Origin: Hericium rajendrae
Lineage: Eukaryota; Basidiomycota; Agaricomycetes; Russulales; Hericiaceae
Length of the DNA stretch: 64,000 nucleotides
Assembly (NCBI GenBank): GCA_033439255.1
Contig: CM065879.1
Location: forward strand, 1,158,501-1,222,500
Reading direction: 5' to 3'
The notes under the pieces are model-generated. The model made no database searches. It had not been told where the DNA came from and saw only the letters and a program-made list of their open reading frames with translations. Position numbers and translations under genes: made by a program. Shown one piece after another: positions 1 to 64,000 of the stretch (within the stretch, counting starts at the first letter, position 1; each line of letters starts with the position of its first letter).

Positions 1-2
1 CC

Positions 3-645
3 TATCCCGGCGCCAGAGTTATCGTCGGTTTCAGTGCCGTCTGGTCAGTGAGATCCTGTTATAGTCGTGTCTGTCATATAATGTTTATCTGTTCACAAGC
101 CCATACTGTCAAACCTGGTACCAGATTGATTATCATTGGAGCCACGACATCAGATCAACTACTTATGACCAACAGCGAGAGGCCTTCATGTTGAAGAGGT
201 ACGGAGATCCCCGCAGCAGCGAATCCGCGCCAGCCAGCCCGCCACAAATGCTGAGACGGATAAGCAAAAACCTGTTTGAAGCTCTTTTTAGGGATAGTGG
301 GGGACATGCTGCCGCAGTGGCAGACTTGGGCATGGTGCGTAGGATCTCAGTGAACCCTGTACTTCCCCTCGTCTTCGATTTCGACCGGCAACGGCTTGGA
401 GAACTCAAATATGAAGACCTCAGATATGAAGATGGAGATTTGAGATGCATGTCGGCATTGTTTGGACTTCAATGTACGTACGATATCCTCAATCTCTTAT
501 AATGAAAGGCTTAGTTAGGAACGCCGCCGTAGTTAGGCAGGAAGACTTGCCAGTGAATGGGTCTCTACGTTCCAGAACCGGTGCTTCAGACGGTATGACA
601 TGCATTGTTCCGGTCTTCTATCTAGAAAATAATCCTGACCAGTGA
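3..645 (+). CDS. ULD-family protein, copy 1 (3' part only)
   Basis: This is the C-terminal part of a gene that begins before the window. Likely exons are about 3-43, 100-473 and 533-645, joined by GT-AG introns that match positions in the other four copies. Visible pieces are YPGAR..VGFSAV, PYCQTWYQI, then QREAFMLKRYGDP, and a final exon ending NNPDQ. The protein belongs to the family described in full at 27602-29170. All visible exons are open, so this copy could be functional, but the N-terminal and ubiquitin-like exons are not in the window. The function of the family is unknown. Assignment rests on alignment by eye to the other copies. Confidence 0.6.
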
Positions 646-1549
646 TCTTGCAGCGTTTCGAAAGTGGATGCGGTTGCACTTTCCACCAACGACCAGGCTA
701 TTCACATCAGACCTGGCAAAGCTGCACCTTAGTTCGCTTGAAGCTTGATCACCCGACGCGGCTGACATCATTGACGCAGCAAAGCGAAGAGGAGAGGCAA
801 AATAAGCATGTCATGGACGTAAAAGTCCGGTGCACAGGCAATGAACCGGCATAGAGATGAGAAATGGATTCATGAGGAAGCATACAGGACCACATATAGG
901 TAAGCCGGATAGCAGTCTGCATGGTCCGGGACAGATATGGGTCGATATAGAAGCTGCTTAGACCGGTGACCGTCTATCTACCACACAAGAAGGCGAGCAT
1001 GTGTCGTTTTCGATGGGATGCTCGCCTTCGAACGTCGTATGGCCTGGTCGCGAGACTAGGAGCTGCTCTGAGAAACTGACTCGGTAGGCGCATAGATACG
1101 ATGCAAACTGTCTGAGAGAGTCGAACCGCGATTGTGCCATTCACTTGCTAGGTCTTGCAGCACCCATGACGCGACTACTTGGCTTAGAACGTCTTCAGTT
1201 CGTCTGGATGGGCTCGACGCCGGTCACGAACATCGAGATCTGACCAACATCTGCAATTGATATGAAGAGAACGCGAAGGAATGTGCAGAGACATGCAGTC
1301 GCGAATAAGAGTGAAGTAGTGTGCAGGGAATGTACAGATGAATGCGAAGAATAATGGTACAGTTACGATAAGCGTGCTAAGAGAACCGACTGCGCTGTCC
1401 AACGACGTGCCGAGTGCAAGCGAGTCCGAGAATCCCCGTACAATCCTTGACGAAGACCAAACGAAAGAATGAAAAGCGAAGATGAAGACGAAGACGAACG
1501 AATGCAACAATAAAAACAACATCATAAAACAAAACCCGACTTCGGGTGC
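646..1549. other. Gene-free stretch between two genes
   Basis: No convincing coding sequence is seen. The part from 646 to about 790 still resembles the 3' flank of ULD copies 2 and 5 (shared 'CAGACCTGGCAA' context), so the family duplication extends past the coding region. The right part is the presumed 3' UTR of the next gene, which lies on the minus strand. Confidence 0.5.
989..1029. repeat. Perfect 12-bp inverted repeat (hairpin)
   Basis: GAAGGCGAGCAT at 989-1000 is matched by its exact reverse complement at 1018-1029 with a 17-nt loop. No flanking duplication or coding context explains it. It may be a stray hairpin or the remains of a small foldback element. Confidence 0.55.
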
Positions 1550-4500
1550 TCACCGCCGCTCGGCCTTGCCAGCGAACGCCCGCAGCCGTTTCAGCATCTC
1601 CTCCATCCCGACTTCACGCTCCGACGACGCGCGCTCGCGCTCGATCACCTGCGCGATCGACGGCGTGCGATCTCGCGCCAGATTCTGCGCATACTGCGCA
1701 CCCGCCGCCTCGCTGCTCGCGCGCGCAAATGGGAGCGCGCCCGCGGCCGAGATGCGTCGCAGCGCCTTGGACGCACGCCGCTCCTCCTTCTCGCGCCGCC
1801 GCTCGTCCGTCCCCTCCTTTTCCGTCCCGAGCCCGCTCTGCGAGCTCGAGCTCCCGCTCAGGACTAACGACGACGACGCCGAGTCGCGGTTGGCCTCGGG
1901 CGCGGGCGCGCCGTTCGGCGGCCGCAGCCGTGCCTCCTGGTTCTCGACCTCGGGGATGGCATCCAGCGCGGCGCTCTCGTCCACCACGATGCCCAGACCT
2001 TTGCTTCCCACGTCCTCCGCGTTCCTTGTGCGCTGAGAGGTATTCACACTCGGGCCGGGGACAGTATACGCGCGATGCGTCCTTGTCGGCGGCGAGTCCT
2101 TCTCCCCGGGCGTCGATGCTTGCTCAGGCGAGCTCTCCTCGCCCGACTTGACGTGCCCATTCACGACGAGATACCGCAGCCCGCTGATCTCGCGGTCACG
2201 CCGCCGCGCGGCGCGCTCTAGGACGTCGATGCGCGCGAGCAGCGCCACTTTGTCGGCCTCGAGCTCCGCGTTGCGCGCGAGTGCGGCCTGCAACGTGTCC
2301 GGCGCGCTTTTTTCCGAGTCGGCGTCCTTGTTCTTGCTGGTGCGCTCGTCAATGCTCTTCAGAGGCGTGCTGTGCGTGCGCGCCCGGTTCTTGTCTTGCG
2401 GCACCGGCAGGGACACGAGGGACGGGATCGTCGGCAGGCCTGATATGCTGTCAGGGTTGCTGCCAGACGGCATGACAAGCGTGCCCGAGGACGCAGACGA
2501 TGACGACGGCGCAGTCGAGATTGACGACGGCATCGAGACAAGCGTCTGCGCGGACAGACTCGATCCGCTCGCCGAGCTGGTCGAGATGGACCGTACAGAG
2601 CGCATGGAATCGGAGGGGATGACGGGCAGCGGCTTTTGCGGTGGCGGCGACGCGGCAGCCAGATTCACCATGCGCGAGGGCGACGGGCTCGTCGGCGATG
2701 CGCGTATCCTCGTCCCACCTGGGATGGGAGACTGCGAAGGCGATGCGGGCGGGGAGAGCGACTCGCGCAGGCGCGCCTTGAGCGACGAGTTCATGGAACT
2801 GGCGGCGGAGATGGTACGGCTGCGGAGCGAGGGCGTCAGAATGGGCGATGCCGTGGCTGAGCGCGTGCCGGATGGGTCCAACGTGGACGGCGCGTGCATG
2901 TTGGACTGCAGGGCAATCAGCCGATATCCAAACATCTTCAAAGTGTATGTCACTGACCAACTGCGACGGACGCGCGCTGGTCGTCCTTAGCCTCGACGAG
3001 CTCGAGCGCACAGACGATGTTGACGCATTCGTGCTCGTACTTCCAGAACGCCCGCGCGTGGGCGTCAGAACCTGCCTGGTGTCCTTCTCCTCGTCCTCCG
3101 ACTTTTCAAATGGCGCACCGAGCTCGAGCACGGCTTCGAGCTCCGCCGAGTTGTTCGATTCAGAACGGGCATGCTCATTGCCCGATCCGACTTTCGTGTT
3201 CTTCGCAGATTCGGCTTCGAATGCTTCGACGGCGCGCTCGCGGATCTAAACAGGGAGTGTCAGTGCCCCTTCCAGACTTAAGAGGCCGAACACATACCAG
3301 CTGTGCCGGGGTCGGCATCGGCTTCCGTACGTGTCTTTGTGGCGTCGCGGTCGGCGTCGGCGATGGCGACGGCGTAGTGCTGGGACTACGTGGCTGTGCC
3401 CCAGTGGGCATAGGCAGTCGGCCTTTGCCCGGCGTGCTCAGCGCGAGCTTCCGCCGCCCGCGATCTAGCTCGCGCTCACTCTCCGACGCGCTGGAGCGGA
3501 AGTCAAACACACGCTCGAGCTCGTCGCGCGAGCTGCCCGTCGCGCTCGTTGCGCTCGTTGACGCGCTCGGCGTGCGCGCGTGCAGCCGGTGCGAGTGATA
3601 TGTCGGGCGGCGCCCGCGGCCCGAGAACATCGATGTGCTTGTGCCCGAGCCAGTGCTCAGCTCGCCGTCACTCCGGACTTGCGAAGACGATGGCGACGCG
3701 ATGCGTGAGCGGGAGTGGGAACGCGGGAGGGCCGAGTTCGACGGAGGCGCGGGGCGCACGCGCTCGGCACTGTTGCGCTGTCCGCTGATGACGCTAGCTT
3801 CACCACTAGAGCGCACGATCGACGAGGAGCGTTGGTGCATGGTGGTCGAGACCGCAATGGGGACAGGCGCCTCGCGCGGCGAGACGTACATCTTCTCTTC
3901 CTCTGCAAGCTCGGCGGCGGTCGGCGCGGGCGCGGGCGAGATCGTGATGGTCGGCCGTGGCCGTTCGCGCTGCTGCTCCCGTTCCCTCTCCCTTAGCTTT
4001 GCGGCCGACGATGGCGGGAGGGGGATGAAGAACGCAGAGGATGACATCACGCTCACAGGCGAAGGGAGTGATGAGGCCGATGTGGAGACAGAATTGGATG
4101 CAGAATTGGATGCGGATGCGGATGTGGAAGTCGCGGTAGGTGTAGGGGTGTTGCGGTCACTGTCTCGACATTGTTGAGGTAATTGAAGCGGGAAGTCAGG
4201 TTTGGTCGGGGAGCCAGTGGGCGTTGCGTTTTCGCGATCCTGGCCGGAGGCGGATCCTCGGTGACGGTCACGGTGGTGCGAAGTGGTTACTGATCTCTGC
4301 GCTACAGAGGAGGGTGTCGGGGTCGTGGAACGGCCTGCGCCATTTGATGGGTGTACAGAGGGAGACGATGTGGGCGATCTGGTGAATTGGGATATTGGTG
4401 AAAACGAGGGTGTAGGCACATTCAGCGGGGGAAGCGAAGAATTCGGTGAAAGTGTCGTTGATGAAGAATGGCGACCGACTGGGAGTGGCGGCCTGGGGGA

Positions 4501-5237
4501 GCTTGACGAGCTTGCAGTGGGCTGAAAGCTGGCTCTGTAATGATCACCAAAGAGTCAGTACAATAGTTCATTTTGGTCTTTCCGGGACACGGAGACAAAA
4601 AGCTTAAATCTCGCGGGCGACGGAAGTAAAGCCACGTGCACGTAGACGGAGATAGCAACGGCAACATCCGAGCAACTGAACAACCGCCCAATAGACGCGC
4701 GAAATTTGCAGGAACGGCGCCAAACTAGTCAACGCGCGTGTCTGACGACAGCATTGGACATAAAATAGAGCATTTAGGCTGTCAACGAGGGCGTAGCATG
4801 CGGCAAGCTAGAACTGTGTGTCCACTCCACGTAGATCGGCGAGAACGTGGTGGCGATGGTCTATTGAAAATATAGGATGGCACGTACCCTGCAGACAGCC
4901 GCTTGAGTTTCCGCCAGTCCTTAGTCTTGGTCGTGCTCTCGCTCTCGCTGGCACTCGCGCTGGCGTCCTTAATCGTACCGGCGGACTTGCGCTTCAGACC
5001 GAAAAGTGGTATTCTGCGCTTGGAACGGGCACCAGGTTCCTTAGCCAGCTCAGCGGACGCGGCGGGCAGCAGAGGCGGGTGTGAATCGCGATGCGAGTGG
5101 GAGCGGCGGAGGAGGTCTGTGATGTCAGACGTCTTCGTGCGGAGGCGACGGGCAGCGGAGGGCGACGTGGTACTGGGCGAAGCCAAGGACATGGCGGGGG
5201 TGGAGGACGTGCTCAAGTTCGAGTTGACGTAGGACAT
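1550..5237 (-). CDS. Large Ser/Pro-rich protein with C-terminal coiled coil, unknown function
   Basis: Four exons fit well: 5237-4888, 4534-3298, 3245-2959 and 2905-1550, giving roughly 1,075 residues. The start ATG is followed by MSYVNSNLSTSSTPAMSL. Most of the protein is low-complexity Ser/Pro/Thr/Arg sequence with many SP and TP sites, which suggests a disordered phosphoprotein. A basic patch near residue 80 (SKRRIPLFGLKRKS) precedes it. Near residue 840 a heptad-like segment (LQAALARNAELEADKVALLARI..) is a probable coiled coil, followed by KALRRISAAGALPFARASSE and a charged tail ending GKAERR. No catalytic motif was found. A scaffold or cytoskeleton-linked role would be typical of such architecture but is only inference. 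The introns are 50-350 nt and all junctions keep frame. Confidence 0.7.
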
Positions 5238-8200
5238 GATGGAGGTTGTCCGTCACGGGCGGCAGGGGGGACAGAAACGAAACGGAAACGAGACGGAAAC
5301 AAGGAGCGTGAGGGTTGCGCAGAAAGAGCGTGAACCCCGAGAAAGACAACTGGCGGGAAAACAAGCGAACGCCAAGGCAACCTGTGAAACCGTCGCGGAC
5401 GCGAGGGAAAGGGGGACGGGGTATGGCTGCAGGCGGCGGGGAAAAGGAAGAGGAAGGAAGAGCAGAGGGCCTCAGTGGAGGGACGGATGTTCCATTCTGG
5501 ACACGCGCGTCCTCGCTGTTAAGCTTTAAGTTCTCTTGCCCTGCTCGATCTGGTTGTGGACATGTACTCCCAGTACTTCGTCCTTCGCACTGTTGTCTTG
5601 TGTTTTGCTCTTGTTGCTCATTTTTTCATCTTCATCTTTTGTTTTCGCCCTACCGTGTTCTGGCTCCCGCCGCTCCAGAGGTCTCCCGCGCCCCCCTGCC
5701 GTCCCCGTCCATGCGTCTGCAAAATGGAAGGAAAGGTCCGACGCCAGGGCACTGCCGTTATCCTGCTCGAGACCTATCTCGGCTAACAAGGCCATCAGCG
5801 CCCCAGATCGGGCCCCGATGCCCTTCTCGCTCACGAGATCCTTTTTGTTTGCTAGCATCCATGTCGCTCCACCTCGACGCTGTCTCCCGCCATGTCGGGC
5901 GTTGTTACACGTGTTGGCGCCAGCTACTTACGCTGTGCCCGACTCCGTGTCTCCCCTGAAAGTTGGTGGCGCACGGCGCCACAAGCCAGCGGATGCTGTC
6001 CCGACTACCCCGAATTCGCTTGCCGCACGCGCTCGTGTGCCTACCGACCCGACTAACGAGCGAGCTCCTTCGGCTATCCAATCAAATGTCTCACTCGAAA
6101 CAAGACGACGCGGCCCGAGCGCTTTGATTCTTCGACATTCCCTCGAATTCCTGTATCAGCTACATTATCGTCATAGACATCCCTGGCCAACATCGTGCAT
6201 CCACATGTCCACATAATGCAAATGCGCATCGCAAACGCGGTAAGTAAGCAATAACAAGTATGTATGACATCTCCGATCAAGCGTGGCGCGATTCGACGAC
6301 TGGCGCGCTGCCGCCATTGACAATATTTGACATATCCGACGTCGGAGGGAACCACGCGGACGCGCTCCGTAACTTCTCCGTAGTGCTCCATCTGTTGTCT
6401 TCGACAAGATCAAGTGCCGCTTTGCCACGATGGCCTGCCCGTGCGCACGCCATCACAAGCAAAATCGATACAATGACCCCGCCCTTGGCTGTGCTGTCTC
6501 GAATTTCCATCTATTTCGATCTGAATTTCCTTGTCTTTTGGTCTGCGCGGAACGTATTCTGATGCACCCCGAGCGTTCTATGGAACGGATCCCGCCATCA
6601 GTGCACGTGAATTTCCAATGCATGGCCCTCAGGCTCAAGCGCACGTCCGAAGTACGCCCGGCCACGGAGGCTTTAGTGCGACTCATTGTTTAGGCCATGC
6701 AGACGACGGGTGCAGTCGTCTTGTTTATTGCTTTTCCTTCAGTTGGAATCCCGGATGGAACGCTTATGCTAAATGCAAGATCCCGACAAATGCTATTTAA
6801 TGCATCGGCACCCGCGCGTCCTTCGCGTATGTCGAGCTTTGTTGCGCGTTCGTGTCCTCCAGATGCGAGGGTCTTTGCCACTGCGATTCCTGGCTGTACT
6901 GCCTTTCTATCTCATCTTCGTACTTCTGGAGTTCATTTCCGACACATAGAATGTCTTCCATTTGGGGTCAGCAGCGGAGACGAAAGCTCACGTCGTGCTA
7001 CGCGAAGAGCTTCGAGGATCTGTGATGCGTCTTGGTGGCCCGATCTGGCGAGTTCGCAATGGTGCATCGCGTCTGGTGTCTTCAAGCTTGTGGTGAGTTC
7101 ATCGTTGCCTGAATAATGTATTGTGAGACTCACGCAGAAATCTCATCACTCCAGGATGGTCGATGCAGAGCATCGGACGTATGTAGTACTCTGCGCGGTC
7201 TCAAATCCACCGACCGAAGCCTGTACTACAAGTCCAGATTCCCGCTGCTCGGATCCTCCCATGCCAAACACGATGACATGTTCCATTCTACACCTCCACG
7301 ACCCGGGTCGAGGGTCTGTCGTCGGTATGCTTTCCCCTCTCGTCCATCTCCTCCTCAACTTCAACATATCACCAAAAACGTCCACCATGTCACACTCGGG
7401 ACTACAAATTCAAATTCAGTTCGCCCGAACACTCGTCCTAGAGCAAGATATCCATGAATATGAAGAGACGCTTCATGGCTCCGTTTTCCACTATGGAAGC
7501 TTCCCGCATGGTAGCATGTCAACTGTCGTACTATATCGGCCACTCCTTTTGTTCTCGCATCTGGTAAGATGGCGCCCATATTCCTCGCCTTCTTTAATGT
7601 GCGGCACTCATCCGCTTCTAGCCATACGCTTGCGTCACCGAGGTGAGATTCTCGCCGCGATCAACAGAGGCTTATTTGACAGCGCGTCCGTCCGCGCATC
7701 GTGCAGGCTGAGGCATCTCAGACTTCCTATTGTGCCTTCATCTCCCCGCAGGTTTCCATTCGCCGTACTCCAGCTCCGACTTCGTCGCCCGGATCAACGA
7801 TCGGCCCTTCCCCTTCCCTCCGGGCTCCAAGGCTAAACACACAAAGTGCTCTGCCCCGTGCAATCCAACGTTACGCCCCACTCCTCATATCACAAAGTCA
7901 CTCGCCGGGCCACAAGAAAACGCGGTCTGGCATAGGGCACCGCAGGCTTTGCACTGGGTGCAATGGAGATGTCAGCTCGCCACGTAGCTCATCTAACGCA
8001 TTCATATGCTAGAACGCGCGAGAGGTGAGTGCAATTGGACTGCGTTACGTCGCGCACGCTGTGAGCTGTCACCCGGGCTCCTTCGGCGATGAGATACTAT
8101 ACTACGTCCACGGTCATCTCGCTGGCGCCCCGCGCTCTCCATGGCCCCACCGGCACCGGATGCATAGGCGAAATCGGCGATGTTTAATCTTCTGTGCGGT

Positions 8201-9521
8201 CATTTGCTCGTCGCGGTGCCTTCACACGTACGGCGCACCCCATCAGGCGTTCACATGTCCCTTTTTGGGATTATGCTGGTCTTGGCTGGTTGGCTACCGT
8301 CAGGCTTCTACCAAAGACAACGGTCGGCAGCTTTAGAGTGGGCGTAAGTTGGATCAGGGGCCAGCGGAGTCGCACAGGACGGATGGGGCTTTCACATTCG
8401 CTCGTTCCTCACTGGATTGCTTCAGGTGCCGTTATTATCGATCCCCCTCCCCGCATCTGGCAAGCATCTGGCATTTTTGCGGCCGGTTATCAGCCTGGCG
8501 AACATAGGAGCAGGCAATGCAGCAGTGCTTATCGCCCGGATCTCCTCCATCTCCAGCCTCGTGTCCACAGCGTGGCTCACCAGCGCCCCCTCCAAACGCA
8601 AAATACGAACTTTCATGCCCAGCTCCTGCCAGTGGTGCTGGGCATCAGTGCCGGCTTGGACTTCACGCGTAGCGACGCCGTCACCCGTCACATCGCGGCC
8701 TTTGTGTTCATATCTCGTGTTTCCAGGAGCATCATGTTCGCGCGCATCCATCGCAATATCACGTCTGGACGCTATCGTCGCCCGGGGATCAAGCACCGCG
8801 CTCGGAAATGAACGCCGATCTTTGGAATCCAATCCACACAGAGACCGACGTCAGCCATTGATGCAAATGCGCTCCGCGAATGGCTATGGGAGGTCCTGCT
8901 TTGTGCGAGGATGATCGCGGCGTCGTAATGTCTACACGTATGTGCGGGCTTGTGGATGTTCTGGAGAATGTGCTCAGGTACGCTTTATGGAATGACATTT
9001 ATCAAACGGCATGATGAGGAGACGGATGAGAGTGAGGCGATCGCACGCAGTCAGTAGGATAGAATGAGATGAAGGGGTAAATGTGAGTAGACTGAGGGAA
9101 TCGGCTGGAACGCAATGAGTAAAAGAGGACCACCGGGAAGGAGTTCCTGACCATTCCCTTTGAATAACTTGTGGGTGCTGTCATATATCATATATACGTT
9201 TGGCGAGAAGCTCACTCAGGCGTTGAGGACTTCCGTCCTATCATCCGTCCGTGTTTCAGTAAATTATGCTACGCCGCTATCATTGCCGCAAAACATATAC
9301 GCCCTCCGAGGCTTTCCACTGCTGCATGAAATTGATTTACCTGCTGGCAGCCAAAGCGTGCCCAAGCCTTGTGGCTTCAAATGTCAAACTTTGTGTCTCA
9401 GGCCTCAGGCCTCAGGAGCGAGAGTCAATAGGCCTTCCAGCCCGACGTTATTCGTCTGCAATCCTCTGCAGGTTGATCATGAACGGGCCGTTCCTGCGGC
9501 AGACCTATGCAACGTCAACGC
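5238..9521. other. Long stretch with no recognised gene
   Basis: About 4.3 kb. It holds the promoter side of the Ser-rich gene at its left end and the 3' flank of ULD copy 2 at its right end. Several open frames of 60-240 codons occur on both strands (for example 7123-7836 and 8194-8811), but none resembles a known family, many lack an ATG, and no consistent exon chain was found. A decayed insertion or a fast-evolving gene cannot be excluded. Confidence 0.4.
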
Positions 9522-11177
9522 TCAGTCTTCCGTAGGTAGATGCAGCCTCGAAAGGTCTGCTGTCGACAGTCTGAATGTTGATGCCGGTCTCCTCCCTATC
9601 CGCGCCGAAAATGCTGCCATGTTACGGATCAGCGCTATCAACAAAAATAAGGACCGAGCTATGCATGTCGTACCGTCTGACCTGTACGTTCTGTCGACCA
9701 GATCAGAAGGCTGTGAATTTAGCAAGTCTTTCTCTGTGCCTACGATGGTTTACCAGTTCAGCCTTCGACAAAAACGACGAAGGGTGTCAAACGCACATTT
9801 GAGTCCGTACAAAGCAAACAAGCACCTTACATCATCCGCGTGCCATCTGAAGCACGTCCGTCCGTACTGCTCTCCGTCTTCGATCAAGGGAAATACAGGG
9901 TGGACTGAAATCCTACGCATGAATCGCAAGTCCGCCGCTGCAGCCAGATCGGCGCCGAAATCCCTAAACAGTACATCGAAAGGGTTTGTCCCCATTCGTC
10001 TCATTATTTCTGTCGGGCTAGCTGGTGCGCATTCGATGCCACTTGGAGGATTTCCGTACTTCTCCGAGATGATGGCTTCTCGTTGTTGGTTATAGTCGCT
10101 TGTCCTATAATCGTACGACCACTCGTTGCTAATTTGGTACCAGGTTTGACAGTACGGGCTTTGCGAACAGACATGGTTTGTTAAGGCGCCATAGGCTGAT
10201 TGAACGAGACTTACTGACCAGACGGCACTGAAGCCAATCGTGACCTTGGCGCCAGGGTAGGCCCTCTGACATATCGGACAGGCTGTAGCATATTTTACGC
10301 AGACTTCCATATAGAAGGCTAGTTCGATACGAGGATGTTCGCCCGTTCTTTTTGGCCGCCGATGCGAAAACGATGTGAACTCGAAATTCACGATTTTGAG
10401 GTCGGGCCGGTCGCTGAAGTAAAATTTTGGAAGCGTTTAAAGCGCTGTATACGAGTCAAAATTAGATCCAAATAAATATCACGATCACACAAACCTCTCC
10501 CTCAAGCAGAACTCCGAAGGGATGGAGACAGAATGTCCACAGAAATCTGTGAACAGAACCGGTTCTTGTCCAGGATTTGGGGTGCCTTCCCAGGTGTATC
10601 CGAGGACATTCGGGTTCTTCTTGAGACAATGATGCATCTCACGGATTATCTCTAGCTGCTCGCGACTGTTCTCCTCAGTTCAAGACAATGCGTGCCTGTT
10701 AATGCGAGGATTAAATTCGCAGAAAGAGCAGATGAAAGAATAAAAGCCACTGACCCATGCGCTAGAGTCAGCAACGTATTAATAACTTCGATCTGCTCTG
10801 CAAGCCTCCGCTGAAGATCGATCATCTCGTTCTTCGCAAACAAGCCCCAACCTATCTTCCGCCACGAATCGAGCATCATACGCGTCCCACCGCCCTTGCG
10901 AAGGCTCTTCCGATAGTCGACGATATTGTTTCCAATCTTGCCGATGAGTGCAGAGCATATCGCCAATGACGCGTTGATGGCGTTCTCTAAGGAAGGAAAG
11001 AGCCTGTTGGGTCCCTGGAATGAGACTGTGCGATGCACGCAATTTACGATCTGGATAAATGAGTCGGTCTCGATATTCCATCGACGCGCCGGCACTCTCG
11101 CCAAACGCTTTCTGGACGCTTCTAGCTAGTTGAATGAGCGAAACGATGTCGCCGAACGTGAAAGCGATGGCAGGCAT
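9522..11177 (-). pseudogene. ULD-family copy 2, disrupted
   Basis: The copy starts at ATG 11177 (MPAIAFTFGDIVSLIQLA) and has the same exon order as copy 5: N-terminal domain, ubiquitin-like exon (GYTWEG, CGHS), CPICQRAYPGAK module, PYCQTWYQI exon and a long last exon ending HLPTED. Compared with copy 5, exon 1 lacks 14 nt near 11069, just after GASMEY, which shifts the frame for the rest of the exon. After the first intron, a TGA at 10682-10680 replaces the Arg codon found in copy 5. Use of an alternative acceptor 27 nt downstream could skip that stop but would not repair the frameshift. The remaining exons are open, which suggests recent inactivation. Confidence 0.65.
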
Positions 11178-11439
11178 GACAAGGATGACTGAGCTCTATC
11201 GAAGAAAAGAGAAAACGTTGTATCCTGGGACATGTAGCAGCACACACCCGCATGTCGCGGACCTTATGTACGTATACAGGACTCGAGCTCCTGCCAACCG
11301 TTGACTTGTCGCATAAACAGCGATTCAAAGACACAACTTGAACGGAAGTCACATCCAGACTTCCTTCCTAAGGACGCGGGGCATGTCTGCTATGCCACTT
11401 CTCTACCTTGACAGGATGCGGTCCGTCTCTCCCGTCGCT

Positions 11440-11853
11440 CAGGCAGTTGGCCACTCCAGGGAGATGTCGTTGAGGAACAGATTCGCTCTGCGAGTCCACT
11501 GGCTACGTGACGCTTGCGCTGTCAGTCCACACGTTGAGGAACAGACTCGCTTTGCGAGTCCCATTGGGACATGCGCGACAGTGCTCAAGCCTTCGCTCCG
11601 GTAATCCGCCGCTCCGGGGAGATGTTGTTGAGGAATAGACTCGCTCTGCGAGTCCATTGGCTGTGTGATGCTCACGCTGCCAGTCCACACGTTGAGGAAC
11701 AGACTTGCATTGCGAGTCCGATTCGGACGTGCGCGACAGGGCTCAGGCCGTCGCTCAGGCTCATATGTTGAGGAATAGACTCGCTCCGCGAGTCCGCATG
11801 GGCCATCCCACGATTCGGTGGTTCATTGATGAACACACTTGCTCTGCGAGTCC
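11440..11853. repeat. Tandem repeat with six hairpin units (158-bp higher-order period)
   Basis: A 29-bp core, GTTGAGGAACAGACTCGCTC plus TGCGAGTCC, recurs with few changes at 11469, 11533, 11627, 11691, 11767 and 11825. Each core contains a short palindrome, GACTCGC-3 nt-GCGAGTC. The first four cores form two copies of a 158-bp unit (11469 to 11627 and 11533 to 11691 are both exactly 158 bp apart), including the spacer sequence. The last two cores are more degenerate. There is no coding context. It looks like a minisatellite or the inside of a decayed element. Confidence 0.8.
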
Positions 11854-13739
11854 ATACCACGACACGTCACGTCGCCGCCCCGAGCCCCGCGCTGGCGGCG
11901 CCGGTCTGCCTACCTCTACACGCTCCTGCTGCACCTTGTCGTCCGCGCTGTCTTTCTGGATGTGTGGCCTCTACGTGTCCTGTGTACCATACCGGCCATG
12001 CCCCTTGTTGCGCCCCTGTTGGCCAACGCTCCTATTTCTGACGTCCCGCGGGTTGCTCATGTACCGTATCGCTCGCCGACCTGATTCTGTTTTTTTGCCA
12101 ATTTCAATTCTGTCATTGTGCGTGTTTTATTTGATGCCTTTCTCCTAGAAGCTCTGCCGACACGCTCTGTACGGACATTGCACACGCTTTCCCTGTACGG
12201 ACATTACATGCGCTTTCCGAGCAATGCTTGCTGTCCCCGCCTGCTTCATATACCTCTGGCTTCGTGCTCGACAAAGTGCAACATATTCCTACCGCACTGT
12301 TTTCCTATTTTCCTAAGGCACAGAAGGCGCGTAATCTGGGGAATATCACCTTCGCACTAAGTGACCTCATTGGCTCCCTGCCTGTCTGGCAGGGCTGTAT
12401 CCTATACACTGCGAAGGTTGTCCCTCACTTCCTTCGTGGTCGCGGCATTCTCTCTGACATTGACGCTGGCCTTATCGCGCCATTGGATGTATTCTAATAT
12501 AATGTTTCGGCGCCGATTGCTAGGTCTATCGTGGCGCTCCCCGCTCGTTTCCCTGTTTACTGATACTCAGCTCGAGCCGCTCCGATATCGCCGTCTACAG
12601 CTGGCATACTGCAGCACTACTCTCGACAAGTCTCCCTCTGCGATGTTCCTTCATGGCCGCACCGAGCTTGTCTGTCACGCAGAATGTCCCATCCACACCG
12701 TCTTCTTCTTCCGGCCATACCTCCGGGTTTCCATACCTGCTTCCCACGTCGCACTAATGTGACTGCCGCTCTCTGACCATTGCCCGCTTGCCCGCCTGCA
12801 ATATCAACTGCTGTGTTATGCACGGCTGGTGCTTATGCGGCTTTTGCTGGCAAGCCATCCGAACACCCGAGCATGCCGTGCTCGACTGTGACCACTATCC
12901 CTTGCATTGGAGGTCACGGAGCTCTTGACTGCATGGCCATTGGCAGTCCATCCCTCAGTGCAGGTCATCCCCTGGTGTGTTGGTCCTTGTCTCGTCGTGA
13001 GCTGCTGGCTCACAAGCGTGTCGCTATGGACATTGCTCAGGGTTGATGCATATCCTTCACCTGGTTTTCCCATTGCAGTGGTTTTCTCCTCACCTGAGGT
13101 TTTCCCTGTATGGGTTTTTCATCGGGTGGGCCCGGTTTTCCCATAGTCACGGTTTTTTCCTTATAGAAGGTTTTCTGGGCATGGGTTTTTCATCGGGCCT
13201 TTCTTCTCTGTCTTTCATTTACTGATTTTTGGTTATGTTGTCTCCCTGAGCAGTGATCGGAGTAGTTACACGATACGCATGTCAGTATGTAGTCTGTGCC
13301 TGGCTACTCGGCATGCGGGCCGCTATGTTCCTTATTGGGACCGCTGCGGAATATACTTCCTTCCTTCCTTCCTTCCACGTATGCCACGGACAACGTCGGC
13401 CGTAGATCAGTCGTGTTGTACATATACCAGTTATACAGAAATATTTCAGAGCGCAGCTTCCTGACCCATGCTACTACTTATTTCCCGCGGATTTATGCAC
13501 CCTTGTTGAACGGCCAAGGCTCTCGCCGCCTTACATATACGCCGGGCACCGTGATGTTGGTCTCGTTGCTGATCGACATCGGGGGTGGGTTCGTCCCCAT
13601 GACGCGGGCACGGTGTTTTCTTCTCTCGATCTTGGCGCCTCCAGCTTTGGGGATGCTATTGAGATTCGACAGGGTGGTAGGTGCTGGCCCTGTCTCTAGC
13701 TTATCTAAAAATTCCGAAAATGCTGCTCGAGGTCAGCGA
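11854..13739. other. Gene-free stretch with repeat debris
   Basis: No coding sequence of a known family was found. The stretch includes a GGTTTT-rich duplicated block (annotated separately) and a short TTCC simple repeat near 13370. Open frames such as 13296-13853 do not show recognisable domains. A decayed LTR element is possible, but no reverse transcriptase, integrase or clean LTR pair was seen. Confidence 0.4.
13063..13197. repeat. Two-copy 71-bp repeat rich in GGTTTT
   Basis: Blocks starting at 13063 and 13134 each carry several GGTTTT words and end with TGGGTTTTTCATCGGG. The spacing is 71 bp. Such GGTTTT-rich segments are common near LTRs of Ty1/copia elements, so this may be a fossil of one; that link is inference only. 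Confidence 0.55.
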
Positions 13740-15306
13740 TCAAGCCTGGTTCCCAAACACCGCATTCGCACCTTTGGATTCATATGTTTTATTTTCTACA
13801 TAACCTGGCACCCTAGGGTCCAATACTTTCAACTCATCTTTCTTCGTGACTAGAGCCGCGTCCCCAAAATCAGCATCTCCTCAAGATAAACGTGAATGCA
13901 GAACATACATTGAAGTCCAAATAATGCAAATATGCCTCCGACATCACTGATCCGATGTCTGAAGTCGAATGGTCCCCACTCTCCATTTTCAATCATGGTA
14001 ACCACAGGGCGAACGGTAATCCTACGCATGAACCCCAGAGCTGCTGTTGCATCTCCGCCCCACATGAATAACTCTTCAAACGTATTCGAGCCCATTCGTC
14101 TCATCACTTCACTCGGACTAGACGGTGCTGCCTTGCCGGTCAGAGGCTTTCCACACTTCTCGGCAATGAAGTCCTCTCGTTCCTGATCGAATGTTTTCAT
14201 TGTGAAATCACAAGAAAATTGCTCTTCGATCCGATACCAGGTTTGACACTGTGGACTTTAGGTGCAAAAGTATCTTGTGTAAATGGTGCAGATAGAATGG
14301 AGGAAGTATCAATACTGACCAGATGGCCTTAAATCCAATTAAAATTTCGACGCCGGGATAAGTCTTCTGACACATCGGGCAGGCTGTCGCGTGTTTTGCG
14401 CAGATATCCATCTTTAGCCATACTATGATGTGAGCGTGGTCGCCCTGTCTTCTTGGCCGCTCAAGCGATAACTCGGTCTGACCGAGAAGAAAGAATTCGC
14501 GACCGGGCCTGTCCTTGAAATAAAATATCTGGAAGTCTATAATTCGCTGTATACACGTTGAGACGACAAAATGGACTTCAGAACATGATCATGATCGCAC
14601 CTTCTCACTAGAGCAAAACTCCCAGGGAATGGTGATAGTATGCCCACACAAATCCGTGAATAGGACCGATTCCTCGCCAGGGCTTGGCGCACCCTCCCAG
14701 GTATATCCGAGGCCGTTCGGTTTCTCTTTGAGACACTGATGCATCTCGCGGATCATCTCTCGCTGCTCTTGGCTGGACCCCTCAGCGCGAGTTGACATGT
14801 GCCTGTCAATGTCATGGACGAGTTAGCGGAGAGGACAATGAAATAAAGACAGCCACTAACCCTTGCGCTAAAATCAGCAGGGTATTCATGATTTCGATCT
14901 GGTGCGCGAGTCTCCGCCGTAGATCAACCAAATCATTCTTCGTGAACAAGCTCCAGCCAATTTTACGCCAAGAATCGAGCATCATGTTGTTCGAGCCACC
15001 TTTGCGCAGACTCTCTCGGTAGCCGATAATTTTGCCCGACAGCTTGCCGATGAGCATAGAGCATGTGGCAAGCGACACGTTGAGAGCGTTCTCAACCGAC
15101 GGCGAGAGCCTGTCAGGTCCCTACAGAGACAGCGTGCGGTGCACACAGTTCACGATGTTGATGAATGAGTCCAGCTCCATGATGAGGTCTTGATATTCCA
15201 TCGATGCGCCAGTACTCTCGCTAAGCGCCTTGCCAACACTCGTGGCGAGCTGAAGGAGCGCGACGACATCACCAAATGCGCCGAATGTGAAAGCAACCAC
15301 GGGCAT
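13740..15306 (-). pseudogene. ULD-family copy 3, one in-frame stop
   Basis: The start is ATG 15306 (MPVVAFTFGAFGDVVALLQLA). The exons follow copy 5: N-terminal domain with RESLRKGG and SWRKIGWSLFTKN, ubiquitin-like exon with GYTWEGAPSPGEE and CGHTITIPWEF, CPMCQKTYPG module, the QEREDFIAEKCGKP exon and a last exon ending FGNQA. The whole set is open except for one codon: TAG at 15123-15121 stands where copies 2 and 5 have CAG (the Gln of SFQGP). That is a single C-to-T change. It may be a recent nonsense allele, a sequencing error, or a site of read-through. The first intron has a normal GTTAGT donor, unlike copies 4 and 5. Confidence 0.6.
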
Positions 15307-16516
15307 GATGAAGATGACTGAGGTCTAGCGGAGCAGGGAGTAGCACAAACCATGTTCTGGGGGATATAGCAATACACACCGGCATCGCCCCATAGTACGG
15401 ACACATGGCATGTGCTAGGACTTCTGACGATGAGCCGTCTTATCGTGCTTCTCCCATCTCTGAAGCGCCGAAGACTGGGAGGAAGTCGGGTCGAACAGCA
15501 TCGCCATTTCATGCGTCGCCCGGATACGGTTGCTACTCAAGCCTGATGTTTTCCCCACTCGGTTTTGATTGCGAGAAGAAGGCTTCACTTGCCATGATAA
15601 AAGGTTCGACAGGACCGCTATGCGGGACGAGACGGCTATCTGACAGCAATGGGACTTGTCATGCGGGCTATCGCTCGACGCTGCCTCGCACGAAGGCTTG
15701 TCAGCAGGCGGAACGTTAATTTGTAAACGACTAACTGTGAGAGGCTCAGAGATATCTGAAATCGCAAACAAGGAGTTAAAGCAGAGAAGGAGAGGGCACG
15801 TACCACGTTCCATTCGCAACACATTTTGAGCACAACTCTGAAGCATTGGTCATTGAAAAGATACGCTTCGACAAACGCTTCCAGAAGAAATCCGTACGGA
15901 CTTGTGACTTGGAGTTCCTCCCAAGTTCTCCGGAAATTGCTTGGTGCAGGCACGAATTTCAGAATTCATGATCTACTCCTCGATTTCTATCTTCAATCGA
16001 TCTAGAAAGTTGATTTGAGACTAGTGTCGTGCCAGCAGCTGATCATGTACAGTACACTCACCAATGACCGTTGCAATTGCAGAACAAACGCGGCTCGCTT
16101 ACGATCCCGAAGTTGATATGGAGTACTACACGTAATCAGTCTACGATTCTCCGCGCATTGCCGGATACTGTATGGATGGGACTGGAGACGAAGCACGCCG
16201 ATCTTTTCCTAGTTGTCAGTAAGAAGACGATGCGACAGCCCGATGCGTAGATGTATTTATCGAGAAAAGATGCTATGGGTGGTATACGAATGCCGATCAT
16301 GAAATGCAGTGATATCGAGAAAAAGTAAGACAGAGATGTGTGCTACAGATGAGTTGTCAGTTGTGAATGATACTAGATGCGAGACAGTGAGATGCGTTGA
16401 AGAACGAAAGAAACTGCGAAGTATAGTGCTTGAATGATAATAATACATCGTTCTGCCCAAACGAAAAGAGACCCTTCCACCCGTGAAGATACCCTGGTAC
16501 CATCGTCCTCCCCGCG
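15307..16516. other. Gene-free stretch upstream of ULD copy 3 and downstream of the kinase
   Basis: The minus strand shows a weak possible exon pair (about 16196-16066, then 15953-15790) joined by plausible splice signals, but the second piece has no ATG and no recognisable domain. I do not call a gene here. The right end is the presumed 3' UTR of the kinase gene. Confidence 0.35.
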
Positions 16517-18754
16517 CTAGAGCTGAAAGCCCAACTTCTCCGGCGCGGCCCAGTCGCTCCACATGCCCTTGGGGCTGATCCACGCAAAGCGCCGCCACGT
16601 GCGCTCGGGGTCGTCACTATTGGTAGTACTGTCGGACTCGTACGACAGTCGGCGCAACCGTATCGTGCGCTCTCGCGTCGTCTCGAAGAGGTCTAACACC
16701 TCCAGGTCACGCGTATCGCGAAGCTGGTAGTGGGCCTTCTCTGGGCGGTAAAGACCTGCAGCAGAGGGTGAGATGAGATGGATAGAAAGCGTGAATGGGT
16801 GCGTACTGCGGGAGACCCTGGTTCGACCGGCGAGGTTGTCAAACTCGTTCAGGCCGTTTCGTTTGAAGTATCCTTCGAGTCTGATGTCGTGGAAGAGGAA
16901 TCGGCGATCCTCGTTAACATGCAGCAGCTGTGGCAGTATCGTCAGTGCCTTTCGTCGTGCAGGGAGAGACCAGAGACGTACCCCTGCGAGGAGCCGTTCC
17001 TCCCACTGCGTCATGTCGGGGGCGCGCGATCGCAGATACTGCACGCCCTGTCCCTTGCGGACCATCTCGATGTATTCCTTCAAATCGCGCTGATCCTGGA
17101 ACAAGCTCTGCGTAACCATCAGCATCGCCCCAGACACAGCCAACCACAAAACGCACCTCGCCCGTGAGCATGTCATAAAACACGCACCCCAGCGCCCACC
17201 AGTCCACCTGCACGCCGTAGCGCAGGCTGTACTCCGCAGGTTCCATGCCACGGTGCAGCAGGTTGCCGATGGAGACGAGCTCCGGCGCCATGTACGGCGG
17301 CGTGCCCACGTACTCGGACGTGTACGTGCAGTTCGGCGAGAGGGGATGCGAGTGCACGTGTGCGGTGCCGAGGTCCGCGAGCCGCGCGGAGCCCTGGTAG
17401 TCGATGAGGATGTTCTCGGGCTTGACGTCGCGGTGCATGACACCCATATCGTGCAGCGCCTGGATGCCTGTCGACTGGACGGGGGTCAGGAACGTACATA
17501 TGCATATGAGACAGGGAAGGGCCTACAATTTGAGCCATCCACTTGCGCGCCTGGTCCTTCGTGATGCCTCTCCCGATGGCCTCGAGCAAATCGTGGTCCA
17601 TCAAGTCCTGCACCTCGCAGTTCAGCAAACACACTACAGGGACAGACACGTGGAGGACGCACCATCACGAAATAGATCTTCTCATCAGTCTGGAACGCCG
17701 CATGGATCTGCATGACCCAGAGGCACTCGTCACTGCCCGCGACACGCTGATACGCCGCGAGCTCGCGGCGCAGCGCATGCACGTGGCAGCGCGCCTGCAC
17801 GCGCGCCTTCTCGAAGACCTTGAGGCACACGACACGGCGCGTCGACAGGTCGCGCGCCGCAAGCGTCTTGCCGAACGCGCCGCTCTCCAGACCTTCGAGC
17901 AGCTGGAAGGGCCCCGGCTGCGGCTGTGGGAGCGGCTGCTCCTCTGCGACGGCCTTGCGCGGTGAGCGTGTTGGCGAGCAAAGCGGTGAGGAGAGGGACT
18001 GGCGCCGCGCCTGAGCGTCGGGGGAGCGTAGGGCGAAGGGAAGACGAGTTGCGGAGGAGCGGCGGCGCTCGCGCGCAGCTGCGAGAGCTTTCTCGACGCG
18101 CTCTTCGAGGGCGTCGTCGTTTTCGTCTGCTATGCTCGCCTTCCGTGCCGTCCCGACCTTTTGTGCTGTCCCACGCCGCGGGATTTCGTTTAGCTTCAAG
18201 ACGCGCGTGGGCGTCGGCGACGTGGGCGTGGTGGGCGGAAAACGCTTGGACGCCGGGGAGGTCGGGGTGACTGGAGTCTTGTCGAGGTCCTCGTCCCCAT
18301 CTGCTAGGCGCGTGCTCTTCTGTTGGGACTCGCGCGCTCTCTGCAGCGTCTCGCGGACCTTCTGTAAGCGAGAGACCTTGAGCGTCGGCGACGTGGGTGT
18401 GGTGGGAGGAAAACACTTGAATGCAGGCGAAGTGGGTGTAGTTGGAGTTTTCTCGAGGTCCTCATCTTCGTCTGTCACGCGCGTGCTCTTCTGCGGAGAC
18501 CCTCGCGCTCTGTGCAGCGTCTCCCGGACTTTCTGTAACCGGGAAAACTTGAGCGTCGGCGATGTGGGCGTGCTCGGAAGACGGGGTAGGGCAGGGACTT
18601 TCGCGACCGGGGAGACGGGCGACGGCGTCGGGGTGTGCGGCAAGTCCACCGGGGACCGCGACGTGTTCAACTGGCGAAGCGGGGCGCGCGCAATGTCCAG
18701 CCGTCGCTGCTTGCGCGGTGGCATCGATGCGGACGATGCGGATGATGACGACAT
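16517..18754 (-). CDS. Ser/Thr protein kinase with Pro-rich repeat N-terminus
   Basis: The protein begins at ATG 18754 (MSSSSASSASMPPRKQRR). About the first 240 residues are Thr/Ser/Pro-rich and contain two tandem copies of a roughly 58-residue unit built on SRLQKVRETL..RAR..QKST and TPTSPA. The kinase domain follows. It has a weak glycine loop (LESGAFGK), lysine in VVCLKVF, the catalytic loop MHRDVKPENIL, DLG in place of DFG, GTPPYMAPE and VDWWALGCVFYDML. The order and DWWALG signature fit the AGC-like group. Catalytic Lys, Asp and Asn are present, so activity is likely. At least six exons are needed; junctions near 17675, 17525, 17160, 17100, 16990 and 16750 keep frame. The C-terminus ends PEKLGFQL. 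The substrate is unknown. Confidence 0.75.
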
Positions 18755-19504
18755 CTCACGACGCGATCGTGTGGGAGAGGAAGGCAGGGACGGGAGGGAG
18801 GAGAGAGGCGAGGGAGGGGTCGCGAGCGGATGCACGTATGGTCTCTGCGAAGACGCAAGAGACGTGAGTTTCGAAGGGGAGGGTCGGGTATGGATAGTTA
18901 GAGTATAGGCAGGAGTCTCTGGAGAAGCGCGAAGCCCACCCTGGCGGTGGACGGCGCTTGGCCATACAATACGGGACTGGCCCATGTCAATCGTGCGGAA
19001 TAATGGGCGGCAGCGTAGAACGCTAGCGTCGGAGGATAATGGCGGATGATGTATTTGCGGGGTGGACTGCTCGCCGTTTCTTTTATTGCGCGCGTGTGGA
19101 CGCGCTTTGACCGGCACGTGACCCGCTTGTGATCCTTTGTGGCTCGCATTGACATGCCTCGTGGATCTCATGTCTCAGTACCTGGAGCCACAGCGACACG
19201 AGGCAGAGGGATTGTGTGGCGGTTGTGTTGGTTACGGGCATTGTTAGTAGGCTGGCTGCCCTGTCGGCAGGCAGCGACTGCGGGCAATCAAAGGAAAGCA
19301 CGACCTGTGTCGTTCATTTCCAAGCTTGCCATGATGGCATCGAGATGGAAATAACAATAAAGCATGGAGTGGCTGTTGGACAAAGGCGATGTGAGTGGTT
19401 ATCACAAGCCAGAAGGTGCGAAATGAAGCGCACTTGAGGCGTGTGGTGAATATACGGGATGGTAGATACATGGTGCAGATGCAGGCCAGCCTACAAAAGC
19501 AACT

Positions 19505-20131
19505 TTATGCACGGCGCGTCACCCAGGTCGGGCACCGTAACGCGCTGATGAAAGCTGAGAATGCTCGCCCGGTAGCCCCTGCGGCGCGCTTCATGGTGCC
19601 CGCAGACTGCGAACGCTTGAGAGCACGATGCCGCCTCTCGATGCGCTCGCGCTGCGCCGGGCTTATAGAAAGCATCGCAATTGTGATGTCCTCCATGAAC
19701 GTGTCGTCGCAAGCGGCGTCTCCTGCTACGCTGAAACTGATCGCGTGCGCACGTCGGGAGACCGGGGAAGATCCGGCGCGGGACGAGCGCGAGCGGTCTG
19801 CCTCCTGCTCCTCTGCGACGGGGCTGAGCTGCTGCGATCCAGGGCGTGCACGATAGCTGTACGTCGAGGACGCCGGGGACCGGACATGGCGAGCATATGA
19901 CGGCGAACGCGCACGCGCTTGCAAGAGGTCACGATGAAGCGAAACCGAGTCCCGTGAACGGCGCGAGGCCGGGTAAGTGAGGGATTGCTGCTGAGAATCG
20001 GCGGGGGCGATCGTGGCCATCAGGCTGCTAGTAGGGAAAGGCACGGAGTTGGGATTGCTGTTGTCGATGTCGGTGTCAGTGTCGGTGCTATCGCCACGGA
20101 GGTGTTGGGAACGGGATGAGACTGTGGCCAT
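19505..20131 (-). CDS. Small Ser/Arg-rich protein, unknown function
   Basis: This is a single open frame of 208 residues from ATG 20131 (MATVSSRSQHLRGDSTDTDT) to a stop at 19505. It is Ser/Arg-rich with SP sites. The middle (SVSLHRDLLQARARSPSY) and the acidic segment FMEDITIAMLSISPAQRERIERRHRALKR are the only parts that look ordered; the latter could be a helix. No known domain was recognised. It lies in tandem with the kinase gene downstream and divergent from the membrane-protein gene at 20925. It could be partly mis-modelled if introns are present. Confidence 0.5.
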   Translation of the reverse strand: MATVSSRSQHLRGDSTDTDTDIDNSNPNSVPFPTSSLMATIAPADSQQQSLTYPASRRSRDSVSLHRDLLQARARSPSYARHVRSPASSTYSYRARPGSQQLSPVAEEQEADRSRSSRAGSSPVSRRAHAISFSVAGDAACDDTFMEDITIAMLSISPAQRERIERRHRALKRSQSAGTMKRAAGATGRAFSAFISALRCPTWVTRRA

Positions 20132-20924
20132 TGTGCTCTTATGCTCGGCGCGTTGCGTGGCGGGATGCCTGCCTTTGTGTGAGCAGAAAGGATGGAAGAG
20201 GGCAGGAGGGTCGGACGATGCTTTTGAGATAGGGAGGGCATGCGGTAGATGGGTGGGAGCATGTACTTGCCATGTGCAGACCATGAGGCCTTGAGGCGGG
20301 GATATCGGTAGACGGGTAACCAGTCTAGGATATCGGCGCGACAATATTTGAGCGTCTGCCTGATTGCGGGATTCGCCTGCAGGATTCGCATCGCAGGGCA
20401 GTAGAAAATGTCATTCGGGACCGTGCTTGCGGGGAATTCTGTCAATATGTAATAAAGAAGGTGAGTAGATTAGATCGATACACGTACGTGCGGGGTAAAT
20501 GCGGTGTAAAACCATAATAAGACACAGAGAACTCACCATGGTGTATTTTCTTTAGATATTGCAGGCGGTCATGCTTAAGATATGCGTACTTTGCCAGGCA
20601 AAGACGCAGGCCGTGTCGCGATACGTACCACCTAGAAACCCAACCACAAAGAAAAGCCAGCGCCTCGAGGCCCGACGCGAGATGCTCGTGAGAGAGCTGA
20701 CTAATCGCTCTCATTCGCTTGCAAGTTGCCAGCCTTGGGCCTATGACGTCGGTGCTCAACCAGCCCCTTGTCCTTCCAAAATGTCCTCCGAGACTCCAGT
20801 CCAGGTCCCAAATCCTCCTTCGCAACCACCACCACCATCCCCCTTCTGATATCCCTTTGCAAACTTTTTTTACGACTTCATTCTTGCAGATAACCCGCAC
20901 CATCGTTAATCAGAAGTTCGCATC

Positions 20925-22171
20925 ATGTCAACTTTGGACGAACTGCCTCTCGACCTGTCGCATCCCGCGGTGCGGGATTATATTGCGCTTACCCGGTCAG
21001 TCTTCTCTCATGCCATAAACTGTCGAAAATGAGACTGATGCTCAGCAGGCTTCAGGTCCTGACGCCTCTGTCGCTCGTCATTAACATGGCGACAGTACTG
21101 ATCTGCTCGCTGGTCGTGAGCCCGTCGATTGGTGCGTACGCTGTTGAATGGAAGAGAAGCTGTATTGAGGTGTTATCTGTGCAGGAAAAATATCCAAGTT
21201 ATTTCCGACGGCGATATCGCCGCAACCGCACCTCATAGCGGGATACGTGCTCTTGATCTTCATCCTTCAGGTTGGGTACTGTGTCTTGCTTGTGATCATG
21301 AGCAAGCCCGAGACGAAAGTGTGCATGAATTTTATGGTCTGATAATTTCGATACTGAAATCACGCGCAGCAGACCGCCATTAAAGGCGTCGGCATGTCTA
21401 TCGTCATCTCAAATTTCCTCATGGCTGCTTGGGCTGTTACCTGGGTAAGCCCTGCGTTGGACCTGCGCGGACTGCCGACTCATTCAGTCATACCAATCCA
21501 GATATTCCGCATGTGGCTCGCATCCACCATTTTATTGGGTCTCTTAAGTCTGGTCCTCTTGTACTGCAACGTTGTCCTCTTCATCTATCACCCACCGACG
21601 TCGAAACGGCCGCTCGACCACCTCTTGATCCATGTGCCTGTGCGCCTCTTCCTCATTCTCCCGCTCACCCTTCTTTTCCCGTATTCGCTCTTGTAAGCTG
21701 AATCTTCCAATTATTTACTCTCTGCATGAGCTTACCTGCCGCCCACAGCGTAACTCTGGGCCTCGCGTGGGATCCTGCCCACGAAGATCACTACGCGGAG
21801 CACCAGTGGGCGGGCTTCGGCGTCGTCTTGGGCGTGAACATCCTCGGTCTGCTCGTCGTCATCCTCCGACGCGACATCACCTGGTGCGTCGGCGCCACGT
21901 GGATCTGCGTCTCGCAGTGGGCGCTCCGGCCGAAACCCGCGCCTGTCTACGTACGTCCTCCTCTCCTTTTCGGTGTACAGATGCTGAGTGGGCGCAGATC
22001 ACAACGATCATGTTTACGGTACTCCACCCGCTCGCGTTGGTTGCGTCGGCGATGTGGGTTTACTTCATTTCGGGGAGAGAGGGCCGCATTGCGCTGCCAC
22101 CGGACAGTGAGGAGCAGCATGGAAGGGAGGGCGAGCGGGAGCCGGAGGAAGTCCGGCCGGATTGGAGCTGA
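20925..22171 (+). CDS. Multi-pass membrane protein (about eight helices), unknown function
   Basis: Eight or more short exons can be joined in frame from ATG 20925 (MSTLDELPLDLSHPAVRDY) to the stop at 22171. Hydrophobic segments are seen in order: LQVLTPLSLVINMATVLICS, AGYVLLIFILQVGYCVLLVI, IVISNFLMAAWAVTW, LASTILLGLLSLVLLYCNVV, VRLFLILPLTLLF, FGVVLGVNILGLLVVIL, VGATWICVSQWAL, and LHPLALVASAMWVYFI. The tail is charged (REPEEVRPDWS). The pattern resembles the uncharacterised fungal DUF1774-type membrane proteins, but I cannot confirm this. Introns are about 45-60 nt. The first 790 bp upstream are shared with the divergent gene at 20131. Confidence 0.6.
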
Positions 22172-22694
22172 GTTGTTGTTGGATCATATCCATTTTAAGA
22201 TGCACAATTCAGGGCCTGGATTGGATAAGTCAAAGTTGGACGTTGAGTTCGTGGTTCGCTTTCTTGCCAGCTGTGGTGGATCGATATCTTAGCTGTGCTG
22301 TATATAGTGCGTATTCGCGTATTAGTGCCGTCTCCGTAACGGAAGTGGTCCATGTAGTCCTACGTTATCCATGTTGATACTTGCACAATTTTTCATCCGA
22401 GGCGCCATCAAAGCATCGAGTTTCCAGCTAGAAATCCAGGATTGAATCCGTCGAACATTGGTTCCGACCGTCGATCTGCAGTTTCGGAATTCTTATCTTA
22501 TCGACGGCGCAAGATCTAAAGCCAATACCTTCTGATCCTAACAAGCCCAAACAACCACCCACGCATCCGATCCGATCTTCATCTCCCTCTGCTCAATCTC
22601 GCATCTCCGCATCCGCTCAATACCCTCCGTCGCCGCATCTAGCATCCTGACAGGACCTTAAATACTTCTTTAATCAATAGATCACGGAGAAGCG
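22172..22694. other. Intergenic region before URM1
   Basis: About 520 bp, mostly AT-richer than the neighbouring genes, with no coding potential seen. It should contain the 3' end of the membrane-protein gene and the URM1 promoter. Confidence 0.5.
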
Positions 22695-23122
22695 ATGTCT
22701 ACCTCTGAACCATCTACAATCAACCTCAAAATCGAATTCGGCGGCGGCCTGGAGCTGCTCTTCAACAACCAGCGCTCGCACCGCATCGCGCTTCCCTCCG
22801 TCGCGCCCTCTGCTCCCTCTACCTCTTCATCTGCACCGTCCGCGCCCACCCGACCGGCGGATGTCAGGTTCCTCATTTCATGGCTTAAGAATAACCTGCT
22901 CATGGAGCGCGCGGAGCTCTTCGTGGACGACAACGGCGGCGTGTGCGTGCTTTCACTTTCTGCTGTGGTGTTCATGCTAACTTGGGCTTGTTTGTGGGTG
23001 ATAGGCGGCCGGGGATATTGGTGCTGATCAACGATACGGACTGGGAGCTCGAGGGGGAGGGCGCGTATGAGGTGCGCGAGGGCGACGAGGTCGTGTTTAT
23101 TTCCACGCTGCATGGGGGCTAG
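22695..23122 (+). CDS. URM1: Ubiquitin-related modifier Urm1
   Basis: Urm1 is a ubiquitin-fold sulfur carrier. Its C-terminal thiocarboxylate supplies sulfur for thiolation of wobble uridine in some tRNAs, and it can also be conjugated to proteins. Exon 1 is 22695-22942 and exon 2 is 23005-23122; the phase-2 junction restores [18 protein letters not shown]. The family C-terminus, [10 protein letters not shown], ends in the essential Gly-Gly with the stop codon directly after it. The N-terminal half has [13 protein letters not shown] and [11 protein letters not shown], as in other Urm1 proteins. An insert of about 20 Ala/Ser/Pro residues follows the first strands, making it slightly longer (121 aa) than the usual 100 or so. 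The assignment is firm. Confidence 0.95.
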
Positions 23123-23739
23123 GTCCATCGCGTTCTTTAGAATTTCAGACGGCCCGCTGGGTTGTTCGGCCGTTGGCCGACCTTACTATGCTGGAGGGAG
23201 GGTCTGGGTAGTGCGCCCGACATCCGAAACAATCCAGGAGCTCTTCCTGGAGGCGCGGGCAGCTGCGAGCGCGGTGGGCTGGTGGTGGGTGCATGTCCAT
23301 GAGGCTTGGCATGAACACACAATCTTACGGAATGAGAAGGAGATGGTGGTCGGGCTAGTGCAGGGGTGTTAGCCCGACGCTGTCCAGAGAGATGCTCAAA
23401 TAATCTGTACTTGTACTTGTACTGTATACCACCATCAATAGCGTTTTTGCATACTCTATCAACCTATTCGAATGTCTCCGATACCCGTGATGACACGAAT
23501 ATGGATTCATAGCGCCTCGAGAATGCGCGAGGATGTCGAGTTCTCGACGTCATGCGCCTGAGAATCGCGCGCGGCTAATTAGCAAGGCGCCGCCTCCCTC
23601 AGACCTCCGAGTTGCCTTCCTTCACGCGACCACGTCGTGCTTGTAGCCACAACGGTCCCTTCCATCTCAAAAGGCTTCATCTTCTCCTTTTCATTACGGC
23701 GCACCGAAATTCCTTGTTCTCACCACACGCTACTCTACA
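23123..23739. other. Intergenic region between URM1 and RCF1
   Basis: About 600 bp with no coding signal. A short run of three ACTTGT-like hexamers lies near 23405-23425. Confidence 0.5.
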
Positions 23740-24300
23740 ATGAGCACCCAGCCCGTCGCCGTCTCGACAGAGACCTACCGCGAGAAGGCAACCCGCAAGT
23801 TCAAATCCCAGCCGCTCGTCCCTCTCGGTATGTCCATCTTCGCATTATAACTCGCAGCCCAATCCATCTTTGTTCCAGGCGCCCTCGCAACGACCGTCGC
23901 GCTCGTCATGGCCGCCGTCAAAATGAAGTCAGGCCAGTCACACTCGATGAACACCTGGCTGCGCGCGCGCGTCGTCGCGCAGGGCTTCACGATCGTCGCG
24001 ATCGTCGCGGGGACGTACTCATTCACGTCGCGCGGGACGCGCGAGGACGAGGCAGAGAAGGCGCGCGAGGCGGGCCGCGAAAAGCGCGAGGAGGGGCGGC
24101 AGGGGTTCGAGGAGAGGCTGAAGACCGCCGAGCACCTGCACAAGGTCGAGGAGGCGGCAGCGAGGGGCGAGGGGGCGCCGCCGCCGTTGGTGGGTGCGCC
24201 TGCCCCGGTGCCGGCTGGGGGCTCGTCGTGGTTCTCGTGGGGGCGGGGCGGTGGGAAGTCGGATGCGGGCAAGTCGGACGCTGAGAAGCCGTCTTCGTGA
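23740..24300 (+). CDS. RCF1: Respiratory supercomplex factor 1 (HIG1-domain protein)
   Basis: Rcf1 sits in the mitochondrial inner membrane, associates with cytochrome c oxidase and the III-IV supercomplex, and modulates the oxidase. Exon 1 starts at ATG 23740 (MSTQPVAVSTETYREKATRK). A 54-nt intron near 23828 splits PLG from ALATTVALVMAAVKM, the first membrane helix. The HIG1 signature RxRxxxQ is visible in LRARVVAQG, followed by the second helix FTIVAIVAGTYSF. The C-terminus is a charged helix (AEKAREAGREKREEGRQGF) and a Gly/Ala/Pro-rich tail. It is about 168 residues, normal for the family. It is the left member of a tandem duplication; the right copy at 26148 is dead. Confidence 0.88.
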
Positions 24301-25359
24301 GGGGAGGGGCGTTTTGTTATAGTATCAGGTTCTCGGTATGCACGGCCAGAACGGATCGTAATTATGATGATATCACCCCTCAGTGTATTGCTAACACACT
24401 GTGCCGGACAACTCGTGTCGGCTCGTCTGGTAGCTGAAGCAGCAGTAAGTGCATGCCCCCTTAGCATGTTGGCGTTGACGTTCTCTAGTTCTAGGCGTTT
24501 CATTTTAGCACGCAGACGTCTGGACATTTCATCGCGAGCACGGTAGTCTCTCGCACGCAGACCTTGAGAGAGATATGATGATGATGAGTCCATCTCTCTG
24601 ATCAAGGAGCCCGACGCGTTTCACGTAGGGCTCCGGACGGGATTGTAGTCTGTTACGTCTGAAGTCATACTTCTTTCCCGGCTCCAACATCAACGAAAGG
24701 ACAAGAGGACAAATATTCAGTTGGCCTCACATAGAGTCTGCCGTCGGGCTGTTCTTTGGTCAGGTCAATATTTTCCCCGGCTACTGCGGTCTTCGTTGCC
24801 CGGGCAGTTTCTTCACCCTGGGGCACATTGGCTCACATCTGCTTCACTTGTCTTTGGTGCTGCGACTACTGCGACTTCTCTTCTCTTTCGTTCCCAGTTA
24901 CCGACCAACAGTGTAGATCGCCCAAGCCCCAATTCTCGTCTCTGCATTGTTGTCAGTCAGTTCTATCCTGAATATATTATGAGAAGTAATGATAGTGATC
25001 CTCTTCGTCCTCCAGAAATATCACTTACTGCTACTTCATCTTCTGTTCTCCTATGCACAGCAATTGCGTTAGACGCTTCGTCTTGGCAGATGACCCTCTC
25101 TTGGGACTCGAGGCGACTGGGAATACATCGACCTCCCCGATCTTGAGTCCCATCCATATCCGGCGGGCGCAGAGAATGGCAGTGCCGCCCGGCTTCCTCT
25201 CAAATGTCAGCGCTTCAGCGATGGAAGAAGCACGATAAGCGGCCCATCAGAAGGCATGGCACATGCCATGTCTGAGGCGATGCAGGTGCGTCTTGCCATA
25301 AGTATCTGCTAGAACGCGACGTCTACTGTTCTCTCCCGCAGAACCCAGTTATCTCCGCC

Positions 25360-26147
25360 ATGTTCGTCTCTTTCACATTCGGCGCATTCGGCGACATCGC
25401 CTCCCTCATTCAAATAGTCATGAGCGTCCGGAAAGCGCTCAGCGAGAGCAATGGCGCATCAGTGGAATATCAGGACCTTGTTAGGGAGGTCGAATCACTT
25501 GTCATAATCGTGAATGTTGTGCATCGCACAATGTCGACCCAGGCTCCCGGCAGGCTCCCGCAGCATACCAAGAATGCTCTCAATACATCGCTGGACATAT
25601 GCTTCTCACTCATCCGCAAGATCAGAAATAAGATCGTCAGCTATAGGGGTAGCCTTCGCAAGGGCGGTGGCACTGATAGTATGGTGAACGAGTCTTGGCA
25701 GAAAATAGGCTGGAGCTTGTTTGCGAAGAACGAGGTGATTGAGCTACGGCGGAGGCTTGCGGAGCAGGTCGGAATTATGAGTATGCTGCTGGCTCTAACG
25801 CAAGGGCCAGTGACTTTTCTTCTTTCGTCTGCTCTCCTTGCGAACTTATTCGTCGCATTGACAGGTATGCGCCGCCTCCGACTGAGGATAACAGTCATGA
25901 GCAACAGGAGCCGATCTACGGCACGCATGAGCAACAGGGGATGGTCCACGACACGCGTGAGCAACTGGGGACGATCCACGACACGCATGAGGAGCGGGGG
26001 ACAATCCATGACACGCATGAGGAACGGGAGACAATCCATGATACAATCCATGATACAATCCGCGACACGCGTAGGGAATTGGACATCTTAGTTCACGCGG
26101 CCCATGAAAACCTCAAAAGGATCTCGAACGTCCTCCTATCCATCTGA
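25360..26147 (+). CDS. ULD-family copy 4: N-terminal domain with tandem 10-residue repeats
   Basis: Exon 1 (25360-25805) encodes the family N-terminal domain, MFVSFTFGAFGDIASLIQIV to ALTQG, with RGSLRKGG and SWQKIGWSLFAKN intact. The intron donor is GCCAGT, so a GC-AG intron (25806-25864) is required. Exon 2 (25865-26147) stays open and encodes about five repeats of ten residues (HEQQGMVHDT, REQLGTIHDT, HEERGTIHDT, HEERETIHDT), then a new tail ending NVLLSI. The ubiquitin-like and CPxC exons are missing. Predicted length is 242 residues. Without splicing, a different frame also stays open to 26091. It may be a chimeric gene or a pseudogene whose frame survives by chance. Confidence 0.5.
25896..26070 (+). 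repeat. 30-bp minisatellite inside ULD copy 4
   Basis: Units begin at 25896, 25926, 25956, 25986 and 26016 with the form CATGAGSARCDGGGRAYRAT followed by CCAYGACACG; a shorter 12-14-nt unit is then repeated. The period of 30 nt keeps the reading frame. The ancestral sequence is probably the 'SREQLEIIREM' segment present in the other family members. Confidence 0.8.
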
Positions 26148-26677
26148 CCTACCGCGAGAAGGCAATCCGCAAGTTCAAAAAATAACCCCTCGTTCCCCTC
26201 GGTGCGTTTCCCTTCATCCCCTCTCACCCGTCTTTCAACTTGGCCCCGACTCACAGGTGCCCTTCGACGACCTTCGCCCTGCTCATGGCAGCTGTCAAAT
26301 GGAGTTGGCGAGTCGCGCTTGATGAACACCTGGCTGCGTGCGCGTCGTCGCGCAGGGCTTCACAATCGTCGTGATCGCCACGGGGACCTATTCCTTCACG
26401 TCGTGCGGGACGCGTGAGGCCGAGGTCGAGAAGGCGCGCGAGGCAGGCCACGAGAAGAACGAGGAGGGGCGGCAGGGGTTGGAGGAGAGGCTGAAGACCG
26501 CGGAGCAGCTGCACAAGGTCGAGGAGGCGGCGGCGAGGGGCGAGGGCGCCCCGCCGCCGCCGGTGGGTGCGCCTGCCCCGGCGCCGGCGGGGGGGGGGGT
26601 CGTCGTGGTTCTCGTGGGGGCGAGGGGGTGGGAAGTCGGATGCGAGCAAGTCGGACGCTGAGAAGCCGTCTTCGTGA
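26148..26677 (+). pseudogene. Truncated, frameshifted second RCF1 copy
   Basis: Similarity to RCF1 begins at the codons for TYREKA and runs to the common end EKPSS. The first 11 codons and the start ATG are missing. A TAA interrupts the reading soon after RKFKK. Single-base changes in the second exon shift the frame around the HIG1 motif: the tract that reads LRARVVAQG in RCF1 is broken here. The charged C-terminal helix and Gly/Pro tail are still recognisable in one frame (REAEVEKAREAGHEKNEEG). A run of nine or more G residues near 26590 also shifts the frame relative to RCF1. It cannot make an Rcf1 protein. Confidence 0.85.
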
Positions 26678-27601
26678 GGGCATAAGTGTTTGTTTACAGT
26701 GTCAGGCTTTCGATATGCACGCCCAGAACGGATCGTAATTATAATGCCATCACCCCTCCTTGTATTGCTAACACACTGCGACGGACACCTCGTTCCAGCT
26801 CGTCTTGCAGCTGAAGTAGCAATAAGTGCATGTCCTCTTACTGTTTTGGCATTGAAGTTCTGTGGTTTCTAGGCTTTTCGGCATGCATGCGTTCCAAAAT
26901 ACTCATCGGAGTCCGAGCATCTTACATTGGGCTCCAGATGGGACTGTAGACTGGCACGTCCGATGTCATACTTCATCCACAGCTCCAACATCAACGAGAG
27001 GACAAGAGGACAAGAGGACCAAAATTCAGTTGGTCCTGTAATATCAGGAGCGCATTGGTTCACATCTGCTCAACTTGTCTTTAGTGCTACGACTTCCCTT
27101 CTCCTTCGTTTCTAATTACTGACCAGCAGCGTGGGTCGCTCAAGCCGCAATTCCCGTCTTCACATTGTAAGTCAGTTCCCTCCTGACTTTGTTACGAGAA
27201 GTAATGATATGCAGGAGGGCGAGTCTCTTCCCCCGGCCAGAGTTATCACCTGCTGCTACTCCATCTTCTATTCTACTTCTACGCACAGCAGTTGCGCCAG
27301 ACGCTTCATCTTGGAAGGCGACGCCCTCTTACCATTGAAGGCAACTGGGAATATATAGGTCTCCCTCGTCTTGAGGCCCATCCATATCTAGCAGACACCA
27401 GAAATGGAAGTGCTGTCTCCGACTTCTTCCCAAATTTCAGCGCTTCAGTGACGGATAAAGCACAATAAGACAGTTCATCAGAAGCCCTGGTACATGCCAT
27501 GTCTGGGGCGATGCAGGGCGATACAGGTGCGTCTTGCTATAAGTATCTCCTAGAACGCGACGTCTGCTGATCTCTCCCACAGAACCACAGTCATCCCCGC
27601 C
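26678..27601. other. Intergenic DNA of duplication unit B
   Basis: This corresponds to 24301-25359 in unit A. No gene is seen in either copy. It contains the promoter region of ULD copy 5. Confidence 0.6.
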
Positions 27602-29170
27602 ATGTCCGTCTCTTTCACATTCGGCGCATTCGGCGACATCGTCTCGCTCATTCAACTAGCCACGAGCGTCTCGAAAGCGCTCCATGAGAGCATCGGCGCG
27701 TCAATGGAATATCAGGAACTTGTCATGGAGGTCGACTCATTTGTCAAGACCGTGAACTGCGTGCATCACATAATGTCGTTCCAGGGTCCTGATAGGCTCT
27801 CGCCGGTTGTCGAGGATGCTCTCAATATGTCACTGGCGGTATGCTCTGTATACATCGGCAAGATCGCAAACAAGGTCACCGGCTATCGGGAGAGCCTTCG
27901 CAAGGGCGGCGGCACTAATCAGATGGTGCTCGACTCTTGGCGGAAGATAGGCTGGGGCTTGTTTGCGAAGAACGAGGTGCTTGATCTCCGGCGGAGGCTT
28001 GCAGAGCAGATTGAAGTCATGAACACGCTGCTGACTCTAGCACACGGGCCAGTGGCTTTTCTTGTTTCATATGATCTCTTCGCGAACTGATTCGTCACAT
28101 TGACAGGCACGGACTGTCTCGTACCGAGGAGAACAGTCGTAAGCAATGGGAGATAATCCGCGAGATGCATCACTGCGTCACGAGGAACCCAAACGTCCTC
28201 GGATACACCTGGGAAGGCGCGCCAAACCCTGGTCAGGAACCAGTCATATTCACGGACTTCTGTGGACATTCCATCTCTATCCCTGCGGAATTCTGCTTAA
28301 GCCAGGAGGTCTGCTCGTTCCTGAATCTTTGGCGCACTTAGTTTGCTTAAATTAACTCATACATAGCGTTTTGAACGCTTTCAGGAATTTTACTTCAGTG
28401 ACCGTCCCGGCCTTCATTTCGTGCGCTCCAAGCACGTATCGTACTCGCAGTGGAGGCCAAGGAAAAAAGGCAATTCCCCTCGTATTGCACTAGCATGCAG
28501 GATGTATGTCTCCATAAAGCATGCTGCAGCCTGTCCGATATGTCAGAAGGCCTATCCCGGCGCCAAGGTGACGTTTGGTTTTAGTGCCGTCTGGTCAGTA
28601 AAATCTTTTCCAATCTGCAGTGTCTGGCATCTTGATGAGATATCCCTGCTCGCAAAGCCCATACTGTCAAACCTGGTACCAAATTAACCGCGGAGCGTCC
28701 TGTTCTTTTAGAAAAAGTAGCTATCACCAACGGCGAGAGGCCACCATTTCGGAGATATACGGAAATCCTCCAAACAGCGAATGCGTACCAGCCAGCCCGG
28801 CGCAAATAACAGTCGACACATTGTTCAAGAATTTCGGTGCAGGTTTACCTGCAGCGGCGGACCTGGCATTCATGCGTAGGATTCATGTCCAGCCTTTACT
28901 CACTTTCATCGAAAATGGAGAGCAGGACAGACAGACTTACTACACATGGGATGACAATGATGCAACAGGTTACTTTTCATTATGTGGACATACACGTAAG
29001 TTTTGCACCGACATCAGTTTTTGTTGAAAGGCTGAACTAGCAGCATTATTGTAGGTACAGAGGAAAACTCAACTTACTGCCCGACTCTTATGGATCTGAT
29101 CACCAGAATACAAAAGTCCAGCGTTACGTTCGGTATGACGGAGGGTACGATATGCATCATTCAGTCCTAG
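27602..29170 (+). CDS. ULD-family protein, copy 5 (intact, reference copy)
   Basis: Five exons (27602-28047, 28107-28308, 28367-28593, 28658-28995, 29055-29170) give 442 residues. Residues 1-150 form an N-terminal helical domain (MSVSFTFGAFGDIVSLIQLA, YRESLRKGGG, SWRKIGWGLFAKN, LRRRLAEQIEVMNTLL). It resembles the N-terminal domains of many fungal proteins of unknown function. Residues 170-220 carry GYTWEGAPNPGQ, VIFTDFCGHSISIPAEFC, which looks like the fungal ubiquitin-like domain (ULD_2 type). Then come FQEFYFSDRPG, a possible metal pair CPICQKAYPG, and CPYCQTWYQI. The C-terminal half has YGNPPN and FMRRI. The first intron uses a GC donor (GCCAGT). It lacks about nine residues near MRRMGTNPF found in copy 2. 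The biological role is unknown. Confidence 0.65.
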
Positions 29171-29718
29171 TATGTGGATGCTAATCCTTGTCCGTAATGT
29201 CGTAGGATTCGTATTGCCATGGCAGTTATTGCCACCATCCAGATTGTCGACGGCAGACCTGGCAAGGCTACATTTACCTGCAGGAGACTGAGTGTCGACA
29301 TTGGGCAGGTCCGCCACTGGAATGGCCCTAGGTCGTTCATGCACAAGCACAGAGGATAACAGACATTCCAGATTAATTCCAGATATATTGTTGTATATTC
29401 CATGGCAAGCATACAGCAAGTGAATTGACATGATGCCTTTATTGCAGAAAATTTACAATGGGAACGGTACAAGCAATGATATATTTTACAGCGACAGTGG
29501 CGGTATGGCTTTACACAATACTACTCGACCTGTCCGTCGTTGTACGAGAGACCGTCACCAGCCTAGCGGTATGGTATGTTTCACTAATGCAGGAATGAGG
29601 CGGTGAGGTGCCAGGTCGATGCACTCGGCGACAGAACTGAACACACGATGGATCACCGGGATCTCGTATGGTTTCTCTCTATGGACTCGATTGACGAAAT
29701 TCTTGACAGGAGCACGCA

Positions 29719-30492
29719 TCAAATACTGCCCAACTTTCCCTCGCAGGGTATCCTTCTGTCGCCAACTGCGAAGTATTCAATCCTGCGATTGCTAGTGTAT
29801 CTGTAGCGCAGTTGCAGGGTGTCGAGGGATTCGGCCCGGCCACCTCGATATTCCTTGTTCAGGACGTTGCGGAACTCAAGGCGACGTAAGTTGGGCAGCG
29901 GAACCAGACGAGGTAATGGTGTTGGCTGCCAGCGTATGGGCGAGGTCAATGCAGTCATACGCTGCGGTCACCCGCTTGGCTGAGATACTCGTCAATCCCG
30001 GCAACATCCACAGCAGCAGCTCCCGGTCGAGTGGGCCGCTTGGACGGCAACAATGCGACTGCGCGGCCTGTTCCACGAAAAGCATAGTGATTTCACCGAA
30101 AGAAAAGGCAGCCTGTGCTCTGCAATAGATGTTTATATCCCTTGCTCGACAGACAAGTCCCTAAATTTGATAACCCCGTAGAGTCCCGCAAATCCCGAGG
30201 AGCAGACGCGGCACGGGGTGGACGGCCGTCCACAAGAACTCCGTGAGCGATGCGATGCGTCTGAGATTGGCAAGCACCTCCCAGGTGGTCCGTTCCTGGA
30301 GACCTTGTCATTCATACCAAGGTCGGAAGTATCGACGGCTATACGGAGACCTCTTGCATTCTGCGAGCGTTGTATAGATGCCTCTGTCCATCCTTTCGGT
30401 GAAAATATAACACCGGTCCAGAGCGATGGCATATCAAGAAGAATTTCACGCCAGCGATGGCAAACGTGAGTTAACACCACCCAGCCAAGCAT
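29719..30492 (-). pseudogene. Remnant of an F-box/LRR-type gene
   Basis: The minus strand from 30492 begins LGWVVLTHVCHRWREILLDM and PSLWTGVIF, a typical basidiomycete F-box-domain pattern. Further down, in other frames, are LPGLTSISAKRVTAAYDCID and NLRRLEFRNVL, then YTSNRRIEYFAVGDRRIPCE. These match the C-terminal half of the gene at 53919-55248 (LLRMLPGLRSITADYTTPG, NLRRLEFQSV, IGSSDKGIPCNG). The order is collinear but frames change, no start is present, and the middle is missing. It is a decayed paralogue. Confidence 0.65.
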
Positions 30493-31483
30493 TCGATTCC
30501 GGGGAGAGCAAAAGTATTTTGGGCTATCGTCGTAGACTTGCTCGAAAATGATTATGAGTATCTCAGCGGGCAGGCATCCCCCAGCGGAGAGCTTAATGGA
30601 ACCCTCTCGCTTGAACGATTTCTTTGGAAAGAGGTCAATTCACCCGAAGGATAGGGAGACAATCAACGATAACGAACGACCTCTTCTCGAAAAGCCATTT
30701 CGAGATCTACGGTGAAAGGTGGAAGGTCACGGATCACTGTTTATAGGTTAACATAAGACAAGAGGGTAAATGCGGAGGCACATGCATCTGGCACTCTAGC
30801 ACGCGCCGACCACGCTATGGCCGAAGACGTGCGGCGCAGACATGCGAGTGAGATAAACGCAAAACACGGTGAGCCGGTTGTTGCCAAGTCTTCTTGTGCC
30901 GCAAGGCTAAACTGGGTGCGGGGCGCCCTGGCGACGTACGTGAATAGCGCACGGACGGATCTGAAACGGTATGCAGGACTCTTCCTTCGTCGTCGCAAGC
31001 AGATCCGGCGTTGAACATTTGAACACTGATAAGCAGCTAGTCAGACGAATCGAATGTACGCGAAAAACAGGTCCTCGGCGTATCCACTTGATTTGGCTCA
31101 TGTCGACTTGCGCACACCTGCCAGCAAGAACTGGTAATCACTGTCCATGTCTGCGACATAGCGAGAGCGTAAAGCGCCTTCGGAGCCATGGGACATTAAC
31201 GCCTTCAGATCAGAGGGTGCCTGCTGCGAACGGAGCCGGGCGGACCCCCGACGACGTCATGCGTAGCAGACGGCCTTTGCGTTGCCCATTGCGGGAGCGA
31301 GACTAGCTGGGCTCGCATCGCAGTGCGCAGCCTTGCAGGAGGAGGACGAGAGGTGCAGGAGCGTGAGTTTGGGTTGACGGTAGAAGGAAACCGGAATTGC
31401 ACAACGGGCTTCCGGGACAGTCGAGCGTGGCGACGGAATCAAATGGGGATGTTGAAGACGACGAGACGGGTACTGCTCTTTTA
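30493..31483. other. Gene-free flank of the transposon
   Basis: About 1 kb without recognised genes. Short open frames on both strands show no domain. The TA dinucleotides at 31471-31472 and 31482-31483 mark the insertion side of the transposon. Confidence 0.45.
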
Positions 31484-31580
31484 CTGCTCTTTTAGGAAAC
31501 CTTGCGTGGCACGTCTGAACGCGCGGCGAAATCCCGAAACTCCCGAAAACTCGAGAAACTCGAAAAAACTCGAAAAACCA
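31484..31580 (+). repeat. Left terminal inverted repeat of the transposon
   Basis: It begins CTGCTCTTTTAGGAAACCTT, continues with GCGTGGCACGTCTGAACGCG, and ends in repeats of GAGAAACTCGAAAA. Its mate is 35140-35236. The first 11 bases, including the TA, are repeated directly outside (TACTGCTCTTT at 31471 and at 31482), which is unusual. Confidence 0.8.
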
Positions 31581-31687
31581 TAGCTCACTTCCTATACCCC
31601 CCTATAATCACCTTCTACATGTCCTAAAGCCTTGTTATCTTGTATTACTTCATAACTCTTACTATTTCCACACTCTTTTGCAAAAAA

Positions 31688-33785
31688 ATGCCCAACTCCG
31701 AGGTCATCAGCATCAGTGATGATGAAGAAGACAGTGCCCGTGATGAGCCCCGTATGGATGAGGATTCAGAAGGCTTCTATGGTGAAGATGAGGAGGAGAT
31801 TGATGAACTGGACTCTGAAGGTGAGTCCGGACATATACCGAGCAGATTTTCGACTGAATCCTTGTAGAGTATGCCGAAGCCGTCCCACCACAGCGGCCAC
31901 TCATGCTTCGCATTCCCGCGCGCTCACGTGTCGTAGCGGACCACGCCAGGCCTGTCAAGAGCCGTTCGCATGAGCAAGCCGAGCGTCACAGCAGTCCAGA
32001 CCAGCACGATGTTGTGTACAACGCGCCGCGGACACCGCCGAATCGAAAACGGCAGCGCAGTCCCATCACTCCTGGCGGGCCTGTTCGAAAACACCGAGCT
32101 CGAGACACTGAAGAGCGTGCATCACAGGTGGCCCAGTCTGCAGATCACCCGCTTCACAAGTATCTCGAGGAGATGAGGAGGGACGAAGAGAGCGACGAGG
32201 AAGTACGCCGCTCAATGGCGTCACTTTCACGGCGTTCTGTTACGTCGCAGCCATCTCAGTCCACGCGGACACCCGTTATCAAGGGCGAAGACTCCGCATC
32301 CGCATCGCAACCTCGCCGCAAGCCTGGACGGCCATCCAAACCTCGACCACCTGAACTCCCGCAAGCACCAGCTGTTGACCCGAAGACGGCACCTTTCACG
32401 GAGATGCTCCACCTCGAGGTGCAGCTGCACGATGTTCTCGTCAAGGGCAGGACTCCCCGAGGTGACAAGATGAAGTCGGGAGGAATCTGGAAAGGCGGTC
32501 CCGTGCAGTTGACGAACGACATGACCTGGCAAGATTTCCTCGGTGTTCTCGCAGAAGGCGTCCATTCCGAGATTGCAAATCTCGATACCCCTTCAATGGC
32601 TTGGCGCTGGAACAGCCAATCGTCGCAGCGCCGTCTGGCTTTGACGAATGAGGTCGGGTTCACGGCCATGACGGACCAGATCCGAGCATTCATGCAGAAG
32701 AACAAGACCACTCTGCTGGAGCCTATCATGATTCATATGACGGAGCCTCGCAAGGCGACGCAGAATCTCCCGGTGCGTCTTACATTCTTGTCATTATCTA
32801 GGTCTGCGACTGATTCACCTTTTCAGCCATGGTCATCTACCGCATCTTCGACAGCACAGAATCAGTCACAGCATCTCGTGCTTGACGTGAATTCAGCTGG
32901 TGGTGCAAAGGTGCGTATTTATGCTTATCATTGTTGCTGCTTTTTCTAACTCTTGCGCAGCTGTCACTTGATCAGCAACTCCGTCCGATTGTCGAACGTC
33001 TTGACTTGAAATACCCGAAAGGACTTTGCGCCATGCATCCCACACTTAAATGCTTCCATTATCAGCCAAATAATTGGCACTTTGAGCTCACATCGACACG
33101 ACTTAGTGTCTGGGCATCATCAATTGTATGTGTTGAGTTGCTGAATATCCTTTGATACTAATAGGATCTCTAATAGCTAAAGAATCTTTCGACGGATGAC
33201 AATGTCCCAATCGGATCAGCATGCTTTCGTGAATCTGACAATATACGGGCATCAAAAAGCACAAACGCAGCTCCTGCGGCAACGACTAATACCCCTGTTG
33301 TTGCGCAAGGCATGCCATCTGGATCTGGAGCATGGCCCTCATTTTCCTTTCCTGGGATGCCTCCTGCACCTGGATTTCAGCATCCATTTTACCAATCTTT
33401 CACCCCATATGGATACCCGTTCTCTTCACCAGCTCAGCTTCCATTTCCATCACCTCCTCATCCAAATTCACCCTATCCTCAGCAGCCGCAGGCTGGCCCC
33501 TCAAATGAGCGAAGCTATAATCCACCTTCATCTCCAATCACCTTTGATTCAGCCATTACTGTGGACGAATGGTGTGCAGAGATGGGTTTGGGAGACAATA
33601 TTGCCTCACGCCTTCATTCCTTAGGTTTTCAGCCTGGTGATAATTTATCAGATCTGCCTGATGATATGTGGAAGGATGCTGGATTCCTGCTGCTTGAGTG
33701 GAAGCGGGTTGTACGTGCTGCACAGCACTATCGTAACCGTGTTCGTAATGAGCGTCGGCAGATGAAAGGTAATCATGGTACTTAA
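31688..33785 (+). CDS. Transposon accessory protein with AT-hook and SAM-like domain
   Basis: Five exons (31688-31820, 31868-32772, 32827-32910, 32961-33125, 33177-33785) join in frame to give 631 residues. The N-terminus is acidic (MPNSEVISISDDEEDSARDE). Residues 55-180 are basic and disordered with SP sites. An AT-hook-like motif RRKPGRPSKPRP lies near residue 195. A conserved-looking central domain of about 120 residues follows (TEMLHLEVQLHDVLVKGR, MTWQDFLGVLAEGVHSEI, AMTDQIRAFMQ), possibly of ubiquitin/PB1-like fold. After a Pro-rich linker the C-terminus has WCAEMGLGDNIASRLHSLGF and LLLEWKRVVRAAQHY, matching a SAM domain. It carries no transposase motif. I infer a DNA-binding or complex-forming partner of the transposase, or a captured host gene. 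Confidence 0.7.
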
Positions 33786-33977
33786 AGAAGTTGAGATATT
33801 GTAGTTTACATTCAGTTACACAAACCCCCACTCAGTCCTTTTTGTCTTCATTCGTTACTACACATAGACACTTTGACTTATCTTCTAATATTTAATTTGC
33901 TTTTATAACATCTCCTAGTAAATTTGGGACCTCTCTCTTTAGATACATCACTATCAAAAGCACATGATCATTAGATT

Positions 33978-35099
33978 CTAATATCCACAGTCCTGAAACC
34001 ACCCTGCTGCTTTTTCAGCTGTTATTGCATTTGCACAGGCCTCTAAGATGTCCAACTCCATGTTAGCACTATTACGCAGGGCCATACAGTGCCTCAAGAA
34101 ATAAGCCTTGACTGAACTCAACATTTTAGTATATGAGCATATAGTGTTAATATTTGTGAAACTCACCAGTACTAAAGCTTTCTTCAATTGGATTGAAGTC
34201 GGGAGAATAGGCAGGAAGGAAGACAAGAAGACATCCTTAAAATAAAGTACTATAAGCTTTCAGATCTCAAGATTCTTATTGAACTTGCACCTGAAGCTTG
34301 AATTAAATCTCTGAGTGCCTCACTTTTATGTATATTACAGTTGTCCATCACAAGGATGCTGCGATCCTGTGGATATGGGTTCATCATTGGAAGCTACAGA
34401 TAATTTAGCCACTTGAAATGCTGAGAGAATAAGTTCTAAACATACCAGATCACGAGCGACAAAGTCATAAAATTCCAGCCCATTAACAGATCCCGCGACA
34501 ACACGAGTTGCAATGTAGCCATCCAGTGTGAGTGCTGGGAGGAGACTGTAGCGTTGACCACGCTCATGTGGCATGATCTCGGTTGCTCGCTGACCAACTG
34601 CAGCCCGACCGTAATCACGTTCAAGATTACGGCCATCAAAGCTCGATTCGTCAATGAAGACATATTGAGCTGCAGCATAGTTCAGGGTTGTAGTGGCTCG
34701 CCATGCAGCACGGAGGGCTGGGTCACGCTGCGCAGCACATTTGTGGAGCCGTTTGTAGGTGAGGCCGATGGCTGAAAGTGTGTTGTGAAGGGCTCCGACA
34801 CTGATAGAGGTGTCATGAACAACGGCAAGCCATGCGACAATCTCGTCCAAATAGAGGGAGGGAAGATCGAGTAGAAGGTTGCGCATATCCTCGATGACCG
34901 TCGCATTGAGCAAACGAGGGCGTCCTCGATGAGGATGCGGAGGTATGACAGATCTGTGATGTTCAGCATAAGCTGCCCATCGACGGATACTGTCACGAGA
35001 AACATTCAAAGCAAGAATGATCTCGTCCTCGCCCCACCCATCTTCAAGGAGCTCGATTGCACGCCATTTGATGCCGGGGTCGATTTTCCGAAAGACCAT
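33978..35099 (-). CDS. Tc1/mariner DD34E transposase (DDE_3 type)
   Basis: Exons 35099-34446, 34393-34291, 34235-34167 and 34111-33978 join in frame to 319 residues. The N-terminus has two helix-turn-helix segments (WRAIELLEDGWGEDEIILAL; VGALHNTLSAIGLTYKRL) linked by HRGRPRLL, as in paired-type DNA-binding domains. The catalytic acids are visible: D in YVFIDESSFDG, D in LVMDNCNIHKSEALRD, and E in YSPDFNPIEESF. Exactly 34 residues separate the last two, hence DD34E. All four exons are open and the splice sites are canonical GT-AG, so the enzyme may be active. The protein ends GWFQDCGY, convergent with the accessory gene. Confidence 0.88.
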
Positions 35100-35139
35100 G
35101 ACTCAAATGAGAAGAACGGGGCAGAGAGTAACGGCCTGC

Positions 35140-35236
35140 AAGATTTCTCGAGTTTCTCGAGTTTCTCGAGTTTTTCGAGTTTTCGGGATTTCGCGGGGCG
35201 TTCAGGCGCGCCACGCAAGGTTTCCTGAAAGAGCAG
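35140..35236 (-). repeat. Right terminal inverted repeat of the transposon
   Basis: Read on the minus strand from 35236 it begins CTGCTCTTTCAGGAAACCTT and continues GCGTGGCGCGCCTGAACG, then four GAGAAACTC-type words. It pairs with 31484-31580 and is followed by TA. Confidence 0.8.
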
Positions 35237-35257
35237 TAAGATCAATTTGTAGAACTA

Positions 35258-36475
35258 CTGCTGATTTAGAAAACCTTGCGTGGCGCGCCCGAACGCGCGT
35301 CGAAATTCCGAAACTACCGAAAACTCGAGAAACTCGAAAAATTGCGCAGACTGTTACTCTCTGCCCATTTCTTCTCAGTCTTTCGGAAAATCGACTCCAG
35401 TATTAAATAGCATGTAATTGAACTCCTAAAGAATGGGTGGGGCAAGAATGCTGTTCTAAATCGGGAAGACCCTCTTACTACGAGACTTACGACTCACGAG
35501 GTCTCATTCAGAAAATACGAAGGCTCGGAACTCAGCAAAAGCTCATACGAGTCATAGGGGTTTGTTTTTTTGTTCTCCAAAATAGCCTACAGTAGTTACA
35601 TGAAAGATATGTACACTATAATTCCCTAGCTAGGTGGTTGACTTATGCATGTGTGGCATGGAGTGGTCTCGGGCAAATGGATGGGCCAGGATGCTCCAGC
35701 AGAATGCATAGGAGCGGAATGGGCATGCGGATGGGTTTTCCACGGGCGAATGGAGTGGGAGCGGGTATGAGCGAACGGGTGTGCGACGGGTGGGTAGGCA
35801 TGTGATGAGCGGGTTGGCATGCGACTGGCCGACGCGCGGGCGTGCTGCGGGCGCACGCGCATGTGTGCGTGCACGCATACATGTTGCTGGAGGACGGGGA
35901 GGACGCGCAGAGCCAGAGGTGAAGGAAGGAAGGAAGTGCATGCAGCCAGCGAGTATACAGCATGCATGCTCCCGACGTGGGCACGTACTCGTCGTGCTGG
36001 CCTTCATGGTTGTGATCCTCAGCTTGCTCGTGCGAACGGCTCTTGACAGGCCTGTTAGTTCGGTATGACATGCGAGTGCGTGGGGGAATGCGAAGCATGA
36101 GAGGGCCACTATTCGACAACAGGCATCCAGTCGAAATGCATTTCGTCATGTTTGCAGAATCACCTTCAAGTCCAGCTGATCTATCTCCTTGTCATCTTTG
36201 TCATGTAACCCTTCTGAACCGTCGTCCATGCAGGGTTCGTCACGGACGATGCCTTTTTCATTACTGACGCTGATGACCTCGGAGACGGGCATTTCGCAGA
36301 AAGGGAGTGACAGATAGCAATAATAACGAGATAACGAGAGTTTAGGACATGTAAAAGATGATTATATGAGGTGTATAAGGTGAGCTAGAGTTTTTCTGAG
36401 TTTCTCGAGTTTTTGTGAGTTTCGGAATTTCGCCGCGCGTTCAGGCGCGCCACGCAAGGTTTTCTAAATCAGCAG
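35258..36475. mobile_element. Non-autonomous derivative of the same transposon family
   Basis: This 1.2-kb element has its own pair of inverted repeats of about 85 bp, both beginning CTGCTGATTTAGAAAACCTT. They differ from the neighbour's termini (CTGCTCTTT..). TA dinucleotides flank it at 35256-35257 and 36476-36477. There is no transposase. On the minus strand near 36275 the interior keeps a decayed start of the accessory gene (MPVSEVISVS.., compare MPNSEVISIS..), then DEPCMDDGSEG and the PVKSRSHEQAE segment. It is therefore an internally deleted copy in opposite orientation. Only 21 bp separate it from the larger element. Confidence 0.8.
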
Positions 36476-36649
36476 TAAGAACGAATCGATTACGGGTCCT
36501 TGGCTCCAAGCGTCCGCTTTTCACGAGGAGTCTTCACGCTCTTGACGTTGACGGTAACAGACGGTAACCAGTGACCAGTGCATGCCTGCGTTGAGCAGAA
36601 ACGTTTCGAACATCCTCGCCTTTCGGAGTTTCAATCATCCAGCTTGCTT

Positions 36650-36655
36650 TATATA
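36650..36655 (+). promoter_or_regulatory. Probable TATA box of PPX1
   Basis: TATATA lies 38 bp upstream of the PPX1 start codon at 36693. The position is close to the ATG, so transcripts would have a very short leader. Confidence 0.4.
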
Positions 36656-36692
36656 CACCCCTCGAGCAGTTGTCGTCCCTCGACCTGCCTCC

Positions 36693-38023
36693 ATGCGCAG
36701 GCTCTCCGTCTTCAGGAAGCCCCGCGACCATGCCACCGCAACGACGACGAGTAGTGACCAGTCGAATCTGTCGCACTTTTTGCAGCTGCAGAAGGTGAAC
36801 TATCTCAAGGCAGTCGACCAGGGTCAGGCAAAGCAATGGACAGTCGTCATGGGCAATGAGGCCGGCGGTACGTGCCCTCTTCCACCTCGCCTGAGATCCT
36901 TCCACTTCTACTGACGGTGTCTCCAGACCTTGACTCCCTTGCGTCCGCCATTGCCTACGCGTGGTATGCCACCAACACTCGCAGGAGCCTCACCGTGCCT
37001 CTCGTCCAATCCCCACACGCCGACCTCCCTCTCCGTGCCGAGAACCTCCACACGCTCGCGCTAGCTGGGATCGATCCGGACCGTGATCTCCTCTGTCTCG
37101 ACGACGCGCCGCCCCTCCCACTCCCCTCCGACAAATTCGCCCTGGTCGATCATAACACCCTCAACTCGCGTTTTGCCCACCCCGGCGCCCGGGTCATCGC
37201 CGTCATCGACCACCACGCCGACGAGGGAAACCACATCGACACGGCCGACCCGCGCATCGTTGCCGTCCCCACTGGCTCTTGCGCGTCCCTCGTCACGTCG
37301 CTTCTTCGCGACGCCCCTGACACGCCCCCAGAACTTGCAACCATTCTCCTTGCCGCCATCTGCATCGACACCGACGGCCTCAAACTTGGCGGCAAGGCCG
37401 AGCAGGCCGACCGCGACGCGGTCGCGTTCCTCCTCCCGCGCTCCACCCTCGCACAGCAGCAGCCCTCCTCCCCCACACGCAGCACCACCTTCGCCACCGC
37501 CGCTGAGCCCGCGCTGCAGCGCCTCACCGCCGACCTGCAGGCGAAGAAGTTCGCCCTCGCGCACCTCAGCACGCGCGACCTCCTCCGCCGCGACTGCAAG
37601 GAATACACCTTCGGCACCGTGCACGTCGGGCTCGCGACCGTGCCGCTCGCGCTCAAGGCCTGGCTCGGCACGGACACCGAGAACTGGGCGTGCGCGAATG
37701 CGTGGATGGAGGAGCGCAACCTCGATGCGCTCGGCATGCTCACGTCGTACCGCGACGAGCGCAAGCTCACCGCCTCCGGCCGCGGGAAACACCAGCGTGA
37801 GCAGTTGTGGCTGCTCCGCACCGGTAAAGAGCCGTGGGCCCCGCGGCTCTGGGCGGGCCTCGAGGCCGCGCGCGAGCTGCACCTCAAGCGCAAGGACGTG
37901 CGCAAGTACGCCGGCGCTGGGTACGAGACGCGTGCGCACGTGTACAAGCAGGGCAATGCTAGCGCGACACGCAAGGTCATCGCGCCGCTCGCTCGTGCCA
38001 TTCTCGAGGGCGCGTCCGCGTGA
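36693..38023 (+). CDS. PPX1: Exopolyphosphatase (DHH/DHHA2 family)
   Basis: Ppx1 hydrolyses terminal phosphates from long-chain inorganic polyphosphate in cytosol and mitochondria. Exon 1 is 36693-36867, and after a 59-nt intron exon 2 runs 36927-38023, giving 423 residues, close to the family length. The metal-binding DHH motifs are visible: the junction restores VVMGNEAGDLDSLASA (DxD), then ALVDHN, and VIAVIDHHADEGNH (the DHH signature). TGSCASLV follows, and the C-terminal DHHA2 domain includes ARDLLRRDCKEY and LGMLTSYRDE. The N-terminal HFLQLQKVNYLKAV is like yeast Ppx1. The ORF is strongly GC-biased with a large antisense open frame, a composition artefact. It lies just right of the transposon pair, about 220 bp from its end. 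Confidence 0.9.
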
Positions 38024-38429
38024 GCGCGACGTACTTGGTCCCAGGGGGATATAAGGAAAAGTACTTGGCTGAAAGATATAGATGGGAGATATAGCTAATG
38101 ATCAGTCACGTAGATGTAGTCTTAATTGCGCTCTTGTTAATGCTCGCACTGCATAAGTAGGATACCCACGCGTCGATATGCTACCACAGGTTTAATGTTA
38201 TGGCAACGTATTATTCTTGACCTCGATTCGCGTCTGCAGCAAGTCCGTACGCTCTGTCATTTCTGCGTCAAATCATCACTATGCTACAGCGTAAAAGACT
38301 CCTGAACTAGATTTCCAACCAGGTATGTATGATACAGACTCGTAAAACAAAATAACATCGCGGTCATCGCTACACTGCAATAGCGCTACACTCATAATCG
38401 TAACCATCACCGTAATCGTAGTAACACTC
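38024..38429. other. Convergent intergenic region
   Basis: This AT-richer DNA lies between the convergent ends of PPX1 and the kinase-like gene. No coding signal is seen; it should hold both 3' UTRs. Confidence 0.6.
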
Positions 38430-41366
38430 CTACCGAGGCTGCTCGCCCTCCGCAGGATCGAACCGCTCCGCGCACACGACGGCCATGCGCTCGCGCTCAA
38501 ACAGCCGCCAGAGCGGCACGCCCCCCGCACCGCCGTACATCGCGCGCCACCGCGCGTCCTGCGGGCGCTGGTACCCCGGGAGGTGCTGCACGGGACGGTG
38601 CGGGAGCGTGGGGAAGGCTGGACGGGATATCAGCACGGAGCGAGACAAAGAGGGAGGGACGCACGTGGATGTTGGCGACCGCGGACGGCGGCCCAGGAGG
38701 ACGTGGTTGTGCTGTGTGCACAAACCGATGAGTGGAGGCACGGAGGTATATAGACGGTGCACGCACATCTCCTCGAAGAACTTATGCTCCGTCAGATCGA
38801 GCCCGCGCAAGTCAGGGTCCAGCTGTAGCATCTGTGTCCGCGTCAGCACGGACGCACGGAAAATGAGAACGGAACGGTGCTCACGGCGCTGAGAAAGCCC
38901 ACGAGCGTCCACGACGGCGGCGGCACGTGCATATTCTTCGCGAGCTGCGCGACAATGTGCGCGTCCATCCGCTGCTGGTCCACCGCGAAGTTCGTGCTCC
39001 GCTCCAGCTCAGGCGGCATGCTCTCGCGCCGCGTGCGCGCAAGCGTCTGCCCGGCATCAGCACCGCTCTTGGCCGCGAAAGGGGGAAAGAAAGACGCACC
39101 ACGCCCGCGACGAGCACGAGCACGCACACGCCGAGCGACCACCAGTCCACCGCAGGCGTGTACGCGCCCGGCCGCGCGCCCGCGTCCTGCATCTCCGGCG
39201 CGCGGAACTCGCGCGCGCCGAGGTGCTTCCCCCGCGCGCGCACGAGGCCCTCCGCGACCAGCGCCGCGCTGTTGAAGTCGGAGAGCACGACGTGCCCCGC
39301 GCCGTCGATCAGGACGTTCGCCGGCGTGATGTCGTTGTGCACGATGCCTTGCGCGTGCAGGTGCTCGATGGCGAGGATCTGGGGGTGCGCGTGCGTGAGT
39401 GGAATGGTGGAGAGCGCAGGGGGAGAGTAGGCGGACCAGTTCGGCGGCGACGAGCATCACTGTGTGCTCGTCCAGCTCGCCACGCAGCGCGTCCAGGTCC
39501 CCGCCCGGACAATACGGCTTCACACAACCACATCAGCACCCACACCGGAACCGAACCCGCACAACGCACCGTGACGAAACACAGCTGGCTCCGGAACGTC
39601 GCCCAGAACCAGCGCTCGACGCCCCTGGGCGGCGCCGCAACAAAAGGGCCGGGCGCGCGCCGCAGCACCTGCAGCACCTTCAGCTCGCGCACGACCGCCT
39701 CCGCGTGCGCGCCGCCCATCGGCCCGCCGAACTGTGTGCACTTGAGCGCGTGCAGCGCGCCGGAGCGGTGCTGCGCGACGTGCACGGAGCCGAGCGCACC
39801 GCACGCGACGAACGCGCGTACGGCCCACTCGCGCCGGTGCGCGAAGGCGCGCGCGGGGAGCTGCAAGTGCGCGCCGAGCGACGGGAGCGACGAGTGCGGG
39901 TGCACGAGCGCGTAGGTGAGCAGCGCGCTGTCGGGGTGTGCGTGCGCGTACGTCCGCAGCGCGCTTTCGGGGTAGAAGACGCCGAGCACGAGGAGCTCGA
40001 TGTAGATCGGGAGCGGCGTCTTGTCGAGGACGGGGGCTGGTGAGTCCTTGACGGGCGGGTCCTGGAAGAGGTCGTGCGGCCCGCGCTCGGCGAGCGTGCT
40101 GTCCTCGGGGATGTCCTCGTGCGGAGAGGCATTCGTTGGCTCCTCAGGGACGTTGTTGCGCATTCTCGGGCTCGAGGATGGGGTCGCATCTTGCTCCGGT
40201 ACCGGGTCTTGCTGGATATTGTGCCCCTGCGCGAGCCAGAACTGAGTCTTCATGACCCCGAGACTCGTGTCGTCGTATACACTGCCCAGCCGATCCCGTA
40301 TCTGCCGGAGGGGCAGCACAATGTACTGCTCGCCCTCGCTAGTCTGCGTCTGTGCCTCGGCCGCCTGATGCCCCTCCTCTTCCACATCCTTCGCCTCCTC
40401 GCCGTCCAACATGCTCCGCGCCTCCGACTGTCCCGCACCCTCCAACATCATCATCACCGGCGCCTCAAGTGCCTCCTCGTCCGGCGGCAGCGCGGTGAAC
40501 GACCACCGCGTCCGCCGCAGCGGTGCGAACACCGCGCGCGTCGACGCCGCGTCGTCCGCCCAGCTCACGCTCGACCCATATACCGCGTTGTACAGCCCCG
40601 TGCGGCGCAGGCTCGGGCTCGACACTGCCGTCTCCGGCTCCGGCGTCGACGCGTGCAAATGCGGGCTGCTCCCGCTCTTGTCGGCGTGCGCATCCGCGCT
40701 CGCGTCCACGTGCGAGGACTCATGCTTCGACGACGACGACGACGACGTATCCGAGAGCGACGTGCTCGCGTCCGAGAAGCGCGGGATCACAGGCGGCGGG
40801 TCGCGCGCGCGGTGCTTCACAGGCGCGAGGGGCGTCGGCGGCAGGGGCTTGTCCCTGTCACTCTGGCGCGTCGACGGGCGCGGACCCGCGAACATATCAT
40901 GCACGCGCCGCTCCGCATGCGCCTCCGACGCCGAGCGCGCGCGGCCGCCTGTCCTCTGCCGCGCGGCGAAGGGCACGGGCAGCACGGGCGCGGGCGACAC
41001 GCCCCGCGGCGGGCCATGCATATCGGAGTTCGTCCGCGTCCTCGTCCTGTGCACATGTACATCCGAGGGCGTCCTGGTCCGCGACCCCGTCGTCGCTGTG
41101 TCCATGGACGCGCGCTGCGGCCCGTACCGCTGCAGCCCCAGCCCCCCGTCCGCCGCGATGAGGAAGTGCGCCTGTTCCTGCCTGCCTCTCTGGAGCAGCG
41201 GCCCCGGCCCCGGCTGCCGCGGCAGGCGCAGGTCGTCGTCGGCCTCGGCCTCGCTGCGCCGTCGGCCGCGGCGGAAGGGCCACCTGCGCCGCTCGTGCGG
41301 CCGCTCGTCCTTCTTCGTGCTTGTCGTCAGTGCGCGCCGGAGCGAGGTGAATATGCCTGGCGCCAT
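38430..41366 (-). CDS. Kinase-fold protein with degenerate active-site motifs
   Basis: The start ATG 41366 gives MAPGIFTSLRRALTTSTKKD. A long first exon (41366-39570) encodes about 470 residues of Ser/Pro/Asp-rich disordered sequence, then IYIELLVLGVFYPES and the start of a kinase domain (ALGSVHVAQHRSGALHALKC). After introns come VTPYCPGGDLDALRGEL and the loop VHNDITPANVLID, then SDFNSA, and VDWWSLGVCVLVLVAG. The HRD arginine is Asn, the usual loop Lys is Thr, and DFG is DFN. The loop Asp and Asn and the DFx Asp remain. It could be a weak kinase or a pseudokinase. C-terminal exons include LDLTEHKFFEEM and end GEQPR. Splicing there is approximate. It resembles the kinase at 16517 only in general plan. 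Confidence 0.7.
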
Positions 41367-42879
41367 CGTGATCTTCGCATGAATCGGGTCCTGGGATGGG
41401 AAACCGTGCACGCCACACGCGGCGTTCAAGTGCGCTTCGAGTGGCGGGCCCGAGCACTGCGATCGATGGAAGTGTGAATCAGGCACTGGAGCGGTGCCGC
41501 GTGTGTATTGTGGTCGTTTCCTAGAGTGGGGTATGGCGCGAGCGGGGAAGGCGAAGGGATCAGCGGAATGAACGCGGTGAGCATGCAGGTACGCGCAGGA
41601 CGTCGACGCCCAAATGAGGAATGCGACGCACCTGGCTAGCGCCAATCTTCCTCAAGCACTCCGTCTCGGTTTCCGAAGCCGAAAAAGCAGAGCATCGTGG
41701 GCAGCACGTCCTCGCACTTATCTATCCGCAGATTAGCCGAGTGCATTGTTGCGCATTCGTCGACACTGCGAGCTAATTGGGTTTAAACTTTGGACACGTA
41801 CAGCGGAGATATCAGGATCACGCACCGCATCTCGCCGACACAAAATGAACTGGGCGCTACATGGATGCAATGTCTTTTGTTGTTCTTTTGGATGTCTTGA
41901 TTTTCGATGAATGGTCATTCGAAATCTGATGGTGAGAAGAGAGAAGACGAGAGCACGTGAGCAACGTACGACGCGAGCGCTGGATTGCGAAGGCGTCAAA
42001 ACACAAAGGAAGAGAAGGGAAAGGACGTTGGGCAGCAAAGGGATTGGGCTATCGCAGTGCGGAGCGATGCCATCTATGTGTACGTACGAAGAACAACAAA
42101 AGTCCACGGATATAGAAATTGGATATTTGCATGACACAAAAGGTCGGATCAATGCACCGCGGTGGCCTTGTTTTCTGATCGGTGTGAGAATATGCCGCTT
42201 GCCTTTGGCCTTGTGAGACGTCGATAATCCCAGCTCCCCTTCATCTCGAAGAGAACATTTAGGGAAGGCTCTGAAAAGGTTGATGGCCGGTCGTCGAGCA
42301 AGCTGCCGACAGAACAGAAGGAAGCAGCTACAGAAAGTCACCTGTAGCCCAGGATGATTTCCGAGATATGTAAGAAATCGTGAGGTTGGTACGTACGGAC
42401 ACACTAGTAGGAAAGCCTAACGGACATTGACTGTTCCCGCCGATCGAAAGGTATCAGCGGACCTACGCAATAATGACGAACATGAGTACAAAGGTGACGT
42501 TCAAAGAAAGGAAAACCATACCTATACTGTCCTTAGTCCCAGGATCTCCCGTCCATAAGACTGTCAGAGGTCAGCAGAAGCACAAAGATAGATACACCAA
42601 TGTTGCATAGATCCCTTACAAAAGTTTAGTTCATTAAAAACCGCGTACCTGCATACAAAGACCGCGCCTGGCCTCTCGATCCACTTAAATCTGTGTTTGG
42701 AACCGGGTATCAAGAGGAGCGCTGACCGACTCCCCGAAATCAGACAACGCAGAATTACAATCCTGTCGCGACCTGATGCGCATATACAAACATACAATCG
42801 TCCAATGATCCGTTTGCTGAAAAGCTAGACTTACATTTCACAAACATCCCCTTCCCTCGCCAACATTGTACTCATCTCA
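41367..42879. other. 1.5-kb stretch without a recognised gene
   Basis: It holds the upstream region of the kinase-like gene and the 3' side of the reductase gene. A minus-strand open frame at 41733-42404 is long (223 codons) but shows no domain and has composition unlike the neighbouring genes. I call nothing here. Confidence 0.45.
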
Positions 42880-43886
42880 TCAAATTAGCCCTGGAAGCAC
42901 GGCCCATCTCCCCTTCGGATACGCTTCTCCAAACCGCTGCTTGTACCACCGATGGCCCCTCACCGCGCGCGGCACCATCGTCAGCACTTCCGCCATGAGG
43001 AACGCCCACGGCGGGGAGACTGAGTCCGCGAATGGGACCAGCAGCGCCCTAGCCTCGCTCCAATGTCTGCCAGCCAGCACCGTCAGCAGCACTTGCGCGG
43101 GCGGTAACAGCGACAGCGCGGGCGCGGGCGACGCAGCAAGTGCGTAGCCGAGCCATTCGACCCACTCTGAGAGGTAGTTCGGGAAGGACACGTATTTGTA
43201 GAGCAGCCCGTGTGGGATGGCGTAGTGTTCGCCGGGCGGTGTGTGTTCTGTCGCCTTTGCCTTGCCTTTGCGCGCGCGGCGTCGGATGTCGAGCAGGATA
43301 TCGTCGTGCATGATGTTCCCAACAAACCCCACACCCCAAAGTAGAAGGCCGACCCAGAAGCGCGGAGAAGCGTAGGCATTCGTGAGGAAGGCGGCGGTGG
43401 AAGTGGAGCTGAGGTAGGAAGCGAGCAGGAAGCCGTTGGGGATGTTGAAGAGAAGGGCGGAAAAGACGACGGCGGGGTGGCTGGGCGAGCGAGAAGGTGT
43501 GCGCAAAGGCGAGATAAGCGCGCGGTTGAGGTAGTGTATGAGGTATAGGGATGCGAGAAGGGTTTGGGGATCGGGGATCGGGGACGAGAAAGAGGGGAGC
43601 GGGAGCGAATTTGGCGAGAAGGGGTGGATGAAGAAGGCAGTGATAAGGAAAGATATAGGAGCAACAATTTCCATCGTTATCCAGCCCTTAATGCCGTCGA
43701 TGGCGAATAGACTTGTGGGGTCGGAGAAGCGACCGAAGGGGGCGTCGTAGAAGAGGGTGACCGGGAAGATGACGGTCGGTAGGAAGACGAACCATCGTTT
43801 CGTGACTAGATAGTGTCAGCGCTTCCGCTGAGATAGTAGAAATCATACACACCAGTATAGAGGGTAGCATAATCGATGTGCGGCAT
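42880..43886 (-). CDS. 3-oxo-5-alpha-steroid 4-dehydrogenase family protein
   Basis: This family reduces a delta-4 double bond in steroids or the alpha-saturated bond of polyprenols with NADPH, in the ER membrane. Exon 1 (43886-43853) gives MPHIDYATLYTG and exon 2 (43805-42880) the rest, 319 residues in all. Hydrophobic segments include FVFLPTVIFPVTLFY, EIVAPISFLITAFFI and FWVGLLLWGVGFVGN. The C-terminal NADPH-binding region shows the family pattern YAIPHGLLYKYVSFPNYLSE, WVEWLGYALA, and GHRWYKQRFGEAYPKGRW. Such C-terminal motifs are conserved from plants (DET2) to mammals (SRD5A). Which substrate the fungus uses is not known. It is head-to-head with ISD11, 151 bp between start codons. Confidence 0.85.
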
Positions 43887-43948
43887 GCTGACGACGAGGA
43901 CGACAGCGACGAGGACGCGAGGACGTGTTGGACGAGGAGCGCGTCCTA

Positions 43949-43974
43949 ACGCGTGACTCACGCGCGTGACGTCA
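43949..43974. promoter_or_regulatory. bZIP-type sites in a bidirectional promoter
   Basis: TGACTCA (AP-1/Gcn4-like) at 43954-43960 and the palindrome TGACGTCA (CRE) at 43967-43974 lie 7 bp apart in the 151-bp region between the reductase and ISD11 start codons. An ACGCGT overlaps the left end (43949-43954). They are the known targets of fungal bZIP factors; use here is inferred. Confidence 0.5.
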
Positions 43975-44037
43975 CTAGCCTCGCTCACTCAGCTCAGACG
44001 CCTGCGCCGTCCAGCTTGCTCTTACCGACCTACCACC

Positions 44038-44387
44038 ATGGCCGCCGTTACCCCACCTTCATCGAGATCTATCCTCCAGCTCTATGCCAACATGCTCCGT
44101 GCATCCCGCTCCTTCTCATCCTATAATTTCCGTCAGTACTTCGTCCGCCGCACGAAAGACACATTCCGCGAGATCCAGGTTGGTCTCTCTTCATAACCGC
44201 CCAGCTTTACCTGTACTGACTCATCGCACAGAATGAGACGGATCCCGCGCGCTTATCTGCATTCTACAACGATACCGCGAAAGAGCTCGCTGTGCTGAAA
44301 CGCGCTGGTATCGTCAACCAGCTCTACGGCGGATGGAGACTCGTTGTGGAGAAGCAGAAGCCGTCGCGCGAGCGGGGCGATACCTGA
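44038..44387 (+). CDS. ISD11: LYR-motif protein Isd11 (LYRM4)
   Basis: Isd11 binds and stabilises the mitochondrial cysteine desulfurase Nfs1 and is required for iron-sulfur cluster assembly. Exon 1 is 44038-44178, exon 2 is 44232-44387, total 98 residues, normal for the family. The motif ILQLYANMLRASRSFSSYNF (LYR family, here LYA) is followed by RQYFVRRTKDTFRE and, after the intron, ARLSAFYNDTAKELAVLKRA. The start sits in a good context (CCACCATGG). The intron donor is GTTGGT, which is unusual but the join is in frame. It shares a short promoter with the reductase gene. Confidence 0.88.
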
Positions 44388-45358
44388 TTTGTGGTTCTTG
44401 CACAGTGTTACATTATAGGAGGGCTAGGGCTACGGTAATTGGGAAGACGAAGGACTAATGAATCTCATCATGCTTGACCCAAAAGTTATGCTCTTCGAAT
44501 GGCCGACCCTTCAGGCGTGTTGATATGTTGTGGACCGGTGCACCCAACTACACGCCGTTATCGGCCGAAGGTCGAGGAATTGTCGAGGAACTATAATTCT
44601 GGTGGCCATAGCTATGGACCTGTCTCCACACGTAAGTATCCTTGTGGCTTATATTAATTGACAACAAGGTAGATGGACCATCGAAATTGTATAAGATGCC
44701 AGTGCAGGTGGGTTTCAAACCTTCATTTCTGTCCTCGACTTGAATTTACCTCGCGATCTTTCACTCAGCGCACATAGATTATGAAAGGTAAAGGATAACT
44801 TGGTATTCTGGGCTGTATCTGGAGACCTGAGTATACGTCGGATGCGGGATATGAGCAGTGGGTAATTTCCGCCGACAGGACTTCGTGGTGTACGTTCGTT
44901 ACGAGAGTTTTGTCTGGCATATGATGCGAAGAGTCATGTTCTATGTTCGATCGCCCCAAACTTCAAGCTTCAGGGTACCCTGCTTATATTTATTGGTACT
45001 GGTGTGGAATGGGAGTAACTAATGCTCGAACGAAGCTTTGCATCAGATTGCGAACCAACCAAACTGGCATGAATCTCATTGGAATTGTTTCCTTCGACTA
45101 GCGGGTCAATCTTGGGATAAAATCTGGACCATTGAGCACGGACTCGTGATCACCTGCTGGCCCCCAATCTGCTTCTTCGGACTGTCATTCACCGAGATGG
45201 CAAGGATGGGTATTGTAAAGGCCATGGATCTGGGCTCGTAACATGAAAACAAACTGGAGAAAAATACATTATACAATGGCACACAAACACAACATCTACG
45301 GAGCAAGACAGCAATAGTAGCAAACTCAGATCAATACCTACACAATTTTTCCAAAGGC
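44388..45358. other. Convergent intergenic region, about 970 bp
   Basis: It lies between the ends of ISD11 and MCM4. No coding or RNA gene was recognised. Confidence 0.55.
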
Positions 45359-48300
45359 TCACGCACCCTCCACGCGCCGAATCATCCGCTTATCCCGCTC
45401 GCCCACGACCTTCACGAGCCCCTCCGCCTCCATCGCGCTTATGACCTCCCTGAACTCACCCGCATCCACGCGAATGCTGCTCTGCGCCCCGAGCTGCTGC
45501 ATCGCGTCGCCCCACCGAATGCCGCGCATCCCGCTCGCCGCACCGAGCAGCGCAAGCACCTCCCGCCGCATGTCGTCGCGCATCTTGCGCTGCTGCGCGC
45601 CCGTGCCCGTGTTGAGCAGGCCCATGTCGATCTTGCCCGTCGTCGGGTCGAGCGCGGACGTGCGGATCGCGTCGCGCATGAGGCGGTACGCCTCGCGCAC
45701 GTCCTGCAGCTCCACGAGCACCGAGAAGCGCATGCGCGCGTGCGCCTCGGACAGCCGCACCATGCTCTCGAGCTGCCGCGTCGTCGCGGTGATCCGCTTC
45801 TCCGACGCACGGGGGTCCTCGCCCACACTGCGCAGCTGCACGTAGCATTTGACGAGTTCGTCGCCGGCTTCTTCGGTGATGGTGGGGTTGATGTTTGCGC
45901 GCGCGTAGCTGATGTAGGCGGCCAACTCATCGAGAGGCTGAGAGTTGGTATAAGATGACATTAGGGAAGTCGATGTATCGATGCAACAGAGCTACGTACT
46001 AGGACATCGGTGCCGCCCGTCTCGGGAGCGTCTTCCAGGTACAAGCCAACAAGATGTTGGGCCAGCTTGCGATCCACGGTTTCGTCAACCTGGTCCAAGA
46101 CGAGATACAGCAAATCGAATCGCGAGATCAAGGTCGGCGGCAAATCAATGTTTCTAGTGATAGGCATGTTGACATCGTATTTTGACCCGACGGGGTTAGC
46201 AGCGGCCAAGATGGACGTCCGTGCATTTAGAGTGGTAATAATGCCTGCTTTGGCAATAGACACAGTTTGTTGTTCCTGCATACAGTGTGAGAGGGTGGTG
46301 TAGACCACAAGAGAAAATGAACGCACCATGACTTCATGTAAAACACTGCGCGTCGCTTCGGACATCTTGTCAAACTCATCGATACAGCAGACACCACCAT
46401 CGCTTAGCACAAGAGCACCACTGCATAAAAACGTTAGCATCCCAGCGTGGCGAACAACGGACATACTCACCTCTCCAAAACTAGCTGCTTGGAGTCGGGA
46501 TCACGAGTGACATAGGCCGTCAGACCCACGGCAGATGAGCCCTTGCCCGAGGTGTAGACACCACGTGGCGCAAGTTTATGCACATACTAAACGGGATATT
46601 GTCAAGCAAGTACCAAGAAGCCAACAAAAAGCCTTACCTGCAAGATCTGCGATTTACTAGTACCAGGGTCGCCGACCAGCAGCACGTTGATATCCCCACG
46701 ATACCTGGGCCCGCCGCCACCGCCACCCCTCGCCACGCTCTTGTTGGTCCCTCCAAAGAGCTGCAGCAAGATACCCTTCTTGACATCGTCCATAGCCCAG
46801 ACACTCGGCGCGAGCGAGCGCGACAGTAGATCGTAGACATCCTCCCGCTGGCTCAGCTCCCTGAGCTTCGCCTCGAGCTCGGCCTTGCGCGTCTCTTGAC
46901 CCTCGGTCTCTTCCTCCTCCGCCCCGCCGACGCCCCCAATGCCCGGCATATGGTCCCCGCCCGCAGGCCGCGTCGACTTATCGAGCCCGAGCCTGTGGTC
47001 CTGGCCCAGCCTCACATGCACCACGTCCAAAAACGTCTTGAACAAGCTCTTGATCGTGCGCTGGCGCGGGTTGACGCGCACCGGCACGGAGCGGAAGATG
47101 CCCGTGACGACGAGGCGGTCGCCCGGCTTCGAGACGTCGACGAGCTCGTCGTACACGCTGAGCGACACCGTGTGCGGCGTCTGCCCGTCGGGCACCGCGT
47201 CCGGCGTCTCCTGCAGGCGGATCACCTGCCGATCTGCGAACTCGCTCCGGTTGTGCACGAGCGACATTGTGCCTGGGGTTGCGCAGACGTCGCGTGGACA
47301 GCGCGCGGGCTCGTCGATCCTGCCGCGGTCGATTTCGACCTGCACGGTGTGGTTGCACGTCAGGCAGCGGAAGAAGGCGACTTTCATGTCGGGAATGACG
47401 GGCGTTGCGCGGATGACGAGGCCTTTGACGCAGACGAGCTTGTCCGTGTCTGTACGTTTATCAACTCGCTAGTACCATCTGTAATGAAAGGATCTCACCG
47501 CTTGGATTAAGTTCGCGCATGTTCACCGACGGCATGCCATACGGCCTGACTTTATACACCTTCCCCATGATGTCCGCGATCTCTTCCTCGCCCTCTGGGC
47601 CCTGCATTTCTTCCACACCCGCCTGCTGATCCTCCTCCGCCAGCTCCAGCATCAGATCCTTCAGCACTTGATCCATCGCAGGCACGACCTCCTGCGGATA
47701 CTTCACCAGCTGCCCATACAGCTTCCTGCTCTGCGGCCACGCCTGCAGGTTGCGCATGTCCAAATTGAGATTCGTCTCGCCCGTCGTGCGCATGCGGCGG
47801 AGGTACACCTCGTACAGCACGACCTCGCCCTCGGCCGGCGACGCGCTCGCCTTGGTCGGCAGGCCCTGCGCGCGGTCGTGCGCGGTGCGGTACTTCGGCT
47901 TGAAGCCCTTCAGGAACTCGCGGAACGCCTTCATCGTGTCCGCGAGGTTCACCGTCGTGCCCCAGATCGCGCGGATCTCGTCCGGCTCATCGCTCGTCGG
48001 CGCGGCGGGCGCGGAGAGCAGTGGGCCCGACGAGGACGGCAGGAAGAGTCCCGCGTCGGAGGAGGGCGCGTCGTCGTCCAGATCGGTGAAGCGCGCCCGC
48101 CCGCCGGGGCGCGGCGTGCGCACGGGCGTACGCGTCAGCGTCGAGTGGATGTCGCCACGGCGGTTTATCGGCGTTTTGGAAGCAGCCGGGCTCCTGCAGC
48201 AGAGTGGAGTGTAAGATCAACACTCGAGGTGCAAGCGAGACGCAGCGTACGATGGGAAGTTAAGCGGTTCTGAGTCCTGGTTGGAACTCGCGACGCTTCG

Positions 48301-48700
48301 GGCTCTGCGCCCAGCCTGCGGCGTCCTCTTCGTCGGCGACGAGCTCTGATAGTTGATCGGGCTCGACGATGCAGCTACACCAATATCTCTCATCAGCCTT
48401 CCCTACACATCCAAAATCCGCTTCGGCCCACGTACGATCAAACAGCGGGGTCCGCTTCGGCGTGCTCATACCCAGCGCCCGGCGCGCCACAGCACTGCCC
48501 AGCGGAGAGCTCATCCCAAAGTCACTACCCGTGTTGCCGTTGCGCGGCCGTCGTGGGGTGCCCGCGACTGAAGGCGTTCCCGGCAGGAAGAGCGGTTGGG
48601 CGGGCGGTGCCTGCGACATCGACTGGCCGCCGGCGACATCTTCCATCTCTGCATCGCCTCCTGCATCAGAGGAGGGAAAATCAAGAGGCGGGGAGGACAT
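45359..48700 (-). CDS. MCM4: DNA replication licensing factor Mcm4
   Basis: Mcm4 is a subunit of the MCM2-7 replicative helicase, loaded on origins by ORC/Cdc6/Cdt1. The gene starts at ATG 48700 ([16 protein letters not shown]). Exon 1 ends at 48436, exon 2 is 48374-48224, exon 3 starts at 48193 ([20 protein letters not shown]). The N-terminal tail is Ser/Pro-rich, as in other Mcm4. The zinc site is [11 protein letters not shown] with PARCPRDVC, and IQLQETPD-like [16 protein letters not shown] is typical. The AAA+ core shows Walker [28 protein letters not shown], Walker [10 protein letters not shown], and the arginine finger LISRFDLLY. The winged-helix C-terminus ends [10 protein letters not shown]. 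At least eight exons are needed. The assignment to MCM4 rather than a paralogue rests on the N-terminal and zinc-region sequence. Confidence 0.93.
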
Positions 48701-48795
48701 GGTGGTGGTAGTGGGGCTGGTGGGAGGAAGGAAGTTGAAGGACGACGCGAGGCGAAATCTGATGGTGGGGACGCGACAGGTCACGCTGTGACACC

Positions 48796-48801
48796 ACGCG
48801 T
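48796..48801. promoter_or_regulatory. MCB (ACGCGT) site upstream of MCM4
   Basis: ACGCGT lies 96 bp before the MCM4 start codon. It is the known binding core of the G1/S factor MBF, which drives replication genes in yeasts. A second replication gene in this window, ORC3, has the same site at a similar distance. Confidence 0.4.
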
Positions 48802-48939
48802 CTCTTCATTTAGGGCAGGCGCGTAGACTACGAGCCGGACACAAATTATACTATGCAAAGGTGTCTGTAGGCCCATGAACGAGTGACACCCGAGACGTAG
48901 ATATACATATAAAACACAGAAACGCAGGGAAACACGGAA

Positions 48940-50311
48940 TCATAGGGCAGGCTTGTCTGCCTTCGCTTCGCGCACCTCCTCTTCGGTGACGATCCGACCC
49001 TGCACCTCTTCTTTGACCTCCTCACTCAGCTCATTAATGCGCTTCTCATCGAGTCCGATGAGCGACACGTAGACACCACGCGTGAGGAGAGGGTATGAGC
49101 CGATACGGATGCCTTCGCCTTTCACGCGGTTGTGCAGGCTGGTCAGATATGGCGCGATGGAAGATTCGGGTAAACTAGAGGAATAATGTAAGAATGGGTA
49201 ATCAAGGCGGAAATGCGCGACATGTACGTAGTGAAGACCTGCTGGCGGAAGGGCTTCGCGCTGTCAGGCGGCAGCGGCAGGTAAGGTATGAGGCCGTTCA
49301 ACATCTTCTGGAAGAGCGACGGGATACCAGGGAAGACGCAGAGTTTGCCCTCGAGACGGACCACCGGCTGTATGTCACATAGCTATCAAAACATGCCTCA
49401 TATTTTACAACACAGAGAAAACACACACCACCCAGACATCGTGCGCGATGAATAGCACTTCAGCATTCTCGGGGAAAAGCGCCATGCGTTCGCGAGCCTT
49501 GCGTTGTTCGTCATTCTGCTGCGCGACCCAGGGCCGGTGCTTGCTCATCTCAAGCATACGCCGGAGGACCTCTTCATTGTGTTTGAGAGGCTGGTTGAAA
49601 GCTTTGGCGAGAGACTCGTAGGTGATGTCTGAGACACAAACGTGAGTGTTCTGAGCTTGTATCAAAAGAACACGTTGTCCGGCAATGGCGGCGTTTCGAC
49701 TTACCGTCATGCGTGGGTCCGATTCCGCCAGAAGTAATCACGAAATCATACTTCTGGACCATTCGTCTCGCTGCCTCGACGCTGCGATCGACCAGCTGTC
49801 AGCTTTGCACTTCGTGTCCTCTCTAAGGACGCAAGACGCACATGTCTTCTTCCTCATCTGGTATAACCTCGACGCGCTTCCTACAAGCGGAACCATTAAT
49901 GTAAGTGGTCCACGTCTTGACACACAAGCACACTCACAGATCAATCCCATTCTCGAAACAATACCTCGCAAAATAATTTGTGTTCTTGTCCACGGTCTTT
50001 CCATTCAGGATCTCGTCTCTTTGGAGTCGCACGACTGTCAGCCGAGTCAGCCCGCACTGCGCACCACACCGGACGCACCCAATAATCAGCGCTGCCGCCG
50101 TGCGGATGAAACGCCCTTCACCGAGTGGGTTCTTGGGAACTGGCGAGACCTCGAAGTTGACATCGGGGACAGGTGCGCTTGCAGTCGTCGGTATCTGTGT
50201 GTCGGGTGATGTCGCCATGGCTCGGACAGCGCGGGGAGGAGCAGATAGATGGCGGGCGACTGAAATAAGGCGGCGGGCGCTGATTTGGGAGGGTATCACA
50301 GCTCGCCACAT
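48940..50311 (-). CDS. MoCF-biosynthesis (CinA/MoaB-like) domain protein, probably mitochondrial
   Basis: The N-terminal domain of CinA and of the FAD-synthase FLAD1 has this fold. Exon 1 starts at ATG 50311. The leader MWRAVIPSQISARRLISVAR is Arg/Ser-rich without acids, like a mitochondrial targeting peptide. A second in-frame ATG (MATSPDTQIPTT) could give a cytosolic form. The catalytic-domain core is clear: TAAALIIGDEILNGKTVDKN (junction restored by a 5' intron), VITSGGIGPTHDD, then YESLAKAFNQPLKHNEEVLR. Downstream exons give NAEVLFIAHD, LCVFPGIPSLFQKMLNGLIP and a C-terminal part ending EEVREAKADKPAL. Several introns are needed and the middle is approximate. Exact substrate is unknown; a pyrophosphatase acting on FAD-like nucleotides is one idea from the family. 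Confidence 0.75.
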
Positions 50312-50723
50312 GTGCGTCTGAGGCCAGGCCAGCTGAGAATAACGCGCAATGCGGGGGGACTGTGCTGACCAGTGCTGCTGAGTGAGACGCAGGCCGTGAC
50401 TGAGCCGCCGGATACCCGTGCGCGCTTGCTGACTTGCTTACTTGTCAACATCTTCCCATGTACGTTAGCCTATGATCGCTTGCCCGATTGACGACTGCAT
50501 CGTCGGCGACGCGGTCCACAATTCCACGAACATCAACTCCGCCAGCACCAAATGTACTTCGTCACGATGGCCGACGTTGAGGACACGTCGCCGGCAGTCG
50601 CGTGTGTCGACGACGAGACGCGGTTCCGCCGGGCCGCCGCCGGCTAGGACCGCATAATGGCCTCACCGTCGTCACTGATCATCTCCTCGACATCATCGTT
50701 CTTTGCGTCGGCCATTGACTGTG

Positions 50724-52193
50724 ATGTCTTGCCAGACATCGCCTTTCGCTTCGTCGCGCATCCCCACAGAACTGCTTTCTGCCATCTTCGACTTTACGCT
50801 CCCCGACTCGCCCCGACTGACCACCAGCGCTTCTCTCACCGAAGCCCCGACCGTCCTCACCCATGTCTGCGCCCGCTGGTGCGCTGTTGCCCATTCCACG
50901 CCGTCGCTCTGGGCCAATGTCTCCATCGCTCTATATGGTCATGCCCGCCCGCCCAAAGCCCGCCACCTCTCCGTCAAGCGCAAAAAGTTCGCAAGGATGA
51001 GCACCGGCGTCTCTCTCGTAGAGCCCAAACCGATGCCGCACGACATCCAGCTCGCGACCTTCATCGCCTGGCTCGGACGCTCCAAGGCCTCCCCACTTAC
51101 CGTCGCACTGCACAATGTCCACGCCAGCCACCCCACCTGCGCTGCGTTTCTCACCGCTCTTTGCGCCCACGCCGCCCATTGGCGCGCGATCGACATCGTC
51201 GGCGTCCCCCTTGATCTCTTCCCCGCACTACCCCCAACACTTCCTCTGCTCGAGACGCTCACAATTAATTCCTATGGTTCCGCTGCCGACCACAATTCCG
51301 CACTGGCGCGCGCCTTCGTCCGCGCCCCGCGCCTGCGCGCAGTCTCCGTCCGCTCCGCCGCGCTCCCGACATGGCACTTCCCTTGGGCCCAGCTCACTAC
51401 GCTCGCCCTCGTCGAGTTCGACGCCCCTCGCCCTAACAGTGCCGAGGCCGAAGTCGCCCCCGCGTTCGACGCGCCCGGGTACCACGCGATCCTCTCCGCG
51501 TGTTCGCCTGCGCTCGCCAAGCTGCAGCTCACGCTCTCCTGCACCGCGCCCGCTTCCCCCGTCTCCCTCGCGCCGCTCACCCTCCCCGGTGTGCGCGCCC
51601 TCACACTCAACACGTACTCCTTCCGCACGCTCGCGCCGCTCCTGCGCGCGCTCGCGCTCCCCGCGCTGCACACGCTCAAGCTCTACATCCCCTCGCGCCC
51701 CGCGCCCGCGTGCCTCGCGACGCTCGTCGCGCTGCTTCCCGCCGGCCTGCGCGTGCTCGACGTCTCCGAGTGTGCGCTTGCGCCCGAGGACGCCGTGGCG
51801 CTGCTCGGCGCGCTGCCCGCGCTCGAGGTGCTGGACGTGCGCTGGGCGAGCTGCGCGGCGGCCGCGCTCGTGCGCGCGCTCACGCTTGAGTGGGCCGCGG
51901 GCGTGTGTGTGCGCGGGCGGAATGTCCGGCTGCGTGAGGTGCGGGTCGTCAAGGCGCGTTGGGTGGAGGGAGATGGTGACGGCGAGTATGCGCGGTGTTT
52001 GCGCGAGATGATTGCGTCGCGGTGGAGGGCGGGGGAGGACGAGCAGATCGGACTGGATGGGAATGGGGAGGGCGTGGAGAGATTGAGGAGCATCGTCCTG
52101 AGGGAGCGGGATCTGGAGGGGATGCGGGACGACGCAGAGAGGTGGAGGCGGGAGGGGCTGGTGTTGAACACGGCGATGTATTGCGTACAGTAG
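50724..52193 (+). CDS. F-box protein with leucine-rich C-terminal part
   Basis: F-box proteins recruit targets to SCF ubiquitin ligases through Skp1. I chose ATG 50724, giving 489 residues: MSCQTSPFASSRIPTELLSA. The F-box follows directly, IPTELLSAIFDFTLPDSP with THVCARWCAVAHSTPSLWAN, the usual basidiomycete pattern. The rest is a leucine-rich array (LPLLETLTINSYGS, LTLPGVRALTLN, LPALHTLKLYI, LPAGLRVLDVSECALAP, LPALEVLDVRWA). An upstream ATG at 50657 would need an unproven intron. The whole gene is one exon. It is divergent from the MoCF gene; the starts are about 410 bp apart. Target proteins are unknown, and such genes form large families in Agaricomycetes. Confidence 0.8.
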   Translation: MSCQTSPFASSRIPTELLSAIFDFTLPDSPRLTTSASLTEAPTVLTHVCARWCAVAHSTPSLWANVSIALYGHARPPKARHLSVKRKKFARMSTGVSLVEPKPMPHDIQLATFIAWLGRSKASPLTVALHNVHASHPTCAAFLTALCAHAAHWRAIDIVGVPLDLFPALPPTLPLLETLTINSYGSAADHNSALARAFVRAPRLRAVSVRSAALPTWHFPWAQLTTLALVEFDAPRPNSAEAEVAPAFDAPGYHAILSACSPALAKLQLTLSCTAPASPVSLAPLTLPGVRALTLNTYSFRTLAPLLRALALPALHTLKLYIPSRPAPACLATLVALLPAGLRVLDVSECALAPEDAVALLGALPALEVLDVRWASCAAAALVRALTLEWAAGVCVRGRNVRLREVRVVKARWVEGDGDGEYARCLREMIASRWRAGEDEQIGLDGNGEGVERLRSIVLRERDLEGMRDDAERWRREGLVLNTAMYCVQ

Positions 52194-52585
52194 GAGGCTA
52201 TCTCGTTCTCGATTCTCGCTGACAAGACCGCTTTGTATCTCAGTAACTTATTGACTGGTCACACATTTTCAAACTCTATAGATGTATACCACCTGTACGC
52301 CGGAGTTTCACATCTTACACCTACATCTTACACCTATGTATCCGAATCGCTACTGAACTATATCTGTAGTTTCACTATCAAACTGCGATAGCTCGTAGCC
52401 TAAGCACCCTGCTCAAGCCGGCTCACCGTACAGGACACTCGACCGGCGCGCGTGCAGTACTTGAAAAGCGGGCGCCAGCAGCACGGGTCCGGCACTTGCC
52501 GTCTCCGGGCTATAAAGCGCCGCGCGCCCGCCGCTCATTTTCACCCGTTCTTCCTCTCGTCGACACACGAAATCCCCGTCGCGCC
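52194..52585. other. Intergenic region with a TATA box
   Basis: About 390 bp. TATAAAG at 52511-52517 lies 75 bp upstream of an ATG at 52586. Nothing else is recognised. Confidence 0.45.
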
Positions 52586-52618
52586 ATGCCCTCCACCCCA
52601 CCTCAGCGACGCTTGCAG
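52586..52618 (+). CDS. Possible first exon of an unresolved gene
   Basis: ATG 52586 opens MPSTPPQRRLQ, which ends at a good donor (CAG|GTAAGC). With the TATAAAG 75 bp upstream this looks like a real promoter and first exon. I could not follow it into a convincing second exon; stretches at 52818-53018 and 53200-53630 are open on this strand but show no domain. It may be the start of a degraded gene. Confidence 0.3.
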
Positions 52619-53798
52619 GTAAGCTTCCTATTCCTTGCTTTCGTTATGGTATTTTCCTTCTTCGATGATGATTCCGAATCACATATCAAGCTCAACAGTC
52701 TTACGGACTCGTCCGCGTGCTGACCATATTCTGCAATCCTGATTTTTCCGTTTTCTATTTGATTTGGCTTTGGCTTTGGTGCTGCAGTACTGATTTCAGT
52801 GTTGCCTGATAGGTCGTTTGACTGGATTTCGGCAGGTCGGGGGGTGGGATGTGGGCTCCATAGTTTTTTCTGTACCTCGGGCAAGTCTTCGTTCGTTCTG
52901 TGAGATCTTTGGAATTATAAGAATCCTGCTTCGTCGCCATCGCCGTCATTGTCCGTGTGGAGATTCTCATCCAGACCTGTCTTGGACCTGTGTTGAGTAC
53001 TACTCGTCACTGCGTTGAACGACGGTGTGCTTAAGTTCTCGATGCAGAAGACAACCACTTACACAACGCAAGCATTCACCAGTCACTGGTTGCCGTCGAC
53101 ACCAAGAGCGTGAAGGAACTTCATGGCAAGCGGACGCTTGGAGCCAGACACCCGTGTTGTCTCCGTCATCGCCACTCACCTACAAATCGGCGTCGTCCGC
53201 CTCGTCGTCTTCAGTATCTCCATTTGAGTCCGTCACCAAGTACGTTCGTCTGCCTTCGAAGCTTCGTCAAGTTAAATCTTCTGCGGCGGGCCCAAATCTA
53301 CGCTCTCGAATCTCTCGTACTGATGCTCCTGCAAGGTTGCAACGATCTACCAGCAACTCTCACAATACGCAGCGCAAGGATTGTCTTCCTTCCGCTACGT
53401 ATGACGTTGGAGGTCTATTCGGCTACGCTGCGGAGGCACTCTCCGATCTAGAGGAGTTAACACCCCAATTGCGCCGAATGTGCTATATCAGAATCGTAAC
53501 ATCTGGGCACGAATGCAGCTTGAGTGGCGACAATCGGCTCAGAGTGCTTCGTGTCTGTCTCGCTCACCTGTTTGCGCCGCACAGTGATATTGCGGTCATA
53601 GCGCGATCGCGATCTGTAGTGTCATCTGCATAGCCCCCCGCACGTACCCTTTTGTTCTATGTTAGTCTCTATCATTGTGGCGGGCTAAGCTATGGTCGAT
53701 ACGCCGTCGCGATATAGCTGACGTGTTTCAATTGTTCGGTTTTTCACAGGCTCAAGCGCTCAAGCCTCCGAGATCACAGCCTGGCCCTGGTACAATAG
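52619..53798. other. Unresolved stretch, possibly decayed gene
   Basis: Open plus-strand pieces at 53025-53633 and 53110-53451 overlap in different frames and contain Ser-rich sequence, but no known domain. They may belong to the exon at 52586 or to a pseudogene. I assign no product. Confidence 0.35.
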
Positions 53799-53806
53799 TA
53801 TAAAAG
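53799..53806 (+). promoter_or_regulatory. TATA box of the F-box/LRR-type gene
   Basis: TATAAAAG lies about 120 bp before the ATG at 53919. It is a near-consensus site and the position is typical. Confidence 0.55.
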
Positions 53807-53918
53807 GCAGTGAAGAGACGGTACTTGCTGTGTGTGCCCCTACTTCCCCCTCTTCACTTGACCCTCAACTCATAACTCACGACCTTTGACTCAGCAAGAG
53901 ACATTCATCCGTATATCC

Positions 53919-55248
53919 ATGAATACTACGATGGATAAACTTCTTCGGCCACAAACCGCCCAGGAAGCGGTTCGCGATCTCGGACGTCTGGAGGAGGTCA
54001 CGCTCTTCGGGGCTCAAGTCTACGAATTCGTGAAGGCGGCCACACAACCCGCACGATATCTGCGCGTTCTAGTCCTCGATCCCTATGAATTCCAGAAATC
54101 CCGGAAACGTGGCCACCAGTGTTCTCGCACGGGGATAAGGCCAAACTACCTCATCCCATCCGACATCTTCGCCGCCGGGCAACCTCCTTGTTTGCTGGAC
54201 CTCACACTTAGCAATCTCCGCATCGATCCAAGTTCGCCCTTGTTGTCGGTCAATCTGACTTCGCTGACGTTGGGTAGAGCGCTGGATCATGATTGCTGCC
54301 CCCCCTAGGCTGTTTTCCTTGCCCATCCTTATCGAGATTCTCCGTCGCACGCCTCTCCTGACGGAGTTTGTGATGATAGATATCTTGACGGAACCTTCGC
54401 ACACACTCTCAGAGGACATTGCCCAAATTATGCCTGTCAACTTACGCCATCTACAGACGCTTTACTTCCATGGCCCTTGGATCAATAATTATCGCTGGTT
54501 CATGCGGAAATTGGACTATACCCCCTCATTGCTCAGGATTGAAATTGTCACCAAATGCAACGCTACCGAGATTGGGGAACAGAACAACGTCGTCCAGCTC
54601 GTCCCTTCTGATATTGCGTCTTCCGTTTGCGAAATCGAAGTTTCAGATTATTCCCGTGACAGGTTCAAAATCTCCGGGTGGCGTAGAGAAGCGGGGCAGC
54701 GCTCGCCACATGCGATATTCTCAGCGATTATGACACTTGAGAAATCATCGGGACTCGCGCTGTCACAAGGGGTTTTTGCTTTTTGCGCCGAGCACAGACC
54801 GTCTCTACTTTCGTTGGAACACCTGCGGTTCTCGTGGAACAAGGCATCATCTGGTCCGGCAAGCATCCCACTCGATTGGGCGCCGCTCCTGCGGATGTTG
54901 CCTGGACTGAGGAGCATCACAGCCGACTACACAACCCCGGGTCGGGACTGCATAGACATCGCCGGGGCGCTGGCCGCGAACACTACCGTGTCTGGAAACA
55001 CAGAGTTTACCTGCACCAATTTACGTCGCCTTGAGTTTCAATCCGTCGCCCTCGAGGATTGTCTAGCCGAATTTCTCGAAGCTCTCGCGTCTGTATTGGA
55101 ACTGCGCCACAGGCACAATATCAATTACGAGGAGTTGTGGATCGGTAGTAGTGATAAAGGGATACCCTGCAACGGACCAGCCGATTTCGAGGCTCTCCGG
55201 AGGAAGCGCAGGGAGGATTTGATACGTGCTCCTGTCAGGTCTAGATAG
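53919..55248 (+). pseudogene. F-box/LRR-type gene with a frameshift in a C-run
   Basis: From ATG 53919 (MNTTMDKLLRPQTAQEAVRD) the frame encodes leucine-rich sequence up to SLTLGRALDHDCCPP and then stops at 54306. The next frame (+1) continues without a gap as LFSLPILIEILRRTPLLTEF and runs open to 55248 (ends RAPVRSR). The shift falls in a run of seven C near 54298-54304; six C would restore one frame of about 440 residues. A short intron does not fit in phase there. The distal half has LLRMLPGLRSITADYTTPG and LRRLEFQSVAL. The N-terminal F-box itself is not visible, so the gene may be 5'-truncated. A decayed paralogue lies at 29719-30492. A sequencing error in the homopolymer is the main alternative. 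Confidence 0.6.
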
Positions 55249-55436
55249 AGACCCGGAGGAGGTTTTAGGATGCATTCTGTAGGCGCTTGTAAGCTAGACG
55301 TATGGACAGTGGGAACACGATTTGATACAACGCGACCACGCGTCGCTGGCATTTTGCAATTGTCTCAAACATACGTATAAAAAGTACAACACCTGGTCCC
55401 GTCGAGTGGATGGTATAGAAGTGGAAGTCAGTTCGT

Positions 55437-58222
55437 TCACGTCATGAAGATATAGCGCGGGTCGTCATCGTGCATCTCAACATCAACCTTCGCGTGCGCC
55501 TTGCCCTCCTCCTCCATCCTAGCAAGCGTTGCCTGATTCGTCTTGTTTTTCCACGCCAAACGAGTGCGCAGAATCCACGCCGCCGCAAACGATGCGAACA
55601 GGGCCCTGACGATATGTAAGAAAGAAGTCTCAGCTGCACAATACAGGACCGCCACGACCGACATACCCTGCTGCTATCGCATGTCCTTTCCTGTAGTTGT
55701 CCTCAGGGTCGAAGTATATCTGCGGAGATGCGCTATATCGAGACGAATGTCAGCCGTGCGCATGATCGCGCTGATGACAGACGCACATCGAGACACAGTT
55801 CGATACAATAAACGCCGTCCCCACGCCGCGCTTCGACGTCGGCGAAAAGACGTTCGCTGCCCAGCTCCTGCAGACCGGTAAGCAAGCACAGCGCAGTTCG
55901 AGGAGTGAAGGACTGACATAACGAGCGGGAACAGACTGAAGTTCCCTCCAATGACGAGGAACAGCGCGAAGTACGAAGCGCCATGGCTCTTCTGCGCCGT
56001 CGTCGCGAGGATGAGGTAGCCCACGAACGACGTGAACGTGGATACCATGATGTGGTAGCCACGGTCGCGCGTGCGGTCGCTGTGCCAGGACTGGAAGAGC
56101 ACCATGAACCAGCCGACGACGTAGGGAGCGACGGTGAGCCCCTGCGCATCGATGGCCGCGAAGCCGAGCTCGTTGATCAACTGTGAAAAAGGCGATCAGT
56201 GCTTCGTCAAGCTGTGAGTTCGAGGTGACAAACCGTTGGCAAGAAGTATGTGCTGGTCGCCACGCCAACGTTGACTACAAAGAATGAGCTGCTCGGTGTC
56301 AGGGATGAAAACACAGGAACGCGTACAGGTAGCGTAGATAAGCATGAGCAGCCACGAGTTGACGTCGAGGATGACGGCTTTGAAGCCCTGCCAGCCGTTC
56401 ATGCCGCCGTGAGATTGGGGGTTATGGTCGCTGGTGAGCCGCGCCTGGGCAATGGCCTTCTCACGGGAAGTCAAGAACGTCGCTGCGAACGGGAAGGACG
56501 GGAGAAAGAGCAGGAGCATGGTGGCCATGATGATAGTGGGAATGGCCTCGATCTACACATGACGGTCAGAAATGAAGAGGTTTCTGGGATAGAACCCACC
56601 AAGAATAAGAACTGCCAGCTACGGTGCGGGCCATGGTCAGTAAACATCACAGTAGCCGAGAGTGATGGCGCACGTACCCTTCTAGAAGGGAGGTATGGGC
56701 GCGAACCAGCCCGAAAGCGATGAGGCCCTTCAGTCTCAGTGTAAGCCAAATAGCAAGCATAAAACCCGAGAAAACTCACTCCGATAGCTCCAGGATACGT
56801 GCCTGTCATGCAGAGACTGGGAATATGGGTCTATAGGGTTGTATACAATATCTCGTGTCGGCTCACCTGATTCGGGTGGCTAGTTCTCGTCTTCATGGCT
56901 GTCAGTAATCGTCAATAACCAGGCCGCAAGGAACGGTTCCTACCTCTGATACCTGCGGATTTAGTCGATTAGCAGAAAGTCAACGAAGCTTGAAATTCTC
57001 TTACCAGAAGGAAAGATAGTATATCATCCCAGCATAGTAACCTGCCTCGCCAATACCGAGCAACACCCTGATTCCCGTAGATATCAGGCTCCCGAGTTCG
57101 ACAATTCTGCCAAACAACGCTCACCTCAGCACAAGAAGGGCGCTATACCCCTTCGAATACACGAAGGACAGCGACGAGATGCCCCAAAAGGACAGAGACA
57201 TGAAGAAACTGCGAGTCGAAACCTGGGATCAACGCAACACGGCGGAACATAATCTGTCCACTAACAATCGATTCGCCCCGATGTACCGCTGAAAGACTGC
57301 AGTCGGTGATCAGCACGGCACGGTGTAGCAACACATCTTGCACGCTTACCGTTGGCCGGCATCTCCAGCAGACCTGTTGAGACGCGTGAGTGATCGAGTC
57401 AGCGTTTGGGCCACACCATGATATGCGAAACGTACAATATCCAACATAGAAGACACTGAGCGCGACTGTCCATTTGTTGTTATCCGTAATGCCCTGGAAG
57501 AGGGATCAACAATATGTTTTTTGTGACATGATGGGAAAACATACGAAATTCTTATTGAAGGCAGGTATAACGTGTGCATTGCCACTGCGTTGCGCGTCAG
57601 CACGGGATTTCATTTCTCATGCAGAGAGATCAAGTTTACATGTTTGTACGATCTGCATATCACGCGAATGAGCACGATTGGAAGCATGAGGGCAGGTCCC
57701 GGCTCACCGAATTGATTGACTAGGACGAAGAAGAGATAAGTAAGATTGTCCGTGAGCAAGAGACATTGGCAGAGGTATAACTTACAGATGTAACTATACA
57801 CAACAAACCCGTCAGTCAATCCGTTCGCCGCAATATGGCAGCATCAAAGACACCCACCTCTCAATGACCAATGTCAGAACTCTACGATCAATCTTCCATC
57901 TCACCCTCCGCTATCCGCAGAATTCAGCCTCCCAACCAAAAACCCAAAGCTGCCCAAACCAACATACCTCCTCCTTCTCGGTGAACTGTACGTCCGCCGC
58001 ATCCTTGTGCACCGCCTCCGCGCACTCGGGATTCAGCTTCCCGAACCAAACGCGCTTGTGCATGGCATCCCCGAGCTGGGCCTGGTGCGCCGTACCGTCC
58101 GCATTGGCCGCCTCGACGTCCGCGTTGGCCGCTTCGACGTCCGCCACTTCGGGCGCGACCTTCTCCACGTCAATGTTGTCGCTGCCGCCAGCGCGGTCGG
58201 CATTGGGCAGTTCTGCAGACAT
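55437..58222 (-). CDS. MFS transporter of the anion:cation symporter (allantoate permease-like) family
   Basis: Such permeases (Dal5, Tna1, Fen2 group) import small organic anions such as allantoate, nicotinate or pantothenate with protons. The start ATG 58222 gives MSAELPNADRAGGSDNIDVE, an acidic cytosolic N-terminus of about 85 residues. A dozen or more short exons follow. Recognisable pieces in order are GITDNNKWTVALSVFYVGY, SFFMSLSFWGISSLSFVFEG, VLLGIGEAGYYAGMIYYLSF (the helix-4 motif), GLIAFGLVRAHTSLLEG, IPTIIMATMLLLFLPSFPFA, TSREKAIAQARLTSDHNPQS, GWFMVLFQSWHSDRTRDRGY, SWAANVFSPTSKRGVGTAFI and ISPQIYFDPEDNYRKGHAI. The cytosolic tail ends DDDPRYIFMT. Substrate cannot be told from sequence. 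The exon map in the middle is approximate. Confidence 0.8.
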
Positions 58223-59216
58223 GTCGCAGAGGCAAAGAAGACGCCTGCAGCAGAAGAAGTCGAAAAGACGTACTTCCTATGCTGGAGGACATGTCGATCT
58301 TATAGGCATATTGTCTCGCCCTGGCGCGACGTTCGCGTATCGAGCGCCCGTCAGCTGAGCGTGCATTTCCACTAAGGAAGGGCCGTGGAAGACCACGAGT
58401 GGCAGGGACGGAGAGCTGCCTGCTCCGTTTTGCACTACCTTATAGTGGGCGGACCGTCACGGGGCCGTCTTCGAGATGTCCTGTGAGAGGGGGGCCGACT
58501 TGGCGGGTCAGATGTTTCGTGATGGTGGCTCGCCGGAACGCGAACCGTACGTCCGAGTGGTAATTCGAAAGTGCAGCAGAAACATCTTTGCGGCAGAAGT
58601 CTGCAGAAGTTGGAGGACGTTGGACACTGTTGGACACGTGCTGTCTATACATAGGACGTGCATGCTGTACCTGCAATTGACATTGCAGTGAACTTGAAGA
58701 ACTGCGGGCTTGCTTAGCGCTTGATGTCGAAGGCGCGACGGAGGGAAATTGCCGCTGTCAGTCGTTTCATATGTCATCTGTAACAGAAACATCTTTGTCG
58801 GCCAAAATGTGGAAAGGATGGAATACGGTCGGACGTACCTAACTGATAAACAGGTCCAACTTTATGACTCGATACTAGGTAGTCTGCGCTTCGGCTGAGC
58901 AATGTAATTAGATAGATGACACACCATTCACGATGCTTCGCAACTTTCAAGGTCCAACACCTTCACAACGTTAGTTGACACGCGAGTAGAATATGGCATG
59001 ACTCGTCTATAAATGAATGTAAGATAGACCCGTTGCACCGTAGCGCGTCGTGATATCGGTGCACACGAACATAGGAAAGCGGCAACTGCTCCACAGGACT
59101 GGTCGGTTTATATAGCGCGAATCCCTAAGGAACCCGAAGAAAAAGGTAGCGAGCAAATCAATTAATCACCAACCCAACCCAACCCAACAGACGAGATAAA
59201 TAGACGAGCTGGCAAA
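58223..59216. other. Intergenic region, about 1 kb
   Basis: No coding signal. Two short similar words (CAGAAACATCTTTG) occur near 58578 and 58786. A run of four CCCAA repeats at about 59170-59190 lies just before the next gene's end. Confidence 0.5.
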
Positions 59217-60116
59217 CTAGAGGAGGACGGAGGACAGGACGAACGCGACGCCTACGACGCCGAGAAGACCCGACGCGGCACGGCCGGCGCCGTTCTCGTT
59301 CTTACTGTCGGCCTGGGGGCTCGCGCTGGCGGTGGCGTGTGCGCTAGTCACGGCGGTCGATTTGATGGCCGCGGACGAGGGGGCGGCCGAGCTGGCAGCT
59401 GCGCTGGGCGAGCTCGCAGAGGAGCCGGGGGTCGCAGAGGCGGGCGCAGCGCTGCCGGCGATCATGTTCTGGATGGTGGCGTTGAATTCGCCAGTCATGC
59501 CGGACAGGCTGTAAAGCGGTGTAAGTATGCCTCAAGATTTAATGGGTCAGGACACTGACGTGAACATGGCGGAGAATGCCTCCGCGGGGAAGTTGGGCTG
59601 TGCGGGATCCTTCAAGCTGTTGGACGTGAAACGGATGAAGCTAGAGGTGATCAATATACAATAAGTTGACTGACAAATGATGTGGAGGCAAAGGGGCAGC
59701 GTACTATTTGCTGCCATTGGGTCCGACGTTGGCACTGGGGGTCCATTGAATGGAGCCCTGCTGTGAGACATCAACAGCAGTTGCGATGGGCTGCAGCAAG
59801 ACCTAATTGACACAGGATTCATAAGACGGTGTGAATATAACAATCAAAATGACTCACTTGCTGGTTCACGCTGCCGGTGAAGAGGCCGATATCGGACGGG
59901 CCAAATGACTGCAAGTTGGGAGCAGAACCATCATCCTGCCAATTGACGGTCGCCGGCTGGCCCGCGGGGAAGGTGGTCGAGGCAACGGGGGAAGTGGTCT
60001 ACGTGTTGTTAGACGACGAAACAAAGTACCAGACGACGATGAATGCATACGAAGAGCTTGCCAAAGGCGACGGGGGAGAGGGCGAGGAACACAGCAAGCA
60101 GGGATGAAGAGAACAT
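59217..60116 (-). CDS. KRE9/KNH1-like Ser/Thr-rich GPI-anchored cell-surface protein
   Basis: The start ATG 60116 gives a signal peptide, MFSSSLLAVFLALSPVAFGK. After the first intron the mature domain begins TTFPAGQPATVNWQDDG and continues SDIGLFTGSVNQQ, then LLQPIATAVDVSQQGSIQW, TPSANVGPNGS, and LRFTSNSLKDP. This is the N-terminal KRE9/KNH1-type beta-sandwich domain found in many fungal wall proteins. The C-terminal part is Ser/Ala/Thr-rich and ends in a hydrophobic tail, GLLGVVGVAFVLSSVLL, a GPI-attachment signal. About five introns are needed. The neighbour at 60712, head-to-head, is a paralogue. Role in cell-wall glucan assembly is inferred from the family. Confidence 0.8.
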
Positions 60117-60227
60117 TTTTGGTTCGAGGAAAACGAATGGAGGGGCTAAAGAGCGTAGAGCTTTGCGAGCGAGACAGACAGACAGACAACAAGTGAGGAG
60201 GACAAGTTGAAGATGGGATCACCAAGA

Positions 60228-60235
60228 CTTTTATA
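60228..60235 (-). promoter_or_regulatory. TATA box of the KRE9-like gene at 60116
   Basis: On the minus strand the sequence reads TATAAAAG, about 112 bp upstream of the start codon. The consensus is strong, which suggests regulated, high-level expression. Confidence 0.55.
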
Positions 60236-60711
60236 GGTCGGGCCATGGCGGGACCAGACTCTATTTTCGCACATCGGGTGCCTGAATAGTGTAAGGAACA
60301 GAGCCCTCGATTCAGCCAGACGCCAACGGACATCGTTCTTCACAATTGTTCACTCCTGCATTACGGACAGAAAATTTCCAAAACGTACGAGTAAGTTGAA
60401 CGAACTCTTGGGACTTCAGCCAAGGTTATAATAACGTAGTCCGGAGAATTGTGAATTCGCGATCTTGTCCATAGAGACCACATCTTATCACGGTATGATG
60501 GTCGTTCTCCCACGCTCCCGACACGTTCAACTCTGCCGACAACCGCGCCGCCGACTTGCAGCCTGTCAACATCTCCAACCACTTATGCACGTCTGCTGGT
60601 AAAGGGGCTTTTTCTCGCTTTTTCTTATCGAAAACCCCATTTCGCTTCTTGCAAACACGTTCTTTACACCCCTCCTTCGCGTCCTTCGCGTCCTTCGCTA
60701 GTTTGATCTGG

Positions 60712-61776
60712 ATGGCTAACCGTACTTTCGCACTGGCTGTTTCGGCCCTTTCTTTTTTCCACGTGGCCCTGGCCTCTCTATACGTGAGTTTTCCTCTGTG
60801 CCTGGTACTTCAATCGTAATGTGTCCTAATTTTATCTTGCGAAATGACGCGTGCTAGGTCATCAACCCTTCGGCGAAGTCGACGTGCCATGGCGGACGAC
60901 CATGCACCATCGACTGGTTGGACGATGGTCAAGTGCCTCTCCTGAGCACCATGGGTCCTTGTTCTGTCGGGCTCTATACTGGCAACATGGTGAATATGCT
61001 CGTAGCAACTGTTGGCATGAGTATGTTTTCTGACGTGACGTTATATAGCAACTGGTCCAACAGATTGACCCGATCGATGTTTCTACGAGTCTTACGTTGA
61101 CCTTCACCGTATGTCGAACGCTTTTGGACCCGATTATTCTTGAGTATTGACGTGTGTCCTTTCCTGATAGCCCAATCCCAAGGCCGGGTCAGATTCCCAT
61201 GACTAGTCAGTGTTCTTCAACAAAAAATTGGGGTATTTGCTAACGGGTCGTCATGCTGTCAACTTAGCTATGTCGCCTTCACTTCGACGACTGCGAAAAA
61301 TGGATCTGATGTCTTCCAAGCTTTTTCACCAACATTCTCGTACGTTTGTTAGATTCTCGTCAGACTTGATCAAGCTAAACGACACGCCCAGGATCGATCA
61401 AATGAGCGGATCATTCAGCTCACCAGTGGCTTCTCTCACCTCCGCGAAACCAGTTCCTTCATCCGTGGCTAATGATTCGCCGAAACCAATCTCGACAGTC
61501 ACCATTAGCAACAAGGCTTCCGCGGCGTCATCGTCAGCACCGATCTCTTCCACGGTCTCGACGCCACCAAATGCTTCATCCTCCAGCCAGAGCTCCGGTT
61601 TCACGAAGGCATCGACCTCAGCAAATGCCCAGTCCACCGCCAGCTCGCCCGCCAGCTCAAATGTATCCACCAACGGCGCCTCCTTCCTCGGACGCGGCCC
61701 ATTTGCGTTCAATCTCGCTTCCTCGATCCCCTTCCTGCTTTGTCTTTTCTTGTCATACCCGTCGGGACATCCCTAG
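60712..61776 (+). CDS. KRE9/KNH1-like Ser/Thr-rich GPI-anchored protein, second copy
   Basis: Exon 1 (60712-60783) is a signal peptide, MANRTFALAVSALSFFHVAL. Exon 2 begins at 60858 with VINPSAKSTCHGGRPCTIDW and LSTMGPCSVGLYTGN. Later exons give QLVQQIDPIDVSTSLTLTFT, then PNPKAGSDSHDY, YVAFTSTTAKNGSDVFQAFS and SIDQMSGSFS. The stalk is Ser/Ala/Thr-rich. The C-terminus (FAFNLASSIPFLLCLFLSYP) looks like a GPI signal with a short extension. The same domain order as the divergent neighbour at 60116 marks a paralogous pair. Unlike the neighbour it has Cys residues (TCHGGRPC, GPC), perhaps disulfide-bonded. Promoters lie in the 595 bp between the two start codons. Confidence 0.78.
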
Positions 61777-62282
61777 TCGCGCCTTATACCATAACATACA
61801 TACCCAGCCCGCGCTGGCATGCAGGTCATGAACTAGGACGTCCCTGTACATGAGTCTCCGCCGCGCGAGCCGCGATACCTCTTCCTTCCATCCTTCCCTA
61901 CCTAGCTGCGCTACCTTGAATTTCCAGGCAACCATGTTTTGTTTTGTTACGATGATCGCTTTGGCGTCTGACGAACTTCACGATGTTGGGACTATACCTG
62001 ATGCCCGCTACATACATTATGTTTCTCCATGCTGATACCCTGTCGAATATACCCCCGTGATTTGAAATTCGGTCTGCTGTATTTCCTAAAGGATGAGTGT
62101 GCTCCGCGGTTGGCACAGCAACGCCGAGTGCGGATGTCCGCCGAAAGAGTTGTGGACTCTTGTGGACGCACGAATTGACGCGTCGCGTTGGTCACGAGCG
62201 CGCGTGCGCGTCTGTTATCCTCATGCGTCAGACACTGAACTGACAGGTTCAGCACAATTTGTTGTCATCGGAAAAAACACAC
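61777..62282. other. Intergenic region upstream of ORC3
   Basis: About 500 bp without coding signal. It contains an ACGCGT site annotated separately. Confidence 0.55.
62178..62183. promoter_or_regulatory. MCB (ACGCGT) site upstream of ORC3
   Basis: ACGCGT lies 105 bp before the ORC3 start, next to other CGCG words. See the MCM4 site at 48796 for the same arrangement. Confidence 0.4.
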
Positions 62283-64000
62283 ATGGCGCCGAATCTCGAC
62301 GACATCAACCAAGTGAGTCCCGGTATAAGTGTTGATGCGTAGTTCCTGACGCCCTGCAGACCGCCATCTACATCCCCTATGAGGGCCCTGGTTCGTGCTA
62401 CACGCGTGCACCCTCTGCCACCTTCTGACCCTTAATTGCACCTGTCCAGATGCTGCAGAGGACGAAAATGCGCAAGAGAACGGCGACGACGACTATGCAC
62501 CTTTCGGAGAGCGAGACATTCCGGGCGGATGTGAAATGCGCATGGAGGCATATAGAGCTGCGTGGAAGGAGTGTCTGGATCGTGTCCAGGTGTGTACCGC
62601 GCATCTCGTCCCGTGTCGCTGGCTGATCCGCATACAGAGTATCGTCAAAAGACTGCACGCACTCGTGGCAGACGAGATTGTGCACGAGATCGAGGACGCG
62701 TATGAGAATGTGCTTCCGGGTCTGCCGTACGCCGAGCTGCCTGTTTTCGCGGTATCAGGTGCGTCTGCCCGTCTCTCGATCTCATCCTGAATGTCTAAGC
62801 TATGCTGTAGCACCGTCGTACGGGTCTGCGTTCGTGAATGAGCTTGCAACCCGGATGGAAAGCGGAGACGAAGATAGCGAGGATCAGGATGCCGACCATC
62901 CATCAGCATATGTCGTACACCTCCGCCCACCAGATTGTCCGAACATCATGTCTGCCATGAAAGCGCTGGTGACTGGCTTTGTGGAACGCTCTCCGGATGG
63001 GCAGGAAGGTGTGTACGTCTCGTGGTCGTTCTCGGCCCGTTAGTAATGCTATGAATGGAAGTGAAACGGAAGCCGACGACTTCGTTGGCGAGCTACGATA
63101 TTGAACTGCTGAAAACGTGGTACGAAGTCGTACGCGACAACTGTGGTAAGTCCGCCTAGTTTCGTTTCACGATGTTTCACTAAGTTGCCAGCCTAGATGA
63201 CGCAGAAAGCCTGCCTCCCTTAATCGTGTTTATGCACGATTTCGAGCAATTCGACGATGCTGTCATACAAGATCTATTCTACATCTGCAGGTTAGCAACC
63301 TATCCTCCGCAAGGATTTCAATAGCTGATATCTCGTAGTGCGCATATACCGCGCTTGCCGCTTATTTTTATTCTATCTTTATCATCGCCGCCTTCTCCCT
63401 CGTATATTCATTCAACATACCCTCGGTCTACTCTATCTTTGCTCCGAATGCAGACCTTCACGCTACCAGCAGGCATCGAAGTCCTCGAAGAAATCCTCAC
63501 GGAGGTCAGTCTTCCTTCTGTGTATTTGCATTCAGTCATACCAAACCTGCCCAGACCTTCTTTTCTTTGGATTTCGAGCCTCAAATCATGATCGGCCCAG
63601 CGGTCATCGAATACTTGACAGAATACTTCTCGCGATACGCGTCCTCGCTAGATGCCGTGCTCACGATATTGCAGGTGCGCTCATCACACGCTGACCGCAC
63701 CCCTCCATTGAAGCCCCGAAAGCTCGCACACCTGAAGCACTTCGACGAGCCCCTCGCCATCTTCGCGTCGCGCGACGCATCCGCAAGCCTCAACACCGCC
63801 TTCCTCTCGCAGCCCGCGTGCTTCGGCTTCCTCAACTCCCTCCTCGCCGCGTCGGTCGACGCGCACTCCGCGCGGTCCGCCTCGGGCTGGAAGATCCGCG
63901 ACATCCCGGCACTCCTTGCATTCGAGGAGCGCGCGCACGCCGAGTTCCAGTCGCGCTTGCGGCTGCTGCGGCTGTCGTTCCGCATGCTGCGCTGTGTCCA
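62283..64000 (+). CDS. ORC3: Origin recognition complex subunit 3 (N-terminal part, runs off the window)
   Basis: Orc3 is a core subunit of the six-protein complex that marks replication origins and loads MCM2-7. The start ATG 62283 gives MAPNLDDINQ, then a small exon TAIYIPYEGP and several more exons. Visible pieces include YRAAWKECLDRVQ, SIVKRLHALVADEIVHEIED, YVVHLRPPDCPNIMSAMKAL, SYDIELLKTWYEVVRDNC, PPLIVFMHDFEQFDDAVIQD (the Walker-B-like strand of the AAA-like domain), LPLIFILSLSSPPSPSYIHS and LRMQTFTLPAGIEVLEEIL. The last exon seen includes LAHLKHFDEPLAIFASRD, and the gene continues past 64000. About nine introns have already been used. The pattern SLPPLIVF..DFEQFD with the following helices is characteristic of Orc3. 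Confidence 0.82.

Follow-up and report, generated by a model that had tools for sequence, protein, structure and literature searches.

A Tc1/mariner-type transposon of Hericium rajendrae with a convergent second gene carried by most of its relatives in the genome

Tc1/mariner elements, which also serve as tools for gene delivery, are the textbook case of a transposon with one gene. In the 64,000-nucleotide stretch of the Hericium rajendrae genome analysed here (the window), an element of this type carries a second gene that converges on the transposase gene, which raises the question of whether the additional gene was inserted by chance, is cargo captured from the host or belongs to the transposition machinery. 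The initial annotation had described TA-flanked inverted repeats, an intact DD34E transposase and an intact convergent gene of five exons, and all of these were confirmed by the sequence and the gene models.

The element occupies positions 31484-35236 and is bounded by a TA dinucleotide on either side (31482..31483 and 35237..35238). Its terminal inverted repeats (TIRs) lie at 31484..31567 on the plus strand and 35153..35236 on the minus strand; taken as 31481-31567 and 35153-35239, the two arms measure 87 nt and are 87% complementary. Both TIRs contain AACTCGA repeats spaced 9-10 bp apart, with three at the inner end of the left TIR and four in the right one, where tandem 9-mers (GAGTTTCTC) reach inward to about 35141. 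The second, or accessory, gene starts on the plus strand about 120 bp inward of the inner end of the left arm, the transposase gene starts on the minus strand about 50 bp inward of the right arm, and the stop codons of these convergent genes are about 190 bp apart. Within its own family, the window element is the only full-length copy found in the genome.

The gene model of the transposase has four exons on the minus strand: exon 1 (34446..35099) with the helix-turn-helix (HTH) region, also seen by Pfam, and catalytic D150, exon 2 (34291..34393) with D235, exon 3 (34167..34235) with E270, and exon 4 (33978..34111) with the stop codon. The protein of 319 amino acids is intact, and 34 residues separate D235 and E270 (DD34E). 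It matched Pfam DDE_3 (PF13358) at E=9.9e-29, the NCBIfam IS630 model NF033545 with 159 bits (cut-off 100) and Pfam HTH_33 with 25.3 bits (cut-off 25), while a search of the PDB returned Sleeping Beauty alone, at E 0.67. The DD34E domain of the DDE_3 type, the TIRs with a TA target-site duplication and the N-terminal helix-turn-helix are those of the IS630-Tc1-mariner group, from whose classical Tc1/mariner members the element departs by its intact second gene. PIF/Harbinger elements are defined by a 3-bp target site and a PIF-type transposase, whereas the target is TA and the transposase IS630/DDE_3 here. TA flanks each of the following on both sides: the window element, its neighbour, the copies on C1, C3, C8, C10 and C12, and the elements L063, L064, L054 and L056 described below. 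The transposase carries an HTH of its own, which was counted against reading the second protein as a transposition partner.

The accessory gene model comprises five exons on the plus strand with GT..AG introns and, with splicing as predicted, encodes 631 amino acids followed by a stop codon. Exon 1 (31688..31820) is acidic and starts with MPNSEVISISDDEED; exon 2 (31868..32772) holds a basic region with the motif PGRP and a possible PB1-like region. Exon 3 (32827..32910) is followed by exon 4 (32961..33125), which contains the zinc-finger-like pattern C-x2-H-x4-C-x8-H and ends with W-A-S-S-I at a phase-0 intron, and by exon 5 (33177..33785), with a Pro/Ser-rich linker, a SAM-like C-terminus and the stop. 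The Cys and His residues of the exon 4 motif are kept in L045 and lost in L063 and L064. The start of the window protein, VISISDDEED, resembles the consensus of a SUMO-interacting motif (SIM), and this start is missing from L063 and L064. The AT-hook-like motif (PGRP) proposed at the outset did not hold up: L063 and L064, the two closest full relatives, have basic stretches in its place, and an AT-hook was therefore ruled out as a defining feature.

Comparison with known domains gave few leads. The window protein matched nothing in Pfam at E up to 1, no Pfam family rose above its cut-off for the accessory family, and scans of the accessory proteins yielded stray single-member matches (best MerR_2, 0.0042), with the SAM models absent. 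In a profile search of the PDB with the C-terminus, the top three entries were SAM chains of EphB2, Caskin-1/EphA6 and ANKS1A/EphA6 (E 0.011, 0.06 and 0.11), followed by NusA and DMC1/Rad51. By the PDB profile (best E 0.011, the EphB2 SAM) the C-terminus may be SAM-like, as described earlier; it finds no match among the Pfam SAM models. A structure model of this part, made without an alignment, reached pLDDT 73 and pTM 0.49, with a best Foldseek E of 0.48 that is not informative; a similar, low-confidence model of the exon 2 part reached pLDDT 40. The exon 2 region has a possible PB1-like order of strands and helices, and Pfam PB1 was matched there by one of six members at E=0.2, behind a stray match at 0.0065, and neither the PB1-like region nor the zinc-finger-like exon 4 gave a useful match in the PDB.

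The gene is widespread beside related transposases. The genome searched comprises 46.8 Mb in 19 contigs, and all locus counts given here are lower bounds. With the window transposase as query, 52 matches were obtained, corresponding to at least 25 loci including the window. At 23 of the 25, the 3' end of the transposase gene is followed, on the other strand, by a homologue of the accessory gene, again in convergent arrangement; these loci represent about 15 lineages (L035 being counted with L034 as one). The full five-exon gene together with both TIRs is present in the window, L063 (arms of 118 nt) and L064 (89 nt), and both ends with TA are present in L056 and L054. The other 18 two-gene loci were examined over roughly 1.5 kb of flanking DNA or over part of the locus, which revealed exon 4 and/or exon 5; L038 has just part of exon 5 left. 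A search for TIRs in L055 yielded no arms. The weakest accessory call is L026, whose exon 4 scores E=0.069, improving to 0.0079 with the leave-out profiles described below.

Searching from the other side, seven accessory proteins used as queries led to 21 transposase-adjacent loci, a total that includes seven from which the queries came or that are nearly identical to those; L026 and L028 were reached from the transposase side alone. Beyond the transposase loci, these queries found two short copies enclosed by TIRs, three orphan fragments on C17 that measure about 130-460 bp, and one weak place on C13 (E=0.004). The surroundings of the orphans (3.2-3.8 kb each) had neither a match to the transposase nor a pair of TIR-like repeats. 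The gene is therefore not found mainly outside such elements, which the initial annotation had named as evidence against its belonging to the family: 21 transposase-adjacent loci and two TIR copies stand against three orphans and one weak place. The accessory alignment found no relative among viral and prokaryotic contigs, a result that says little, given the narrow patterns used and the low likelihood of such hosts.

That these neighbours are homologues of one gene is indicated by introns and by a profile of exon 4. The accessory genes of the window, L063 and L064 share 26-28% identity and have five exons each with intron phases 1,0,0,0; in their alignment, introns 3 and 4 fall in identical columns and intron 2 within one column. 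A GT donor directly follows the motif W-[AG]-x-x-[ILM] in 19 of 22 rows; in the remaining three, the motif of L039 was read from its translation, and L054 and L055 end before it. An exon 4 profile made without the window recovered the window exon at E=1.3e-6 among 4325 ORF fragments. When one family at a time was left out, L027, L029, L034, L035 and L040 were recovered at 1.4e-11 to 7.3e-11 (no values were given for L036 and L039, of the same group), L030 at 4.5e-9, L028 at 9e-9, L042 at 2e-8, L044 and L053 at 2.3e-8 each, L047 at 9.9e-8, L054 at 5.3e-5, L056 at 3.7e-4 and L026 at 0.008. Values for L063 (0.075), L045 (0.19) and L064 (0.53) were near the background, where the best wrong-strand or L032/L037 matches reached 0.31-2.6 and a plus-strand match elsewhere in the window 0.37. 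The homology of L063 and L064 rests on the full-length comparison instead of this test, and that of L045 on the full-length comparison, L030 and the common intron.

The two genes have also diverged together. Distances between transposases and between accessory proteins were correlated over 15 rows (Mantel r 0.81; 0 of 20,000 permutations as high), the rows being one or two per close group, with the near-duplicates L029, L035, L040 and L044 dropped and L033, L038, L054 and L055 left out of the accessory set. Younger groups are concordant in both trees, and the deepest forks differ or lack resolution: the window joins L063/L064 in the transposase tree (93/94) and groups with L030/L045, on long branches, in the accessory tree (54/81). 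Occurrence at 23 of 25 loci, the common gene structure and this joint divergence strongly support the earlier view that the second gene is a feature of the family. Chance insertion is ruled out for this genome by the 23 of 25 loci and the co-divergence.

Where pairs of copies can be dated, codon comparisons indicate purifying selection on the accessory gene. In L027/L029, the best unsaturated pair, exon 5 has a dS of 0.46 and a dN/dS of 0.15, exon 4 shows 18 synonymous and 0 nonsynonymous changes, and the pooled Fisher p is ~2e-24 on approximate site counts. Similarly, dN/dS for exon 4 of L045/L033 is 0.07, and the synonymous/nonsynonymous changes in exon 4 are 2/0 for L034/L035 and 5/0 for L034/L040. 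Recent copies may be drifting, since exon 5 of the youngest (L034/L035, L034/L040 and L042/L044) has dN/dS values of 0.49-0.78, on 5 to 13 changes. For L063/L064, L027/L034, L036/L039 and all window pairs, dS is saturated and the ratios are of little weight.

Two of the 25 loci, L032 and L037, do not have the accessory gene. They belong to one and the same single-gene family, match each other at 99.4% over 1430 bp and show no stop in the matched parts of the transposase. L032 measures 1.48 kb and has 142-nt arms; its transposase region and end share 81% DNA identity with the two-gene element L036. In the transposase tree, L032/L037 are nested in the two-gene clade and grouped with L036 and L039 (100/99). 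On the simplest reading, this family likely lost the accessory gene, given the identity to L036 and the nesting. Complete copies lacking the plus-strand gene, which had been proposed as evidence against a family trait, are present in L032/L037, and they belong to another family in which the tree suggests loss. Having the partner in cis is not a strict requirement, since L032/L037 have no stop and exist as two near-identical copies. Further away, a Pfam DDE_3 search found 12 more distant places, four of them under the Pfam cut-off. In both of the two that were read, L070 and L071, the accessory gene is absent, with no match above background; their arms measure 213 nt and 55 nt, respectively, and enclose no second frame of at least 120 codons beside the transposase, which is broken by a stop in L070. 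By their motifs, L070 and L071 appear to be classical Tc1-like elements.

Short non-autonomous copies belong to the window element's own family. A TIR search of the genome gave 15 places, namely two from the window element, two from each of six short copies (the neighbour and copies on C1, C3, C8, C10 and C12) and one lone end on C4. Each copy is about 1.2 kb long and consists of about 390-540 bp from the accessory side, about 200 bp from the transposase side and an unrelated middle; those on C1, C3 and C12 are mutually 98.5-99.7% identical, and other pairs share 67-72% in their best stretch. The neighbour (35258..36475, minus strand) lies in opposite orientation to the window element and has, between its TIRs, an unrelated middle bordered by about 490 bp from the accessory side and about 190 bp from the transposase side. 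As the initial annotation stated, it keeps the start of the accessory gene; the statement that it has no transposase needs correcting, as about 70 nt from the 5' end of that gene are kept as well.

Nearly all relatives in the genome carry the second gene, and its product is therefore probably a transposition partner rather than a passenger. Of the two options raised initially, a part of the machinery is a better fit than captured cargo, since old lineages have retained the gene and the datable pairs show purifying selection on it. We favour, at somewhat better than an even chance, an old branch of IS630/Tc1 elements with two convergent genes, in which the partner protein helps to assemble the transposase on the repeat-bearing ends. 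The partner would be nuclear, its basic and zinc-finger-like parts would bind either the ends of the element or the transposase located there, and its SAM-like and possibly PB1-like parts would multimerise along the repeat-bearing TIRs. Such multimers may assemble or stabilise the transposase complex, as the ORF1/Myb-like protein does in PIF/Harbinger elements. Acting in trans, the partner would let short non-autonomous copies move, as well as the L032/L037 elements with their single gene, which would account for both. A wider proposal is more tentative and falls below an even chance: that a large eukaryotic IS630/Tc1 clade is two-component, its transposition requiring a previously undescribed partner family that polymerises on repeat-bearing ends, as a Tc1-side counterpart of PIF/Harbinger whose single-gene members are derived and dependent on their kin.

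Other roles for the protein have to be set against the partner reading. It might shield the element from the host, by anti-silencing or as a chromatin tether, outside the cutting complex. Chromatin contacts would suit the SAM-like and PB1-like parts and the SIM-like start, and the L032/L037 family persists without the protein; however, the SIM-like start is not shared by L063/L064, and linkage and co-divergence suit a transposase partner at least as well, so that we regard protection as unlikely. It is less likely again that the protein regulates its own element, by repression or by control of copy number, or that it titrates the transposase. The beginning of the accessory gene survives in all six short copies, and L032/L037 lost the gene and still exist as two nearly identical copies, as a regulator would allow; but the short copies keep the transposase side too, and retention may just mark undeleted ends.

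Two readings deny the gene any such role. Host cargo carried by chance would be in keeping with a gene that has its own introns and belongs to no known domain family, yet it is very improbable and disfavoured for this genome, given the spread over about 15 lineages and the few places to which accessory queries led outside elements. Equally hard to credit is a dying passenger that is functionless now: the exon 5 ratios of the youngest copies point that way, whereas the open frames and canonical introns of the window, L063 and L064 and the strong constraint on L027/L029, and likewise on exon 4 of L045/L033, L034/L035 and L034/L040, point against it.

Under the preferred partner reading, a second gene kept through deep divergence suggests a different assembly route for the transposition complex, and the likely natural loss in L032/L037 makes the need for a partner testable. 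The exon ending in W-[AG]-x-x-[ILM], mostly with the zinc-finger-like motif, may also serve as an annotation marker for genes that are perhaps listed as hypothetical proteins. No two-gene Tc1/IS630 element of basidiomycetes appeared in the literature searched, a body without Repbase and most subscription papers, and an earlier notice is possible.

Among known systems, classical Tc1/mariner and bacterial IS630 elements have the DD34E, DDE_3, HTH, TA target and TIRs in common with the window element; they carry a transposase only, whereas 23 of 25 relatives here have a convergent gene beside it. The classical model, as given in a 2023 paper, assigns one transposase only to each Tc1 element, and the same text calls Tc1-OP1 of Ogataea yeast, with one ORF, the first nonclassical Tc1 element (PMC9977792). 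Tc1-OP1 has 169-bp TIRs and resembles the window element as a fungal nonclassical Tc1 element with an extra domain, described there as an unidentified Ser/Pro-rich domain X (PMC9977792). However, domain X and a DD40E transposase share a single ORF in Tc1-OP1, while two separate, spliced, convergent genes and a DD34E transposase are found here. The TBE/Tec elements of ciliates are likewise Tc1/mariner DD34E elements with further ORFs, and TIRs of about 80 bp and a zinc finger protein are described for TBE (PMC7325037); they differ, by description, in their ciliate hosts and three ORFs. A precedent for the proposed partnership is PIF/Harbinger, in which a Myb-like ORF1 and the transposase are independent genes that are both required and short relatives are mobilised; ORF1 binds to the TIRs, makes contact with the transposase and is required for the latter's nuclear localisation (PMC2836001). 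The two systems share the use of two element-encoded proteins, and PIF/Harbinger differs in its transposase family, its 3-bp target site and a second protein unlike the one described here.

The terminal 11 bases of the window element (TACTGCTCTTT / AAAGAGCAGTA) are found in tandem repeat immediately outside it (31471-31492), and the same tandem duplication lies immediately outside the C3 copy, a short non-autonomous relative (L059, 3588-3609). Both repeats are perhaps the footprint of an excision, or of re-insertion beside an old end.

Several related loci in the same genome carry, or adjoin, further sequences. L037 (8-2941), a copy of a single-gene family, seems to have taken up insertions, and that at 41-895 is bounded by inverted ends of its own. 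The transposase of the two-gene locus L056 is interrupted by an insert (3542-5650) with 480-nt arms that are 97% complementary. About 80 bp from the two-gene element of L063 is an inverted repeat (5433-7001) with 681-nt, 100% complementary arms separated by 207 nt, which reaches the end of the stretch read and is either a further palindromic element or an assembly artefact. At the more distant single-gene locus L071, the Tc1-like element (1571-2890) is apparently inserted in retrotransposon-like sequence; as read from sequence, putative reverse-transcriptase-like and integrase-like frames flank its two sides.

A start resembling a SUMO-interacting motif was not found in the accessory proteins of L063 and L064, both full two-gene relatives. 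The accessory protein of the window element begins with MPNSEVISISDDEED (31688-31730), which resembles the consensus of that motif.
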